From contig NZ_CP125957.1 of the NCBI RefSeq assembly GCF_030064125.1, positions 992,001 through 1,056,000 on the forward strand: a stretch of 64,000 bases of DNA, given 5' to 3'. Position 1 is the stretch's first letter; the number at the start of each line of letters is the position of its first letter. The stretch is from Pseudomonas sp. G2-4. Lineage in GTDB: Bacteria > Pseudomonadota > Gammaproteobacteria > Pseudomonadales > Pseudomonadaceae. Of the stretch, positions 1 through 64,000 are shown one piece after another. The notes beneath the pieces were generated by a model. The model was not told the origin of the DNA. It did not search any database and saw only the letters and a program-made list of their open reading frames with translations. The position numbers and the translations under genes are program-made.

Positions 1-1
1 C

Positions 2-103
2 CGGCTGATCGTCAACAAGGCTTCGATGAAGATGCAGCACGCCCGAATCCAGGCTTTGATCGATACCCTGCGCAAGGCAGTGGAATCGCGACACCGCGGC
101 TGA
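2..103 (+). CDS. hisG: ATP phosphoribosyltransferase HisG, C-terminal end only
   Basis: Only the last 33 codons are in the window. They read in frame 2 and end [10 protein letters not shown] followed by TGA. The segment ([17 protein letters not shown]...) matches the C-terminus of short-form HisG, which catalyses the first step of histidine synthesis (PRPP + ATP to phosphoribosyl-ATP). The call rests on this short tail plus the hisD and hisC genes directly downstream on the same strand, which is the usual pseudomonad order. The start lies outside the window. Confidence 0.85.
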
Positions 104-156
104 TTCACCTGCGCGACCTTGAGTCGCGCCCGTCTATCCGTGTCATAGCCAATTTT

Positions 157-200
157 CTCAGGTGCCCACGCGAATGGACTGGTAGCTTAGGGCGCCTGAG
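157..200 (+). other. hairpin in the hisG-hisD gap
   Basis: The arms CTCAGGTGCCC (157-167) and GGGCGCCTGAG (190-200) are inverted repeats of 11 bases with one mismatch that can pair as G-U in RNA. They enclose a 22-base loop, and no T-run follows. The hairpin lies within the roughly 120-bp hisG-hisD spacer, so it may affect mRNA stability or processing rather than end transcription. Its function is unknown. Confidence 0.4.
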
Positions 201-226
201 CATTTGCCATTAATGAGGCCCTCGCT

Positions 227-1564
227 ATGACCGCTCCCACTTCGATTCGCCGACTCAACGCTGCCGACCCGGATTTCGCACATCATCTGGATCATCTGCT
301 GAGCTGGGAAAGTGTGTCTGACGACTCGGTCAATCTGCGGGTGCTGGAGATCATCAAGGCCGTGCGCGAGCGTGGCGATGAAGCCTTGGTGGAATTCACC
401 CAGAAATTCGACGGCCTGCAAGTGGCGTCCATGGCCGACTTGATCCTGCCGCGCGAGCGCCTGGAGCTGGCCCTGACCCGGATCACCGTGCCCCAGCGCG
501 AAGCCCTGGAAAAAGCCGCCTCCCGGGTGCGCGATTATCACGAAAGACAGAAGCAGGACTCCTGGAGCTACACCGAGGCCGACGGCACGGTGCTGGGCCA
601 GAAGGTCACGCCGCTGGACCGCGCCGGCCTGTATGTACCGGGTGGCAAGGCGTCCTATCCGTCCTCGGTACTGATGAACGCGATCCCGGCCAAGGTTGCC
701 GGCGTGACCGAAGTGGTCATGGTCGTCCCTACACCGCGCGGTGAAATCAACGAACTGGTGCTGGCCGCCGCCTGCATCGCCGGGGTGGACCGGGTGTTCA
801 CCATCGGCGGCGCCCAGGCCGTCGCCGCGCTGGCCTACGGCACCGAGAGCGTGCCGAGGGTCGATAAGGTGGTCGGGCCGGGCAATATCTACGTCGCCAC
901 TGCCAAGCGCCATGTGTTTGGCCAGGTCGGCATCGACATGATCGCCGGCCCGTCTGAAATCCTCGTGGTGTGTGACGGCCAGACCGATCCGGACTGGATT
1001 GCCATGGACCTGTTTTCCCAGGCTGAGCACGACGAAGACGCCCAGGCGATCCTGGTCAGCCCGGACGCCGAGTTTCTCGACAAGGTTGCCGCCAGCATCG
1101 ACAAGCTGCTGCCCACCATGGATCGCGCCGAGATCATCAACACGTCGATCAACGGCCGTGGCGCACTGATCAAGGTCCGCGACATGGAGCAGGCCATCGA
1201 GGTCGCCAACCGCATCGCACCGGAACACCTGGAGCTGTCGGTCGCTGACCCGCAGGCCTGGCTGCCACTGATCCGCCACGCCGGTGCGATCTTCATGGGC
1301 CGCCACACCAGTGAAGCCTTGGGTGATTATTGCGCAGGCCCCAACCACGTGTTGCCAACGTCCGGCACCGCGCGCTTCTCATCGCCGCTGGGGGTGTATG
1401 ACTTCCAGAAACGTTCGTCGATCATCTTCTGCTCCGAGCAGGGCGCCTCCGAACTGGGCAAGACCGCTTCGGTGCTGGCCCGTGGCGAATCGCTGAGCGC
1501 CCACGCCCGCAGCGCCGAATACCGCATTCTTGACGAGCCTTCCATTGAAGGGCAGGGGAACTGA
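227..1564 (+). CDS. hisD: histidinol dehydrogenase
   Basis: This cytoplasmic zinc enzyme performs the last two oxidations of histidine synthesis, L-histidinol to L-histidine with two NAD+. The 445-residue protein has the usual length. Family motifs visible include the nucleotide-binding stretch [27 protein letters not shown], the metal/catalytic segment [12 protein letters not shown] and the late APEHLELS motif. The start [14 protein letters not shown] is preceded by a GAGG-like ribosome site. It follows hisG and its stop is one base before the hisC start, so it is cotranscribed with hisC. Confidence 0.97.
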
Positions 1565-1565
1565 A

Positions 1566-2618
1566 ATGAGTAAATTCTGGAGCCCGTTCGTCAAGAACCT
1601 GGTGCCCTACGTGCCGGGCGAACAGCCGAAGCTGACCCGCCTGGTCAAGCTCAACACCAACGAGAACCCTTACGGGCCTTCGCCCAAGGCGCTCGCGGCG
1701 ATGCAGACCGAGCTCAATGACAACCTGCGCCTGTACCCGGATCCCAACAGCGACCTGCTGAAAAGCGCCGTGGCCCGGTATTACAGTGTGCAGGGCAACC
1801 AGGTGTTCCTGGGCAATGGCTCGGATGAAGTGTTGGCGCACATTTTTCACGGCCTGTTGCAACACGACCAGCCGTTGCTGTTCCCGGACATCAGCTACAG
1901 TTTTTATCCGGTGTATTGCGGGCTGTACGGCATCCAGTTCGACGCGGTACCCCTTGACGCACAGTTCCGCATCGATCCGGCGGACTATGCCAAACCAAAC
2001 GGCGGAATCATCTTCCCCAACCCGAACGCCCCCACTGGCTGCCTGTTGGCGCTGGAGGCGGTGGAGCAGATTCTCCAGGCCAGCCCGGATTCGGTGGTGG
2101 TGGTCGATGAAGCCTATATCGACTTTGGCGGCGAGACGGCCATCAGCCTGGTGGACCGTTACCCGAACCTGCTGGTGACCCAGACCTTATCCAAGTCCCG
2201 CTCGCTGGCGGGGCTGCGGGTGGGTCTGGCGGTGGGCCATCCGGACCTGATCGAAGCACTGGAGCGGATCAAGAACAGCTTCAACTCCTATCCTCTGGAT
2301 CGTCTGGCGAATGTCGGCGGCGCGGCGGCGTTCGACGACCGCGAGCACTTCGATATGACTTGCCGGTTGGTCATCGAGCACCGTGAATGGGTGGTGGCGC
2401 AACTGCAAGCCAAGGGCTTTGAAGTGCTGCCTTCGGCGGCCAACTTCATCTTCGCCCGTCACCCGCGGCACGATGCGGCAGGCTTGGCGGCGAAACTGCG
2501 GGAGCAAGGGGTGATCGTGCGGCACTTCAAGCAGGAGCGGATCGCCCAGTTCCTGCGGATCAGCATTGGCACGCCTGAGCAGAACCAGGCGCTGATCGAA
2601 GCCCTCGGCGAACTCTAA
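1566..2618 (+). CDS. hisC: histidinol-phosphate aminotransferase
   Basis: A PLP-dependent class I/II aminotransferase that converts imidazole-acetol phosphate and glutamate to histidinol phosphate. It has 350 residues. The motif [14 protein letters not shown] carries the Schiff-base lysine, [10 protein letters not shown] is the conserved aspartate/tyrosine segment, and NFIFARH the C-terminal motif. The ATG at 1566 is chosen because it begins the conserved [10 protein letters not shown] and lies one base after the hisD stop (TGAAATG). An upstream in-frame ATG at 1530 would overlap hisD. Confidence 0.96.
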
Positions 2619-2637
2619 AGCCCGCTGTTGAACCTAA

Positions 2638-2727
2638 TGTGGGAGCGAGCTTGCTCGCGATAGCGGTATGTCAGTTACTTCAGTACTGACTGAACCATCG
2701 CTATCGCGAGCAAGCTCGCTCCCACAT
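2638..2727. repeat. paired REP element (REPIN), GTGGGAGCGAGC family
   Basis: Two inverted copies of GTGGGAGCGAGCTTGCTCG, each itself imperfectly palindromic, flank about 40 bases of variable spacer. This is a typical Pseudomonas REP doublet between convergent genes (hisC and the DUF4198 gene). Confidence 0.9.
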
Positions 2728-2747
2728 TGCCTTTAGGTGTTCAGGGA

Positions 2748-3479
2748 TTAATCGTGATGCGGCTCGCCGACGAATGTCAGCGAGGTAAACACGCCGCGTG
2801 TTGCCACATCCTTGTTGTCCTTGAGGGTAATTTCCATCTGCGCGGCAATCACATTCAACCCTTCATTACGCACCACGACCTTGGCCCGGCCTTCGGCGTC
2901 GGTTTCAGTCGATACGGTGTCCGGTGCGCTGCGGTAATCGCCCACCAGTTTCACACCGGCCGCCGGTTTGCCATCCAGCAGCACCCGTACCGGTAGTGAC
3001 TGGCCCGGACCGACGGTCAGCGGGTCGACTTCCGGCAGGATCAGGAACTTGACCTGATCGAGCTTCGGCAACTTCGCCCCAGGCTCGTAGATCGCCAGGC
3101 TGTACTTGAAGGTGTGGGTCGATTCAATCGCCCCGGGTACTTTGCTGCGGCCTTCATTGATCCACTTCTTGTCGGCGGTCTGGGACCACATGCCGTTGTC
3201 CAGTTCCACGGCCATCACGGCGGGTGGCTTGAGGGGCTGCAGGCGGGCGTGGTCCGGCAGGCGCTCCACGGTGACGGGGATCATCTTGCCCCCCAGGTCA
3301 TAGGCCCAGGCGCCGCTGATTTTCTGCGCCTTGAAGGCATTGTCTTCGGCGCCGTGACCGTAAATCACCTCGATATTGCCGCGCCGTTGTTCGGTCCACA
3401 GGCCGTGGGCCGAAACTTGTGTAGCCAGGAGCAAGCCGAGAAGGGCGAGTGTCTTGGGGTGTTTCATGGGGTGTTTCAT
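2748..3479 (-). CDS. DUF4198 periplasmic protein
   Basis: A 243-residue secreted protein. The N-terminus MKHPMKHPKTLALLGLLLATQVSAHG is a signal peptide with cleavage likely after SA. The mature part begins HGLWTEQR, as expected for DUF4198 proteins, and has an Ig-like C-terminal half. This family recurs beside TonB receptors and metal transporters and is thought to act in metal handling in the periplasm, but no activity is proven. It lies 13 bases downstream of the TonB receptor on the same strand, so the two form an operon. A second ATG four codons in (MKHPKTL) is also possible. Confidence 0.8.
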   Translation of the reverse strand: MKHPMKHPKTLALLGLLLATQVSAHGLWTEQRRGNIEVIYGHGAEDNAFKAQKISGAWAYDLGGKMIPVTVERLPDHARLQPLKPPAVMAVELDNGMWSQTADKKWINEGRSKVPGAIESTHTFKYSLAIYEPGAKLPKLDQVKFLILPEVDPLTVGPGQSLPVRVLLDGKPAAGVKLVGDYRSAPDTVSTETDAEGRAKVVVRNEGLNVIAAQMEITLKDNKDVATRGVFTSLTFVGEPHHD

Positions 3480-3492
3480 AGTGATGGGCCTT

Positions 3493-5598
3493 TTACAGAT
3501 CGAGGGTGAGGCTGACGGTGAAGTTGCGTGGCGCGCCGGGGGTGACCCAGTAATTGCTGTAGGAGCGCTCGAAGTATTTTTCGTCGAAGACGTTGTTCAG
3601 GTTCAGGCCCACGGTGACGTTATCGCTGGCTTTGTAATGGGCCAGCAGGTCAACGGTGTGGTAGGCCGGCAATTCGAAATCCTTGCCGGCTTCACCCGAG
3701 CGGTCTCCGACATAGGTGAACGCCGCGCCGAGATCCGAACCCCGCAGGTGCCCGTCCTGGAATTCATAGACGCCGAGCAGGCTGCCGCTGCGCTTGGCGA
3801 CGCCGAGGATCCGGCTGCCTGTGGGAATTTCCTCGTCACCCTCGGTCACTTCTGCATCGATGTAGGCGAAGGCGCCAATTACGCGCACGGCATCAGTCAC
3901 CTGCCCGGTGACCTGTAGATCGAACCCTTGGCTGCGGGCCTTGCCCATGGCGCGTTTGAAGTCGGTCCCGGCGACTTGCGCCAGGACGTTTTCCTTCTCT
4001 ATATGAAATGCCGCCAGGGTGGTACTCAGGCGATCGTCGAACAGCTCGCTCTTGATCCCCACTTCATAGCCGACACCTTCCTCCGGATCGAAAGTCTTAC
4101 CGTCCGCATCCAGGCCATTATTGGGCTTGAACGAGGTGGAGGCATTGGCGAACAGCCCGACTTGCGGCGTCAGTTGATACAGCAAGCCGGCCCGTTGCGT
4201 CAGGGCGTCGTGACGTTGGCGGCTGGTGACATTGGTGGTGTGATCGTCAATGCTCTGCTCGAAGTGCTCATAACGCACGCCGATCATCCCCCGCAGTTTG
4301 TCGGTGAACACGATCTGGTCCTGGAGGTTCAGGGCCCGGCTTTGCACACGCTCGAAGAAGTCTGTGCCGAAAGGCGTGCCGTTGGGTTTTGGCTGGCCAT
4401 AGACCGGCTGATAGATGTCGATGGGATAAGTACCGCCGGGGATGGTGGTCACGCGTTCGTTCTTGCGGTAGTCCTCGTATTCAGTACCGACCAACAGTTC
4501 ATGCTGCCAGGGGCCGAGGTCGAATAGCCCACGCAATTCCAGTTGGGTAATGCTGTCGTGCCAATCGTTGTCGCGCTCACGGTAGCGGCGGTTCACTGTG
4601 CGGCCGTCGGCGTTCAGCGGTCGCGCTTCTGAGGCAAAACCCCAGAGTTCGCCCTGCTTGTAATGGCTGGCCAGGCGCACTTGCCAGGTATCATTGAGCT
4701 GATGTTCGAGGGCGGCCTGGAGCATGTTGTTGTGGTTGTCGATGTCGCCGTCGTTGGGCTCGCCCAGGAAGGTCGAACGGGAAACGCCGCTCCAGCGGTT
4801 GTTCGGGGCGACGATGCCGCGGTCGAACGTCGAGCTGTGGCGCACGATTTCGCTTTCTACCAGCAGGTGGGTGTCTGGACTCAGTTGCCAACTGATGGAG
4901 GGCGCGACGAAGACGCGCTTGCTGTCGAGGTGATCGCGAAAGCTGTGATTGTCCTCGACCGCCAGGTTGACCCGCGACAGCAGGTTGCCCTCGGCGTCCA
5001 ATGGCGTGTTGACGTCCAGCGCGGTGCGGTAGCGATCCCAACTGCCGGCGCTGGTTTGCAAGGTGGTGAAGGCTTCGGGCTGGGGCTTCTTGGTGACGAT
5101 GTTCACCGTGCCGCCGGGATCGCCTCGCCCATACAGGCTGGCCGCCGGGCCCTTCAACACTTCAATGCGTTCGATGTTGGCCGCGTCTGGAGTGCTTGGA
5201 TAGCCGCGGTTGGCGCTGAAGCCGTCCTTGTAGAATTCCGATGTGGTGAAGCCACGCACGCTGTATTCGTAGAGCGTCAGGCCACCGAAGTTGTTTTGCT
5301 TGGACACGCCGCCGGCATATTCCAGCGCCCGCTCGACGCTGGTGCTGCCCAAATCCTTGAGGACGCTGGCGGGGATCACGCTGATGGATTGCGGGATGTC
5401 GCGCAGGGCGGTGTCGGTCTTGGTGGCGCTGGCCGAGCGGGTCGCGCGATAGCCTGTGACGGGGCCGGTGGGCGATTCGTACTCGGACGTCACGCTGATG
5501 GCGTCCAGCTCCAGCGGTTGGTTTTCTTCGGCGTAGGCTGGATCGCCCAGTAGGCCCAGGGCCAGGCTGGCGAGGGAAAGCCGTTTTAGGGATGACAT
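3493..5598 (-). CDS. TonB-dependent siderophore-type outer-membrane receptor
   Basis: An outer-membrane beta-barrel receptor for active uptake of an iron chelate or other metal complex, energised by TonB. The protein has about 701 residues. It has a signal peptide (LSLASLALGLLGDPAYA), a TonB-box-like LDAISVTS, a plug domain with DIPQSISVIP, YSVRGF and IERIEVLKGPAASLYG, and a barrel ending RNFTVSLTLDL. There is no extra N-terminal signalling domain, so it is not an FpvA-type transducing receptor. The ATG at 5598 (MSSLKRL) is preferred over a TTG five codons upstream. The substrate cannot be read from sequence; the DUF4198 partner leaves metals other than iron open. Confidence 0.9.
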   Translation of the reverse strand: MSSLKRLSLASLALGLLGDPAYAEENQPLELDAISVTSEYESPTGPVTGYRATRSASATKTDTALRDIPQSISVIPASVLKDLGSTSVERALEYAGGVSKQNNFGGLTLYEYSVRGFTTSEFYKDGFSANRGYPSTPDAANIERIEVLKGPAASLYGRGDPGGTVNIVTKKPQPEAFTTLQTSAGSWDRYRTALDVNTPLDAEGNLLSRVNLAVEDNHSFRDHLDSKRVFVAPSISWQLSPDTHLLVESEIVRHSSTFDRGIVAPNNRWSGVSRSTFLGEPNDGDIDNHNNMLQAALEHQLNDTWQVRLASHYKQGELWGFASEARPLNADGRTVNRRYRERDNDWHDSITQLELRGLFDLGPWQHELLVGTEYEDYRKNERVTTIPGGTYPIDIYQPVYGQPKPNGTPFGTDFFERVQSRALNLQDQIVFTDKLRGMIGVRYEHFEQSIDDHTTNVTSRQRHDALTQRAGLLYQLTPQVGLFANASTSFKPNNGLDADGKTFDPEEGVGYEVGIKSELFDDRLSTTLAAFHIEKENVLAQVAGTDFKRAMGKARSQGFDLQVTGQVTDAVRVIGAFAYIDAEVTEGDEEIPTGSRILGVAKRSGSLLGVYEFQDGHLRGSDLGAAFTYVGDRSGEAGKDFELPAYHTVDLLAHYKASDNVTVGLNLNNVFDEKYFERSYSNYWVTPGAPRNFTVSLTLDL

Positions 5599-5616
5599 GT
5601 TATGTTGTTCCAAATC

Positions 5617-5636
5617 TTATATTTGAAACAATATAA
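5617..5636. promoter_or_regulatory. AT-rich palindrome upstream of the TonB receptor
   Basis: TTATATT (5617-5623) and AATATAA (5630-5636) form a perfect 7-base inverted repeat around TGAAAC, 19 bases before the receptor ATG. It could be a regulator site (AT-rich metalloregulator boxes look similar) or overlap the -10 region. The regulator is not identified. Confidence 0.4.
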
Positions 5637-5644
5637 CACTACTA

Positions 5645-5656
5645 ATGAGAACTCAT
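5645..5656. promoter_or_regulatory. Fur-box-like palindrome
   Basis: ATGAGAACTCAT is a palindrome with arms ATGAG/CTCAT in an AT-rich stretch 47 bases upstream of the TonB receptor start. It resembles the core of pseudomonad Fur boxes (AATGAGAA...CATT) but the second half is shifted by one base, so it is only a candidate. Confidence 0.3.
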
Positions 5657-5698
5657 GCTATCTCTGTTTTCAGAGAAAGCAATCAGGACACTGTTTTT

Positions 5699-5827
5699 GT
5701 GGCGAGGGAGCTTGCTCCCGCTGGGCTGCGAAGCAGCCCCTGGGAATTGAATGCGATCAGTCTGATGTTCTGAGGGGAGGAGTTTAGGGCTGCTGCGCAG
5801 CCCAGCGGGAGCAAGCTCCCTCGCCAC
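5699..5827. repeat. paired REP element, GTGGCGAGGGAGC family
   Basis: Inverted copies of GTGGCGAGGGAGCTTGCTCC, each extended by a CTGGGCTGCG/CGCAGCCCAG stem, surround about 45 bases. This is a second REP family, distinct from the GTGGGAGCGAGC type. The right copy ends five bases before the algW stop codon. Confidence 0.9.
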
Positions 5828-5831
5828 GGGA

Positions 5832-6992
<1,161 letters not shown>

Positions 6993-7096
6993 TAAGCACG
7001 TCCTACAAAGGTTGCAGGCGGTATGAGACCGCCCATAATGACGCGCATTATACGAGGCCGCGCGCGCCTCTGAACGGGATATTTAGGAGTCTTTTC

Positions 7097-7855
7097 ATGG
7101 CCGTAGCCCTGAGCACCCTGGTCGAAGAAGCGGACCGTTACCTGGCCAGCAGCCGGATTGCCGATTATTGCCCCAACGGCCTGCAGGTCGAAGGCGCGCC
7201 GCAGGTGAGGCGTATTGTCAGTGGCGTGACTGCCAGCCAGGCGTTGCTCGATGCCGCAGTGGAAGCCGATGCCGACCTGGTGCTGGTGCATCACGGCTAC
7301 TTCTGGAAGGGCGAAAACCCTTGTATCACCGGCATGAAGCAACGTCGCCTGAAAACCTTGCTCAAGCATGACATCAGTCTGCTGGCTTATCACTTGCCGC
7401 TGGATTTGCATGCTGACGTGGGTAATAACGTGCAACTGGCCCGTCAATTGGACATCACTGTCGAGGGGCCGCTGGATCCGGACAATCCCAAGGTTGTCGG
7501 CCTGGTCGGCTCCTTGTCCGAGCCGATGACGCCTCGGGATTTCGCCCGCAAGGTCCAGGAAGTCATGGGTCGCGAGCCGTTGTTGATCGAAGGCGAGCAG
7601 ATGATTCGCCGGGTCGGTTGGTGCACGGGTGGTGGCCAGGGCTACATCGATCAGGCGGTATTGGCCGGGGTCGACCTGTACCTCAGCGGCGAGGCGTCGG
7701 AGCAGACCTTCCACAGCGCCCGGGAAAACGGCATCAGCTTCATCGCCGCCGGGCACCATGCGACTGAGCGCTACGGTGTCCAGGCATTGGGCGATTACCT
7801 GGCGCGACGGTTTGCCCTGGAGCACATATTCATCGATTGCCCGAATCCTATTTGA
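7097..7855 (+). CDS. Nif3-like dinuclear metal centre protein (YbgI family)
   Basis: A 252-residue protein of the Nif3/YbgI family, which forms hexameric toroids with a two-metal site. Its cellular role is still unsettled. Visible metal-ligand motifs are the LVHHGYFWKG segment near residue 65, AYHLPLD near 97 and the C-terminal AGHHATERYG. The ATG at 7097 follows the ribosome site TTAGGAGTC. It is divergent from algW with a 104-bp promoter gap and lies upstream of cysD in the order usual for pseudomonads. Confidence 0.93.
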   Translation: MAVALSTLVEEADRYLASSRIADYCPNGLQVEGAPQVRRIVSGVTASQALLDAAVEADADLVLVHHGYFWKGENPCITGMKQRRLKTLLKHDISLLAYHLPLDLHADVGNNVQLARQLDITVEGPLDPDNPKVVGLVGSLSEPMTPRDFARKVQEVMGREPLLIEGEQMIRRVGWCTGGGQGYIDQAVLAGVDLYLSGEASEQTFHSARENGISFIAAGHHATERYGVQALGDYLARRFALEHIFIDCPNPI

Positions 7856-8017
7856 CTGCTTATAGCCACTGTGGGAGCTGCAATGCCCGAACCCCCAGGC
7901 ATATCCATATGCTGTTTCGATCTAGTTGGCGCCCTGATTAGAAGAGGACGCTGTGCTAGGATTCCCCGCTCGAACACGGCCCGCTGGCCGTTCATAAGAA
8001 AGTTTTCGTGAGTAGCC

Positions 8018-8935
8018 ATGGTCGACAAACTGACGCATCTGAAACAGCTGGAGGCGGAAAGCATCCACATCATCCGCGAGGTGGCCGCCGAGTTCGATAA
8101 CCCGGTGATGCTGTACTCCATCGGTAAAGACTCCGCCGTGATGCTGCACCTGGCACGCAAGGCGTTCTTCCCCGGCAAGCTGCCGTTTCCGGTGATGCAC
8201 GTCGACACCCGCTGGAAATTCCAGGAAATGTACAAGTTCCGCGACCGCATGGTCGAGGAACTGGGCCTGGACCTGATCACCCATGTGAACCCGGACGGCG
8301 TGGCGCAGGGCATCAACCCGTTCACCCACGGCAGTGCCAAGCACACCGACATCATGAAGACCGAAGGCCTCAAGCAGGCCTTGGACAAATATGGTTTCGA
8401 CGCTGCGTTTGGCGGTGCTCGTCGCGATGAAGAGAAATCCCGCGCCAAGGAGCGCGTGTACTCGTTCCGCGACAGCAAGCACCGTTGGGACCCGAAGAAC
8501 CAGCGCCCGGAGCTGTGGAACGTCTACAACGGCAAGGTCAACAAGGGCGAGTCGATCCGCGTATTCCCACTGTCTAACTGGACCGAACTGGACATCTGGC
8601 AGTACATCTACCTCGAAGGCATCCCGATCGTGCCGCTGTACTTCGCCGCCGAGCGTGAAGTGATCGAGAAGAACGGCACGCTGATCATGATCGACGACGA
8701 GCGCATCCTCGAGCACCTGTCTGATGAAGACAAAGCCCGTATCGTCAAGAAGAAAGTGCGTTTCCGTACCCTCGGCTGCTACCCGTTGACGGGCGCGGTG
8801 GAGTCCGAGGCCGAGAGCCTGACGGACATCATCCAGGAAATGCTCCTGACGCGAACTTCCGAGCGCCAGGGCCGGGTCATCGACCACGATGGCGCAGGCT
8901 CGATGGAAGATAAAAAACGTCAGGGTTATTTCTAA
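8018..8935 (+). CDS. cysD: sulfate adenylyltransferase subunit 2
   Basis: The small catalytic subunit of ATP sulfurylase, which makes adenosine 5'-phosphosulfate from sulfate and ATP in sulfur assimilation. It has 305 residues. The PP-loop [19 protein letters not shown] near residue 35 binds ATP, and the family motifs [15 protein letters not shown] and [16 protein letters not shown] follow. The start [18 protein letters not shown] is the conserved one. It is cotranscribed with cysNC nine bases downstream. Confidence 0.97.
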
Positions 8936-8944
8936 GGGGTTGTC

Positions 8945-10843
8945 ATGTCGCACCAATCTGATTTGATCAGCGAGGACATCCTCGCCTACCTGGGCCAGCA
9001 CGAGCGTAAAGAGCTGCTGCGTTTCCTGACCTGCGGTAACGTCGACGACGGCAAGAGCACCCTGATCGGGCGCCTGCTGCACGACTCCAAGATGATCTAC
9101 GAAGATCACCTGGAAGCCATCACCCGCGATTCGAAGAAAGTCGGCACCACCGGTGACGACATCGACCTGGCGTTGCTGGTCGACGGCCTGCAGGCCGAGC
9201 GCGAACAAGGCATCACCATCGATGTCGCGTACCGCTATTTCTCCACCGCCAAGCGCAAATTCATCATCGCCGATACCCCGGGCCATGAGCAGTACACCCG
9301 CAACATGGCCACCGGTGCTTCTACCTGTGACCTGGCGATCATCCTGGTGGACGCCCGCTACGGCGTGCAGACCCAAACCCGTCGCCACAGCTTCATCGCC
9401 TCGTTGCTGGGCATCAAGCACATCGTCGTCGCCATCAACAAGATGGATTTGAAGGACTTCGACCAAGGTGTGTTCGAGTCGATCAAGGCCGACTACCTCA
9501 AGTTTGCCGAAGGCTTGAAGTTGAAGCCCACCAGCATGCATTTCGTGCCGATGTCGGCCCTCAAGGGCGACAACGTGGTGAACAAGTCCGAGCGCTCGCC
9601 GTGGTACACCGGCCAGTCGCTGATGGAAATCCTCGAGACCGTGGAAGTGGCGGGCGACCGTAACTTCACTGACCTGCGTTTCCCGGTGCAGTACGTCAAC
9701 CGTCCGAACCTGAACTTCCGCGGTTTCGCCGGCACCCTCGCCAGCGGCATCGTGCACAAGGGCGATGAAGTGGTGGTGCTGCCGTCGGGCAAGAGCAGCC
9801 GTGTCAAATCCATCGTTACCTTCGAAGGTGAGTTGGAACACGCCGGCCCAGGCCAGGCGGTGACGCTGACCATGGAAGACGAGATCGACATCTCCCGTGG
9901 CGACCTGCTGGTGCATGCCGACAACGTGCCACCGGTGACCGACAATTTCGAAGCGATGCTGGTGTGGATGGCTGAAGAGCCGATGCTGCCGGGCAAGAAA
10001 TACGACATCAAGCGCGCCACCAGTTACGTGCCCGGCTCGATTGCCAGCATCGTCAACAAGGTCGACGTGAACACCCTGGAAGAAGGTCCGGCCAGCGCGT
10101 TGCAGCTCAATGAAATCGGCAAGGTGAAGATCGCCCTGGATGCGCCGATCGCCTTGGACGGTTACGAGAGCAACCGCACCACCGGCGCGTTCATCATCAT
10201 CGACCGCCTGACCAACGGCACGGTCGGCGCCGGCATGATCGTCGCCCAGCCGCTGGCCCACGGCCACAGCACGCACCACGGCAAACTGGCCCACGTGTCA
10301 GTGGAGGAGCGCGCCCAGCGTTTCGGCCAGCAACCGGCCACGGTGTTGTTCAGCGGCCTGTCGGGCGCGGGTAAAAGCACGCTGGCCTATGCGGTGGAAC
10401 GCAAGTTGTTCGACATGGGGCGTGCGGTATTCGTCCTCGACGGCCAGAACCTGCGCCATGACCTGAACAAGGGCTTGCCGCAGGATCGCGCCGGGCGTAC
10501 CGAGAACTGGCGCCGTGCGGCTCACGTCGCCCGTCAGTTCAACGAAGCCGGTCTGCTGACCCTTGCCGCGTTTGTCGCACCGGATGCCGAAGGCCGCGAA
10601 CAGGCCAAGGCGCTGATCGGCAAGGAACGTTTGCTGACGGTCTACGTCCAGGCCTCGCCGACGGTGTGCGCCCAGCGTGATCCGCAAGGGCTGTACGCTG
10701 CTGCTGGCGACAACATCCCGGGCGAGTCCTTCCCGTATGACGTGCCGCTGGACGCCGACCTGGTGATCGACACCCAGTCGCTGACACTGGAAGAGAGCGT
10801 CAAGCAGGTGCTGGATCTGCTGCGCAAGCGTGGGGCGATCTAA
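8945..10843 (+). CDS. cysNC: fused sulfate adenylyltransferase subunit 1 / adenylylsulfate kinase
   Basis: A bifunctional enzyme. The N-terminal EF-Tu-like GTPase (about 1-440) drives APS formation with CysD; it shows the P-loop [27 protein letters not shown] and NKMD. The C-terminal APS kinase domain (about 455-632) phosphorylates APS to PAPS; it shows the P-loop [13 protein letters not shown] and [16 protein letters not shown]. At 632 residues it is the fused CysNC form common in Pseudomonas rather than separate cysN and cysC. It ends just before a strong terminator. Confidence 0.97.
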
Positions 10844-10860
10844 GGAACGCCGCCGTCAGT

Positions 10861-10899
10861 AAAAAGCCCGCAGATGAGTGATCATCTGCGGGCTTTTTG
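10861..10899 (+). terminator. Rho-independent terminator of cysD-cysNC
   Basis: AAAAAGCCCGCAGATGA pairs with TCATCTGCGGGCTTTTT with almost no loop. The run of A on one side and T on the other makes it usable from both strands. Confidence 0.9.
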
Positions 10900-10914
10900 T
10901 TGTCTGGAAGGACG

Positions 10915-11010
10915 CTATCGCGAGCAAGCTCGCTCCCACAGGGGGTTGTCAGGAGACACCAGACCGGAGCTCACCCCCATCTCCTGTGGGAGCGAGCTTG
11001 CTCGCGATGA
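10915..11010. repeat. paired REP element, GTGGGAGCGAGC family
   Basis: Two inverted copies point outward (ATCGCGAGCAAGCTCGCTCC at the left, GGAGCGAGCTTGCTCGCGAT at the right) with about 45 bases between. They lie between convergent cysNC and the acyltransferase gene. Confidence 0.9.
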
Positions 11011-11026
11011 GGCCAGTACAGACACC

Positions 11027-11935
11027 TCAAGATCTACGGGGATGCTCGCGGTGCATCTGCTCCAGCAACGCATCCTTGTCCTGCCACAACTGGTTGATCC
11101 AGCCTTGGAATTCCAGGCGGTACACGCCGTCCTGATCGTAGCTTTTCCTGATGAACTGCGGGGGGATCTTCAGTTCCTGGAAGTGCACCACCACCTCTCC
11201 CACCTTGCCGCACAGCAAATCCCAATACCCCGGACGCCCGCCCGGATAATGAATCGTCACGTTGATGATCGACTCCAGTTGTTCACCCATGGCATCGAGC
11301 ACAAACGCGATGCCGCCGGCCTTGGGCTTGAGCAGGTAGCGAAACGGTGACTGCTGCTGGGCATGCTTGCCTTCGGTGAAGCGTGTGCCTTCGACAAAGT
11401 TGAAAATGCCCACCGGGTTGTTGCGAAACTTCGCACAGGTCTTGCGGGTGGTTGCCAGGTCCTTGCCTTTCTTTTCCGGATGTTTTTCCAGGTAAGCCTT
11501 GGAGTAGCGCTTCATGAACGGGAACCCCAGCGCCCACCAAGCCAGGCCGATCACCGGGACCCAGATCAGCTCTTGCTTGAGAAAAAACTTCAACGGACGG
11601 ATGCGCCGGTTCAGCACGTACTGCAGCACCATGATGTCGACCCAGCTCTGGTGGTTGCTGGTGACCAGGTAGGAATGCTGGTAGTCCAGGCCTTCCAGGC
11701 CGCTGAGGTGCCAGCGGGTGCGGCGCAGCAGGTTCATCCAGGCTTTGTTATTGCTGACCCAGGCCTCGTGGATGTGGCCCATCAGCCAGTCAGTGAAGCG
11801 CTGGGCGGCAGGGAAGGGCAGCAACAGCTTGAAGATCGCCACGATGAACAGCGGGGTGCAGCAGGCGATAGTGTTCAGCGCCAACAGCAGCGAGGCAACG
11901 ACGCCGCGCAAGGGGGCAGGCAGGAAGTCCAGCAT
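11027..11935 (-). CDS. PlsC-type acyltransferase (YihG-like)
   Basis: A membrane-bound acyltransferase, probably acting on lysophospholipid. The 302-residue protein has an N-terminal hydrophobic segment (about 8-40), the catalytic HX4D motif in TSNHQSWVDIMVL near residue 93, and the substrate motif FNFVEGTRFTEGK near 180. Length and the KRYSKAYLEKHPEKKGKDL insert resemble E. coli YihG rather than the shorter PlsC. The pta stop codon abuts its start codon, so the two genes are cotranscribed. Confidence 0.88.
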   Translation of the reverse strand: MLDFLPAPLRGVVASLLLALNTIACCTPLFIVAIFKLLLPFPAAQRFTDWLMGHIHEAWVSNNKAWMNLLRRTRWHLSGLEGLDYQHSYLVTSNHQSWVDIMVLQYVLNRRIRPLKFFLKQELIWVPVIGLAWWALGFPFMKRYSKAYLEKHPEKKGKDLATTRKTCAKFRNNPVGIFNFVEGTRFTEGKHAQQQSPFRYLLKPKAGGIAFVLDAMGEQLESIINVTIHYPGGRPGYWDLLCGKVGEVVVHFQELKIPPQFIRKSYDQDGVYRLEFQGWINQLWQDKDALLEQMHREHPRRS

Positions 11936-14035
11936 TTAAATATCCATGGGTCGGTTGGCGGCTTGGATCGCGGTCAGGGCGATGGTGTACACGATATCGT
12001 CGACCTGGGCGCCGCGGGGCAAGTCGTTCACCGGTTTGCGCAGGCCTTGCAGCATCGGCCCGAGGCTGACGCAATCGGCGCTGCGCTGCACCGCCTTGTG
12101 GGTGGTGTTGCCGGTGTTCAGGTCCGGGAAGATAAAGACGGTTGCCCGGCCGGCCACCTGACTGTTGGGCGCCAGTTGCCGCGCCACGGTTTCGTTGGCG
12201 GCGGCGTCGTATTGCAGCGGGCCGTCGATCAGCAAGCCGTGTTGCGCCTCATGGGCCAGCAAGGTGGCTTCGCGGACTTTCTCCACTTCCTCGCCACTGG
12301 CCGACTCGCCGCTGGAATAGCTGAGCATGGCCACCCGTGGAGTGATACCGAACGCGGCGGCCGAATCGGCACTCTGCAGGGCAATCTCCGCCAGTTCCGT
12401 AGCGCTGGGGTGCGGGTTCATCACGCAGTCGCCATAGACCAGCACTTCTTCGGGAAACAGCATGAAGAACACCGAGGACACCAGGGTGCAGCCCGGTGCG
12501 GTCTTGATCAGTTGCAAGGCCGGGCGGATGGTATTGGCGGTGGAGTGGATGACTCCGGACACCAGCCCGTCCACCTCATCCAGCGCCAGCATCATGGTGC
12601 CGATGACCACGGTGTCTTCCAGTTGCTGCTCGGCCATGGGCGCGTTCAGGCTTTTGCTCTTGCGCAACTGCACCATCGGTTCGACATAACGCTCGCGAAT
12701 CGAATCCGGGTCGAGAATCTCCAGCCCCGGCGGCAGTTCGATGCCTTGGGCGCGGGCCACTGCTTCGACGTCGGCCGGTTTGGCCAGCAGCACACAGCGG
12801 GCGATGCCCCGGGCCTGGCAAATGGCAGCGGCCTGGACGGTCAGCGGCTCGCTGCCTTCCGGCAGCACGATGCGTTTGTTGGCTGCTTGGGCGCGTTGGA
12901 TCAATTGATAGCGGAACACCGCTGGCGACAGGCGCATTTCCCGTGGCGTGCCGCAGCGCTGGTGCAACCACTTGGCGTCCAGGTGGCTGGCGACGAAATC
13001 GGTGATGATCTCGGCGCGTTCGCGGTCGTCGATCGGGATTTCCTTGTTCAGACCGTTCAGCAGGTTGGCGGTGTCATAGGAGCCGGTGCTTACCGACAGC
13101 ACCGGCAGCCCGGCCTGCAAGGCGCCGCGGCACAGGTCCATGATGCGTGGGTCGGGCAGGGTGTCGCTGGTCAACAGCAGGCCGGCCAGCGGCACGCCAT
13201 TGAGCGCGGCGAGGCTGACGGCCAGGATGATGTCGTCGCGATCGCCGGGGGTCACCACCAGCACGCCGGGCTTGAGCAGTTCCACGGTGTTGCGCATGGT
13301 ACGGGCGCAAATGATGATGTTGCTCATGCGTCGGGTTTCGTAGTCGCCGGCGTTGAGCACCTGTGCGCCCATCAGGTCGGCCACGTCGCGGGTACGCGGG
13401 GCGTTGAGTTCGGGGCGAAACGGGATGCAACCCAGCAGGCGGAAATCGCCGCTGCGCAGCAGGGGCGAGTGCTCCTTGAGGCGTGTGGAAAACGCTTCCA
13501 TGCTTTCGTCGGTGCGGACCTTGTTCAGGATCACTCCGAGGACTTTCGGGTCTTTCGGCCCGCCAAACAGTTGCGCCTGCAGCTCCACCCGGCCGGACAG
13601 CTCGGTCAGCACTTCGTTTTCCGGCGCCGACACCAGGATGACCTCGGCGTCCAGGCTCTTGGCCAGGTGCAGGTTGACCCGGGCGGCGTAGCTGGCGTTG
13701 CGGGTCGGGACCATGCCCTCGACGACCAGCACGTCCTTGCCGATGGCGGCCTGCTGGTAAAGGGTGATGATTTCTTCCAGCAGCTCGTCGAGCTGGCCGT
13801 CGCCCAGCATGCGCTCGACGTGAGCCAGGCCCAGGGGTTGCGGCGGCTTGAGGCCGTGGGTGCGGGCCACCAGTTCAGTGGATCGCTCCGGCCCGGTATC
13901 GCCGGGGTGAGGCTGGGCGATGGGTTTGAAAAAACCGACTTTCAGCCCGGCCCGTTCGAGTGTACGCACCAGCCCGAGGCTGATGGAGGTCAGGCCCACA
14001 CCAAAATCGGTGGGTGCGATAAAAAAAGTTTGCAT
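11936..14035 (-). CDS. pta: phosphate acetyltransferase
   Basis: Interconverts acetyl-CoA and acetyl phosphate. The 699-residue protein is the long form: an N-terminal P-loop-like DRTGG/BioD-type regulatory half (start MQTFFIAPTDFGVGLTSISL) and a C-terminal PTA_PTB catalytic domain from about residue 375 (KRIVLPEGSEPLTVQAA) ending with FPDLNTGNTTHKAVQRS. The acyltransferase follows with no gap. The acetate kinase gene that often neighbours pta is not adjacent here; a DUF3565 gene occupies that side. Confidence 0.96.
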   Translation of the reverse strand: MQTFFIAPTDFGVGLTSISLGLVRTLERAGLKVGFFKPIAQPHPGDTGPERSTELVARTHGLKPPQPLGLAHVERMLGDGQLDELLEEIITLYQQAAIGKDVLVVEGMVPTRNASYAARVNLHLAKSLDAEVILVSAPENEVLTELSGRVELQAQLFGGPKDPKVLGVILNKVRTDESMEAFSTRLKEHSPLLRSGDFRLLGCIPFRPELNAPRTRDVADLMGAQVLNAGDYETRRMSNIIICARTMRNTVELLKPGVLVVTPGDRDDIILAVSLAALNGVPLAGLLLTSDTLPDPRIMDLCRGALQAGLPVLSVSTGSYDTANLLNGLNKEIPIDDRERAEIITDFVASHLDAKWLHQRCGTPREMRLSPAVFRYQLIQRAQAANKRIVLPEGSEPLTVQAAAICQARGIARCVLLAKPADVEAVARAQGIELPPGLEILDPDSIRERYVEPMVQLRKSKSLNAPMAEQQLEDTVVIGTMMLALDEVDGLVSGVIHSTANTIRPALQLIKTAPGCTLVSSVFFMLFPEEVLVYGDCVMNPHPSATELAEIALQSADSAAAFGITPRVAMLSYSSGESASGEEVEKVREATLLAHEAQHGLLIDGPLQYDAAANETVARQLAPNSQVAGRATVFIFPDLNTGNTTHKAVQRSADCVSLGPMLQGLRKPVNDLPRGAQVDDIVYTIALTAIQAANRPMDI

Positions 14036-14095
14036 GCGGATTCTCTAAGGGTGCATGGCAATGGCGTGACCTATGACTGGTCATCTACCCACAAT

Positions 14096-14350
14096 TCAGT
14101 CGCCAAGGTTATCGCTAACCGGGGCCTGTGCGCACCAGCCGCAGTCAAAGGGCTGGCCTATTTTTTCAATACGTTGCGCCGGGTCCAGTACCCAGGCCCG
14201 GGATTGCCACGGAGGCTGGTGGCGCAGGTGCTGGGTGTGACCGCAAGACAGCTCGGCCACCCAGTGCCCGTTCTCGTCCTGATGAAAACCGGTGACCGTT
14301 GGTCTGTTCGAGCAAGCCCGTTTGTCCGGGTTCCGTTCGCTTTCGGGCAA
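14096..14350 (-). CDS. DUF3565 zinc-ribbon-like protein
   Basis: A small protein with the DUF3565 signature TVTGFHQDENGHWVAELSCGH, RHQPPWQSR, and a C-terminal FDCGWC. Its cysteines and histidines suggest a metal-binding fold; the function is unknown. The start is uncertain. The conserved part begins near 14310 and I give a TTG at 14350. In-frame ATGs at 14404 and 14434 would run into the divergent FKBP gene. The spacing of the AAGGA before the TTG is poor. Confidence 0.7.
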   Translation of the reverse strand: MPESERNPDKRACSNRPTVTGFHQDENGHWVAELSCGHTQHLRHQPPWQSRAWVLDPAQRIEKIGQPFDCGWCAQAPVSDNLGD

Positions 14351-14402
14351 ATCCTTGTTTAGACTTGTCCGTTCTTCATTCTTATGCAAAAGGTCTCGCC
14401 CC

Positions 14403-14888
14403 ATGCTGATCGCCGCCAATAAGGCTGTCTCCATCGACTATACCCTGACCAACGACGCTGGTGAGGTCATCGACAGCTCTGCCGGCGGCGCTCCGCTGGT
14501 CTACCTGCATGGCGCAGGCAACATCATCCAGGGCTTGGAGAAAGCCCTGGAAGGCAAAACTGTCGGTGACGACCTGGACGTTACCGTTGAACCGGAAGAC
14601 GCTTACGGCGAGTATTCCGCCGAACTGGTCAGCACCCTCAGCCGCAGCATGTTCGAAGGCGTGGATGAGCTGGAAGTGGGCATGCAGTTCCACGCTTCGG
14701 CGCCCGATGGCCAGATGCAAATCGTCACCATCCGCGACCTGGAAGGCGACGACGTTACCGTTGACGGCAACCACCCACTGGCCGGCCAGCGCTTGAACTT
14801 CAAGGTCAAGATCGTCGACATTCGTGACGCCAGCCAGGAAGAAATCGCGCATGGTCACGTCCATGGCGAAGGTGGCCATCACCACTGA
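14403..14888 (+). CDS. slyD: FKBP-type peptidyl-prolyl isomerase (SlyD-like)
   Basis: A 161-residue cytoplasmic prolyl isomerase and chaperone. The FKBP core (MLIAANKAVSIDYTLTNDAG, YLHGAGNIIQGLEKAL) is interrupted by an insert-in-flap domain (about 70-125, PEDAYGEYSAELVSTLSR). The protein ends in a short histidine-rich tail (HGHVHGEGGHHH) like the metal-binding tail of SlyD, though shorter. The ATG at 14403 is chosen as the start of the conserved fold; an earlier in-frame ATG at 14292 lies inside the opposite gene. A terminator follows. Confidence 0.93.
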   Translation: MLIAANKAVSIDYTLTNDAGEVIDSSAGGAPLVYLHGAGNIIQGLEKALEGKTVGDDLDVTVEPEDAYGEYSAELVSTLSRSMFEGVDELEVGMQFHASAPDGQMQIVTIRDLEGDDVTVDGNHPLAGQRLNFKVKIVDIRDASQEEIAHGHVHGEGGHHH

Positions 14889-14916
14889 TTTCTGCGCTAC
14901 GCTCAAGTGAACTGGA

Positions 14917-14940
14917 GAGGCGCCACACGGCGCCTTTTTA
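14917..14940 (+). terminator. Rho-independent terminator after slyD
   Basis: GGCGCC-ACAC-GGCGCC followed by five T residues, 31 bases after the slyD stop. Confidence 0.88.
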
Positions 14941-15002
14941 GTCGGTTGCTGTTAGCATCACCCATGGCTGTTTCGAAAAGATCCGCAAACCTGGAGTTCG
15001 TC

Positions 15003-15485
15003 ATGAGTGCTTTTCACGACCTTAAACTGAAAGCCCTGGATGGTCAGGAGCTTGCTCTGGCGCCTTTCAAGGGGCAAGTCGTGCTGGTGGTCAACGTCGC
15101 CTCCAAATGTGGCCTGACGCCTCAGTACGCTGCGCTGGAAAACCTCTACCAGCAATACAAGGCCAAAGGCTTCAGCGTGCTGGGCCTGCCCTGCAATCAG
15201 TTCGCCGGGCAAGAGCCGGGGACCGAGGAGGAGATCCAGGCGTTCTGCAGCGTCAATTATGGCGTGACGTTCCCGCTGTCCAGCAAACTGGACGTGAACG
15301 GTCATGACCGTCATCAGTTGTACCGCCTACTGGCGGGCGAGGGCGCCGAGTTTCCCGGGGACATTACCTGGAACTTCGAAAAATTCCTGCTCGGCAAGGA
15401 CGGTCGCGTGCTGGCGCGTTTCTCGCCGCGCACGGCGCCGGATGATCCTGCGGTGATCCAGGCCATCGAAAAAGCGTTGGCTTGA
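15003..15485 (+). CDS. glutathione peroxidase (thiol peroxidase type)
   Basis: A 160-residue peroxidase of the GPx/BtuE family that reduces hydroperoxides, in bacteria usually with thioredoxin or glutathione. The motif VNVASKCGLTPQY carries cysteine in place of selenocysteine near residue 36; LPCNQFAGQEPG and the late TWNFEKFLL contain the partner glutamine, tryptophan and asparagine. The ATG at 15003 (MSAFHDLKLKAL) begins the conserved domain. An upstream in-frame ATG at 14907 lies ahead of the terminator hairpin of slyD. Confidence 0.94.
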   Translation: MSAFHDLKLKALDGQELALAPFKGQVVLVVNVASKCGLTPQYAALENLYQQYKAKGFSVLGLPCNQFAGQEPGTEEEIQAFCSVNYGVTFPLSSKLDVNGHDRHQLYRLLAGEGAEFPGDITWNFEKFLLGKDGRVLARFSPRTAPDDPAVIQAIEKALA

Positions 15486-15504
15486 TAGCCCGGCACTGAA
15501 CCCT

Positions 15505-15597
15505 GTGGAGAGGGAGCTTGCTCCCGCTGGGCTGCGCAGCAGCCCCGTTTCTTTGCGGTTGCTGCGCAACCGAGCGGGAGCAAGCTCCCTCGCCACG
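15505..15597. repeat. paired REP element, GTGGCGAGGGAGC family
   Basis: The left copy, with one change (GTGGAGAGGGAGC), and an inverted right copy ending GCTCCCTCGCCAC flank a short spacer with GGGCTGCG/CGCAACC stems. Apart from this repeat, I see no gene in 15486-15735. Confidence 0.88.
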
Positions 15598-15735
15598 GGG
15601 TTTCATGATTGAGTAACCCCACAGCGCTCCCTTCTAGTCCTTAATCACTCCAATCAATAGTGCTACCCACCACCCGGCACGGCACATATTATCCTCGTCA
15701 TATAGACCTGCGACCTTGTCCCGTGGAGTGCCCCC

Positions 15736-16839
15736 ATGCCAGTAAAAGCCCTGTTCAAACCCTTCCAGCTTGGCGCGCTCGAGCTGCCGACCCGCGTGGT
15801 AATGGCGCCGATGACCCGTTCCTTCTCGCCAGGTGGCGTGCCGAACAGCAAGGTGATCGAGTATTACCGTCGTCGTGCGGCGGCCGGGGTAGGCCTGATC
15901 ATCACCGAAGGCACGACCGTCGGGCACAAGGCTTCCAATGGTTACCCGAACGTGCCGCACTTCTATGGCGATGCCGCGCTGGCCGGTTGGAAAAAAGTGG
16001 TTGATGCGGTGCACGCCGAAGGCGGCAAGATCGTTCCACAGCTGTGGCACGTGGGCAGTGTGCGCCGCACCGGCACCGAGCCGGATGCCAGCGTTCCGGG
16101 CTATGGCCCGACCGAGAAGCTCAAGGACGGCCAGGTGGTGGTCCATGGCATGACCCAGGCCGATATCGACGAAGTCATCGCCGCGTTCGCCCAGGCGGCG
16201 AAAGACGCCCAGAGCATCGGCATGGATGGTGTGGAAATCCACGGTGCCCACGGTTATCTGGTGGACCAGTTCTTCTGGGAAGGCAGCAACCAGCGCACCG
16301 ACGGTTACGGCGGCAGCCTGGCCAACCGTTCGCGCTTTGCGATCGAATTGATCCGCGCCGTGCGTGCGGCGGTGGGCGAGGGCTTCCCGATCATTTTCCG
16401 GTTCTCCCAATGGAAACAGCAGGATTACACCGCGCGCCTGGTGCAGACCCCTGAAGCCCTGGGCGAATTCCTCAAGCCGTTGTCCGAGGCTGGCGTGGAT
16501 ATTTTCCATTGCTCGACACGCCGCTTCTGGGAGCCGGAGTTCGAAGGCTCCGCGCTGAACCTGGCCGGCTGGACCCGCCAGCTCACCGGCAAGCCCACCA
16601 TCACCGTGGGCAGCGTCGGCCTGGATGGCGAGTTCCTGCAGTTCATGGTCAACACCGACAAAGTCGCGCAGCCGGCCAGCCTGGAAAATCTGCTGGAGCG
16701 TCTGAACAATGATGAGTTCGACCTGGTGGCGGTAGGGCGTGCGCTGCTGGTGGATCCGGACTGGGCGCAAAAAGTGCGCGAAGGTCGGGAGCAAGACATC
16801 TTGCCGTTCAGTCGCGAAGCATTGATGACGCTGGTTTAA
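15736..16839 (+). CDS. Old Yellow Enzyme family alkene reductase
   Basis: An FMN-dependent NAD(P)H oxidoreductase that reduces activated C=C bonds (enones, nitro compounds). The 367-residue TIM barrel opens LFKPFQLGALELPTRVVMAPMTR and has the substrate-anchor motif HGAHGYLVDQFFW near residue 170, with His/His rather than His/Asn. It also has the loop NQRTDGYGGSLANRSRF and a C-terminal FMN phosphate site LVAVGRALLVDPDWA. The physiological substrate is unknown. It stands alone on the + strand between REP elements. Confidence 0.93.
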   Translation: MPVKALFKPFQLGALELPTRVVMAPMTRSFSPGGVPNSKVIEYYRRRAAAGVGLIITEGTTVGHKASNGYPNVPHFYGDAALAGWKKVVDAVHAEGGKIVPQLWHVGSVRRTGTEPDASVPGYGPTEKLKDGQVVVHGMTQADIDEVIAAFAQAAKDAQSIGMDGVEIHGAHGYLVDQFFWEGSNQRTDGYGGSLANRSRFAIELIRAVRAAVGEGFPIIFRFSQWKQQDYTARLVQTPEALGEFLKPLSEAGVDIFHCSTRRFWEPEFEGSALNLAGWTRQLTGKPTITVGSVGLDGEFLQFMVNTDKVAQPASLENLLERLNNDEFDLVAVGRALLVDPDWAQKVREGREQDILPFSREALMTLV

Positions 16840-16856
16840 GCGGCGCCTGATCTGCC

Positions 16857-16956
16857 GCTATCGCGAGCAAGCTCGCTCCCACATTTGATCTTCAGCGAGC
16901 ATGAGTCTGGTGTTCGACAAAGATCCCCTGTGGGAGCGAGCTTGCTCGCGATGGCG
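16857..16956. repeat. paired REP element, GTGGGAGCGAGC family
   Basis: Inverted copies with about 45 bases between, in the convergent gap between the OYE gene and the glycosyltransferase gene. Confidence 0.9.
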
Positions 16957-16976
16957 ATCTCAATATCGCCGAAGAC

Positions 16977-18152
16977 TCAGCGCACTGTCGGCGCAGCAGG
17001 CATCACCTGCTCGCCCACACAAACCCCACGCAACTGCGCCTCAAATTGCTCGATCACCGCCGCCCAACCCTGGCGACTGGCATGCTGGCGAGCATTGAGC
17101 CTCACGCAACGCAAGGCCTCGCGCTCCTCCAGTAGCCAACGTGCTGCGTCGCAGAACGCTTCTTCGTCCCCCGGCATTGCCAGCACGCCGTTGTAACCAT
17201 GGCGAATGTGTTGCGCCGCCGCCGCCTGATCATAGGCCACCACGCCCAGCCCGGACGCCAATGCTTCCAACACGACATTGCCGAAGGTTTCGGTCAGGCT
17301 TGGAAAGACAAACACATCGGCGGACGCATAGTGACAGGCCAGCGCCTCGCCACGTTGTGAGCCACAAAAGATCGCCTCGGGCAGCTCCAGCTCCAGCGCG
17401 GACCGCTGCGGGCCGTCGCCGACCACCACCAGTTTCATCCGCCGTCCCGGAAACGCGCTGCGCAGGGTATCGAAACTGCGCTTGAGCAAACCGAGGTTTT
17501 TTTCCGGTGCCAGGCGCCCGACATGGATCACGGCGACGTCATCATCGCCCAGGCCCCAGGCCTCACGCAGGGTGGCCGAGCGTTTGATCGGATGGAACAA
17601 CTGGCTGTCCACGCCGCGAGACAGCAGCGCCACCCGCTCGAAATGCCGACGCTCCAGCTCCATGCGCTGGCTGAGACTGGGAACCAGGGTCAGGCTGGAG
17701 CGGTTGTGAAACCAGCGCAGGTAATGGGTGAGCATTCGACTCAACAAACCGAGGCCGTACTGCTGGGTGTATTGCTGGAAATTGGTGTGGAAACCGCTGA
17801 CCACCGAGATGCCCAGGCGCCGCGCCGCTCGCAACGCCGACAAGCCCAGGGGGCCTTCCGTGGCGATGTACAACACGTCTGGGCGATGACGTTTCCAGCG
17901 CCGCAGCAGTTTGTGCATCGACGCCTGGCCCCACTGCAAACCCGGATATCCTGGCAATGGCCAGCCCCGGCACAGCAGCAACTGCTCATCACTGACCTGG
18001 CGTTGGTCGTCGGCCTGGCGGGGCCGGATCAGTTCCACCCGATGCCCGCGAGCACGCAAGCCGTCATACAGGCGGCCGAGGGTATTGGCCACGCCATTGA
18101 TTTCCGGCGGGAAGGTTTCGGTGATCAGGGTAATGTGCAGATGTGTGGTCAT
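16977..18152 (-). CDS. glycosyltransferase family 4 (GT-B fold)
   Basis: A 391-residue retaining glycosyltransferase. The N-terminal half opens ITLITETFPPEINGVANTLGRL, typical of the mannosyltransferase/MgtA-like group. The C-terminal half has HVGRLAPEKNLGLL and the E-x7-E nucleotide-sugar motif TETFGNVVLEALASG. It likely transfers a sugar onto a lipid or polysaccharide at the membrane; donor and acceptor are unknown. The start is taken at MTTHLHI; an ATG eight codons upstream (18176) is possible. It lies downstream of cysZ on the same strand. Confidence 0.88.
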   Translation of the reverse strand: MTTHLHITLITETFPPEINGVANTLGRLYDGLRARGHRVELIRPRQADDQRQVSDEQLLLCRGWPLPGYPGLQWGQASMHKLLRRWKRHRPDVLYIATEGPLGLSALRAARRLGISVVSGFHTNFQQYTQQYGLGLLSRMLTHYLRWFHNRSSLTLVPSLSQRMELERRHFERVALLSRGVDSQLFHPIKRSATLREAWGLGDDDVAVIHVGRLAPEKNLGLLKRSFDTLRSAFPGRRMKLVVVGDGPQRSALELELPEAIFCGSQRGEALACHYASADVFVFPSLTETFGNVVLEALASGLGVVAYDQAAAAQHIRHGYNGVLAMPGDEEAFCDAARWLLEEREALRCVRLNARQHASRQGWAAVIEQFEAQLRGVCVGEQVMPAAPTVR

Positions 18153-18215
18153 GACCCCAGTGTCGACCAGGGCCATTTCGTCATTGTGACGCCAGGATGA
18201 TGGATTTGTGACGGC

Positions 18216-18971
18216 TCAGCCTTGCCGAGCCAACGCGTTCTCGGCGCCTTGCTCGCGTACCCAGAACAAGGTTGCCCCGGCCACCGCCGCCGGCATCATC
18301 AGGATATTGACCACCGGGATCAGCAGCACCAAATACACGCTGCCGCCAAAGCCCAGGCTCTGCCAGCGTTTTTCCCGCAGCCAGGCGAGCATCTCGTTCC
18401 AGCCCAGCTTGTGGTTGTCCGCTGGATAGTCGATGTACTGGATCGCCATCATCCATACGCCGAACAGCAGCCACAGCGGTGCGGCCACGATATTGATCAC
18501 GGGGATGAACGAGAGTACGAAAAGCCCCAGGGCACGGGGCAGGAAATAGCCAAGCTTGCGCGCCTCCCGGGCGAGGGTCCGCGGGATCATGGCGACCAAC
18601 TCGCCCCAACTGAAGGCGGGGAAATCATCGGTGCCACGGACGACGACTTCGACTTTTTCCGCGAGAAAGCCATTGAACGGCGCGGCGATGATGTTGGCGA
18701 GCATGGTGAAGGTGAAAAACACCATCAGCACAACGAGCACCACGAACAGCGGCCAAAGGACATAGTTGAGAAAACTCAGCCAGTCCGGCAGCGACGGCAT
18801 CAGTGTGTCGACCCACAGGCTGAACTGATGGCCGGCCAGGTAAATCAATCCGACGAACAACACCAGGTTGATCGCCAGGGGCAGGAGTACGAACAAACGC
18901 AGGCCCGGGCTCAGGATCAGCTTGAGGCCTTCTCGCAAATATTGCGGGCCGGACAGGACGGGGGCGGGCAT
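18216..18971 (-). CDS. cysZ: sulfate transporter CysZ
   Basis: A 251-residue inner-membrane protein of the CysZ/EI24 family that imports sulfate for cysteine synthesis. Four or more hydrophobic segments are seen ([83 protein letters not shown]), plus the family signature [23 protein letters not shown]. The pathway matches cysD-cysNC in this window, although it is not linked to them. Confidence 0.94.
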
Positions 18972-19078
18972 AGGTGACTCCGAGCGAAGGTGAACGCGCC
19001 GACCTTACCGGCTTTGCCGTGCGCGGGAAAGCGGCGACATCGCGCGTAACAACCTTTATTGAAGCGGACGCGCCTATT

Positions 19079-20247
<1,169 letters not shown>

Positions 20248-20258
20248 TCCATCCGCTT

Positions 20259-20286
20259 AAAAAAACCGGCTTCGGCCGGTTTTTTC
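20259..20286 (+). terminator. Rho-independent terminator after trxB
   Basis: ACCGGC-TTCG-GCCGGT with an A-run before it and six T residues after it; the loop is a stable TTCG tetraloop. Confidence 0.92.
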
Positions 20287-20314
20287 ATACCTGAATATTG
20301 ATCACCGATCTCCT

Positions 20315-20402
20315 GTGGGAGCGAGCTTGCTCGCGATGGCGGTGTATCAGTCAACATCGATGTCGGCAGACTTGACGCCATCGCGAGCAAGCTCGCTCCC
20401 AC
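20315..20402. repeat. paired REP element, GTGGGAGCGAGC family
   Basis: Inverted copies around about 40 variable bases, between trxB and the convergent aminotransferase gene. Confidence 0.9.
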
Positions 20403-20431
20403 AGGTTCTGTGTGGTCAGCAACGCTGCACT

Positions 20432-21682
20432 TCAGGCCAGCTTCTCCAGGCACGCCTCGAGAATATCCAAGCCCTCTTCCAACACCGCCGCCTCGGTGGT
20501 CAGCGGCGCCAGCAGCCGGATGATGTGCCGCGATTTACCGCTGGGCATCAGCAACAGCCCCGCCTCCCGCGCCAGGGCCAGCAGTTGAGTCAATTGCGCC
20601 GCTGCCGGGGTGCCGTCGGCGTGGGCCAGCTCGATACCGCGCATGGCGCCGATACCGGTCAGGCGGCCCAGGTAAGGCGTCAGAGCGCGACTACGCCAGG
20701 ATTCGTAGCGGCTGACGATCGCCTCTTCCTGTTGCGTGCCCCAGGCGTGCAGGTTCGCGTCGGTCATTTCGTCCAGGGTCGCCAGTGCGGCGGCGCAGGC
20801 GATGGGGTTGCCTGAGTAGGTGCCGCCCAATCCGCCCTTGGGCAGGTTGTCCAACAGCGCCTTGCGTCCTACCACCGCGCCGAGGGGGACGCCGCCGGCA
20901 ATACTTTTACCCAGCAGGATCAGGTCAGGCTCGATGCCCAGTCGCGAGAATGCGAAACGCTGGCCGGTGCGACCGAAGCCGGACTGGATTTCATCGACGA
21001 TCAGCACGATGCCCTTGTCGTCGCAGAATTGCCGCAGGGCCTGGGCGAACGGTATGTCCAAGGCCAGGAAACCGGCTTCGCCCTGGACCGGCTCGACGAT
21101 GAAACAGGCGACGTCGTTCACGTCGATCTCGACGCTGAACAGCCGCTCCATGGCCTTCAAGGCCTCGGCGCACGTTACGCCGTTGTCCTGGCTAGGGAAG
21201 GGCAGGTGATAGACCGGCCCGGGCAGCACGCCGACTTTCTGTTTGTAGGGTGCGACCTTGCCATTGAGGTTGAGGGTGGCCAGGGTTCGACCGTGGAAAC
21301 CGCCATCAAAAGCGATGACGGCGGTGCGTCCCGTGGCGCCGCGCACGATCTTCAAGGCGTTTTCCGCCGCCTCGGCGCCGCTGTTGGTGAGCATGCCGCT
21401 GATCGGGTAATCCACCGGGACAAACGCCGCCAGGCGCTCCATCAGTGCAATGTAGGGCGCATGGGGCGCGGCGTTGAACGCGTAGTGCGTCAGCCGGGTG
21501 GCCTGTTCGCGGATCGCCTCGACCACGCGGGGATGACAATGACCGAGGTTCAGCACGCCGATGCCGCCGACGAAATCGATGTAGCGCTTGCCCTCGGTGT
21601 CCCAGACTTCGGCATTCCTGCCATGGCTGAGGCTGACGGGGTGCACGATGGAAATCGACTGGCTGATGGTTTCGCTGCTCAT
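20432..21682 (-). CDS. class III aminotransferase (GabT-like)
   Basis: A 416-residue PLP enzyme of the omega-aminotransferase group. It has LTNSGAEAAENALKIVRG, FDGGFHGRTLATLNLNGK, LIVDEIQSGFGRTGQRFA and the PLP lysine in LILLGKSIAGGVPLGAV (near residue 270). The best general call is 4-aminobutyrate or related omega-amino acid:2-oxoglutarate aminotransferase. A close pseudomonad relative is, as I recall, linked to 2-aminoadipate in D-lysine breakdown, so the true amino donor is open. It stands alone, with no gabD nearby. Confidence 0.85.
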   Translation of the reverse strand: MSSETISQSISIVHPVSLSHGRNAEVWDTEGKRYIDFVGGIGVLNLGHCHPRVVEAIREQATRLTHYAFNAAPHAPYIALMERLAAFVPVDYPISGMLTNSGAEAAENALKIVRGATGRTAVIAFDGGFHGRTLATLNLNGKVAPYKQKVGVLPGPVYHLPFPSQDNGVTCAEALKAMERLFSVEIDVNDVACFIVEPVQGEAGFLALDIPFAQALRQFCDDKGIVLIVDEIQSGFGRTGQRFAFSRLGIEPDLILLGKSIAGGVPLGAVVGRKALLDNLPKGGLGGTYSGNPIACAAALATLDEMTDANLHAWGTQQEEAIVSRYESWRSRALTPYLGRLTGIGAMRGIELAHADGTPAAAQLTQLLALAREAGLLLMPSGKSRHIIRLLAPLTTEAAVLEEGLDILEACLEKLA

Positions 21683-21816
21683 GGATGACGGCTCGGCGGG
21701 AGGAAAGATTGCCTTTATCTAAGCCGCGAGCAGAGGGGCCCGGCAAACGAAATAAAGTTGCCGGGTCAATCTTAAAAGTCGGGATGTGTGTGCGGCGCCG
21801 ATTACTTGGGATGTGC

Positions 21817-21856
21817 AGCCCGTGGGCCACCAGCGCACGGATGCTGCCGCTGCCTT
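21817..21856 (-). pseudogene. remnant of a second hopJ 3' end
   Basis: The 32 bases at 21817-21848 match hopJ 22083-22114 at 28 of 32 positions, all four differences being transitions, and GCTGCCTT follows in both. Read on the minus strand the piece gives SIRALVAHGL against NIRALMAHGL in the intact gene. A REP pair begins two bases beyond it. It appears to be the decayed end of a duplicate copy. The gap 21683-22039 otherwise holds only the REP pair. Confidence 0.6.
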
Positions 21857-21858
21857 AT

Positions 21859-21988
21859 GTGGCGAGGGAGCCTGCTCCCGCTGGGGCGCGAAGCGGCCCC
21901 CAAACCTGGCAACGCGGTGTGTCAGGCAAATTGAGTTTGACTGCCTGGGTCTGCTGCGCAGCCCAGCGGGAGCAAGCTCCCTCGCCAC
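21859..21988. repeat. paired REP element, GTGGCGAGGGAGC family
   Basis: Inverted copies (left arm GTGGCGAGGGAGCCTGCTCC, right arm GGAGCAAGCTCCCTCGCCAC) with GGGGCGCG/CGCAGCCC stems. It lies between the hopJ remnant and the intact hopJ. Confidence 0.88.
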
Positions 21989-22039
21989 AAAAGCGGACCG
22001 CAGCACAAAAAACGGATCTCACCAAAAAGGTAGGGTCGG

Positions 22040-22378
22040 TCAGCGCCGTTGCAGCGGCTGCACCTCAAACTTCACCCCCGCCAGCCCATGGGCCATCAGC
22101 GCACGGATATTGCCGTGATCGCTGCCTTCCGGTGTGGCCAGTACCGAACGGTAATGTTCGCCAAACGCCAGGAGTGCTTCTTCATCGCTCAGGCCTTCAA
22201 GCAGTGCCAGGCCCAGGGTCTTGCAGGAGCCTTCGTTCTGCCCAGCGGCGTTTTGCACGCCACCGTTGTTGAAGGCCTGGGGCTGGTAGTCGTAGCCAGC
22301 GGTGATAAAGGCCAGGGTGTCGGCAAAGGCGTGTTCGCCGCTCTTGAGGCGGGTGCGCAGGGTGTTCAGGTCAGGCAT
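22040..22378 (-). CDS. HopJ-family protein
   Basis: A 112-residue protein of the family named after the type III effector HopJ (start MPDLNTLRTRLKSGEHAFADTLAFI; core YDYQPQAFNNGGVQNAAGQNEG, then GSCKTLGLALLEGLS). It is widespread in non-pathogenic pseudomonads as a chromosomal gene, so an effector role is not implied. No secretion genes are nearby. Its start overlaps the end of the DUF1244 gene by eight bases, so the two are translated together. Confidence 0.85.
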   Translation of the reverse strand: MPDLNTLRTRLKSGEHAFADTLAFITAGYDYQPQAFNNGGVQNAAGQNEGSCKTLGLALLEGLSDEEALLAFGEHYRSVLATPEGSDHGNIRALMAHGLAGVKFEVQPLQRR

Positions 22379-22667
22379 CGGGTTTTCCTTTGGCGAACGC
22401 CGCTTGCTGTTCGGCGCTGGCTTCTTGCTGGTATTGGGCTTTCCACTCGGCGTACGGCATGCCGTAGACCACTTCGCGGGCGTCGTCGAGGCTGACCTCG
22501 ATCTGGCGCTCATCGGCGGCGGCCTTGTACCACTTGGACAGGCAGTTGCGGCAGAAGCCGGAGAGGTTCATCAGGTCGATGTTCTGCACATCCTTGCGGC
22601 TGTCCAGGTGGGCAACCAGCCGACGGAAAGCGGCGGCTTCGAGTTCGAGGCGTTGTTGATCGTTCAT
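22371..22667 (-). CDS. DUF1244 protein
   Basis: A 98-residue protein with the DUF1244 signature DLMNLSGFCRNCLSKWYKAAA and MPYAEWKAQYQ. The paired cysteines (CRNC) suggest metal binding or redox chemistry; the function is unknown. It is upstream of and overlaps hopJ, a pairing that suggests a shared role. Confidence 0.85.
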   Translation of the reverse strand: MNDQQRLELEAAAFRRLVAHLDSRKDVQNIDLMNLSGFCRNCLSKWYKAAADERQIEVSLDDAREVVYGMPYAEWKAQYQQEASAEQQAAFAKGKPDA

Positions 22668-22682
22668 GGAGGTCTCTGCGAG

Positions 22683-22764
22683 ACAGCTTCAAGGGGCGAG
22701 CTTCAAGCTGCAAGTTTGGATTACGGTCGTCAGGCTTGAAGCTTACAGCTTGAGGCTTGCAGCT
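22683..22764. repeat. degenerate CTTCAAGCTGCAAG-type repeat
   Basis: Copies of the words CTTCAAG, AGCTGCAAG and their complements (CTTGAAGCTTACAGCTTGAGG, shown split here as CTTGAAGC and ACAGCTTGAGGCTTGCAGC) form an imperfect inverted repeat between folX and the DUF1244 gene. Such arrays are common between pseudomonad genes and are distinct from both REP families. Confidence 0.6.
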
Positions 22765-22765
22765 G

Positions 22766-23146
22766 CTACGAAGTAGCCCGACTTGCCGCGAGTGTAATCG
22801 ACACGGACTCGGCAAATCGCAAGGCGTGGGGCTTGTCGACTTCGACTTCGGCGTACAGCACCGACGCGTTGGCCATGACCAGGTCGAGCAATTCCTGGGT
22901 CAGGCGTTCGAGCAGCGCGAAGCGGTTACCTTCCACATGGGCGATGATCGCCTTGGTGATGGTGCGGTAGTTCAGCGCGTGGTCGATGTCATTGTCGCGT
23001 ACTGCCTCTTGGGCGGCGTAGAGGATGGTCAGGTTGATCAGCACATCCTGCTTGTTGAGGATTTCATCCTCGTTGATGCCGATGAAGGTGCGCAGGCGCA
23101 GGTCCTTGACCTTGATGCGTGCCATGGCTGGCTGAAGTTGTGGCAT
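22766..23146 (-). CDS. folX: dihydroneopterin triphosphate 2'-epimerase
   Basis: Epimerises 7,8-dihydroneopterin triphosphate to the monapterin form. The 126-residue protein has the FolB/FolX fold: [21 protein letters not shown], the NYRTITKAI segment and the [10 protein letters not shown] helix near residue 90. FolX rather than the aldolase FolB is supported by its position between folE and the end of the folM-folE-folX operon. Start MPQLQPAM is kept because the ATG directly follows the folE stop (TAAATG). It may equally begin at the inner MARIKV. Confidence 0.92.
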
Positions 23147-23707
23147 TTACTTGCTCCGTCGAATCAATTGCAGGAACTCCTGGCGGGTGGTGCTGGACTC
23201 GCGGAAGGCGCCGAGCATCACCGAGGTGTTCATGGTCGAGTTCTGTTTTTCGACACCGCGCATCATCATGCACATGTGCTGGGCTTCGATCACCACCGCA
23301 ACGCCGGCGGCCTGGGTGACCTGCTGCACCGCGTCGGCGATTTGCCGGGTGAGGTTTTCCTGGATTTGCAGGCGGCGGGCGAACATGTCCACCAGCCGGG
23401 CGATTTTCGACAGCCCCAGGACCTTGCCCGTAGGAATATAAGCTACATGGGCCTTGCCGATGAAGGGCAACAGGTGATGTTCGCACAGGGAATAGAGTTC
23501 GATGTCGGCGACGATCACCATTTCATCGCTGTCCGAGGCGAACAGGGCGCCGTTGACGATCTGCTCGACGCTTTGCTCATAGCCATGGCAAAGGTACTGC
23601 ATGGCCTTGGCCGCGCGCACCGGGGTGTCGAGCAAACCTTCGCGCTCCGGGTTTTCGCCCAGGCCGATAAGGATCTCGCGGTAGTTCTGGGGCAGGGATA
23701 GTGTCAT
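23147..23707 (-). CDS. folE: GTP cyclohydrolase I
   Basis: Converts GTP to 7,8-dihydroneopterin triphosphate. The 186-residue protein has the zinc ligands in [10 protein letters not shown] and QAHHMC-type segment [11 protein letters not shown], and the conserved [19 protein letters not shown] and QIQENLT stretches. The ATG at 23707 ([17 protein letters not shown]) begins the conserved protein; the longer open frame upstream overlaps folM. It lies 20 bases after folM and abuts folX. Confidence 0.96.
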
Positions 23708-23727
23708 GGTACTTCCTCGAAACAAGG

Positions 23728-24438
23728 CTATTTGACGTGCCTTCCGCCGTTGACGGTCAGGGTCGTGCCGGTGACATAGGGGTTGTCCAGCAGATAACGC
23801 AGGCTCTGGTAGATCACTTCGCAGCCGGGCTCGATGCCCAGCGCAGATTTGGCCAGGGCCTTGGCACGGTAAGCTGCGTCGTCTTCGGGATTGAACAGTA
23901 GCAGGGCCGGGGCGATGCCGTTGACCTTGATGGCGGGCGCGTACTTCGCCGCGAACGACAGGGTCAGGCTTTCGAGACCAGCCTTGGTGGCGCAATAGGC
24001 AATGTGCTTGCTGCTGCCCTTGCGCGTCACATCATCGCTGATGTGCACGATATCCGCAGGCGTTGAGCGTTGCAGCAGCTCGGCGCAGCGCAGGTTGATC
24101 AGATAGGGCGCGAGCATGTGCACACCGACCATAGCGCTGAAAGCGTCCGTTTCGGCGCCTGGGGCCTCGGCCAGCCACGCCGAGGCGTTGTGCACGATGG
24201 CCCGCAACCGGTCGGTGTGTTGCTTGAGCTGTTCGATGAAATCCAGGATCCCGGCCTCGCTGGAAAGGTCGGCGAACAGCACGGTCGCCCCCAGGTCCCG
24301 CAGCGTCTGCACGCCCGGGCGTTCGGTGCGATACGTGGCGATCACCGGTTGACCGTCTTCCAGCAATCGCTGGGCGCAATGCAGGCCGACGCGCTGGGCG
24401 GCGCCGGTGATCAGGATCGGAGCGGTGGCGCTGGACAT
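23728..24438 (-). CDS. folM: dihydromonapterin reductase
   Basis: An NADPH-dependent short-chain reductase of 236 residues that makes tetrahydromonapterin. The cofactor motif is [15 protein letters not shown], as in pteridine reductases. The catalytic residues are in [21 protein letters not shown], and the C-terminus is [14 protein letters not shown]. It is the first gene of folM-folE-folX. In pseudomonads this pathway supplies the pterin cofactor for phenylalanine hydroxylase. The operon is divergent from the LitR-like gene with a shared 246-bp control region. Confidence 0.93.
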
Positions 24439-24573
24439 AGGGCAGCTCGGTTCACGACAAGAGCAAAACTATAACAGCGACCGGTCCATTCAAACCCAAA
24501 TGTTGACTACCATTGCATTTTCGCGAGCAGTGGCGACGCGTTGCTATCGAAAAAACAGCCAAAACGTATGCCA

Positions 24574-24596
24574 TTTCGAACGAAACGCAACGAAAC
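24574..24596. promoter_or_regulatory. repeats in the folM / LitR-like divergent promoter
   Basis: The 246-bp gap between folM and the regulator holds the palindrome TTTCGAACGAAA (24574-24585), followed by a direct repeat ACGAAAC-GC-A-ACGAAAC (24580-24596). These are the clearest candidates for an operator controlling either operon. No classical MerR spacer promoter (19-bp -35/-10) was seen. Confidence 0.3.
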
Positions 24597-24684
24597 CACA
24601 TATTGCTGATGTTTCTCCTTGTCATCTCATGACTAGGAGGGGGTAAACTGGGATCCAATTTGCCAGCCGGAATTGTCTGCCAAA

Positions 24685-25644
24685 ATGAGCGTAATCACAG
24701 ACGATAACTTCGTTTTCCAGGCCTCAGGGGCTTTAAAACGCGAAGATTTGTTCCCCATTCGTGAAGTAGCCCGATTGACCGGTGTAAACCCCGTGACCCT
24801 GCGCGCATGGGAGCGTCGCTACGGTTTTATCCAGCCTACCCGCACTGAAAGCGGGCATCGCCTGTACTCTTTGAGCGATATCGAAAAGGTGCGCAGCATA
24901 CTGGCCTGGATCGAGCGCGGCGTGGCGGTCAGTAAAGTGGGCAAGATCCTGGCGAAGACCGAGTCGGTACAAGCAGTCTCCGCGCTGATTTCATCCGATC
25001 TGGTCAGAGCCGATTACGCTGAGTGGCAACAGCAGGTAGCGGAAGCAGTACGCAACTTTGACGATATAGAGCTGGATCGCATCTACGGGCAGATCTTTGC
25101 CACCTACGCAGTGCCGATCATCTTCCAGGACATCCTCATGCCGCTCTGGCGGCAATTGTTGCAACGCCAGCAGGAGTTCGGGCAAACCAGTGAGTGGGTG
25201 TTTTTTGACGGCTTCCTGCGCTCGCGCATCATCCAGCGGCTCTTGCTCAAGCGTGAAGACCTGTCGCGCCGTGTCCTGATCAGCGCCATCGCCGGTCAAT
25301 GCCGTGAGCTGGAACTGCTGGTCACAGCGCTGTTCCTGTCCAAGGCAGACGTGGGCGTCAGGGTGCTGACGATCGGCCTGCCATTCGACGAACTGACCCT
25401 GGTGTGCCAGAAGATCCAGCCGTTGGCGCTGGTGCTGGTTTCCAACCATGCGCCGGGCTCCGAGTTTCCCAAGCGCCTGGGAAAATTGGCGATGAGCCTG
25501 GATTGTCCGTTAATGCTGGCCGGTGATGCGTCCGATCTGGCGCAGGAGTGCCTGGCTGGCTCCTCGATCGGTTGCCTGGGCAATGAGGGGGCGGTGATGC
25601 ACCATCGCTTGCGTCAATTTCTGACGGGCAACCTGGACACCTGA
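24685..25644 (+). CDS. MerR-family LitR/CarH-like regulator, class II type
   Basis: A 319-residue regulator. The N-terminal MerR helix-turn-helix (about 22-90) has FPIREVARLTGVNPVTLRAW and GHRLYSLSDIEKVR. The rest follows the layout of CarH/LitR photoreceptors: a four-helix part (about 100-180) and a Rossmann-like part (DVGVRVLTIGLPFDELTLV). The EH and HELG-type cobalamin ligands of CarH are not seen; the matching region reads AGQCRELELL. This fits class II LitR proteins, which do not bind B12 and depend on a partner LOV protein. Such a LOV gene is 0.7 kb downstream. The ATG at 24685 is preferred over a TTG at 24673. Confidence 0.8.
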   Translation: MSVITDDNFVFQASGALKREDLFPIREVARLTGVNPVTLRAWERRYGFIQPTRTESGHRLYSLSDIEKVRSILAWIERGVAVSKVGKILAKTESVQAVSALISSDLVRADYAEWQQQVAEAVRNFDDIELDRIYGQIFATYAVPIIFQDILMPLWRQLLQRQQEFGQTSEWVFFDGFLRSRIIQRLLLKREDLSRRVLISAIAGQCRELELLVTALFLSKADVGVRVLTIGLPFDELTLVCQKIQPLALVLVSNHAPGSEFPKRLGKLAMSLDCPLMLAGDASDLAQECLAGSSIGCLGNEGAVMHHRLRQFLTGNLDT

Positions 25645-25665
25645 ACGGGTGCCCTGCCTCACCTG

Positions 25666-26271
25666 TTATAGGTGCATGGTTGGATGGGTGAGACGGTGTT
25701 GCTGCAGGATGTATTGGCGCAGGCGCTCAGTCTCGTCCTGGTCATTCTGGTTCAAATGGTAGGCGAAAAAACCTTGATCGGTTTCCCGTTCGAAGGTGCC
25801 TCGCAACGAGATTCTCTCGTAGCCTGACGGGCTGAACCACAAGGCAAACTGCTTCAGTGGCTTGATACGACTGCGGTTTTCCAACAAGACGCCTTTACAG
25901 GACACTTCGTGGACCCAGAGAGATCCCGGCTGGCCCTTGATGTTTTCAAGTGCCACAGGTTCTTCGAGCGTCAGGCGCCATGGGCGTATCTTCGGTCCGT
26001 CTTCGTAGATACTCGGCACACCCAAACGCAGGTGCATCGCATGGAATTCGTCTTCCACCAGATGCAACGGAAAAGTCATTTGCTGGTTTTCGAAATTGGC
26101 TTGCAACGTGACCTGCTCGTTTGCCGCCAGACGCGTCAGCAGGTCACGGATCTGCGAACCACCGTTTACCAGCAAGCTCGACGTGACATCCCGCTCGTTC
26201 AATTGCGGGTTGTGCTGCATGGTCCGGATGAAATCCAGTTCATCCTGAGTCAGTAGGGCATCGCGCTGCAT
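25666..26271 (-). CDS. PilZ-like protein, degenerate c-di-GMP motif
   Basis: A 201-residue cytoplasmic protein with a YcgR-like layout: an N-terminal beta domain (about 25-95) and a C-terminal PilZ-like barrel (about 95-195). The two PilZ motifs are present in altered form, RPWR for RxxxR and EVSCKG for (D/N)xSxxG, followed by a late ETERLRQYILQQHR helix. c-di-GMP binding is therefore uncertain. It is 54 bases downstream of the LOV gene on the same strand, probably cotranscribed, and convergent with the LitR-like gene (21-base gap). Family assignment rests on motif reading only. Confidence 0.6.
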   Translation of the reverse strand: MQRDALLTQDELDFIRTMQHNPQLNERDVTSSLLVNGGSQIRDLLTRLAANEQVTLQANFENQQMTFPLHLVEDEFHAMHLRLGVPSIYEDGPKIRPWRLTLEEPVALENIKGQPGSLWVHEVSCKGVLLENRSRIKPLKQFALWFSPSGYERISLRGTFERETDQGFFAYHLNQNDQDETERLRQYILQQHRLTHPTMHL

Positions 26272-26325
26272 GGTCTACTCGAAATGATGATTTACATTTT
26301 CACTGGTGATTGTAGTGACTGACCG

Positions 26326-26802
26326 TTAATTCGCCGGTTTGTTTGTGCCGTTCGTCGCTTCGAGCCGGGCAATCGTTTCCCGGGCTTCGGCCAACTGTTG
26401 TTCCAACTGGGCGATGCGTTGCTGGGCCTTGACTTGGACGGTGACGTCTTTCTGAACGCCGACGAAATAGGTATGGCCGTCGGCCTCGCTTTTAACCGTT
26501 GATAACGACAGTTCATTCCAGAAGGGCATGCCATCCTTGCGGTAGTTGCGCAGCACTTCCCGGCACGACCCCCCTCGCTTCAAGGCATCGCGAATCAGCG
26601 CGAGAGCGGGTTGGTCGCGATCACCCGATTGCAGGAACCGGCAATCCTGATAAAGGATTTCATCGCGGTTGTAGCCTGTCAGCCGTTCGAAGGCTGGGTT
26701 TACGTAGATGAGAATATTGTCTTCGTCGCCTTCTTTCTCAGCGATGACGATCCCGTCGTTCGAAGCATTGATGACCAGTTGCATCAGTTGAGCGTTGATC
26801 AT
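26326..26802 (-). CDS. short LOV-domain blue-light photoreceptor
   Basis: A 158-residue stand-alone LOV protein with no attached output domain. The flavin-adduct motif is YQDCRFLQSGDRDQ with the photoactive cysteine at residue 54 (the usual GRNCRFLQ place). The following NYRKDGMPFWNELSLS and TYFVGVQKDVT complete the FMN pocket. The C-terminal helix (VKAQQRIAQLEQQLAEARET) is a coiled coil that likely dimerises. It closely resembles the P. putida short proteins PpSB1-LOV and PpSB2-LOV (MINAQLLQ..., DASNDGIV, EKEGD). Such proteins act as light-dependent partners of class II LitR. Confidence 0.9.
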   Translation of the reverse strand: MINAQLMQLVINASNDGIVIAEKEGDEDNILIYVNPAFERLTGYNRDEILYQDCRFLQSGDRDQPALALIRDALKRGGSCREVLRNYRKDGMPFWNELSLSTVKSEADGHTYFVGVQKDVTVQVKAQQRIAQLEQQLAEARETIARLEATNGTNKPAN

Positions 26803-26957
26803 GTAGAAGGCCCTTTAAACGTCCTTGTTGAAGCAGCATTCTAGAAGAAATCGCCAGGCTGTCCACTTGCCATTATGGGCTGTTGAGAGCCATTCGCAGT
26901 CCGGTGAGCGCTGCTGTTACTATCGCGGCTCTCTTACTTTGGTTCAGGATCAGATTG

Positions 26958-27410
26958 ATGAAAGTCGCCATTCTTTCCGGCTCGGTCTATGGCACCGCCG
27001 AAGAAGTCGCCCGACACGCGGCCAAACTGTTTCGCGACGCGGGTTTCGAAGCCTGGCACAACCCTCGCGCCACCCTGGCGGATATCCAGGCATTCGGCCC
27101 GCAGGCCTTGCTGGCGGTGACCTCTACGACGGGCATGGGTGAATTGCCGGACAATTTGATGCCGTTGTACTCCATCCTCCGCGACCAATTGCCTGGATTC
27201 TTTCGCGGTTTGCCCGGCGCAGTGATCGGCCTGGGTGACGCCAGCTACGGGGATACCTTCTGCGCAGGCGGCGAGCAGATGCTCGAGCTGTACGCCGAGC
27301 TGGGCGTGCGCGAAGTGCTGCCGATGCTACGGCTGGACGCCAGCGAAAGCGTTACCCCGGAAACCGATGCCGAACCGTGGCTCGCCGAGTTGATCGACGC
27401 CTTGCGTTGA
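26958..27410 (+). CDS. flavodoxin (MioC-like)
   Basis: A 150-residue FMN electron carrier. The phosphate loop is SGSVYGTAEEVA at residues 7-18, and VTSTTGMGELPDN and GLGDASYGDTFC are the isoalloxazine loops. Short length and sequence place it with MioC/YqcA-type flavodoxins. The ATG at 26958 starts MKVAILSGSVYG, preceded by CAGGATCAG. It is divergent from the LOV gene (155-bp gap). A link to photochemistry is only positional. Confidence 0.88.
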   Translation: MKVAILSGSVYGTAEEVARHAAKLFRDAGFEAWHNPRATLADIQAFGPQALLAVTSTTGMGELPDNLMPLYSILRDQLPGFFRGLPGAVIGLGDASYGDTFCAGGEQMLELYAELGVREVLPMLRLDASESVTPETDAEPWLAELIDALR

Positions 27411-27576
27411 AGGCGTTGGCCGGGCGCCAGGGCATCCACTGCGATGACCCGCTCGGCCAGTAAGCTGGCTGCTAATGCAACTACCGCTACCCCAAGAGCT
27501 GACTAGACTGATTTTCTTGCGTACGAAGTTTTTTGTAATGAGATTCATATAATAAGAAAACCAGGGGGTCCAAGCC

Positions 27577-28365
27577 GTGAGCGTAGCGCCCGTCCAACCG
27601 ACACCGACACTCAGCATCAAAGACCAAGTCAGTGCAGCCGAATGGCAAACCCGGGTCGACCTTGCCGCCTGTTATCGGCTTGTCGCGTTGCATGGCTGGG
27701 ACGACCTGATCTTCACCCATATTTCCGCCAAGGTTCCCGGTACGGAGGATTTCCTGATCAATCCGTTTGGGTTGATGTTCCATGAAATCACCGCGTCGAG
27801 CCTGGTTAAAGTCGACCAGGCTGGCAATAAGTTGATGGACAGCCCCTACGAGATCAACCCGGCCGGCTACACCATCCACAGTGCGGTGCATGAGGTTCGC
27901 CATGACGTCGCCTGCGTGTTGCACACCCACACGGCCGCCGGTGTCGCGGTGTCGGCCCAGAAGCAGGGCGTGCTGCCGATCAGCCAGCAATCGCTGTTCG
28001 TGCTGTCGAGCCTGGCCTATCACGCCTATGAAGGGGTGGCCTTGAATCACGAGGAAAAGGCTCGCTTGCAGGCGGACCTTGGCGACTGCAATTTCCTGAT
28101 GCTGCACAACCATGGCCTGCTGACCTGCGGCGGCACCATCGCCGATACCTTCCTGATGATGTTCACCTTCCAGCGCGCCTGTGACATCCAGGTCCTGGCT
28201 CAGGGCGGTGGGGCCGAATTGATTGCCATCGAGCCGCAGATCCTGGCCGGCGCCCGGGCGATGATCGCCGGGGTGACCAGGAGCGCCCAAGGCATGGGCG
28301 GTGCGCTGGCCTGGCCGGCGTTGCTGCGCAAACTCGATCAGCAAGATTCGGGCTATAGAAGCTGA
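27577..28365 (+). CDS. class II aldolase/adducin family protein
   Basis: A 262-residue protein of the AraD/FucA/adducin family, which use a metal to act on sugar phosphates or related hydroxy acids. Metal ligands are in LHTHTAAGVAVS and LHNHGLLTCGG. The early HGWDDLIFTHISAKVPG is typical of the large adducin-like subgroup of proteobacteria with no known substrate. The start is a GTG at 27577 with AGGGGG before it. Its stop overlaps the start of the hydrolase (TGATG), so the two are translationally coupled. Confidence 0.9.
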   Translation: MSVAPVQPTPTLSIKDQVSAAEWQTRVDLAACYRLVALHGWDDLIFTHISAKVPGTEDFLINPFGLMFHEITASSLVKVDQAGNKLMDSPYEINPAGYTIHSAVHEVRHDVACVLHTHTAAGVAVSAQKQGVLPISQQSLFVLSSLAYHAYEGVALNHEEKARLQADLGDCNFLMLHNHGLLTCGGTIADTFLMMFTFQRACDIQVLAQGGGAELIAIEPQILAGARAMIAGVTRSAQGMGGALAWPALLRKLDQQDSGYRS

Positions 28366-29267
28366 TGACACCCAACCAGATCCCCCTGCGTATCTGGCGC
28401 CAGCGCAGCCAGACCTTCATGTTCCGCGGCCATGCCATTCGTTACTGGGTGGCAGGGCAGGGCGAGCCGCTGTTGCTGATCCACGGTTTCCCCACCGCCA
28501 GTTGGGATTGGCATTACCTGTGGCAACCATTGGCGCAACGCTATCGAGTGATCGCGTGTGACATGCTCGGTTTCGGTGACTCCGCCAAGCCGTTGAATCA
28601 TGCCTACAGCCTGCTGGAACAGGCGGACCTGCAACAGGCCTTGCTGGCGCATCTGAACGTCAATCAGGCGGTGCATGTGCTGGCCCACGACTATGGCGAC
28701 AGCGTGGCCCAGGAACTGATCGCCCGGCATTGTGAGGCACGTATCCAGGTCGCCAGCTGTGTGTTTCTCAATGGCGGTCTGTTCCCGGAAACCCATCGTC
28801 CGGTATTGGCTCAAAAGCTGTTGCTCGGCCCTCTGGGCTGGCTGTTGGGGCGGGCGTTCTCCCGGCAAAGCCTGGTGAACAGTTTTCGCCAGATTTTCGG
28901 CCCCAGGACCGGTCCCACCGAAAGTGAACTGGACGATTTCTGGAGCTTGATAGAATCCCATCGTGGTCCGCGGATCATGCACAAACTCATCGCCTATATC
29001 CCGGAACGACGGGTGCAGCGTGATCGCTGGGTGCGCGCGATGCAGCGCGCAGAGGTGCCGATGCGGGTGATCGACGGGGCGGTGGATCCGATTTCCGGTG
29101 AGCACATGGTCGCGCGCTACGAGGCGCTGATTCCAAATCCTGACACGGTGTTGTTGCCCGATATCGGTCATTACCCCCACACCGAGGCACCGGTGCAAGT
29201 GCTCCAGCATTACCTGGCGTTTCGCGAAAACATCGCCACGCCTCTCAGGCAGATGGTCTGTTCATGA
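28365..29267 (+). CDS. alpha/beta hydrolase (haloalkane dehalogenase / MEST-like)
   Basis: A 300-residue hydrolase. The oxyanion motif is HGFPTASWDWHY near residue 40. The nucleophile elbow is LAHDYGDSVAQEL, with aspartate as in dehalogenases and epoxide hydrolases. Acid residue in DGAVDPIS and histidine in DIGHYPHTEAP complete the triad. The substrate is unknown. It is coupled to the class II aldolase upstream and followed by REP repeats. Confidence 0.87.
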   Translation: MTPNQIPLRIWRQRSQTFMFRGHAIRYWVAGQGEPLLLIHGFPTASWDWHYLWQPLAQRYRVIACDMLGFGDSAKPLNHAYSLLEQADLQQALLAHLNVNQAVHVLAHDYGDSVAQELIARHCEARIQVASCVFLNGGLFPETHRPVLAQKLLLGPLGWLLGRAFSRQSLVNSFRQIFGPRTGPTESELDDFWSLIESHRGPRIMHKLIAYIPERRVQRDRWVRAMQRAEVPMRVIDGAVDPISGEHMVARYEALIPNPDTVLLPDIGHYPHTEAPVQVLQHYLAFRENIATPLRQMVCS

Positions 29268-29276
29268 GCAATCCCT

Positions 29277-29356
29277 TGTGGGGCTTGCTCGCGACGGCGA
29301 AGTCATCACCACCCAAGAATGTACCGGCCTCATCGCGAGCAAGCTCGCTCCCACAA
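29277..29356. repeat. paired REP element, partly decayed
   Basis: The left copy is shortened and altered (GTGGGGCTTGCTCGCGACGG) and the right copy is intact (ATCGCGAGCAAGCTCGCTCC). The left half of the doublet has lost part of its palindrome. Confidence 0.8.
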
Positions 29357-29402
29357 TAGGCTTGTTGCGTGATCAACATCCGTGGGCATCCGCGCGCGCC
29401 CT

Positions 29403-29432
29403 ATGGGAGCGAGCTTGCTCGCGATGGCGGTG
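29403..29432. repeat. single REP element
   Basis: TATGGGAGCGAGCTTGCTCG followed by CGATGGCGG, without an inverted partner downstream. Between this and the SDR start at 29615 I see no further structure. Confidence 0.8.
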
Positions 29433-29614
29433 GTTCAGCCGGTGGAGACATTGAGTGTGCCGCAGTGGATGCAATCCAACGGCGATCAAGCTTTGGCTCG
29501 CATCATCCCCCCACCTTATCGCCCACCATTCACTCCCAACTGTGTTGATTGTGACCGGCTGACTTGTCCCGGACACTCGTGCCCATTGTCCTATTGGCCT
29601 GCTGGAGTTCTGCC

Positions 29615-30526
29615 ATGAATGAATCTGTGCGCTTCGAAGATAAAGTCGTGATCGTCACCGGAGCCGGAGGTGGCCTGGGACGTGCCCATGCACTGCTGTT
29701 TGCCAAACAAGGCGCGAAAGTGCTGGTCAACGACCTCGGCGGCTCCGCTCAAGGGGAGGGGGCCAACGCCTCGGCAGCGGATCAGGTGGTGGCCGAGATT
29801 CGCGCAGCTGGCGGCATCGCCGAGGCGAACCATGATTCCGTCACCGATGGCGACAAACTGGTGCAGAACGCCCTCGACGCATTCGGCCGGGTCGATGTGG
29901 TGGTCAACAACGCCGGTATCCTGCGGGACAAGACCTTTCACAAGATGGACGATGCGGACTGGGACCTGGTCTACCGCGTCCATGTCGAAGGCGCCTACAA
30001 AGTCACCCGCGCTGCGTGGCCGCACCTGCGCGAGCAAAACTATGGGCGGGTCATCTTCACGGCCTCCACGTCCGGCATCTACGGCAACTTCGGCCAATCC
30101 AACTACGGCATGGCCAAGCTGGGCCTGTATGGCCTGACCCGCACCCTGGCCATCGAAGGCCGCAAGAACAATATCCTGGTCAACGCCATCGCTCCCACCG
30201 GCGGCACCCGCATGACCGAAGGCCTGATCCCGCCGCAAGTATTCGAACAGCTCAAGCCTGAACTGGTCAGCCCGCTGGTGGTGTACCTGGCCAGTGAAAC
30301 CTGCCAGGAAACCTCCGGCTTGTTCGAGGTGGGCGGCGGCTGGATGGGCAAGGTGCGTTGGGAGCGCAGCCTGGGTGCGGGCTTCGACCCGCGCAAAGGT
30401 TTCTCGCCCGAAGACGTCGCCGCCCACTGGCAGCAGATCTGTGACTTCGAGGATGCGGTGCACCCGAATGACAACCTGGAAGCGCTGAAGGAAATGATGG
30501 CGAATCTGCAACGCTACGCCGTTTAG
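29615..30526 (+). CDS. SDR-family oxidoreductase ((3R)-hydroxyacyl-CoA dehydrogenase-like)
   Basis: A 303-residue short-chain dehydrogenase. It has the NAD(P) motif TGAGGGLGRAHALLFA at about 14-29, NNAG, the catalytic serine in TASTSGIYG and the YGMAK tyrosine/lysine pair. The long C-terminus with VGGGWMGKVRWERS resembles the dehydrogenase part of peroxisomal multifunctional enzyme 2, which suggests an acyl-CoA substrate. The ATG at 29615 begins MNESVRFEDKVVIVTGAG; the open frame starts 17 codons earlier. Confidence 0.88.
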   Translation: MNESVRFEDKVVIVTGAGGGLGRAHALLFAKQGAKVLVNDLGGSAQGEGANASAADQVVAEIRAAGGIAEANHDSVTDGDKLVQNALDAFGRVDVVVNNAGILRDKTFHKMDDADWDLVYRVHVEGAYKVTRAAWPHLREQNYGRVIFTASTSGIYGNFGQSNYGMAKLGLYGLTRTLAIEGRKNNILVNAIAPTGGTRMTEGLIPPQVFEQLKPELVSPLVVYLASETCQETSGLFEVGGGWMGKVRWERSLGAGFDPRKGFSPEDVAAHWQQICDFEDAVHPNDNLEALKEMMANLQRYAV

Positions 30527-30568
30527 CGCTCGCCCTCGACCGGTTGCCGTCAGCGACGGCAACGCCGG

Positions 30569-30721
30569 TCAGGGAACGTATTTCTTCACCAGCGCTGCCA
30601 GGTTCGCAGCGGTCTCGATATCCATCCCGCCGTCATGTTTTGCTGGACGAAAGTGCAGCTGAAACGCGCGCACCAGCCGCTGAAAAACCGCACCCGTCGT
30701 GGCGGCCGACGTGTCATACCC
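30569..30721 (-). pseudogene. C-terminal remnant of an N-acetylmuramoyl-L-alanine amidase (AmiD/AmpDh type)
   Basis: About 50 codons read GYDTSAATTGAVFQRLVRAF followed by QLHFRPAKHDGGMDIETAAN and LAALVKKYVP. This matches the end of the peptidoglycan-binding domain of AmiD/AmpDh amidases (RAFQMHFRP...ETAA). The catalytic domain is missing: the coding match stops where a terminator hairpin begins at 30731. It is therefore a deletion scar. An open frame extends to 30766 but through the hairpin only. Confidence 0.6.
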
Positions 30722-30730
30722 ACATGAACA

Positions 30731-30760
30731 TAAAAAAGGCCGCTGCAAACGCAGCGGCCT
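30731..30760 (-). terminator. terminator hairpin, minus-strand T-run
   Basis: GGCCGCTGC-AAAC-GCAGCGGCC with six A residues before it on the + strand, so the T-run lies on the minus strand. No complete minus-strand gene lies upstream of it, consistent with a deleted gene. The stretch 30761-31169 shows no convincing gene. Confidence 0.7.
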
Positions 30761-31169
30761 AAACATGACGTTGCAAAGGAGCTACAAATCAACGTCGGTC
30801 AACACGGGATGATGGATCGATGCGCCAATCCATCCGAAGGACGGTGCGCCAGGCGTGAGGGATGCCGTGGCGGCTTGCGCTTGCAGGCCCGTTGCCCTGA
30901 AAGCCCCGCCAGCATAAGGATCGAGTGCTTCGGGAAACAGCCTGTATTCAGACATGCACCGTTACGGGGGCCGCAACAGTCGCGAGGGCTGTGATGAATA
31001 TGCGCGCGGCTGATAACCCATCATCCAGTCCGTCGATGCTCGACGCAGAGGCCCGCCCCGCATGGGCAGTAATCCTTTTTAGGTACAACGCGAATACCTC
31101 CTTGGTGCGCTTATCGCCCATGGCGTGCGGCAGTAGGGTGAAGCCTCTGTCACTCACCGGGGAAGACGC

Positions 31170-32963
31170 ATGACAACAATAACAATGCGCGCCATCTTCA
31201 AGCCGCAGGCGCTGGCCGTCGCGGTGGCCATGGGCTGCTGTGCCCAGGCGCAGGCCGTTTCATTCAACATTGGCGAGATCGAGGGTCAGTTCGACTCTTC
31301 GCTGTCCGTGGGCGCGAGCTGGGGCATGCGCGACGCCGACAAGGATCTGGTTGGTACTGTCAACGGCGGTACGGGCCAATCGTCCACCGGTGACGATGGA
31401 CGGCTGAACTTCAAGAAGGGCGAGACCTTTTCCAAGATCTTCAAAGGCCTGCACGACCTCGAACTCAAATACGGCGACACCGGTGTGTTCGTACGTGGCA
31501 AGTACTGGTACGACTTCGAGCTCAAGGACGAAGGGCGTGAGTTCAAGGACATCAGCGACAGCAATCGCAAGGAAGGCGCCAAGTCGTCAGGGGCGCAGAT
31601 CCTCGATGCCTTCGTCTATCACAACTATTCCATCGCCGATTTGCCCGGCACGGTGCGCGCCGGCAAGCAGGTGGTCAGTTGGGGTGAAAGTACCTTCATC
31701 GGCAACTCCATCAACAGCATCAACCCGGTGGACGTGTCCGCGTTCCGTCGTCCGGGGGCGGAGATCAAGGAAGGCCTGATCCCGGTGAACATGCTGTTCG
31801 CCTCCCAAGGGTTGACCGACAAACTCACCATCGAAGGGTTCTACCAACTGGAGTGGGACCAGACGGTGGTCGACAACTGCGGCACGTTCTTCGGCAATGA
31901 CGTGGTGGCCGATGGGTGCACCAGCGGCTACACCGTGGGCAGCCCGGCGATTGCGCCATTTGTGCCATTGACTCAGGCCTTTGGCCAAGGCATCCAGGTG
32001 AACGACGAAGGCGTTGTCATTGGTCGCAGCGGCGACCGTGACGCCCGTGATTCCGGCCAGTGGGGCACCGCGTTGCGCTGGCTCGGCGATGACACCGAGT
32101 ACGGCCTGTACTTCATGAACTATCACAGCCGCACGCCTACTGTGGGGACGACTACAGCGGGACTCTCCACGCTGGCGGCCCTGCCGGGGATGGTCGCGAT
32201 TGCCAACGGTATAGCGCCTGGCAGCGGCGCGGGCCTGGCGCAAAGCGTGATGCTGGGACGCGGTCAGTACTACCTCGAATACCCCGAGGACATCCGCCTG
32301 TACGGCGCCAGTTTCTCCACCACGCTGCCTACCGGCACCGCGTGGACCGGGGAAATCAGCTATCGCCCCAACGCACCGGTGCAGGTCAATACCAACGACC
32401 TGACGCTGGCCTTGCTCAATCCGATTGCCGGTGGTGCAGCGTCACCTATTGCCACCTCGGCGGGCGCGGACAACACCGGCTATCGCCGCAAGGAAATCAC
32501 CCAGATGCAGAGCACCCTGACGCACTTCTTCGATCAGGTACTGGGCGCCGATCGCCTGACCCTGGTGGGCGAGGCGGCGGTGGTGCACGTTGGCGGGCTG
32601 GAGTCCAAGGACAAGCTGCGTTACGGCCGCGATTCGGTCTACGGCCAGTACGGGTTCAACGGTGACACCGATGGCTTCGTGACCGCCACCTCTTGGGGCT
32701 ATCGCGCCCGGGCGATTCTCGACTATTCCAACGTCATCGCTGGCATCAACTTCAAGCCCAACGTGTCCTGGTCCCATGACGTGGCCGGCTACGGTCCCAA
32801 CGGCTTGTTTAACGAAGGCGCCAAAGCCGTCAGCCTCGGTGTCGATGCCGACTACCGCAACACGTACACCGCCAGCCTGAGCTACACCGACTTTTTTGGC
32901 GGCGATTACAACGTTCTCGAAGACCGCGATTTCCTCGCGTTGAGCTTCGGCGTGAACTTCTGA
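31170..32963 (+). CDS. DUF1302 outer-membrane protein
   Basis: A 597-residue protein with a signal peptide (ALAVAVAMGCCAQAQA) and a beta-barrel-rich mature part beginning VSFNIGEIEGQFDSSLSVGA; the C-terminus LSFGVNF ends in phenylalanine as porin-like proteins do. DUF1302 proteins recur with DUF1329 proteins in operons for uptake or efflux of hydrophobic compounds; no biochemical role is proven. The DUF1329 gene follows 22 bases downstream. Confidence 0.9.
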   Translation: MTTITMRAIFKPQALAVAVAMGCCAQAQAVSFNIGEIEGQFDSSLSVGASWGMRDADKDLVGTVNGGTGQSSTGDDGRLNFKKGETFSKIFKGLHDLELKYGDTGVFVRGKYWYDFELKDEGREFKDISDSNRKEGAKSSGAQILDAFVYHNYSIADLPGTVRAGKQVVSWGESTFIGNSINSINPVDVSAFRRPGAEIKEGLIPVNMLFASQGLTDKLTIEGFYQLEWDQTVVDNCGTFFGNDVVADGCTSGYTVGSPAIAPFVPLTQAFGQGIQVNDEGVVIGRSGDRDARDSGQWGTALRWLGDDTEYGLYFMNYHSRTPTVGTTTAGLSTLAALPGMVAIANGIAPGSGAGLAQSVMLGRGQYYLEYPEDIRLYGASFSTTLPTGTAWTGEISYRPNAPVQVNTNDLTLALLNPIAGGAASPIATSAGADNTGYRRKEITQMQSTLTHFFDQVLGADRLTLVGEAAVVHVGGLESKDKLRYGRDSVYGQYGFNGDTDGFVTATSWGYRARAILDYSNVIAGINFKPNVSWSHDVAGYGPNGLFNEGAKAVSLGVDADYRNTYTASLSYTDFFGGDYNVLEDRDFLALSFGVNF

Positions 32964-32985
32964 TCTGGCTGACAAGGAAAACCCA

Positions 32986-34353
32986 ATGCGCAAGATGATC
33001 CTGCAATGCGGTGCCCTGGCCTTGAGCCTGCTGGCCGCGAACGTAATGGCGGCAGTCTCGCCGGATGAAGCGAACAAACTGGGCACCAGCCTCACTCCAA
33101 TCGGTGCGGAAAAGGCCGGCAACGCCGACGGCTCGATCCCGGCCTGGACCGGCGGCATTCCAAAAAATGCCGGTGCAGTGGACAGCAAAGGCTTCCTGGC
33201 GGATCCGTTCGCCAATGAAAAACCGCTGTTCACCATCACCGCCGCGACCGTGGACAAGTACAAGGACAAGCTGTCCGAAGGCCAGGTCGCGATGTTCAAG
33301 CGCTACCCGGAAACCTACAAGATCCCGGTCTACCCGACCCACCGCAGCGTATCCCTGCCGCCGGAAATCTACGAGTCGGCCAAGCGTAGCGCTCTCAATG
33401 TAGCGTCCATCAACGACGGTAACGGCTTGTCCAATTTCACCGGCAACCGCTACTACGCGTTCCCGATTCCCAAGAACGGCGTGGAAGTGCTGTGGAACCA
33501 CGTCACCCGCTATCACGGCGGCAACCTGCGGCGCGTCATTACCCAGGTCACCCCGCAGACCAATGGGAGTTTCACGCCGATCCGCTTCGAGGAAGAGATC
33601 TCCGTGCCGTTTCTGATCAAGGATGCCGACCCGGAAAAGGCCAGTAACGTGCTGACCTATTTCAAGCAGTCGGTCACCGCCCCGGCGCGCCTGGCCGGTA
33701 ACGTATTGCTGGTGCATGAGACCCTCGATCAGGTGAAAGAGCCGCGCCTGGCCTGGATCTACAACGCCGGCCAGCGCCGTGTGCGTCGCGCCCCGCAAGT
33801 GGCTTACGACGGGCCGGGTACCGCTGCCGACGGGTTGCGCACATCCGACAACTTTGACCTGTTTTCCGGTGCGCCGGACCGCTACGACTGGAAGTTGATC
33901 GGCAAAAAGGAAATGTACATCCCGTACAACAGCTACAAGCTCGACTCGCCCAGCCTCAAGTACGACGATGTGATCAAGGCCGGCCACATCAACCAGGACC
34001 TGACTCGCTATGAGTTGCACCGGGTCTGGGAAGTGGTGGGGACGGTCAAGGCCAGCGAGCGGCACATCTACGCCAAACGCCATATGTACTTCGACGAAGA
34101 CAGCTGGCAGGCCGCGCTGGTGGACCACTACGACGGTCGCGGTCAGCTGTGGCGGGTGGCCGAAGGTCATGCCCAGTTCTACTACGACCACCAGAACCCG
34201 GGCTACACCCTCGAAGCGCTCTACGACATCATCGCCGGTCGCTACATTGCCCTGGGGATGAAGAACGAAGAGAAACACAGCTACGAGTACGGTTTCGAAG
34301 CCCGGGCAGCCGACTACACGCCGGCGGCGTTGCGTTCGACCGGGGTTCGTTAA
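32986..34353 (+). CDS. DUF1329 periplasmic protein (LolA/LolB-like fold)
   Basis: A 455-residue exported protein with signal peptide MRKMILQCGALALSLLAANVMA and the family start AVSPDEANKLGTSLTPIGAEKAGN. Conserved segments include TGNRYYAFPIP, VHETLDQVKEPRLAWIYN and GQRRVRRAPQVAYD. The family is predicted to carry lipid-like molecules in the periplasm in partnership with DUF1302 barrels. The RND transporter that often completes such clusters is absent here. Confidence 0.9.
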   Translation: MRKMILQCGALALSLLAANVMAAVSPDEANKLGTSLTPIGAEKAGNADGSIPAWTGGIPKNAGAVDSKGFLADPFANEKPLFTITAATVDKYKDKLSEGQVAMFKRYPETYKIPVYPTHRSVSLPPEIYESAKRSALNVASINDGNGLSNFTGNRYYAFPIPKNGVEVLWNHVTRYHGGNLRRVITQVTPQTNGSFTPIRFEEEISVPFLIKDADPEKASNVLTYFKQSVTAPARLAGNVLLVHETLDQVKEPRLAWIYNAGQRRVRRAPQVAYDGPGTAADGLRTSDNFDLFSGAPDRYDWKLIGKKEMYIPYNSYKLDSPSLKYDDVIKAGHINQDLTRYELHRVWEVVGTVKASERHIYAKRHMYFDEDSWQAALVDHYDGRGQLWRVAEGHAQFYYDHQNPGYTLEALYDIIAGRYIALGMKNEEKHSYEYGFEARAADYTPAALRSTGVR

Positions 34354-34370
34354 GGTGTTTGTCTGCACCT

Positions 34371-34499
34371 GTGGCGAGGGAGCTTGCTCCCGCTGGGCTG
34401 CGCAGCAGCCCCAAAAGGGCTGATCAACTGATCTGAGGTATCGATTCGCCTGGTTTCAGGGCCGCTGCGCGCCCCAGCGGGAGCAAGCTCCCTCGCCAC
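34371..34499. repeat. paired REP element, GTGGCGAGGGAGC family
   Basis: Inverted copies with CTGGGCTGCG and GGGCCGCTGCGCGCCCC stems, between the DUF1329 stop and its terminator, so it lies within the transcribed 3' region. Confidence 0.9.
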
Positions 34500-34526
34500 C
34501 AGGACCGTGGTTGACTGGAACAATCG

Positions 34527-34563
34527 CTAACGACCGACAAGGGATTTGCCGGTCGTTTTTTTA
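34527..34563 (+). terminator. Rho-independent terminator after DUF1302-DUF1329
   Basis: AACGACCG (34529-34536) pairs with CGGTCGTT (34550-34557), followed by a run of T to 34562. Confidence 0.8.
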
Positions 34564-34652
34564 TGGGCGCCAATCAGCGCGCTGAATACTTCTCCTAAGG
34601 TGAGCGACACAGGACTAGGGTGATGAGACAACAATAAAAGGGACCCTCGCAC

Positions 34653-37205
34653 ATGACCGCCATGACTCCGTGTCCGGACCGTCCTGGATTGCTGCCTCGC
34701 CTGTCCTCGACGCATGTACCGCGGCGGTCCTTGAGCGAACCCTTGCTGACCTCCGAGGCGCGGGTAAAGCTGCTGTGCGCGCCGGCGGGTAGTGGCAAGA
34801 GTGCGTTGTTCGCCGAATGTTTCCTGCAGGCCCCCGCCGAGTGTCGATTGCACTGGTTGCCCCTGGGAGGCGCGGCGCTGAGCGTCGTGCAAATGTGCGA
34901 ACACCTGGCGCAAACCCTCGGGTTGCCGATGATGGATGAAGCCGGGCTGATGGCCCATCTGGCGCGTTTGCAAACACCCACCTGGTTGTTTCTGGACGAT
35001 TATTGTCGGGTAGCGAATCCCGAGCTGGATCAGTGGCTCGACCGTCTGTTGAACGTCAGCAGCCCGGCGTTGCACGTGTGGTTGAATAGCCGCCGCCGTC
35101 CCCACTGCAATTGGCCGCGCCTGCTGCTCGATGACGAGCTGCACGAGTTCGACACGCAGGCGTTGGTCTTCACCCTCGACGATGTCCAGCAATTGCTCAG
35201 TCATCTGCCGGCCCCCCAGGCGACCCGCACGGCCCGCGAGGTGATACAGCGCAGCGGCGGCTGGTGCGCCGGGGTGCGCATCGCCCTGCTTGAGCGTTGT
35301 GAATGGGCGCGCCATCACGCATCGCCGGGCCGGCCAGGCACCTTACTGGACTACCTTGAATACGAGCTGTTCAGCACGCTGACTCCAGACCTGGCCCAGG
35401 CCTGGCGCGTGCTGGCCCATCTGCCGCGCTTCAATGCCCGGCTCTGCGAGCATCTGTTCGGCGATACAGTCGGCGCGGAATGCCTTCCCTTGTTGCTGGA
35501 CCTGGGGTGCTTTATCGAGCCGTGGGAACAGTCCTCGGACTGGTTGCACATTTTTCCGCCCCTGGCCTGCCTGGTACGTGACGAGCCCTGGCCGCAAGGA
35601 CGCTCCTGGCACCGCCGGGCCTGCCAGTGGTTCGCCGCCGAGCAGGACTGGCAAATGGCATTCGAGCAAGCCATGCAGGCCGGGGAGTTTGATGCCGCTG
35701 TCAGCTTTTTGCAGCACTTGAGCTTCGAGCATGTATTGCAGCGCAGCAACGTGGAGCTATTGCTCAGCCTGCATGATCAACAAGGGGAAGCGTTGACGCT
35801 CGGTACGCCGCAATCGGTGGGGTTGGTGACGGCGGCGTTGTTGTTCGCCGGACGTTTCGAGCAGGCGTCGGCGTGCATCGAACAACTGGTCAGGTTCGTG
35901 CCCCAGCCCCAGGTCTGTCTGCAGCGACAAGTGGTGGCGCGATGGCAGGTCCTGCGCGGGTGGCTGCTGCACCTCTCGGGAGACGGCGATCAGGCGCGCG
36001 AGCATTTCCTCCAGGCCCAGGCCAGCCTCGATCCAGATGCCTGGTCCCTGCGACTGCTGTGCTTGCGAGGGCTGACGCAGCAGGCGCTGCTCGAAGGTGA
36101 ACTGGCGTCTGCCCAACGAATCAACCGCCTGGCGTTGTGCCTGGCGCGTGCCCAAGGCTCACTGGTGTTCGAAGGGCTGCTGGAGTTGGATCACGCCCAA
36201 GTGCTGGAACAACGCGGCGCGCCCCATCGGGCCGATCATCTGCTGAGCGCCGTCCAGGCCTTGCTCGATAAACCCGGCCAGGATTTTTCCGCGTTGTTGG
36301 GACGTATTGCCTTGCGACGAGGGCGCCTGGCCTTGCGCATGGGGCTTGATGAGTTGGCTGCCGAGCAATTTCAAATGGGCCTGGAAACCGGCCTGCACAG
36401 CCAGGACAAACAAGTGCTCTATGGCTTTCTCGGCAAAGCGAGCCTGGCTGCCAACCAAGGTGACTACGGCGAAGCGTTTATGCAACTGCGCGACGCCGAG
36501 CGGATCATGCAGCAGCGACACATTCCCGACACGGTGTACCGCGGCGTATTGCTGCAAACCAGTTGCCAGTTCTGGTTGCAACAAGGGCGCCCGGAGCTTG
36601 CCCATGAAGCCTTGACCCGTGTATTGCGGCATTTTCGCGGGCCGCAGGCCAAGCATGCGCCCCCCGCGACGCTGGAGTTGATTCCCCGCCTGGAATACCT
36701 GCTGGTGCTGACCGAAGTCTACTTGCATCGGGCACAAGATCCGCAGGCTCGCCTGGAAGCCATGATCACCCAGGCGCAATGCCTTGAAATGCATGGTCTG
36801 GAAACCGAATTGCAGCTGGCGCTGGCTGAAGTGGCCTGGTTGTCCGTAGACCGTTCCCAGGTTCGAACGCTGGTGCAAGAGGGGCTCAAACGCGTTGCTT
36901 GTTATCGGGCGCAGCAAGCCTTGTGCGAGTTGCGCTTGCGCCAACCTGATCTGTTGCGCTGGGCGCAGTCTGCGGAGCCCATCGAGCTGCCAGCGACTGG
37001 CGCTGAAGAGACGTTGCTCAGTCACCGCGAACTTGAAGTGCTGCAACTGATTGCACAAGGTCATTCCAATCAACAAATTGCCGAGCAACTGTTCATATCG
37101 TTGCACACGGTAAAAACCCATGCGCGGCGGATACACAGCAAGTTGGGGGTGCAGCGGCGTACTCAAGCCGTTGCGAAGGCCAAAGTCATGGGCGTGATGG
37201 TTTGA
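34653..37205 (+). CDS. MalT-like LuxR-family regulator
   Basis: An 850-residue ATP-binding transcription activator (LAL/MalT type). It has an N-terminal STAND ATPase with Walker [13 protein letters not shown] near residue 44 and TWLFLDDYC as Walker B. A long helical repeat region (about 330-770) likely senses the ligand. The C-terminal LuxR helix-turn-helix (about 787-850) has [18 protein letters not shown] and [19 protein letters not shown]. It lies directly downstream of DUF1302-DUF1329 on the same strand and may control that pair or the aldolase/hydrolase genes. A second ATG three codons in is possible. Confidence 0.92.
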
Positions 37206-37213
37206 ACCGAAAT

Positions 37214-37232
37214 GCGCAAATGAAGTTTGCGC
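37214..37232 (+). terminator. hairpin after the LuxR gene
   Basis: GCGCAAA-TGAAG-TTTGCGC is a perfect 7-base stem nine bases after the LuxR stop. No T-run follows, so termination activity is doubtful. Confidence 0.35.
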
Positions 37233-37311
37233 CACCTTGCATCCAACTGATCACCGCGTATATCGATGATGGGGAGTCAGAGTTGCGTCGGGTATCTTGA
37301 TCTGATCCTGG

Positions 37312-38091
37312 TCACGCCTCATAGCCCATTCGCCAACTCACAGCCCGGGTCGCCGCCAGCAGGCGTTGCGCCGCCGGGCCGTGCTCGTCGGCATGAAACA
37401 GCGAGGTCGGGCCAACGATGGTGATGACTGCGGTCACTTGGCCGACGGCATTGAATACCGGGGCGGACAAGGCATCCACCCCCGGCATCAGCAAGCCATG
37501 CACGTGATGCAGGCCGCGACTGCGGATCTGCTCGCAGAGGGCGGCATAGACCGTGTCGTCGGCCAGGGCATGGCTGCTGGTGCCGTTCACTTCCTGGACA
37601 CGTAGCTCGATCGTCTCGCGCTCTGGCAGATAGGCGCTGAAGACCAGCCCTGTAGATGAGCTAAGCAGCGGCAATACCGAACCCAGTTGCGTCACCACGG
37701 TTACGGCGCGCACAGCGGGTTCGATGCGCACCACGGTCGCGCCGTGATTGCCCCACACCGCCAGGAAACAGGTTTCGTTCAGATCGTCGCGCAACTCAGC
37801 CAAAGGCAGCGCCGCCACTTGCAACACGTCCATGCCGTTCAACGCAGCCAGGCCCACGCGCAAGGCCTCACGGCCCAGGCCGTAGTGGTTGGTGGCGGTG
37901 TTCTGTTCGGCGAAACCGCTGGCGATCAAGGCCTGCAAGTAACGATGAACCTTGCTTGCCGGCATTTGCACGTGTTCGGCCAGGCGCGACAGCGATGTGG
38001 AGGGAGACAGTTCTGCCAGGGCCTTGAGAATGTCGGTGCCGACTTCGGCCGAGCGGACTTTCTGTTTACCGTTGTTGGGAGGGTTTTCCAT
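37312..38091 (-). CDS. hmgR: IclR-family repressor of homogentisate catabolism
   Basis: A 259-residue regulator. The winged helix at about 15-70 has TSLSRLAEHVQMPASKVHRYL, and the IclR effector domain follows (GREALRVGLAALNG, SSSTGLVFSAYLPER, GVDALSAPVFNAVGQVTAVI). It is divergent from hmgA, and HmgR of P. putida is an IclR repressor that responds to homogentisate. The assignment rests on family plus position. Confidence 0.9.
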   Translation of the reverse strand: MENPPNNGKQKVRSAEVGTDILKALAELSPSTSLSRLAEHVQMPASKVHRYLQALIASGFAEQNTATNHYGLGREALRVGLAALNGMDVLQVAALPLAELRDDLNETCFLAVWGNHGATVVRIEPAVRAVTVVTQLGSVLPLLSSSTGLVFSAYLPERETIELRVQEVNGTSSHALADDTVYAALCEQIRSRGLHHVHGLLMPGVDALSAPVFNAVGQVTAVITIVGPTSLFHADEHGPAAQRLLAATRAVSWRMGYEA

Positions 38092-38152
38092 GGCTGCGTA
38101 GGGTCCAGAGGCGAGTGGGCGTCTTTATAGCTTGACGGTCGCTGTCGAGCAA

Positions 38153-38178
38153 ATTACGTTATGCGTAATTGAATTACG
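38153..38178. promoter_or_regulatory. candidate HmgR operator
   Basis: ATTACG-TTATG-CGTAAT (38153-38169) is a 17-bp palindrome. A third half-site ATTACG starts at 38173, exactly 20 bases after the first. It lies in the hmgR-hmgA divergent promoter region, 62 bases before the hmgR start and 75-101 bases before hmgA, and fits the short palindromic sites of IclR repressors. Confidence 0.7.
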
Positions 38179-38253
38179 ATAAAAATAACCCGGTGCGCCT
38201 CAAGCTTCTTCAAAGAGCGACGGCCGCACTCAGTCCTGTGTTCAGGAGGCTCC

Positions 38254-39558
38254 ATGCACCTCGATTCCACGGCGTCGGACCTGGCTTACCAATCAGGTTT
38301 CGGCAACGAGTTCGCCAGCGAAGCACTGCCCGGCGCACTGCCGGTCGGCCAGAACTCTCCGCAAAAAGCCCCGTACGGTCTCTACACCGAATTGTTCTCC
38401 GGTACCGCGTTCACCATGGCCCGCAGCGAAGCACGGCGTACCTGGCTGTATCGCATCCGGCCGTCGGCCAATCACCCGGTCTTCGTCAAGCTTGAACGAC
38501 AGCTTGCGGGCGGCCCGTTGGGTGAGGTCACGCCCAATCGCCTGCGTTGGAACCCGCTGGAAATACCCGCCGAACCGACCGATTTCATCGACGGACTGGT
38601 CTGCATGGCGGCCAATGCCGGTTCGGACAAACCGGCTGGCATCAGCATTTATCACTACCGCGCCAACCGCTCCATGGAGCGGGTGTTCTTCAATGCCGAC
38701 GGGGAATGGCTGATCGTGCCGCAACTGGGACGGCTGCGGATCGCCACCGAACTGGGTGTGCTGGAATTGGCACCGCTGGAAATTGCCGTGTTGCCCCGGG
38801 GCCTGAAATTTCGCGTCGAGCTGCTCGACCCGCAGGCCCGTGGGTACCTCGCTGAAAACCATGGCGCGCCGCTGCGCCTGCCGGACCTGGGGCCCATCGG
38901 CAGTAATGGCCTGGCCAACCCGCGAGATTTCCTGACGCCGGTCGCCCACTACGAAAACCTCGCCCAGCCGACCACGCTGGTGCAGAAGTTCCTCGGTGAG
39001 TTGTGGGGCTGCGAACTGGATCATTCGCCGCTTGACGTGGTGGCCTGGCACGGCAACAACGTGCCGTACAAATACGACCTGCGCCGCTTCAACACCCTAG
39101 GAACGGTCAGCTTCGACCACCCGGACCCGTCGATCTTCACCGTATTGACCTCGCCCACCAGCGTTCATGGCCTGGCCAATCTCGACTTCGTGATCTTCCC
39201 GCCGCGCTGGATGGTGGCGGAAAACACCTTTCGTCCACCGTGGTTCCACCGCAACCTGATGAACGAATTCATGGGCCTGATCCAGGGCGCCTACGATGCC
39301 AAGGCTGAAGGTTTCCTGCCGGGCGGTGCGTCCCTGCACAGTTGCATGAGTGCCCATGGCCCGGACGGCGAAACTTGCACCAAGGCGATCAATGCTGAGC
39401 TGACGCCTGGGAAAATCGACAACACCATGGCCTTCATGTTCGAGACCAGCCAGGTCCTGCGCCCGAGCCGTTTCGCCCTGGACTGCCCGCAACTGCAAAC
39501 CGACTACGATGCGTGTTGGGCCTCGCTGCCTGTCACGTTCGACCCGACCCGGAGATAA
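38254..39558 (+). CDS. hmgA: homogentisate 1,2-dioxygenase
   Basis: A non-haem iron dioxygenase that opens the ring of homogentisate to maleylacetoacetate in phenylalanine/tyrosine breakdown. It has 434 residues. It starts [20 protein letters not shown] and has the iron-site segments [28 protein letters not shown] and [12 protein letters not shown], which hold the two histidines and glutamate. It is the first gene of hmgA-fahA-maiA, and three bases separate it from fahA. Confidence 0.97.
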
Positions 39559-39561
39559 TTC

Positions 39562-40866
39562 ATGACTCAAGTTTCCCCTGCCCGTAGCTGGGTTGCCTCC
39601 GCCAACGGCCATGCTGATTTTCCACTGCAAAACCTGCCGCTGGGAATCTTCAGCATCGATGGTGGCGCGCTGCGCAGCGGCGTGGCGATCGGCGAACAGA
39701 TCCTCGATTTACAGGCTGCGCTGGAGGCGGGCCTGTTTGATGGCTCGGCGTGCGAAGCCGTCGAAGCCATGAAGGGCGGCCAGTTGAACGCGTTTTTCGA
39801 CCTGGGACGCACCGCCCGGGTAGCCTTGCGTGAACGGTTGCTGGAGCTGCTGCGCGAAGACAGTCCGCTGCGGGGCAAGATCGAAGCCCTGGGCGCGAAA
39901 CTGCTGCCCCTGGCGAGCGATTGCCAGATGCACCTGCCAGCGAAAATCAACGACTACACCGACTTCTACGTCGGTATCGAGCATGCGCAAAACGTCGGCA
40001 AGCTGTTCCGCCCCGACAATCCCCTGTTGCCCAATTACAAATACGTGCCCATCGGTTACCACGGCCGCGCCTCGACCATTCGCCCGTCCGGCACCGATGT
40101 ACGCCGTCCCAAGGGCCAGACCCTGCCGGCCGGCCAGACCGAGCCAACCTTCGGTCCGTGTGCGCGGCTGGATTATGAGTTGGAGCTGGGTATCTGGATC
40201 GGCCAGGGCAATGCGCTGGGCGAACCCATCGCCATCGGCGACGCCGCCGAGCACATTGGCGGTTTCTGCCTGCTCAACGACTGGTCGGCCCGGGATATCC
40301 AGGCTTGGGAATACCAGCCGCTGGGGCCGTTTCTGTCGAAGAGTTTCCTGACCAGTATTTCGCCGTGGGTCGTGACGGCCGAAGCCCTCGAACCGTTCCG
40401 CCGACCTCAACCGGCCCGCCCGGAAGGCGATCCGCAGCCGCTGCCGTATCTGCTGGACAAGCGTGACCAGGCCGCCGGGGCATTCGATATCGAACTGGAA
40501 GTCCTGCTGCTGACCGAAACCATGCGCGAGCAGAACCTACCGGCCCATCGCCTGACCCTGAGCAACACCCAATACATGTATTGGACCGTGGCCCAGATGG
40601 TCGCCCACCACAGCGTCAACGGCTGCCAGTTGCAGGCCGGCGACCTGTTCGGTTCCGGCACCTTGTCGGGGCCTGAAAACGGCCAGTTCGGCAGCCTGCT
40701 GGAAATCACCGACGGCGGTAAAAAGCCTATCGAATTGGCGTCTGGCGAAGTCCGTAAATTCCTGGAAGACGGCGACGAAATCATCCTGCGAGCGCGTTGC
40801 CGCGGGGAGGGCGTCACTTCCATCGGCTTCGGTGAATGCCGCGGCAAGATCCTGCCGGCGCGTTGA
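39562..40866 (+). CDS. fahA: fumarylacetoacetase
   Basis: Hydrolyses fumarylacetoacetate to fumarate and acetoacetate, the last step of the pathway. It has 434 residues. Motifs seen are the metal/substrate region INDYTDFYVGIEHAQNVG near residue 130, YELELGIWIGQGN near 205 and NDWSARDIQAWEYQPLGPF near 240. It is the second gene of the operon and is also called hmgB. Confidence 0.97.
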   Translation: MTQVSPARSWVASANGHADFPLQNLPLGIFSIDGGALRSGVAIGEQILDLQAALEAGLFDGSACEAVEAMKGGQLNAFFDLGRTARVALRERLLELLREDSPLRGKIEALGAKLLPLASDCQMHLPAKINDYTDFYVGIEHAQNVGKLFRPDNPLLPNYKYVPIGYHGRASTIRPSGTDVRRPKGQTLPAGQTEPTFGPCARLDYELELGIWIGQGNALGEPIAIGDAAEHIGGFCLLNDWSARDIQAWEYQPLGPFLSKSFLTSISPWVVTAEALEPFRRPQPARPEGDPQPLPYLLDKRDQAAGAFDIELEVLLLTETMREQNLPAHRLTLSNTQYMYWTVAQMVAHHSVNGCQLQAGDLFGSGTLSGPENGQFGSLLEITDGGKKPIELASGEVRKFLEDGDEIILRARCRGEGVTSIGFGECRGKILPAR

Positions 40867-40876
40867 GGGTCAGGGC

Positions 40877-41512
40877 ATGGAACTCTATACCTATTACCGT
40901 TCCACCTCTTCCTATCGGGTGCGTATTGCGCTGGCCTTAAAGGGACTGGATTACCAGGCCCTGCCGGTCAACCTGATCGCTGTGCCTGGGGGCGAGCATC
41001 GCCAGCCGGCCTACCTGGCGATCAATCCCCAGGGCCGTGTACCGGCGCTGCGCACTGATGAAGGCGCGTTGCTGGTGCAATCACCCGCCATCATCGAATA
41101 CCTGGAAGAACGTTATCCACAGGCGCCGCTGCTCAGCGCCGACCTGGCGGTTCGGGCCCATGAGCGGGGCGTCGCGGCGTTGATCGGTTGCGACATCCAT
41201 CCGCTGCACAACGTCAGCGTGCTCAACAAGCTGCGCCAGTGGGGCCACGATGAAGCCCAGGTGACGGAGTGGATCGGGCACTGGATCAGCCAGGGGTTGG
41301 CGGCGGTGGAACAGTTGATTGGCGATGAGGGTTATTGCTTCGGTGCCGCACCAGGGTTGGCGGACGTTTACCTGATCCCGCAGTTGTACGCGGCCGAGCG
41401 GTTCAATGTGTCTTTGCAAACGCATCCGCGGATTCGTCGGGTTGCGGCATTGGCGGCTGGGCATCCGGCATTCCAAAAGGCACACCCGGCGAATCAGCCG
41501 GATACCCCCTGA
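40877..41512 (+). CDS. maiA: maleylacetoacetate isomerase
   Basis: A glutathione-dependent zeta-class GST-fold enzyme of 211 residues that isomerises maleylacetoacetate to fumarylacetoacetate. The glutathione site YYRSTSSYRVRIALALKG is at residues 5-22 and QSPAIIEYLEERYP near 65. The ATG at 40877 follows GAGGGTCAGGGC; an open frame extends into fahA but is not conserved there. It is the last gene of the operon and is also called hmgC. Confidence 0.96.
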   Translation: MELYTYYRSTSSYRVRIALALKGLDYQALPVNLIAVPGGEHRQPAYLAINPQGRVPALRTDEGALLVQSPAIIEYLEERYPQAPLLSADLAVRAHERGVAALIGCDIHPLHNVSVLNKLRQWGHDEAQVTEWIGHWISQGLAAVEQLIGDEGYCFGAAPGLADVYLIPQLYAAERFNVSLQTHPRIRRVAALAAGHPAFQKAHPANQPDTP

Positions 41513-41548
41513 GGGTTTCACACGGTTCTGAAAACCAGGTGATCCCGT

Positions 41549-41641
41549 GTGGCGAGGGAGCTTGCTCCCGCTCGGTTGCGCAGCAACCGCAAAAAGCTTG
41601 GGGCCGCTTCGCGTCCCAGCGGGAGCAAGCTCCCTCGCCAC
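41549..41641. repeat. paired REP element, GTGGCGAGGGAGC family
   Basis: Inverted copies with CTCGGTTGCG and CGCGTCCCAG stems, between convergent maiA and the SirB1-like gene. Confidence 0.9.
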
Positions 41642-41672
41642 AGGGGCCGTCATCTGGCCTAAGTTCATCTGC

Positions 41673-42476
41673 TCAATGCACCACCGAATTCGGCGGCAAA
41701 TGCCCCAGACGCTCCGTCAGCCGGAGCCGCTGGATCGGGTCGTCGCTGAGCATCAGCGCATGTTCCAGGTCGAAGCGTTCGGCATTGGGACAATCGAGCC
41801 GTTGATACAGGCTGGCGCGGGCCAGGTAATCGGCGGCGCTGGCATTGCCCAGTTCCAGCACGCGTTCGGCGTCGATCAGCGCCGCAATGTAATCGTCGTT
41901 CGCCAGGTGCAGTTGACGAAGATTGCGCGACAGGCGCTGGAGCATCTGCATCGGCTCGGCGGTGACCAAGTGCTCGGCCTTGAGCAGCATGTTCGCGCCG
42001 TATTGGCGTTGCAGCAGTTCGCGACAGTCATTGGGGTACAGGCGACGACCGCCGCACGGGTCGAGCAGATGGTCGGCGCCGGGGACTCGCAGCAGGAAAT
42101 GGCCGGGAAAATTGACGCCGACCATCGGAATTTCCAGGCCTCGGGCCAGCTCCAGGGCAATCAGGCCCAGCGCCAGGGGTTGCCCGCGTTTGCGCGCCAG
42201 CACTTGGTTGAGCAGCGCCGCACGCGGGCGCACAGGCGTGAAGTCGTCCTGGGCGAACCCCAGGTCGTTGAGGCGTCGCAACAAGGGTTGGCCCAGCTCG
42301 CCCACAGGTAGCATCGGCAGATCATGGCTGACCCGTTGCTGCAGATCCTTGAAATCCTTCAGCAAGGTCGGCACGTCCACGTCGCGATCATGTTCGGCAG
42401 CGATCCATAACGCCGCTTCGAACAGCGCCGGTGGCGAGCGGTGAAGACAGTCAAAAAAGGCTTGGCGCGGTTTCAT
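41673..42476 (-). CDS. SirB1 / transglutaminase-like family protein with C-terminal TPR
   Basis: A 267-residue cytoplasmic protein. The N-terminal SirB1/transglutaminase-like domain (about 30-165) has RRLNDLGFAQDDF, RGQPLALGLIALELARGLEI and VNFPGHFLLRV. The C-terminal part (about 180-260) is a TPR-like helical repeat. E. coli SirB1 lies beside prmC and has no known biochemical role. The ATG at 42476 (MKPRQAFFDCLHR) has the ribosome site GGAGAG; the longer open frame upstream is not supported. Confidence 0.83.
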   Translation of the reverse strand: MKPRQAFFDCLHRSPPALFEAALWIAAEHDRDVDVPTLLKDFKDLQQRVSHDLPMLPVGELGQPLLRRLNDLGFAQDDFTPVRPRAALLNQVLARKRGQPLALGLIALELARGLEIPMVGVNFPGHFLLRVPGADHLLDPCGGRRLYPNDCRELLQRQYGANMLLKAEHLVTAEPMQMLQRLSRNLRQLHLANDDYIAALIDAERVLELGNASAADYLARASLYQRLDCPNAERFDLEHALMLSDDPIQRLRLTERLGHLPPNSVVH

Positions 42477-42662
42477 CAAACTCTCCGGGCTATGTCCCGT
42501 TTTAGCCCTGCCACGGATTTTCGTCCAGTCTCGGACAGACACAGTTACAGGTTATGCCGAAAAAGAGGGGTAGCCGTGGTGACTTATTCCGGCGTGCTCC
42601 AGCAAATTTCGACTGCACGCCTATACTGGCGAAACAAACAAAAGTGATTCGGGAGCCTTACG

Positions 42663-43682
42663 ATGTTTGCTCTCATGCAAAGCTCCCGCCTTGAATCGCT
42701 GCACCTAAGCGTAGACCCGGCAACCGGGTTGAAGGCGGTGATTGCCATTCATTGCAGTCGTCCGGGGCCCGCCCTGGGGGGCTGTCGTTATCTTTCCTAC
42801 CCCGACGACGAAAGTGCCGTGGTCGACGCCGTGCGCCTGGCCCAGGGCATGAGCTACAAGGCCGCCCTGGCGGGTCTGCCGGTGGGTGGCGGGGTGGCGG
42901 TGATCATGCGCCCGGCCCATGTCGAAAGCCGGGCCGCGCTGTTCGAAGCCTTTGGTCGCTGCATCGAGCAATTGGATGGTCGCTACATCACCGCCATCGA
43001 CAGCGGCACCTCGGTGGCCGACATGGATTGCATCGCCCAGCAGACCCGTCATGTCACCAGCACCACCGCCTCGGGAGACCCGGCACCCCATGCGGCGATG
43101 GGGGTATTTGCCGGTATCCGTGCCACGGCCATGGCCCGTTTGGGCAGCGATAACCTGGAAAGCCTGCGGGTCGCGATCCAGGGGCTGGGCAATGTCGGCT
43201 ACGCCTTGGCCGAGCAGTTGCACGCGGCGGGCGCGGAGTTACTGGTCAGCGACATCGACCCTGGCAAGGTACAGCTGGCGATGGAGCAACTGGGCGCGCA
43301 CCCTATCGCCAACGACGCGCTGCTCAGCACACCCTGCGACATCCTCGCCCCTTGCGGGCTGGGCGGTGTGCTCAACAGCCACAGCGTGGCGCAACTGCGC
43401 TGCTCGGCCGTTGCCGGCTCGGCCCATAACCAGTTGAGTAATCTGCAGGTGGCCGACCAGTTGGAGAGGCGCGGGATTCTCTATGCACCGGACTACGTGA
43501 TCAACTCCGGCGGCCTGATCTACGTCGCCCTCAAGCATCGCGGCGAAGAGCTGCCGACCATTACGGCGCACCTGTCCAAGATCGGCGCGCGGCTCACGGA
43601 AGTCTTCGCCCACGCCCAGGCGGAAAAACGCTCACCGGCCCGGGTGGCCGATGAGTTGGCGGAGCGGTTGTTGTATCGATAA
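42663..43682 (+). CDS. Leu/Phe/Val (Glu-type) dehydrogenase
   Basis: A 339-residue NAD-dependent amino acid dehydrogenase. The dimerisation/catalytic domain has RPGPALGGCRYLSYPDDESA and the catalytic lysine in QGMSYKAALAGLPVGGG. The nucleotide domain has VAIQGLGNVGYALAEQLH near residue 175. The late PDYVINSGGLIYVA is typical of leucine and phenylalanine dehydrogenases. It likely deaminates branched-chain or aromatic amino acids; specificity is not readable. It stands alone. Confidence 0.9.
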   Translation: MFALMQSSRLESLHLSVDPATGLKAVIAIHCSRPGPALGGCRYLSYPDDESAVVDAVRLAQGMSYKAALAGLPVGGGVAVIMRPAHVESRAALFEAFGRCIEQLDGRYITAIDSGTSVADMDCIAQQTRHVTSTTASGDPAPHAAMGVFAGIRATAMARLGSDNLESLRVAIQGLGNVGYALAEQLHAAGAELLVSDIDPGKVQLAMEQLGAHPIANDALLSTPCDILAPCGLGGVLNSHSVAQLRCSAVAGSAHNQLSNLQVADQLERRGILYAPDYVINSGGLIYVALKHRGEELPTITAHLSKIGARLTEVFAHAQAEKRSPARVADELAERLLYR

Positions 43683-43683
43683 A

Positions 43684-43757
43684 AAAGATCGCAGCCTTCG
43701 ACAGCCTCTACAGGGTGTATCCCCTGTGGAAGCCGCCGGAGGCTGCGATCTTTTTGG
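43684..43757. repeat. GATCGCAGCCT-type inverted repeat
   Basis: AAAAAGATCGCAGCCT and AGGCTGCGATCTTTTT are perfect inverted arms around CTACAGGG / CCCCTGTGG inner arms. This is a third intergenic repeat type. With its T-runs it can act as a bidirectional terminator between the dehydrogenase and yebG. Confidence 0.8.
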
Positions 43758-44018
43758 TTATTCGTCCGACGGATTGAGCAGTTCGGACAAGGCGTCCGGC
43801 TGGCTCTTGAAGGCCTTGGCGAACACGTCCCGATTCTTCGCCATGTAGATCCCGGCTTCTTCCACCTGTTGCTCACTCAGCGATGGGACGGCTTTTTGCA
43901 ACACCTCGGCCAGCAATTCGGCGAGTTCCAGCATTTTGTCATGACGGTCAGCTTCGGCTTTATCCATGAACAAGCGCTCCAGATCTCGGCTGCTGCGGTA
44001 TACCACTTCGACGGCCAT
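43758..44018 (-). CDS. yebG: YebG-family SOS protein
   Basis: An 86-residue protein matching YebG from its start (MAVEVVYRSSRDLERLFMDK) through the charged helix EADRHDKMLELAELLAEVL. YebG is a DNA-damage-inducible protein of unknown biochemical role. A near-perfect LexA box lies 43 bases upstream, which supports SOS control. Confidence 0.92.
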   Translation of the reverse strand: MAVEVVYRSSRDLERLFMDKAEADRHDKMLELAELLAEVLQKAVPSLSEQQVEEAGIYMAKNRDVFAKAFKSQPDALSELLNPSDE

Positions 44019-44060
44019 TCACCACCTCACATGCCTTCACATTGGTTATCGTTGTGACTA

Positions 44061-44076
44061 CTGTATTTATATACAG
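44061..44076. promoter_or_regulatory. LexA (SOS) box for yebG
   Basis: CTGTATTTATATACAG differs from the ideal CTGTATATATATACAG at one position and is placed in the yebG promoter region. Confidence 0.9.
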
Positions 44077-44275
44077 GCAAAAGAATAAGCGAATCCTTTC
44101 TCTTTGGATAGTGGCTTTTTAATGTAGACCGCTTTCGAGGTTTGTCGCACGAGGAAAGTGTCGACTACCAGCCTTTTGCCATCTCATCCCCAGCCCTGGC
44201 CTTTTTTCTGCATGCAGAACAACCGTCACGTCCAACCCGCATCATCCGGTCGAGTCGACCTAAGGAAATTACATC

Positions 44276-44776
44276 GTGAAAATCAACTGGGCCGAGAACT
44301 TGCGCCAGAGCGTGCATCAGCTGGCTGAATCCCTGGGAAACCTGTTCGTCGAGACCTTTCACTACCTGGCGTTGTTCGCCATTGGTGCCGTGACGGCATG
44401 GGCGGCGGTGATGGAGTTCCTGCAGATGATCGAGGCGGGGCACATCAAGATCGATGACATCCTGCTGCTGTTCATCTATTTGGAATTGGGCGCGATGGTC
44501 GGGATTTATTTCAAGACCAATCACATGCCCGTGCGGTTTTTGATCTACGTGGCGATCACGGCATTGACCCGCCTGCTGATTTCCAACGTCTCCCACCACA
44601 GCCCGCCAGACGTGGGGATCATCTATCTGTGCGGCGGCATCCTGCTCCTGGCGTTCGCGATCTTAGTGGTGCGTTACGCTTCGTCGCAGTTCCCTTCGGT
44701 GAAGATCGAGCACCCGCACCGCAAGGTCGGCGCGGGTTCCAGTGAGCATGCCGAAGTGGAGAAGGGGGAAATCTAG
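44276..44776 (+). CDS. PsiE-family membrane protein
   Basis: A 166-residue inner-membrane protein of the phosphate-starvation-inducible PsiE family with four hydrophobic segments (LALFAIGAVTAWAAVMEFL; ILLLFIYLELGAMVGIYF; FLIYVAITALTRLLI; IIYLCGGILLLAFAILVVRY) and the motif HMPVRFLIY. Its role is unknown. The start is a GTG at 44276 after TAAGGAAATT. No convincing Pho box was found upstream, so phosphate control is not supported by sequence. The 3' end overlaps the convergent DUF3509 stop by three bases. Confidence 0.88.
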   Translation: MKINWAENLRQSVHQLAESLGNLFVETFHYLALFAIGAVTAWAAVMEFLQMIEAGHIKIDDILLLFIYLELGAMVGIYFKTNHMPVRFLIYVAITALTRLLISNVSHHSPPDVGIIYLCGGILLLAFAILVVRYASSQFPSVKIEHPHRKVGAGSSEHAEVEKGEI

Positions 44777-45090
44777 AGGCCCGCGAGGGAGGAGGCGGGG
44801 CCCTGTGCCTGCGGCGGTGGCAGTTTGATGTTGTCACCGCCGGTCATGGCTTCGAGAATCGCCACGGCGCTGTGGCCCTGCTCAATGGCGATGCCAAACT
44901 GAATGCTTTGCACCAGGCGTTTGAGCCGTTCCGGGTCGTTGCGCTGCTGGGCGCTGATCATGCGTTTGGCAACGACGCGCCCGGTCTTGGACAGGGTCAG
45001 CATGATGCTGCCGTCCAGGCCCTGAATGCTCAGGTTGATTTGATAGTGCGGCGCAAAAGCGTCGGTAATGATCTGAAAAGGGTTGTCCAT
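44773..45090 (-). CDS. DUF3509 protein
   Basis: A 105-residue protein of a pseudomonad-specific family (MDNPFQIITDAFAPHYQINL; SKTGRVVAKRMIS; RLVQSIQFGIAIEQGHSAV). No function is known. It converges on psiE, and its stop shares bases with the psiE stop. Confidence 0.82.
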   Translation of the reverse strand: MDNPFQIITDAFAPHYQINLSIQGLDGSIMLTLSKTGRVVAKRMISAQQRNDPERLKRLVQSIQFGIAIEQGHSAVAILEAMTGGDNIKLPPPQAQGPASSLAGL

Positions 45091-45538
45091 GATGCGTCAC
45101 CGCCTGATTGAACGTGCAGTTGTTGACCGGCCATGATCGGGATTAGTTCGCAACACCGGACCATCGGCCATTCCATGATCGTGTGCATCTCAAGGTTGCG
45201 GCGCCGGGCAGCTCGACCTATCAGAAGGATCGCGACCTGCGGGGCGCCTACAGAGAGTTAGCAAGTGGCATGCCGGAAAAACGCTCGGACAATGATTGCG
45301 GTGCTTAAGCGCTGGAGGCTCTGGGGTACGGCTGTCGCGGCTGCACGTTTCGGGGCAATAACGCGCGGATGTTCGCTGACGGTGCAGGGCCGGAGGGGGA
45401 TTCGGGGGTAACGGGCAAGGCGAGGTAACTCCCGACATTAACAGCGCTTTTGTCCGTTGTCCGGCTTTATTTGCAAATCAATATTTATCTTTTTTCAGGG
45501 GTTGAATTGTTCTTCCGCCAGCCCGACTCTGTAATCAA
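45091..45538. other. gene-free control region
   Basis: About 450 bases between the divergent DUF3509 and HPF-like genes. Short open frames occur (for example a proline- and arginine-rich one at 45190-45438, minus strand) but look random. The right end is AT-rich (AATATTTATCTTTTTTC near 45480) and may hold the promoter of the HPF-like gene. Confidence 0.5.
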
Positions 45539-45567
45539 GGGGCCGTTGCATCAACGTCGACGGCCCC
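45539..45567 (+). promoter_or_regulatory. 5' leader hairpin of the HPF-like gene
   Basis: GGGGCCGT (45539-45546) and ACGGCCCC (45560-45567) are perfect inverted arms; inside them CGTTG-CAT-CAACG can form an alternative hairpin. It lies 30 bases before the ATG. No T-run follows. Confidence 0.45.
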
Positions 45568-45597
45568 CGGCGAGCTAGCTGAAATAAGGGATGAACT

Positions 45598-46008
45598 ATG
45601 CAAATCCAAGTCAACAGCGATAACCATATTCAAAGCAGCATCCGACTGGAGGAGTGGGTACGTACTACCATCGAAAGCACGCTCGAACGTTATGAAGAGG
45701 ACCTGACACGGGTCGAGGTTCATTTGCGGGACGAGAACGGCGACAAGCCAGGTCCCCATGATCTGCGGTGCCAGCTTGAAGCACGGCCAAAAGGCCATCA
45801 GCCGATTTCCGTGACGCACAAGGCCGATACGCTGGAACTGGCGATCGAGGGGGCGGCCACCAAGCTTGAAAACGCCCTGGAGCACATGTTCGGCAAACTG
45901 CGCGGCAAACGCGCCATTATTGAGACCCCAACCGAATCCGTCGCCTTGGCCGATGCGCTATTGGAAGAAGAATTCCTGGAGAACGAACGGGCTGCGCTTA
46001 ACGGCTGA
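45598..46008 (+). CDS. HPF/RaiA-family ribosome-associated protein
   Basis: A 136-residue protein with a RaiA/HPF-type fold over about residues 1-105 (MQIQVNSDNHIQSS; LTRVEVHLRDENGDKPG; LEARPKGHQPISVTHKADTL). A short acidic tail follows. Family members bind the 30S subunit and silence or protect ribosomes in stress. This one is divergent from the classical rpoN-linked HPF and is not beside rpoN, so its role is inferred. The ribosome site is AAGGGATG. Confidence 0.82.
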   Translation: MQIQVNSDNHIQSSIRLEEWVRTTIESTLERYEEDLTRVEVHLRDENGDKPGPHDLRCQLEARPKGHQPISVTHKADTLELAIEGAATKLENALEHMFGKLRGKRAIIETPTESVALADALLEEEFLENERAALNG

Positions 46009-46038
46009 AACATCGTTCATTTTTAATTTCCGACTTGA

Positions 46039-46067
46039 AACGGGCCTGCTATTGCAGGCCCGTTTTG
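46039..46067 (+). terminator. Rho-independent terminator after the HPF-like gene
   Basis: CGGGCCTGC-TATT-GCAGGCCCG followed by TTTT. Confidence 0.88.
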
Positions 46068-46083
46068 CTTTATATCGACCCGT

Positions 46084-46109
46084 TTGGCGAGCGAGCTTGC
46101 TCGCGAAAG
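46084..46109. repeat. single REP element, variant
   Basis: TGGCGAGCGAGCTTGCTCGC followed by GAAAG. It mixes features of the two main REP families and has no inverted partner. Confidence 0.7.
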
Positions 46110-46145
46110 TGATATCCGGGGAAGTATAGAAAACAGCGCCGCCCG

Positions 46146-47021
46146 CTAGCGTAAAAACGCCTGCCGATACTCCCCGGGCGTCGCGCCCAAGGCCTGGCGG
46201 AAACGGTTGGTAAAATGACTGGCGCTGGCAAATCCGCAGGCCAGTGCCACCTCGCCCAGCGGGTGTGAAGTGCTACGCAGCAAGTGCCGGGCGCGTGCCA
46301 GGCGCCTGGCCAGCACATATTGGTGGGGAGGCAGCCCGAAGCTTTCGCGGAACATCCGCGCAAAGTGGTATTCGGATAGCGCGCACAGCGCGGCCAGTTG
46401 CCCGAGGCTGATGGCATCGGCCAGGTGGCTGTCGATGTAGTCCACCAACAATCGCCGCTGGTGAGCGGCCAGACCACCCTTGAGGCGGAGCCCCTGACGC
46501 TGTCCAACCTGGCTCAGCAGCAGATGGTCGAGCAATTCATGGGCCAGACTGGTGGTCAGCAGGCGTTCAGCGGGTTCGTCCCAGTTCAGGTCGATCAACT
46601 GGCGAAAGCGCTGCGCCTGGTGCGGATCATCAAGGAAGGTCGCCTCGTGCAATTGCACTTGGCGCGGCTCGCGGTCCAGCAGCGTGACGCAGCCGAGGGC
46701 GAATTGTTCCGCGCTGAAGTACAGGTGGGCGAGGCGAATGTCGCCGTTGATGATCCAGGCTGATTCATGTCCGGCCGGCAACACGCAAAGTTTGCCGGGC
46801 GCCCCTGTGGTGTCGGGCCGTTCGCGGCGAAACGTGCCGGTGCCGCCCGCGATGTAGCACGACAGCGTATGGTGGGTCGGCGCCTCATAGTCCCGGGCGT
46901 CGTGATGATTGCTCCACAAAGCGGCCGCCATGCCGTCCCCGAGCTCGGCGCTGTGCTCCAGACGAGCATTGGGCGAACTGTTGAGGGCTTGAAAGACTTG
47001 CAAGGTTTGCAGTGTGGGCAT
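46146..47021 (-). CDS. AraC-family transcriptional regulator
   Basis: A 291-residue regulator with an N-terminal cupin-like AraC_binding domain (about 20-160, HTLSCYIAGGTGTFRRE; CVLPAGHESAWIINGD). A C-terminal pair of helix-turn-helices follows (about 190-290, ISLGQLAALCALSEYHFARMF; LGEVALACGFASASHFTNRF). It is divergent from a DMT exporter with a 137-base gap and probably controls it. Confidence 0.9.
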   Translation of the reverse strand: MPTLQTLQVFQALNSSPNARLEHSAELGDGMAAALWSNHHDARDYEAPTHHTLSCYIAGGTGTFRRERPDTTGAPGKLCVLPAGHESAWIINGDIRLAHLYFSAEQFALGCVTLLDREPRQVQLHEATFLDDPHQAQRFRQLIDLNWDEPAERLLTTSLAHELLDHLLLSQVGQRQGLRLKGGLAAHQRRLLVDYIDSHLADAISLGQLAALCALSEYHFARMFRESFGLPPHQYVLARRLARARHLLRSTSHPLGEVALACGFASASHFTNRFRQALGATPGEYRQAFLR

Positions 47022-47158
47022 GATCGGTTCTCTCCGACTCGAATCCTACTCTGTCGGCCGGTCCATGCCAGCCTGCAAACCGATAAAAGCGCAAGTTTAC
47101 GCAAGTGCGGGGGTGGGTAATGGCGTGACACTAAGGGCCATTGTCAGGAGCCGTCACC

Positions 47159-48061
47159 ATGAACCTCTCGTTGTACCTGCTTACCGTGCTCATCTGGGGC
47201 ACCACCTGGATTGCCCTGAAACTGCAACTGGGCGTTGTCGCCATCCCGGTGTCGATTGTCTATCGTTTCGGCCTCGCGGCCCTGATTCTGTTTGCGATGC
47301 TGCTGCTCAGCCGGCGCCTGCAGGTGATGAACCGGCGCGGCCATTTGATTTGCGTCGCCCAGGGCCTGTGCCTGTTCTGCATCAACTTCATGTGTTTCCT
47401 CACGGCCAGCCAGTGGATTCCCAGCGGCTTGGTTGCCGTGGTGTTTTCCACCGCCACGCTCTGGAATGCCTTCAATGCCCGGGTGTTTTTCGGCCAGCGG
47501 ATTGCGCGCAACGTGCTGTTGGGCGGCGCCCTGGGGCTGCTGGGGCTGGCGCTGTTGTTCTGGCCAGAATTGGCCGGCCACAGTGCAAGCCCACAGACGC
47601 TGCTCGGGCTGGCGTTGGCGCTGCTGGGCACCTTGTGTTTCTCGGCGGGCAACATGCTCTCGAGCCTGCAGCAGAAGGCCGGCCTCAAGCCGTTGACCAC
47701 CAATGCCTGGGGCATGGCTTATGGTGCGACGATGTTGGCGGTGTGGTGTGTTTTCAAAGGCATCCCGTTCGACATGGAATGGAACGCGCGCTACGTCGGC
47801 TCGCTGATGTACCTGGTGATCCCGGGCTCGGTGATCGGCTTTACCGCTTACCTGACGCTGGTAGGACGCATGGGGCCGGAGCGGGCGGCGTATTGCACGG
47901 TGCTGTTTCCGGTGGTGGCCTTGAATGTCTCGGCGTTTGCCGAAGGTTATCAATGGACTGCGCCGGCGCTGGTCGGGCTGGTCCTGGTGATGCTGGGGAA
48001 CGTGCTGGTGTTTCGCAAACCGCGGCCTGTGACTACGAATGCCGCGCTGGGTGCCCGCTGA
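47159..48061 (+). CDS. EamA/DMT-family transporter
   Basis: A 300-residue inner-membrane protein with ten predicted hydrophobic segments in two EamA repeats (first starts NLSLYLLTVLIWGTTWIAL; second LLGLALALLGTLCFSAGNML). Such transporters often export amino acids or metabolites; the substrate is unknown. The ATG at 47159 has a strong ribosome site (GTCAGGAG), preferred over an ATG six codons upstream. Confidence 0.9.
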   Translation: MNLSLYLLTVLIWGTTWIALKLQLGVVAIPVSIVYRFGLAALILFAMLLLSRRLQVMNRRGHLICVAQGLCLFCINFMCFLTASQWIPSGLVAVVFSTATLWNAFNARVFFGQRIARNVLLGGALGLLGLALLFWPELAGHSASPQTLLGLALALLGTLCFSAGNMLSSLQQKAGLKPLTTNAWGMAYGATMLAVWCVFKGIPFDMEWNARYVGSLMYLVIPGSVIGFTAYLTLVGRMGPERAAYCTVLFPVVALNVSAFAEGYQWTAPALVGLVLVMLGNVLVFRKPRPVTTNAALGAR

Positions 48062-48085
48062 GATATTACGTCTAGAGATAAACCT

Positions 48086-48209
48086 GTGGCGAGGGAGCTT
48101 GCTCCCGCTGGGTTGCGAAGCAACCCCAAGATGTATCTGCCACCGCAGTGCATCAGATAAATCGCAAGGGGCTGCTGCGCAGCCCAGCGGGAGCAAGCTC
48201 CCTCGCCAC
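48086..48209. repeat. paired REP element, GTGGCGAGGGAGC family
   Basis: Inverted copies with CTGGGTTGCGAAGCAACCCC and GGGGCTGCTGCGCAGCCC stems, between the DMT gene and the convergent reductase gene. Confidence 0.9.
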
Positions 48210-48243
48210 GGTGTGTTTCCCCCGGGGGGCTTTTGCGGAGAAT

Positions 48244-49215
48244 TTATTTCCAGACTTGCGGATTGACCAGGTTCTGCGGTCGTTCGCCCATCAATGCACT
48301 TCGCAAGTTATCCACAGCAAGATTGGCCATGGCCTCGCGGGTTTCGTGGGTCGCCGAGCCGATGTGGGGCAGGGTCACGGCGTTTTTCAGCTGGAACAGC
48401 GGTGATTCAGCCAATGGCTCTTTCTCGTAGACATCCAAGCCGGCGCCGCGGATGCGGTTGCTCTGCAGGGCTTCGATCAGCGCCGGTTCATCCACCACCG
48501 GGCCACGGGAAATGTTGACCAGGATGGCGCTCGGTTTCATCAGGGCCAGCTCGCGTTGGCCGATCAGGTGCCGGGTCTTCTCGCTCAATGGCACCACGAG
48601 GCAGACAAAATCCGCTTCGGCCAGCAACTGATCCAGCTCGCGAAATTGTGCGCCCAGCTGGTTTTCCAGTTCGGTCTTGCGGCTGTTGCCGCTGTAGAGG
48701 ATCGGCATGTTGAACCCCAACCGGCCACGTCGGGCAATGGCCGCGCCGATGTTGCCCATGCCGACGATGCCCAGGGTCTTGCCGTGCACATCGCTGCCGA
48801 ACAGTTGCGGGCCGACCGTCGCCTGCCATTGCCCGGCCTTGGTCCAGGCGTCCAGTTCCGCGGCGCGACGGGCGCTGGTCATCAGCAAGGTGAAGGCCAG
48901 GTCGGCGGTGCTTTCGGTGAGCACGTCCGGCGTGTTGGTGAGCATGATCCCACGCTCATTGAAGTAGGCCAGGTCGTAGTTGTCGTAGCCCACTGACACG
49001 CTCGACACCACTTCCAGGTTCGCGGCGCCTTGCAGTTGCTCGCGGCCGAGCTTGCGACCGACACCGATCAGGCCATGGACGTGGGGCAAGGCTTCGTTGA
49101 ATTGCGCGTTGATGTCGCCGTTCGACGGGTTGGGCACGATCACGTCGAAATCCTGTTGCAGGCGCTCGACCATCTTGGGTGTGATACGGCTGAAGGCAAG
49201 TACGGTTTTTTTCAT
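48244..49215 (-). CDS. D-2-hydroxyacid dehydrogenase (GhrB/TkrA-type glyoxylate / 2-ketogluconate reductase)
   Basis: A 323-residue NAD(P)H reductase. The nucleotide motif is GIVGMGNIGAAIARRGRLGF near residue 150. Catalytic residues are Arg in NISRGPVVDEPAL, Glu in GLDVYEKEP and His in LPHIGSATHETREAMA. Sequence is closest to the GhrB/TkrA group acting on glyoxylate, hydroxypyruvate and 2-ketogluconate. The start at MKKTVLAFSRI is preferred over a start seven codons upstream. No gluconate genes are adjacent. Confidence 0.9.
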   Translation of the reverse strand: MKKTVLAFSRITPKMVERLQQDFDVIVPNPSNGDINAQFNEALPHVHGLIGVGRKLGREQLQGAANLEVVSSVSVGYDNYDLAYFNERGIMLTNTPDVLTESTADLAFTLLMTSARRAAELDAWTKAGQWQATVGPQLFGSDVHGKTLGIVGMGNIGAAIARRGRLGFNMPILYSGNSRKTELENQLGAQFRELDQLLAEADFVCLVVPLSEKTRHLIGQRELALMKPSAILVNISRGPVVDEPALIEALQSNRIRGAGLDVYEKEPLAESPLFQLKNAVTLPHIGSATHETREAMANLAVDNLRSALMGERPQNLVNPQVWK

Positions 49216-49311
49216 CGCGGAAGGCTCATCGGGCAAGGAATACCAAGCACGCTAACATTCCTGGTGAGGATTAGGCGAGAGGGAGCTGATTAAGAATGCA
49301 GCAGCCGCCGT

Positions 49312-49397
49312 GTGGGAGCGAGCTTGCTCGCGATGGCGTCGCATCAGTCACATAGTGGTGACTGACAAGCCGCCATCGCGAGCAAGCTCGCTCCCAC
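49312..49397. repeat. paired REP element, GTGGGAGCGAGC family
   Basis: Inverted copies around about 40 bases. Confidence 0.9.
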
Positions 49398-49422
49398 AGG
49401 GATCTCTGCAACCGTCTGAGGC

Positions 49423-50172
49423 TTATGCCGCCCGCAGCGAAATAAAGGTGTAATTGACCGGTGCCTCAGTGACCACCCGCGCTCCGCAGGCCAATACCTG
49501 GCTGGCGATGTCGTCACCGGACAGATGGAACTGCCATTCACTGGCTTGCTGCGCCAGCGGCTGCGCGCGGAGCTGATCGAGGGTGGCGGCGAACGCGGCC
49601 ATGTCCGGCAGATAAGCGGTAAATCCGTCGCCCTTCAGCGCAGTGGTGTGAATGCCCAGGGAGGCGCAGACACGTTCCTTGAGCTGGATTTCTTCGCGAT
49701 CAGCCTGGCGTGAGCGTTCAATCAACCCGGCCAGTTCCTGATCGACCAGTTCACCGCCGAGAATCAGTTGCGGCCCGGTTTCCCACGACTCTGGCGGGCA
49801 TTCCTTCACGGCGATGTTGAGGGGGATGTGCGGATTGATTTCCATCGGATAGATGCGGCACACCAATGGCCGACGCTCGTAGATGCGGCACAGGTTCTCG
49901 TCGTCAAGATTCCGGCAACGGCCAGCGTTGTAGGCGGCGAAAGTGATCGCCACGAAGGCTTCGCTGCTGCCGCTGCGCACTGCCGCTGAACGGCGCCGAG
50001 CGTGTTCGCGTTGTGCTGGAGGCAGGCCGAGTCCATTGGGCAAGAAGGCCTCCACCAGAACGATCACCTGGCCGCCGTCGTCAGCCCACATGCGGGCCTC
50101 ATCGAGGGTCAGGGGAACGTGGTGATCGGTGCAGCATTTGCCGCACCCTACGCAGGAAAACGTTGTGTTCAT
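49423..50172 (-). CDS. YkgJ-family cysteine cluster protein
   Basis: A 249-residue protein. The N-terminal cluster FSCVGCGKCCTDHHVPL (residues 5-21) and the later CRNLDDENLCRIYERRPLVC supply the cysteines of the YkgJ/UPF0153 family, thought to bind a metal or Fe-S centre. A C-terminal extension of about 100 residues is not conserved in short members. The function is unknown; the gene is followed on the same strand side by a REP pair. Confidence 0.87.
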   Translation of the reverse strand: MNTTFSCVGCGKCCTDHHVPLTLDEARMWADDGGQVIVLVEAFLPNGLGLPPAQREHARRRSAAVRSGSSEAFVAITFAAYNAGRCRNLDDENLCRIYERRPLVCRIYPMEINPHIPLNIAVKECPPESWETGPQLILGGELVDQELAGLIERSRQADREEIQLKERVCASLGIHTTALKGDGFTAYLPDMAAFAATLDQLRAQPLAQQASEWQFHLSGDDIASQVLACGARVVTEAPVNYTFISLRAA

Positions 50173-50250
50173 TGAGCAACCGGTCGAAGGCTAGCAAGTG
50201 GCGACAGATAAACGCCGCGATGAACCGTTGCAAAGCAAGTTATGCGCCAT

Positions 50251-50577
50251 TCACCGCGTGCTATCGGCCGGGCGAATCGAATCCCACTCGGTGACATAGG
50301 CTTTCTTGGTTTTCTTGCGGTAGAGGCACAGCTCGGTGCCGGTCGCGTCTTTCATGTGTTTCTGCGGGTACTGGCCTTGCAGCAATAGCGCGGTGTAGCC
50401 GACCCGGTCGTCGAACTGCGCGACGGTGCCCACCGGTTCGGCGTTTTTCAGTCCACTGGCCTTGAGGCAGCTGGCGAGTACGGCTTTGTCATGAGCGACC
50501 CAGGCATCGGGGCTGGAGGCATTGGCCTGGAAGGCCAGGGCGGTGAGGCCCATGAAGATCAGCGATTGGGATTTCAT
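50251..50577 (-). CDS. small exported protein of unknown function
   Basis: A 108-residue protein with signal peptide MKSQSLIFMGLTALAFQANA and a mature part SSPDAWVAHDKAVLASCLKASG containing two cysteines (SC, LC), possibly disulfide-bonded. Homologues are common in pseudomonads but I do not know a function. The ATG at 50577 is chosen for the signal peptide; the open frame is longer. Confidence 0.75.
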   Translation of the reverse strand: MKSQSLIFMGLTALAFQANASSPDAWVAHDKAVLASCLKASGLKNAEPVGTVAQFDDRVGYTALLLQGQYPQKHMKDATGTELCLYRKKTKKAYVTEWDSIRPADSTR

Positions 50578-50677
50578 CAGGCAGGTCCTTGTTCTGGGAG
50601 CCAGGGCAGGAGTATGCCTGAGGATTGCCGGGTGACGATCGCTTCCACGCGTTGGCATGGGAGCGATCTGGCCCGTC

Positions 50678-51580
50678 TTAACGACCCTGCTCGGCGACGG
50701 CCTTGGCCGCGGTGATCAGGCACTTGGTCAGTTCCGGCGAGGAGAACTTGGTCAGTACGCCGTTGGCACCGGCCAACCGGGCCTTTTCGCTGTTCATGGC
50801 GCTGTCCAGCGAGGTGTGCAGCAACACGTAGAGGTGGGAAAAGTCCGGGGTTTCGCGCAGGGTACGGGTGAGGGCGTAGCCGTCCATCTCAGACATTTCG
50901 ATGTCGGAGACGATCAGGTTGATCTGTTGATCGGTGCCTTGCAGGTCCAGCAGGCAGTCGATGGCTTCCTTGGCGCTGCGGGCAGTGTGGCATTGCAGGC
51001 CCAGGTTACGCAGGGTGTACACCGATTGTTGCAGCGCTACCTGGCTGTCATCGACTACCAGGATCCGTGCATTACCCAGCACTTCGGCGTCTTCCATGCT
51101 CAGTTCGGTCGGCGCGGTTTCGATCTGTGCCGGGGCGATGCAATGGATGACCTTCTCGATGTCCAGCACCTGCACCAGCGTGCCATCCACCGAGGTCACG
51201 CCCGTGATGAACGAGCGCACCCCGCCAGAGCCGTAAGGCGGCGGTTTGATGTCAGTGGTCAGGCAATGCACGATCTTGCTCACGGCCTGCACATGCAGAC
51301 CCTGCTTGGAGCGGCTGACGTCGGTAACGATCAGGCAGCCGCCATCCGGATCTTCCAGTGGCCGCTCGCCAATGGCCCGGCTCAGGTCAATCACTGACAA
51401 CGAATTGCCACGCAGGGTCGCGATGCCTTTGACGTGGGGATGCGACTCCGGCAGCTTGGTCAGCGGCGGACACGGGATGATTTCACTGACTTTGAGCAGG
51501 TTGATCGCCATCAGCTTGCCGCTGCGCAAGGTAAACAGCAGAAGCGAAAGTGAATCTGCGCGGGCTTTGTTGGAAGACAT
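50678..51580 (-). CDS. cheV: chemotaxis coupling protein CheV
   Basis: A 300-residue hybrid of an N-terminal CheW domain (about 15-155, LLLFTLRSGKLMAINLLKV; VKGIATLRGNSLSVIDL) and a C-terminal receiver domain (about 172-295). The receiver has the phospho-acceptor aspartate in LIVSDIEMSEMDGYAL, acidic pair VVDDSQVA and lysine in LTKFSSPEL. It couples chemoreceptors to CheA and can be tuned by phosphorylation. The ATG at 51580 (MSSNKARADSLSLLLF) begins the conserved protein. It is not in a che operon here. Confidence 0.93.
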   Translation of the reverse strand: MSSNKARADSLSLLLFTLRSGKLMAINLLKVSEIIPCPPLTKLPESHPHVKGIATLRGNSLSVIDLSRAIGERPLEDPDGGCLIVTDVSRSKQGLHVQAVSKIVHCLTTDIKPPPYGSGGVRSFITGVTSVDGTLVQVLDIEKVIHCIAPAQIETAPTELSMEDAEVLGNARILVVDDSQVALQQSVYTLRNLGLQCHTARSAKEAIDCLLDLQGTDQQINLIVSDIEMSEMDGYALTRTLRETPDFSHLYVLLHTSLDSAMNSEKARLAGANGVLTKFSSPELTKCLITAAKAVAEQGR

Positions 51581-51731
51581 AAAAACCTTCTGTGGAAAAA
51601 GGTGGGGCGAGCACGAAGATCGCCAAAACAGCTTTTGATATTGGGTTATCGACTTGTCGGGGGCAGGCTTTAGGACGAAAGCTGTCGACAGCAAGGATCG
51701 TTGTAACAAGATCCCTGTCGCAGAGAGTTAT

Positions 51732-51843
51732 GTGGCGAGGGAGCTTGCTCCCGCTGGAGTGCGCAGCGCTCCTTATCAGCTGCGGCGAGATGTTGAGTTT
51801 GGCGACCGCTGCGCGCTCGAGCGGGAGCAAGCTCCCTCGCCAC
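51732..51843. repeat. paired REP element, GTGGCGAGGGAGC family
   Basis: Inverted copies with CTGGAGTGCGCAGCGCTCC and GCTGCGCGCTCGAGC stems, between the cheV start and the norR stop. Confidence 0.88.
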
Positions 51844-51861
51844 GGGAAAGCCCACGGTCGA

Positions 51862-53418
51862 TCATTTGAGCCCCAACCGCCTGGCCATCCGTCCCAGGTT
51901 CGCCCGGTCCAGCCCCAGTTCCCGGGCGGCGCTGGCCCAGTTGTGCTGGTGACGTTCCAGGCTGGCGCCGATCAGCCTGCGCTGGAAGTCGTCCACCGCT
52001 TCGCGCAAGTCTGTGCTGACGCCGTCCATTACCGGCGCAGGGGCGGCGCCTGAGCGTGCGGGGTTTTCCTCTGCGGCCTGGGGCAAGTCGAGATCCTGGG
52101 CGCCGAGGCTGAGGATTTTCGGTCGCACCGCGCACCTGCCCAAGGCTTTCAAGGCGCTGCGGCCGATCAGATGCTCCAGTTCGCGCACGTTGCCCGGCCA
52201 GTCATAGGCCAGCAGCGCCGCCTGGGCGTCGCTGTTCAGGCGCAGGCTGTTAAGGCCCATGCGTGAACGGTTCTGTTCCAGGAAGAAACCGCTGAGCAAC
52301 AGCACATCCCGCCCGCGATCACGCAGTGCCGGCACTTGCAGCGGATACACGCTCAAGCGGTGATAGAAGTCGGCCCGATAACGGCCGTTGCGCACTTCAT
52401 CGGCGAGGTCGCGGTTGGTGGCCGCGATCAGGCGCACATCGACCCGGTGCTCCCTGTCCGAACCCAAGCGTTGCAATTGTCCGCTTTGCAACACACGCAG
52501 CAACTTGGCCTGGACGGTCAGCGACAGCTCGCCCACTTCATCGAGGAACAACGTGCCGCCATCGGCCAATTCAAACTTGCCGCGTCGGTCGCTCGTGGCC
52601 CCGGTGAACGCGCCGCGTACGTGGCCGAACAGTTCGCTTTCCACCAGGGTCTCCGGCAGTGCGGCGCAGTTGAGGCTGATGAGTGGTTGCTCGGCGCGCT
52701 TGGAGGCGGCATGAATGGCTTGGGCGACCAGTTCCTTGCCGACACCGGTTTCGCCAGTGATCAGCACCGTGAGGTCGCTGCCGCCCACCAGCTTGATCTC
52801 TTCCACCAGGCGTTTGTGGGCCTTGCTCTGGCCGACCATGTCGCGGTGTTGCTGGCCGCTGGCCTGGCGATAGACCTCGGCGCGCCGGTGTTCGTCCTCG
52901 GCCTTCAACGCCAGACCCTCGATGCGTTCGGCGGCGCTGACAGTGGCGGCGGCGAGGCTGGCGAAGGCTTGCAGGGCGCTCAGGTCGATGGGTTCGAAGC
53001 GGCCCGGATCCAGCGAATCGAGCGTCAGCAGGCCCCAGGGACGCTCGTCGACGAACAGCGGGCAGCCCATGCAGTCGTGAACTTCCAGATGCTCATCGAG
53101 ACCTTCGACCAGCCCGTCGTAAGGGTCGGGCAAGTCACTGTCGGCAGCGAAACGGGTGGGTTGCGGGTTGGCCAGCAGCGCCTCGAAACGCGGGTGTTCG
53201 CTGACCCGGAATCGTCGGCCCAGGGTATCGGTGCTCAAGCCGTCCACCGCCAGCGGCACCAGGCAATCACCGTCCAGGCGCAACAACGCCGCCGCGTCGC
53301 AGGGCAACAGGGCTCGCAAGGCGCCGAGCAGGCGGCGATAACGCTCGCCTTCAGGCAGTTCTCGGGAGAGATCGGCCACCAGGGGTAGCAGGGAGGTCAG
53401 CAGCAAGGTTGCGGTCAT
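51862..53418 (-). CDS. norR: sigma-54-dependent nitric oxide regulator (NorR/FhpR type)
   Basis: A 518-residue enhancer-binding protein. The N-terminal GAF domain (about 20-165) would hold the NO-sensing iron. The AAA+ domain (about 190-415) has Walker A GETGVGKELVAQ and the sigma-54 contact loop GAFTGAT, and ATNRDLADEVRNG. The C-terminal helix-turn-helix is ASAARELGLDRANLGRMA. It is divergent from hmp with a 149-base gap, so it probably activates hmp on NO exposure, as FhpR does in P. aeruginosa. Confidence 0.93.
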   Translation of the reverse strand: MTATLLLTSLLPLVADLSRELPEGERYRRLLGALRALLPCDAAALLRLDGDCLVPLAVDGLSTDTLGRRFRVSEHPRFEALLANPQPTRFAADSDLPDPYDGLVEGLDEHLEVHDCMGCPLFVDERPWGLLTLDSLDPGRFEPIDLSALQAFASLAAATVSAAERIEGLALKAEDEHRRAEVYRQASGQQHRDMVGQSKAHKRLVEEIKLVGGSDLTVLITGETGVGKELVAQAIHAASKRAEQPLISLNCAALPETLVESELFGHVRGAFTGATSDRRGKFELADGGTLFLDEVGELSLTVQAKLLRVLQSGQLQRLGSDREHRVDVRLIAATNRDLADEVRNGRYRADFYHRLSVYPLQVPALRDRGRDVLLLSGFFLEQNRSRMGLNSLRLNSDAQAALLAYDWPGNVRELEHLIGRSALKALGRCAVRPKILSLGAQDLDLPQAAEENPARSGAAPAPVMDGVSTDLREAVDDFQRRLIGASLERHQHNWASAARELGLDRANLGRMARRLGLK

Positions 53419-53428
53419 AATGACTCCA

Positions 53429-53473
53429 TGTAGTCGTAAAGACTATAAGTTGCGCCGGGTCGATATGACTACA
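53429..53473. promoter_or_regulatory. candidate NorR enhancer sites
   Basis: TGTAGTC-GTAAA-GACTATA (53429-53447) is an inverted repeat with one mismatch per arm. A further half-site GACTACA lies at 53467-53473. Both are in the norR-hmp gap at the usual distance for upstream activator sites of a sigma-54 promoter. Confidence 0.55.
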
Positions 53474-53509
53474 GTGTTTTTAACTGGTTGATAATAAAGA
53501 TAAAAAATG

Positions 53510-53526
53510 TTGGCATGGAATCTGAT
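53510..53526 (+). promoter_or_regulatory. candidate sigma-54 promoter of hmp
   Basis: TTGGCATGGAATCTGAT resembles the -24/-12 consensus (TTGGCAC-N5-TTGCT): the -24 GG is intact but the -12 GC is GA. It lies 41 bases before the hmp ATG. It is plausible because the adjacent regulator is sigma-54-dependent. Confidence 0.4.
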
Positions 53527-53567
53527 AAGCCTAGGTACTGTTATCTGTAACACGTCAGGAGTCACCT

Positions 53568-54749
53568 ATGCTCAGTCGAGAAGAACGCGCCATCATTCGC
53601 TCCACCGTTCCATTGCTTGAAAGTGGTGGAGAGGCGCTGATTACCCACTTCTATCGCATGATGCTGTCCGAATATCCCCAAGTTCGCCCGTTATTCAACC
53701 AGGCTCACCAGGCCAGTGGCGATCAGCCGCGTGCGCTGGCCAACGGCGTATTGATGTATGCACGGCACATTGATCAGCTCGACCAGTTGGGCGACCTGGT
53801 GGCGAAAATCGTCAATAAGCATGTTGCCTTGCAGATTCTGCCGGAACACTACCCGATAGTCGGTTCCTGCCTGTTGCGGGCAATCGCCGAGGTGCTGGGT
53901 GAAGAGATCGCCACGCCCGAAGTGATTGCCGCATGGGGCGCTGCCTATAACCAGCTGGCCGATATCCTGATCGGCGCCGAAACCGGCCTGTATGACCGCA
54001 AAGCCGCAGCACCGGGCGGCTGGCGGGGCGAGCGCGAGTTCACCCTGGTGGCCAAAGTGCAGGAAAGCTCGGAGATCACCTCGTTCTATTTCGAACCGGC
54101 GGACAAGGGGCCGATCCTGGTGGCTGAGCCGGGTCAATACATCGGCATGAAGCTGGTGCTGGATGGCGAGGAAATGCGCCGCAACTATTCGCTGTCGGCC
54201 CTGGCGGACAATGGTCAATACCGTATCAGCGTGAAACGCGAGGCGGGTGGTCGGGTGTCCAACTACCTGCACCATCATTTTCAGGTTGGCAGCCGCATCC
54301 AGTTGTTCCCGCCGTCCGGGGATTTCTACCTGACCGCCAGCGACAAGCCGCTGGTGCTGATCAGTGGCGGCGTCGGCATCACCCCGACCCTGGCCATGTT
54401 GCAGGCCGCGCTGCAGACCGAGCGCCCGGTGCATTTCATCCACTGCGCGCGCAATGGCCGCGCCCATGCCTTCCGTGGCTGGATCGACGAGCTGGCGGAG
54501 CGGCATCCGCAACTCAAGCGATTCTACTGCTACGACGAAGACGACGGTTTGAGCCCGGCGGCTGACAAGGTCGGGCTGTTGAGCGAGGCGCAACTGGCAC
54601 AATGGTTGCCGGAGCAACGTGACCTGGACGCCTATTTCCTCGGGCCGAAGGGTTTCATGGGCGCCGTCAAGCGCCACCTCAAGACCTTGGGGGTGCCGGA
54701 TCAGCAGAGCCGTTACGAATTCTTCGGGCCGGCGGCGGCGCTGGAATAA
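53568..54749 (+). CDS. hmp: flavohemoprotein (nitric oxide dioxygenase)
   Basis: Converts NO to nitrate with O2 and NAD(P)H. The 393-residue protein has an N-terminal globin domain (about 1-140) with the haem-ligand histidine in VNKHVALQILPEHYPIVG near residue 85. The FAD domain (about 150-255) has RRNYSLSALADN, and the NAD domain (about 265-390) has LISGGVGITPTLAML and YFLGPKGFMGAVK. The ribosome site is CAGGAGTC. It is controlled by the divergent NorR-type gene. Confidence 0.96.
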   Translation: MLSREERAIIRSTVPLLESGGEALITHFYRMMLSEYPQVRPLFNQAHQASGDQPRALANGVLMYARHIDQLDQLGDLVAKIVNKHVALQILPEHYPIVGSCLLRAIAEVLGEEIATPEVIAAWGAAYNQLADILIGAETGLYDRKAAAPGGWRGEREFTLVAKVQESSEITSFYFEPADKGPILVAEPGQYIGMKLVLDGEEMRRNYSLSALADNGQYRISVKREAGGRVSNYLHHHFQVGSRIQLFPPSGDFYLTASDKPLVLISGGVGITPTLAMLQAALQTERPVHFIHCARNGRAHAFRGWIDELAERHPQLKRFYCYDEDDGLSPAADKVGLLSEAQLAQWLPEQRDLDAYFLGPKGFMGAVKRHLKTLGVPDQQSRYEFFGPAAALE

Positions 54750-54782
54750 GGTCGCGGCAAACCGGGAGACCGGGTTGCCTTC

Positions 54783-55010
54783 ATCGCGAGCAGGCTCGCT
54801 CCCACAAGGGATTTGCGGCGGACACAATTGCTGTGAACACCGCGAAAAAACTGTGGGAGCGAGCCTGCTCGCGAAGGTGGCGGCACATTCAACATAGATG
54901 AGGCTGATTCACCGCATTCGCGAGCAAGCTCGCTCCCACTGGGGATTGGCGGTGGACACCGGCGCTGTGAACACCCGGGACCAAAGGTGGGAGCGAGCCT
55001 GCTCGCGATG
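54783..55010. repeat. cluster of four REP copies (two pairs)
   Basis: Copies at 54783-54807, 54852-54875, 54917-54939 and 54987-55010 form two tandem doublets of the GTGGGAGCGAGC family. Three of the four carry the GAGCCTGCTC variant. They fill the gap between hmp and dsbB; from 55011 to 55198 there is only leader sequence. Confidence 0.9.
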
Positions 55011-55198
55011 GCGGCAGCAGGTCCATCTGTCCAACTGTCAGAATTAATCCCCGCTTAACCTTCTTGCGGTCTATTCCCTGCAATGTTGCCGACAGCCGCT
55101 CGTTCACTGTGTTGGTCAGCGTGTAGACTTCGGCCATTCGATAGCGCGCCGGGTCTCGCCAGGCTGCGCGTCAATCCATGCATACAAAGGGAAACGCA

Positions 55199-55708
55199 AT
55201 GAGTGAGGAAATGATGCGCCTGGGCCGTGAGCGGCGCTTTCTGGTGCTGCTGGGGCTGATCTGCCTGGCCCTGATCGGCGGCGCGCTGTACATGCAGGTG
55301 GCGCTCGGTGAGGCGCCGTGCCCGCTGTGCATCCTGCAGCGCTATGCGCTGTTGCTAATCGCTATTTTTGCTTTCATCGGCGCGGCCATGCGCACCCGTC
55401 GCAGCCTGACGATTTTCGAAGGTCTGGTTGTGCTGTGTGCCCTGGCCGGCGCCGCAGTGGCGGGGCATCACGTGTACACCCAGTTCTTCCCGGCAGTCAG
55501 CTGCGGCGTCGACGTATTGCAACCGATCGTCGACGATCTGCCGCTGGCGAAGATCTTCCCGCTGGGTTTCCAGGTCGATGGCTTTTGCTCCACGCCGTAC
55601 CCGCCGCTCCTCGGGCTGTCCCTGGCGCAATGGGCGCTGCTGTCCTTCGTGCTGATCGTGGTGCTGGTGCCAGTGCTGGTTTCACGTAACCGCAAACACC
55701 TTCGCTGA
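55199..55708 (+). CDS. dsbB: disulfide bond formation protein B
   Basis: An inner-membrane protein of 169 residues that reoxidises DsbA and passes electrons to quinone. Four hydrophobic helices are seen. The first periplasmic loop has the redox pair in EAPCPLCILQRYAL, and the second has cysteines in AVSCGVDVL and VDGFCSTPYPP. The ATG at 55199 (MSEEMMRLGRERR) follows AAAGGGAAACG; a start seven codons upstream is possible. It lies upstream of the cyo operon and has its own terminator. Confidence 0.95.
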   Translation: MSEEMMRLGRERRFLVLLGLICLALIGGALYMQVALGEAPCPLCILQRYALLLIAIFAFIGAAMRTRRSLTIFEGLVVLCALAGAAVAGHHVYTQFFPAVSCGVDVLQPIVDDLPLAKIFPLGFQVDGFCSTPYPPLLGLSLAQWALLSFVLIVVLVPVLVSRNRKHLR

Positions 55709-55720
55709 AACACCTTGAGG

Positions 55721-55766
55721 AAACGCCCCGGTTTCGCTTCTGCGCAGCCGGGGCGTTTTGCGTTTC
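55721..55766 (+). terminator. Rho-independent terminator after dsbB
   Basis: AACGCCCCGG (55722-55731) pairs with CCGGGGCGTT (55748-55757), followed by TTT and GCGTTT. Confidence 0.85.
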
Positions 55767-55815
55767 AGCCTTGGGACGGATCGGCCTTGATCCGGGGCAA
55801 GAATAGCCTGGGACA

Positions 55816-55838
55816 ATGTGCGACATGTTGTCACACAT
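55816..55838. promoter_or_regulatory. palindrome upstream of cyo, RegA/RoxR-like
   Basis: ATGTGCGACA-TGT-TGTCACACAT is a 10-base inverted repeat with one mismatch. Its core GCGAC-N5-GTCAC resembles the GCGNC-N5-GNCGC site of RegA/RoxR redox regulators, which control terminal oxidases. It is about 660 bases before cyoA. Confidence 0.4.
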
Positions 55839-55891
55839 TTTGCCTCCGGCGATCCTTCCTGGCGTGGATAGACGCCTCATCCTGTAACAAA

Positions 55892-55917
55892 AAAACCGTA
55901 CAGGAAGCCCCGGTTTT
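55892..55917 (+). terminator. weak terminator-like hairpin in the cyo leader
   Basis: AAAACCG (55892-55898) and CGGTTTT (55911-55917) with a 12-base loop. It may end a short transcript from upstream or help shield cyo. Confidence 0.35.
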
Positions 55918-56163
55918 CCAAAGCAGCTCTTCCTGCAGCAGGCACTTTTAACAGCGAAGCGTCATGCGGCCTAGCCCCCGAAAAATGGGCTCTTCCCACG
56001 AAAAAAACCCGATCGTAATTCCCTCGAGCTGTCTAAATCGGGCGTAGTAGGCCTATATTTTTTGGGGTTCTTGTTGAGAATGAATTTCGATAAGATGCCG
56101 GCCGGTTGCATTCTCGGGCAGGGATTATTGCCGGATCGGATAAAAATTATTTCGGGATGAGAC

Positions 56164-56316
56164 ATGGTCTACAGCGCGTCAGCTCACTACAATCGGCCGC
56201 ACCGAATTTCCGACCCGGCTCAACGTGAGCACGAGGTGGTCGAAGGGCGTTATCGCCCAATGCGACCCCGGGTGTCGGTGCCTCCAACTATCCGCACCAA
56301 ATGGAATTGGGCTTGA
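56164..56316 (+). CDS. small ORF of 50 codons upstream of cyoA
   Basis: ATG at 56164 opens 50 codons (MVYSASAHYNRPHRISDPAQ... ending TKWNWA) with a good ribosome site CGGGATGAGAC. The product is arginine-rich and matches nothing I recognise. It lies in the 789-base gap between dsbB and cyoA and could be a leader peptide or chance. The rest of the gap (55839-56497) has AT-rich stretches but no clear gene. Confidence 0.25.
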   Translation: MVYSASAHYNRPHRISDPAQREHEVVEGRYRPMRPRVSVPPTIRTKWNWA

Positions 56317-56497
56317 ACTAGGCCTTTGACCAACGAATAAGAACTCACTGCTGGCCCAGGATGTGTCGAACAGCGTCTGACTGATGCTGCGACGGGCAGC
56401 CCTTATTCAATCCAAGAAAAATGCCAACCCTTGGCAGGGTGAAGTGTTGGCGATCAAAACCCAACTGCATTGCGCAAGCTGCTTTAGAGGTCGTGAG

Positions 56498-57445
56498 ATG
56501 AGTAAAAACAGGTACCCCCGATTACTAGGCTTGTTGCCTCTGCTCGGCACGTTGTTGCTGGGAGGCTGCAACATGACCTTGCTCGATCCCAAGGGCCAGG
56601 TCGGCCTGGATGAACGAAACCTGATCATCACCGCCACGCTGTTGATGTTGCTCGTCGTTGTGCCGGTTATCGTCATGACCTTCCTGTTCGCCTGGAAATA
56701 CCGCGCGTCCAACACCAGTGCCACGTACACGCCGAAGTGGTCGCACTCGACCAAGATCGAAGTGGCGGTATGGACGATTCCGGTGCTGATCATCATTGCC
56801 CTGGGTTACATCACCTACAAGTCGACTCATGCCCTGGACCCGTATCGTCCACTGGAATCGGACGTCAAGCCGATCACCATTGAAGTGGTCTCGATGGACT
56901 GGAAGTGGCTGTTCATCTATCCGGAGCAAGGCATCGCCACCGTCAACAAAATCGTGTTCCCGGCCCACACACCGATCAACTTCAAGGTCACCTCCGACAC
57001 CGTGATGAACTCGTTCTTCATCCCGGGCCTGGGCGGCCAGATCTACGCGATGGCGGGCATGCAGACCAAGCTGCACCTGATCGCCAACCAGAACGCCGAA
57101 CTCGACGGTATCTCCGCCAACTACAGCGGCGCGGGTTTCACCGGCATGAAGTTCAAAGCAATCGCCACGACCCAGGAAGATTTCGACGCCTGGGTCAACG
57201 ATGTGAAGAAGGCACCTAAACAGCTTGAAAAAGCTGAATACGAAGCCCTTTCCAAACCGAGCCAGAACAACCCAGTCGAACTCTACTCGTCGGTCACGCC
57301 GAACCTGTTCCAGACCATCATCGACAAGTATGAAGGGATGAATCCGGGCAAGCCGATGCACCACGAGAAGAAAGAGAAGGAAGTGGCCCACAACATGGAA
57401 GGGATGGACATGAGTTCGCATTCAGCTGCCGGGGCAGAGGAGTAA
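56498..57445 (+). CDS. cyoA: cytochrome bo3 ubiquinol oxidase subunit II
   Basis: A 315-residue lipoprotein subunit of the proton-pumping quinol oxidase. It has a lipobox LLLGGC near residue 25, two membrane helices ([44 protein letters not shown]) and a periplasmic cupredoxin-like domain lacking the CuA ligands, as in quinol oxidases. The tail is rich in His/Met. The ATG at 56498 ([11 protein letters not shown]) fits the signal peptide. It is the first gene of cyoABCDE. Confidence 0.96.
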
Positions 57446-57448
57446 ACG

Positions 57449-59479
57449 ATGTTTGGTAAATTAAGTTGGGAAGCGATCCCGTTCCACGAGCCGATTGTCA
57501 TGGTGACCCTCGCCATCATCGCCCTCGGTGGCCTGGCGCTGTTCGCGGGGATCACCTACTTCAAGAAGTGGACCTACCTGTGGACCGAGTGGCTGACTTC
57601 GGTCGACCACAAGAAGATCGGCGTGATGTACATCATCGTCGCCATGGTCATGCTGCTGCGCGGTTTTGCCGACGCCATCATGATGCGTACCCAGTTGGCC
57701 ATGGCCACCGAAGGTTCGCCTGGCTACCTGCCGCCTGAACACTATGACCAGATCTTCACCGCCCACGGTGTGATCATGATCATCTTCATGGCGATGCCCT
57801 TCTTCACCGGCCTGATGAACCTTGCAGTGCCGCTGCAGATCGGCGCGCGTGACGTGGCCTATCCGTTCCTGAACTCCCTGAGCTTCTGGCTGCTGGTGTC
57901 CGGCGTGGTGCTGATCAACCTGTCCCTGGGCGTTGGCGAGTTTGCCAAGACCGGTTGGGTTGCCTATCCGCCGTTGTCGGGACTGCAATACAGTCCGGGC
58001 GTGGGGATGGATTACTACATCTGGGCGCTACAGTTATCCGGCTTGGGAACGACGCTGACGGGGGTCAACTTCCTCGCCACCGTGCTGAAGATGCGTACGC
58101 CTGGCATGAAGCTGATGGACATGCCGATCTTCACCTGGACCTGCACCTGGGCCAACGTGCTGATCGTCGCTTCCTTCCCGATCCTCACCGCTACCCTGGC
58201 CCTGCTGACCCTTGACCGCTACATGGATTTCCACATTTTCACCAATGAACTGGGTGGAAATCCGATGATGTACGTCAACCTGTTCTGGGCCTGGGGTCAC
58301 CCTGAGGTGTACATCCTGATCCTGCCGGCGTTCGGTATTTTCTCCGAAGTCATCTCGACCTTCTCCGGCAAGAAACTGTTCGGCCACCACTCGATGATCT
58401 ACGCCAGCGGCGCGATCTCGGTACTGGGCTTCATGGTCTGGCTGCACCACTTCTTCACCATGGGTTCGGGTGCCAGCGTCAACGCCTTCTTCGGCCTGGC
58501 GACGATGCTGATCTCGATCCCGACGGGGGTGAAGCTGTTCAACTGGCTGTTCACCATCTACCAGGGCCGCCTGCGTTTCACCAGCCACGTGCTGTGGACC
58601 CTGGGCTTCATGGTGACCTTCGCCATCGGCGGCATGACCGGCGTACTGCTGGCCATCCCGGGTGCTGACTTCGTGCTGCACAACAGCCTGTTCGTGATCG
58701 CCCACTTCCACAACGTGATCATCGGTGGCGCGGTATTCGGCTACATCGCCGGCTTCGCCTTCTACTTCCCGAAAGCGTTCGGCTTCAAGCTGCACGAAGG
58801 TTGGGGCAAGGCAGCGTTCTGGTTCTGGATCTCGGGCTTCTTCGTCGCGTTCATGCCGCTCTATGCGCTGGGCTTCATGGGCATGACCCGTCGTCTGAAC
58901 GCTACCACCAACCCTGAGTGGGTGCCGTACCTGTACGTCGCCATGTTCGGCGCGGTGATGATCGCCGTCGGCATCGCCTGCCAACTGATCCAGCTGTACG
59001 TCAGCGTGCGCGATCGCAACAAGCCAGAGAACATGTGCGACCACGGTGACCCGTGGAATGCCCATACCCTGGAATGGTCGACCTCTTCGCCACCGCCGTT
59101 CTACAACTTTGCCGTGCTGCCGAAAGCGGACGTCATCGACCCGTTCACTGAAGCCAAGGAAAACGGTACCGCGTACCAGGTTCCGGCCAAGTACGCGCCG
59201 ATCCACATGCCCAACAACACCGCCACCGGTGTGGTCATGGGCGCGCTGTTGACCGTCTTCGGTTTCGCCATGATCTGGCACATCTGGTGGCTGGCCATCG
59301 CCAGCCTGGTTGGCACCGTGGCGTATTTCGTGATCCATGCTGCCCGTGACGATCAGGGCTACATGGTGCCGGTGGATGTCATCGAGCGCATCGAAGCCGA
59401 GCAGCACAAACGCCTGGTAGCGGCCGGGAAAGTCCCCGCCGGCGCCACCCGTGTTGAAACCTCGTTGGAACAGGCTTAA
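57449..59479 (+). CDS. cyoB: cytochrome bo3 ubiquinol oxidase subunit I
   Basis: The catalytic 676-residue haem-copper subunit with about 15 helices. It has the low-spin haem ligand region [16 protein letters not shown], the CuB/tyrosine motif [28 protein letters not shown], and the binuclear-centre pair HFHNVIIGG. The family's quinol-binding N-terminal extension is present. Three bases separate it from cyoA and from cyoC. Confidence 0.98.
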
Positions 59480-59482
59480 ACC

Positions 59483-60103
59483 ATGTCGAACTTAGTGACC
59501 ACTGTTGGACACGCCCATGACCATGGGCACGATGACCATCACCACGACTCGGGCGAGATGACCGTATTCGGTTTCTGGCTCTACCTGATGACCGACTGCA
59601 TTCTGTTTGCGTCGATCTTCGCGGTATACGCGGTACTGGTTAACAACGTCGCCGGTGGCCCGTCGGGCCACGAGATTTTCGAGCTGCCGTACGTGCTGGG
59701 CGAAACCGCTCTGCTGCTGTTCAGCTCGATCACCTATGGCTTCGCCATGCTGGCGTTGTTCAAGGGCAAGAAAACCCAGGTCCTGGGCTGGCTGGCCATG
59801 ACCTTCCTGCTGGGCGCCGGCTTTATCGCCATGGAGATCAACGAGTTCCACATCCTGATCGCCGAGGGCTACGGCCCTAGCCGCAGCGGCTTCCTGTCCG
59901 GGTTCTTCACCTTGGTCGGCACCCACGGTCTGCACGTGACCAGCGGCCTGATCTGGATGGCGATCATGATGTACCAGGTCCAGAAAAACGGCCTGACCGC
60001 TACCAACAAGACGCGCCTGAGCTGCCTGAGCCTGTTCTGGCACTTCCTGGACGTGGTGTGGATCTGCGTATTCACCGTTGTATATCTGATGGGGACTTTG
60101 TAA
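59483..60103 (+). CDS. cyoC: cytochrome bo3 ubiquinol oxidase subunit III
   Basis: A 206-residue membrane subunit with five helices ([87 protein letters not shown]). The N-terminus is histidine-rich ([16 protein letters not shown]). Its stop codon directly precedes the cyoD ATG. Confidence 0.97.
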
Positions 60104-60439
60104 ATGGCTAACGCACATTCCCATGATGGCCACGACGCCGGCCACGGCAGCGTCAAGTCCTACGCCATCGGTTTCATCCTGTCGGTGATCCTGACCGTCA
60201 TTCCGTTCGGCCTGGTGATGTACCCGACACTGCCGAAAAGCCTGACCCTGTGGATCATCCTGATCTTCGCCGTGGTCCAGGTACTGGTGCACCTGGTGTA
60301 CTTCCTGCACCTGGACCGCTCCGCCGCCCAACGTAACAACGTGGTCGCGTTTGTCTTTGCCGCGATCGTGATTGTCCTGCTGGTTGGCCTGTCGCTGTGG
60401 ATCATGTTCAGCATCCACACCAACATGATGGCGCACTGA
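60104..60439 (+). CDS. cyoD: cytochrome bo3 ubiquinol oxidase subunit IV
   Basis: A 111-residue accessory subunit with three helices ([62 protein letters not shown]) and a short His-rich start ([15 protein letters not shown]). It abuts cyoC and precedes cyoE by 11 bases. Confidence 0.96.
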
Positions 60440-60450
60440 GGAAAGTCCGG

Positions 60451-61338
60451 ATGTCCTTAAAGCACTTTATCCAAATCACCAAGCCGGGGATCATTTTCGG
60501 TAACGTGCTTTCTGTGGCAGGCGGGTTTTTCCTGGCTTCGAAAGGGCATGTCGATCTGGCCATCTTCCTGGCGGCGATGATCGGCACTTCCCTGGTGGTG
60601 GCATCCGGTTGCGTGTTCAACAACTGCATCGACCGCGACATCGACATCAAGATGGAGCGCACCAAGAACCGCGCGCTGGTCCAGGGCCTGATCCCGGTGC
60701 AACTGGCCCTGGCGTTCGCCACGGTGCTGGGCGTGGCCGGTGTCGCGCTGCTGTACACGGTGGCCAACCCGCTGGCGGCGCTGTTCGCGGTGATCGGCTT
60801 TGTCATCTACGTCGGCTTCTACAGCCTGTACCTCAAGCGCAAGTCGGTGCACGGCACGCTGGTGGGCAGCCTGTCGGGGGCGATGCCGCCGGTGATCGGT
60901 TACGTTGCGGTGAGCAACAGCTTTGACATGGCTGCGCTGACGCTGCTGGTGATGTTCAGCCTGTGGCAGATGCCGCATTCCTATGCCATCGCGATCTTCC
61001 GCTTCAACGACTACCTGGCGGCCTCGATACCGGTGCTACCGGTCAAGCGCGGCATCCGGGTGGCCAAGAAGCACATCCTGCTCTACATCCTGGCCTTCCT
61101 CGTGGCGACCTTGATGCTGACCTTCAGCGGCTACGCCGGCATGAGCTACCTCGCCGTCGCCGCCGCCATGGGCATGTACTGGCTGTACATGGCCTGGACC
61201 GGCTACAAGGCGGTGGATGACACGGTCTGGGCACGCAAGCTGTTCGTGTTCTCGATCTTCACCATCACCGCCCTGAGCGTCATGATGTCCCTGGACTTCA
61301 AAGTGCCGAGTGAGCTGTTGCTGACTTACGCGCCTTAA
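60451..61338 (+). CDS. cyoE: protohaem IX farnesyltransferase (haem o synthase)
   Basis: An inner-membrane UbiA-family prenyltransferase that makes haem o for the oxidase. It has 295 residues with multiple helices. The aspartate-rich motif is [18 protein letters not shown] near residue 60, and the second is [21 protein letters not shown]. The ATG at 60451 ([18 protein letters not shown]) is preferred; the longer frame overlaps cyoD. It is the last gene of the operon. Confidence 0.96.
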
Positions 61339-61352
61339 GCTTCAGACGTTGC

Positions 61353-61392
61353 AAAAAAAGCCCCGCCTTCGAGAGAAGAGCGGGGCTTTTTC
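61353..61392 (+). terminator. Rho-independent terminator of the cyo operon
   Basis: AAAAAGCCCCG pairs with CGGGGCTTTTT around CCTTCGAGAGAAGAG. Confidence 0.9.
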
Positions 61393-61422
61393 ATGGGCGT
61401 TGCCTGGGCTGCCGATGTTCCT

Positions 61423-61509
61423 GTGGGAGCGAGCTTGCTCGCGATTGCGGTGGATCGGCCTGCATGAATGCTGAATGTGCGACCGCATCGCGAGCAAGCT
61501 CGCTCCCAC
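61423..61509. repeat. paired REP element, GTGGGAGCGAGC family
   Basis: Inverted copies around about 40 bases, between cyoE and the next, convergent gene. Confidence 0.9.
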
Positions 61510-61526
61510 AGTGGGCTCGGGTGAGG

Positions 61527-62231
61527 CTATTGCTGGGCGATGCTATAGCCGTCGAATGCCTTTTGCTGTTGCAGGGCGGTGACGATGCTTTTGCGGGTGG
61601 CCTGTTGTTCGGTGCCGTCGTTGTCCAGGAAGGTTTCGCTTTCCAACTCGGCTTCTTCGCCTTCGCCGATAAAACTGAAACCCAGGAACTCGAAGGCCTC
61701 GCGGTCGACGTTCGGCTTGGAGCGTGGCGTGCGCAAGGGCAGGGTAACGCTGATGCCATCCTTGCTGATGACAAACACTTCCGCTTCCTTCTTGGCCCGC
61801 GAGGCTTTGCCCTTGCTGCCGCTCGGGTTGCTGATGGCCTGGTGGGTCTGGTTCAGCACTTTCAGGGCCAGGCCATAAACCAGTTCCTGGAAGGCTGGAT
61901 CGTCCTTATAGCTGGACAGGATGCGGCTGATGGGGAAACGGCTGCTCAAGTCTTCCAGCGCCGCGAAATCGGCGGCTTCGGCGTCCTTGAGCTGCTTGAG
62001 CTGGCCCATTAGTTCATAGGCCTTGTCGTCGTCGAACGCATCGTGCGCCTGGCGGATGGCATTGCGCAGCTCGCGGATCTGGTCGCTTTCGCGGTTCGAC
62101 TGGAACGCATCGAGGACCATCTCACTGATGTTTTTGGCCAGGGGGAGATGCTGTGAAAGATTGATGGAGTTTTCGTATTCCGCTTTGGATGACAGGGTGA
62201 CTACGGATTCAGCGGTGTTGGAATCGGACAT
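61527..62231 (-). CDS. protein of unknown function (acidic, possibly coiled)
   Basis: A 234-residue soluble protein I do not recognise. Residues 30-110 are helical and charged (RNAIRQAHDAFDDDKAYELMGQ). A basic SGSKGKASRAKKEAE linker (about 150-165) leads to a C-terminal part with VFVISKDGISVTLPL, GFSFIGEGEEAELESE and a glutamine-rich end. There is no signal peptide or membrane segment. Codon use matches neighbours. The ATG at 62231 (MSDSNTAESV) is chosen over a longer frame to 62276. It is downstream of the diguanylate cyclase on the same strand. Confidence 0.7.
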   Translation of the reverse strand: MSDSNTAESVVTLSSKAEYENSINLSQHLPLAKNISEMVLDAFQSNRESDQIRELRNAIRQAHDAFDDDKAYELMGQLKQLKDAEAADFAALEDLSSRFPISRILSSYKDDPAFQELVYGLALKVLNQTHQAISNPSGSKGKASRAKKEAEVFVISKDGISVTLPLRTPRSKPNVDREAFEFLGFSFIGEGEEAELESETFLDNDGTEQQATRKSIVTALQQQKAFDGYSIAQQ

Positions 62232-62381
62232 TGAAATTTCACTACTTCTGTTAGCTGGATGAGGCGAGAAAGGCATTGAGCTTTTTTCCGGTCGCCTAAT
62301 CTATTGGACGCGAGCGGCGTTGTCACTGTTGGACCGGCGACAGGTCAGCATTTATTGCCGGCGGCGGGTCTCAGGTACCCA

Positions 62382-63395
62382 TCATTTGCAGATCACATTC
62401 TTGCCCGCCATCTTGGAGCGATACAGCGCTTGGTCGGCCCGGTCCAGCAGCGCCGCCTGCTGCTCGTCGTCGAAGCGCTGCACCACGCCAAAACTCATGG
62501 TGATCTGAAAATCCCCCACTGGCAGCAGGTCGGACAATCCCCGGCGAATGGTTTCGGCCATCAGGCAGGCGTCGGCCAGGGAGGTGTTGGGCAAAATCAT
62601 GACGAATTCATCACCGCCCCAGCGCACCAGCAAATCGCCCTCGCGCTCGCAGCGTTTGACACTCTGCACCACCTGCACCAGCGCCGCGTCACCGAACGCA
62701 TGACCGTAACGGTCGTTGATGTCCTTGAAATCGTCGACGTCCATGGCAATCAGTGACAAGGGCTCGCGAAAGCGCTGGGCGCGCTCGCAGGCCAGGGGCA
62801 GGGCCTGTTCCAGGCGATATCGGTTGGCGACCATCGTCAATGCGTCGGTTTCGGCGAGCCTGCGGTTTTCGACAAGCTGGACCTGCAATTGTTGATTGAC
62901 CCGGGACAGTTCGCGGGTGCGCTCCTCGATAATGGCTTCCAGGGACTGGTTACGCCGTTCCAGTTGTTCGAACAGGCGCTTCTTGTCGTCGATGCTGCGA
63001 TGGGCCCCGATCATGCGAGCCACCGTGCCGTCAGCATTGCGGGCGATGATGTAACCGCGATCTTCGATCCAGATGTAGGAACCGTCCTGGGTGCGGCAGC
63101 GATACTCGGCTTGGTAGCGGTGGGTTCGTTCTTCCAGGTAATCGTCGAACAACGCCATGACCCGTGGATAGTCTTCGGGGTGGATCACGTTTTCCCAGGT
63201 CAGTACGGTGTTATTCAATGAGTGGGGCAAATAGCCAAGCATCGTGTACCAGCCGGGGTTGCGGTAGACGAACCCGGTGTTGGCGTTCCAGTCCCAGATG
63301 CCGTCGCTGACCAGTTCCAGAATGGTGTGCAGTACGTCTTCATCCAGATCGGACAGATCGAACCGCGGCCTATCGATGTTCGAGGCATCTCCCAT
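62382..63395 (-). CDS. PAS-GGDEF diguanylate cyclase
   Basis: A 337-residue cytoplasmic enzyme predicted to make c-di-GMP. A PAS/PAC domain at about 22-140 (LVSDGIWDWNANTGFVYRNP; RCRTQDGSYIWIEDRGYII) leads through a coiled coil (about 140-180) into a GGDEF domain (about 185-337). The active-site motif is intact (RWGGDEFVMI), and an RxxD inhibitory site (REGD) lies five residues before it. There is no membrane segment. The signal sensed by the PAS domain is unknown. Confidence 0.93.
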   Translation of the reverse strand: MGDASNIDRPRFDLSDLDEDVLHTILELVSDGIWDWNANTGFVYRNPGWYTMLGYLPHSLNNTVLTWENVIHPEDYPRVMALFDDYLEERTHRYQAEYRCRTQDGSYIWIEDRGYIIARNADGTVARMIGAHRSIDDKKRLFEQLERRNQSLEAIIEERTRELSRVNQQLQVQLVENRRLAETDALTMVANRYRLEQALPLACERAQRFREPLSLIAMDVDDFKDINDRYGHAFGDAALVQVVQSVKRCEREGDLLVRWGGDEFVMILPNTSLADACLMAETIRRGLSDLLPVGDFQITMSFGVVQRFDDEQQAALLDRADQALYRSKMAGKNVICK

Positions 63396-63490
63396 CGTCG
63401 TATCCCCATCCGCCTTGATATCAAAATGCTCGTCCCAGGCGTGAAGAGTAGCCGATGGCGCGCGGGGTCACTAGCGGTGCTGGTCGCCGG

Positions 63491-64000
63491 TCAGAAGACA
63501 ACCCTTTGTGGCGAGCCACAATCGTGTTCGCCGGATTGAAGCTTCCCCCATTTCTCCAACGCAAACTCGACAAAGCAGCGCAACTTTGGCAAGCGGTAGC
63601 GATCCTGGGCATACATCAGGCGCATCGGTCGATGGGGCAGTTGATAGCCCTGCAGCAGCGCCACCAGCTGTCCATTCTTCAAGTCCTGTGCCACCAGCGC
63701 GTCGGGAAGCATTACCACGCCCATGCCGGCCAGGGCGGCGCGGTACAGGCCCGAGGAACTGTTGATCAGCATCGGTCCGCTCACCGGCACCTTGATTTCG
63801 CCATCCGGGCCGTTGATGGGCCAGTGATCCTGGGCGAACCGCCACTCGTCGCCAGCGGAATAGGCGAACGACAGGCAATCGTGCTGTTGCAGGTCGGTGG
63901 GTTTTTCTGGTGTGCCACGCCGTGCCAGGTAAGCCGGGGCGGCGCAGACGGTCAGGGTGTAGTCCATCAGGGGGCGGACGATCAATTTCGGGTCGGGAGG
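63491..64000 (-). CDS. LysR-family regulator, C-terminal part only
   Basis: The last 169 codons of a LysR regulator; the gene runs off the right edge. The segment is the substrate-binding domain: PLMDYTLTVCAAPAYLARRG, LQQHDCLSFAYS, and SGLYRAALAGMGVVMLPDAL, with a C-terminal LRCFVEFALEKW. The regulated genes are outside the window. Confidence 0.88.
   Translation of the reverse strand, partial: PPDPKLIVRPLMDYTLTVCAAPAYLARRGTPEKPTDLQQHDCLSFAYSAGDEWRFAQDHWPINGPDGEIKVPVSGPMLINSSSGLYRAALAGMGVVMLPDALVAQDLKNGQLVALLQGYQLPHRPMRLMYAQDRYRLPKLRCFVEFALEKWGKLQSGEHDCGSPQRVVF

Follow-up and report, generated by a model that had tools for sequence, protein, structure and literature searches.

A single gene lies between the two halves of what appears to be a blue-light switch in Pseudomonas sp. 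G2-4: does its product belong to the switch, or does it merely sit there? An earlier note, made from the sequence alone, had read the locus as a compact light-response unit in which a short LOV photoreceptor works with a class II LitR regulator and may have a second output, through a PilZ protein encoded beside it, to c-di-GMP, motility or biofilm. The LitR-LOV half of the locus is already published; a LOV-to-PilZ output would be the new claim. We analysed a window of 64,000 bp (bases 992001-1056000 of a 6.65-Mb single-contig Pseudomonas genome) and surveyed its locus in related genomes, with the window's own proteins as queries; 'absent' below means not found with these queries.

Layout of the locus

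The gene order is folX-folE-folM (22766..24438, minus strand), LitR (24685..25644, plus), the middle gene, here called PZ (25666..26271, minus), LOV (26326..26802, minus) and a flavodoxin-like gene (26958..27410, plus; Flavodoxin_1, E 1.3e-18). The divergent fol genes and the flavodoxin-like gene are conserved neighbours, and the latter served as our control gene. LOV and PZ run in the same direction, 54 bases apart, and LitR converges on PZ with a stop-to-stop gap of 21 bases; the earlier note had described just this arrangement, with strands, coordinates and order of the three genes all correct. The folM-LitR gap (24439-24684) measures 246 bases in the window, and three relatives that were inspected (L043, L057, L072) have an ORF of 186-197 aa between folM and the next gene. 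In L076 and L079 a 592-aa ORF, acyl-CoA dehydrogenase-like by eye, separates LitR from PZ; the LitR-PZ gaps of L077, L078, L080 and L081 resemble those of this pair.

LitR (319 aa) is a class II LitR-like MerR regulator with an N-terminal HTH of MerR type (MerR_1, E 8.7e-16, residues 24-90), as expected of class II LitR/CarH proteins. It scores 82.6 bits against the CarH model, under the model cut-off of 400. Class II proteins retain just the four-helix B12-binding_2 part and lack a B12-binding domain; here a weak B12-binding_2 match (residues 115-159, E 0.024) is below cut-off, and the B12-binding domain is absent from the domain matches at E ≤ 1. The 158-aa LOV protein is of the short LOV type (PAS_9, E 5.3e-20), with the adduct cysteine, Cys54, within YQDCRFLQ as previously reported; the domain search found nothing beyond PAS_9, hence no effector domain. 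Its closest solved structures are 7yx0 ('Putative regulatory protein', 2.1e-72) and 7r5n ('Sensory box protein', 2.8e-69). Across the genome there is one full-length match to this LOV, nine others being PAS-type matches of 25-31% identity, and one copy of PZ. LitR has one further relative, 37% identical, and a third match that covers the HTH only.

Relation to the published light switch

The reading as a class II LitR and short LOV light response fits a published system that shares the gene order. In P. mendocina NBRC 14162, according to PMC9758184, PmSB-LOV has an FMN photocycle and, once illuminated, binds PmlR2, a class II LitR, and blocks its DNA binding; in vitro it lifts PmlR2 repression in a manner that requires Cys53. 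The cluster pmlR2-PME15565-pmSB-LOV is described there as conserved in Pseudomonas, with folM-folE-folX in the same region. Our locus is alike in having LitR, a middle gene and a short LOV gene beside folM-folE-folX, and the two systems further agree in their type of operator and in their proteins, a class II LitR-like regulator and a short LOV. Our locus differs in species, and in that the middle gene is left undescribed in the P. mendocina work: PME15565 is named once without description, and the term 'PilZ' is absent from the text (PMC9758184). Judging by gene order, PME15565 would be the PZ orthologue. P. putida KT2440 likewise combines class II LitR proteins (PplR1-3) with short LOV proteins (PpSB1-LOV, PpSB2-LOV), with photolyase, ufaM, folE and other genes as targets (cited in PMC9758184). 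Two short LOV genes, as in KT2440, occur in some surveyed genomes (G077, G103), one at the locus and one elsewhere.

A search of open-licence papers found nothing combining 'short LOV' with 'PilZ', and no description of the cluster's middle gene. P. cichorii LOV1 is a Pseudomonas LOV protein that affects swarming, but it is a 526-aa LOV histidine kinase (PMC11231323), and we rejected it on that ground as a precedent for control of motility by a short LOV.

Affinities of PZ

PZ (201 aa) of the window has no Pfam match at E ≤ 10, NCBIfam offered nothing usable for it, and a PZ profile gave 0 matches at E ≤ 1 among PDB sequences. At the family level, 26 among 50 aligned members have a PilZ (PF07238) match at E ≤ 10, the strongest at 1.5e-7, and seven members scanned singly gave three scores above the curated PilZ cut-off, three below it and one without a match. 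The PilZ label that had been proposed thus stands for the family and fails for the window protein itself. Annotations among the names shown are mostly hypothetical, with some 'PilZ domain-containing'. When set against three individual PilZ proteins from this genome, the PZ profile gave E 0.76, 0.0036 and 0.067, a weak similarity, because an unrelated control scored 0.047.

The further claim that this PilZ protein is degenerate is borne out by the residues: I95-R96-P-W-R99 stands in place of RxxxR, in the usual register of that motif (residues 95-99), and E122-V-S-C-K-G127 in place of [D/N]xSxxG, so that neither canonical motif is present in the window protein. The altered form is conserved among 104 relatives, with Arg at position 95 in 6, R96 and R99 in all 104, W98 in 103, S124 in 100 and G127 in 99; position 122 is Glu in 79, Asp in 17 and another residue in 8. 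Set against PF07238 proteins, PZ retains the S-x-x-G and Arg residues in a motif that is degenerate, the window protein being below detection. An AlphaFold2 model has a mean pLDDT of 79.1, with low values before residue 50 and values exceeding 80 from about residue 81 onwards; it shows a C-terminal beta-rich domain plus a helix. We would describe PZ from its sequence as a PilZ-related protein bearing R-x-W-R plus [E/D]xSxxG, and we do not claim c-di-GMP binding. On this altered motif such binding is doubtful, which also tells against c-di-GMP as the output of PZ suggested in the earlier note.

Distribution and adjacency in Pseudomonas

Of the 249 Pseudomonas genomes surveyed, 241 have PZ. A wider sample, 293 genomes drawn from the whole order, yielded it in 10, eight of them Pseudomonas and two of a sister genus. 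LOV was matched in 226 of the 249 at E ≤ 1e-25; 218 of these were counted as strong, at a cut-off near 1e-40 of our own choosing that scored eight genomes with PAS-type matches (1e-26 to 1e-34) as lacking LOV. LitR was found in 215 of 249 at 1e-60. The 31 genomes without a strong LOV include 29 that also lack LitR (exceptions G185, G222) and 29 that retain PZ (exceptions G093, G123).

The locus was determined in 242 of the 249 genomes (left out were G043, G093, G123, G192, G216, G217 and G225). In 201 of them PZ immediately follows LOV in the same orientation, with a spacing of 36-164 bp in 200 loci (median 64) and 507 bp in G041. PZ occurs with both LOV and LitR missing in 33 loci, six of which belong to genomes with a short LOV elsewhere (G024, G025, G065, G102, G173, G199); two loci have PZ and LitR without LOV, and six have LOV and LitR without PZ. 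Among the named loci, which are the best 80 of 408 and so close relatives, PZ and LitR are present in all 80 and LOV is adjacent in 76; the best-matching PZ relatives in this set come from Pseudomonas sp. K18, P. fluorescens ISL-33, P. thivervalensis and further members of the P. fluorescens complex. Four named genomes (L192, L202, L212, L213) lack an intact LOV beside LitR and PZ at this locus: three show none at all and the fourth, Pseudomonas sp. GM18 (L213), a 28-residue LOV piece; these are possible natural controls for LitR acting alone.

The survey of relatives that had been suggested earlier therefore found LOV-PZ adjacency conserved, where its lack would have spoken against a pairing, and an order kept in 201 of 242 loci is more than chance. 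Such short-spaced adjacency is as expected of an operon and weighs against an independent PZ. It supports a functional pair, in which LOV and PZ, by contact or through a shared regulated transcript, provide a second light output of c-di-GMP or motility type. We think such a pair unlikely: PZ stays without LOV in 35 of the 242 loci, across repeated changes in LOV, and its motif is as well conserved there (R96 and R99 in 37 of 37 sequences). The fol genes, too, are kept beside the locus, and none of the 135 loci in the tree below lacks the flavodoxin-like gene; the LOV-PZ adjacency thus reflects a generally stable region.

The position of PZ between LitR and LOV in most loci could also mean that it is a third, accessory part of the circuit, for example tuning LitR or LOV and dispensable for the core. 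This we consider quite improbable, given the 33 loci that retain PZ without either partner and the six that have both partners without PZ; moreover, the published switch functions in vitro with LitR and LOV alone (PMC9758184).

Gene loss and selection on PZ

On a quick tree of 135 loci, two of them from the sister genus, the minimum number of changes was 17 for LOV, 14 for LitR at the locus and 2 for PZ; this tree was made from the flavodoxin-like and PZ proteins, hence partly from PZ itself, and we had enriched its sample for LOV-less loci, both of which count against our reading. Among supported independent pairs, 10 differ in LOV; across these, LitR changed in the same direction in 6.7 on average and never in the opposite one (median p 0.0156, range 0.0156-0.0625), and PZ changed the same way in 0. 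Since LOV and LitR flank PZ, a single deletion removing both would remove PZ too. C-terminal remnants of LOV were detected in 7 of 37 LOV-less gaps versus 0 of 37 reversed controls, pointing to loss of LOV in those cases. That related strains keep PZ after losing the switch argues that PZ is independent of it, and a role as obligate LOV partner was rejected on this loss pattern. PZ is not essential either, because it has been lost in the six loci that retain LOV and LitR, a point that also goes against the reading we favour.

Selection on PZ was compared between loci without and with LOV. In independent pairs PZ had the same median dN/dS, 0.089, whether LOV was missing (15 pairs) or present (39 pairs), and the flavodoxin-like control gave 0.071 and 0.079, respectively; the equal PZ medians led us to reject clear relaxation. 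Other measures lean the opposite way, in favour of a LOV-PZ pair and against independence: pooled PZ dN/dS was 0.173 without LOV versus 0.143 with it, a slight lean to relaxation, the median PZ/flavodoxin ratio was 1.49 versus 1.14, and a cruder all-pairs estimate, whose pairs are not independent, leaned more strongly (0.225 versus 0.058). Because the loss pattern separates PZ from LOV and LitR and there is no clear relaxation without LOV, the LOV-to-PilZ output advanced in the earlier note is not favoured.

Another arrangement, also unlikely in our estimation, is that PZ is a near-core effector with an altered PilZ site (R-x-W-R), set downstream of a blue-light sensor in most strains. The LOV promoter, or LOV itself, would then tune a conserved c-di-GMP-type or ligand-free function, and stand-alone control would return upon each loss of the switch.

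Transcription of LOV and PZ

Upstream of LOV on the minus strand, a sigma-70-like promoter match (TGGACA-N16-TAGAAT) lies at 26838..26865; two such sites were found in the scanned region versus 1.9 expected by chance. The 54-bp LOV-PZ intergenic stretch (26272..26325, minus strand) contains the sequence TACAAT and, at 26300-26312, a short dyad, CAATCACCAGTGA. Many close relatives carry these with little or no change. They recur with two mismatches in L063, whose LOV gene is reduced to a C-terminal piece. We rejected the dyad as an element common to PZ genes, since 55 of 129 upstream regions, from certain clades, have it at ≤ 3 mismatches. Loci that have lost LOV must express PZ by some other route, which makes a separate PZ promoter likely; cotranscription with LOV in the window is possible. 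In P. mendocina transcription of pmSB-LOV is constant between dark and light (PMC9758184), which also speaks against the functional pair of LOV and PZ.

Operators and putative targets of LitR

The genome was searched for the published LitR-type consensus, T(G/A)TACA-N12-TGTA(C/T)A. Three exact operators were found genome-wide, all at light-type genes; at ≤ 1 mismatch there were 22 sites versus 9 for the reversed pattern. One exact operator lies just upstream of a RudS-type gene (2-thiouracil desulfurase plus DUF1722) that is followed by LitR1 and photolyase genes (L133, G000:C1:5408500-5428000, site at 9102). This is likely to be a light-induced operon of this genome. It shares its RudS-type, LitR1 and photolyase genes with the RudS-PhrB-LitR operon described in PMC11417400, and sits away from the LOV locus, being a target and not the locus itself. 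Of the other two, one is at the promoter of a Chalcone_3 gene and one at that of an SDR/amine oxidase/DUF1365/CMAS/DUF2878 cluster, which we call ufaM-like on gene content, without sequence comparison.

The Chalcone_3 operator (L132, G000:C1:2942000-2961500, site at 6153) lies between a dCache-GGDEF gene on the minus strand and Chalcone_3 on the plus strand, 203 bases upstream of the GGDEF start. Light might thereby reach c-di-GMP through LitR control of a diguanylate cyclase, and not via PZ. We hold this to be very improbable, and rejected the link: the same operator is just 31 bases from the Chalcone_3 start on its other side, and an exact site occurs in only 2 of 30 orthologous GGDEF loci, this genome included, both with the Chalcone_3 gene.

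Within the window there are zero exact operators. The whole window has 50 matches at ≤ 3 mismatches versus 17.7 expected in shuffles, the best with 2 mismatches, and neither the folM-LitR gap (24439-24684) nor the region upstream of LOV (26803-26957) contains a match at this level; on the lack of a match in these two regions, LitR control inside the window was rejected. In P. mendocina PmlR2 bound the folM promoter region, and folM and folE were light-induced 1.6- to 3.3-fold (PMC9758184). With no near-operator in the folM-LitR gap, LitR control of folM is unsupported by sequence in this strain.

A probable reading: a light switch with a separate gene inside it

Taken together, the locus is probably another instance of the known Pseudomonas light switch, one in which PZ, an independent gene, is caught between the two parts. 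In the dark, LitR would occupy TGTACA-N12-TGTACA operators. Blue light would drive formation of a Cys54-FMN adduct in LOV, and illuminated LOV would bind the DNA-binding domain of LitR, taking it off the DNA; for this strain the LOV-LitR biochemistry is carried over from the P. mendocina proteins as given in PMC9758184. The targets here would be the RudS-type/LitR1/photolyase operon and the ufaM-like fatty-acid cluster, both outside the window. PZ, a PilZ-related protein restricted to the Pseudomonadaceae, would have a role independent of LOV and LitR: the gene may be read on LOV transcripts and is probably also served by a separate promoter, and the protein would act on a target outside the light response.

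Comparative genomics thus sorts the published three-gene light cluster: LOV belongs with LitR, and PZ, on the reading we regard as probable, does not. The novelty that remains is PZ itself, a near-universal (241 of 249 genomes), uncharacterised and apparently PilZ-related protein with an altered ligand motif.
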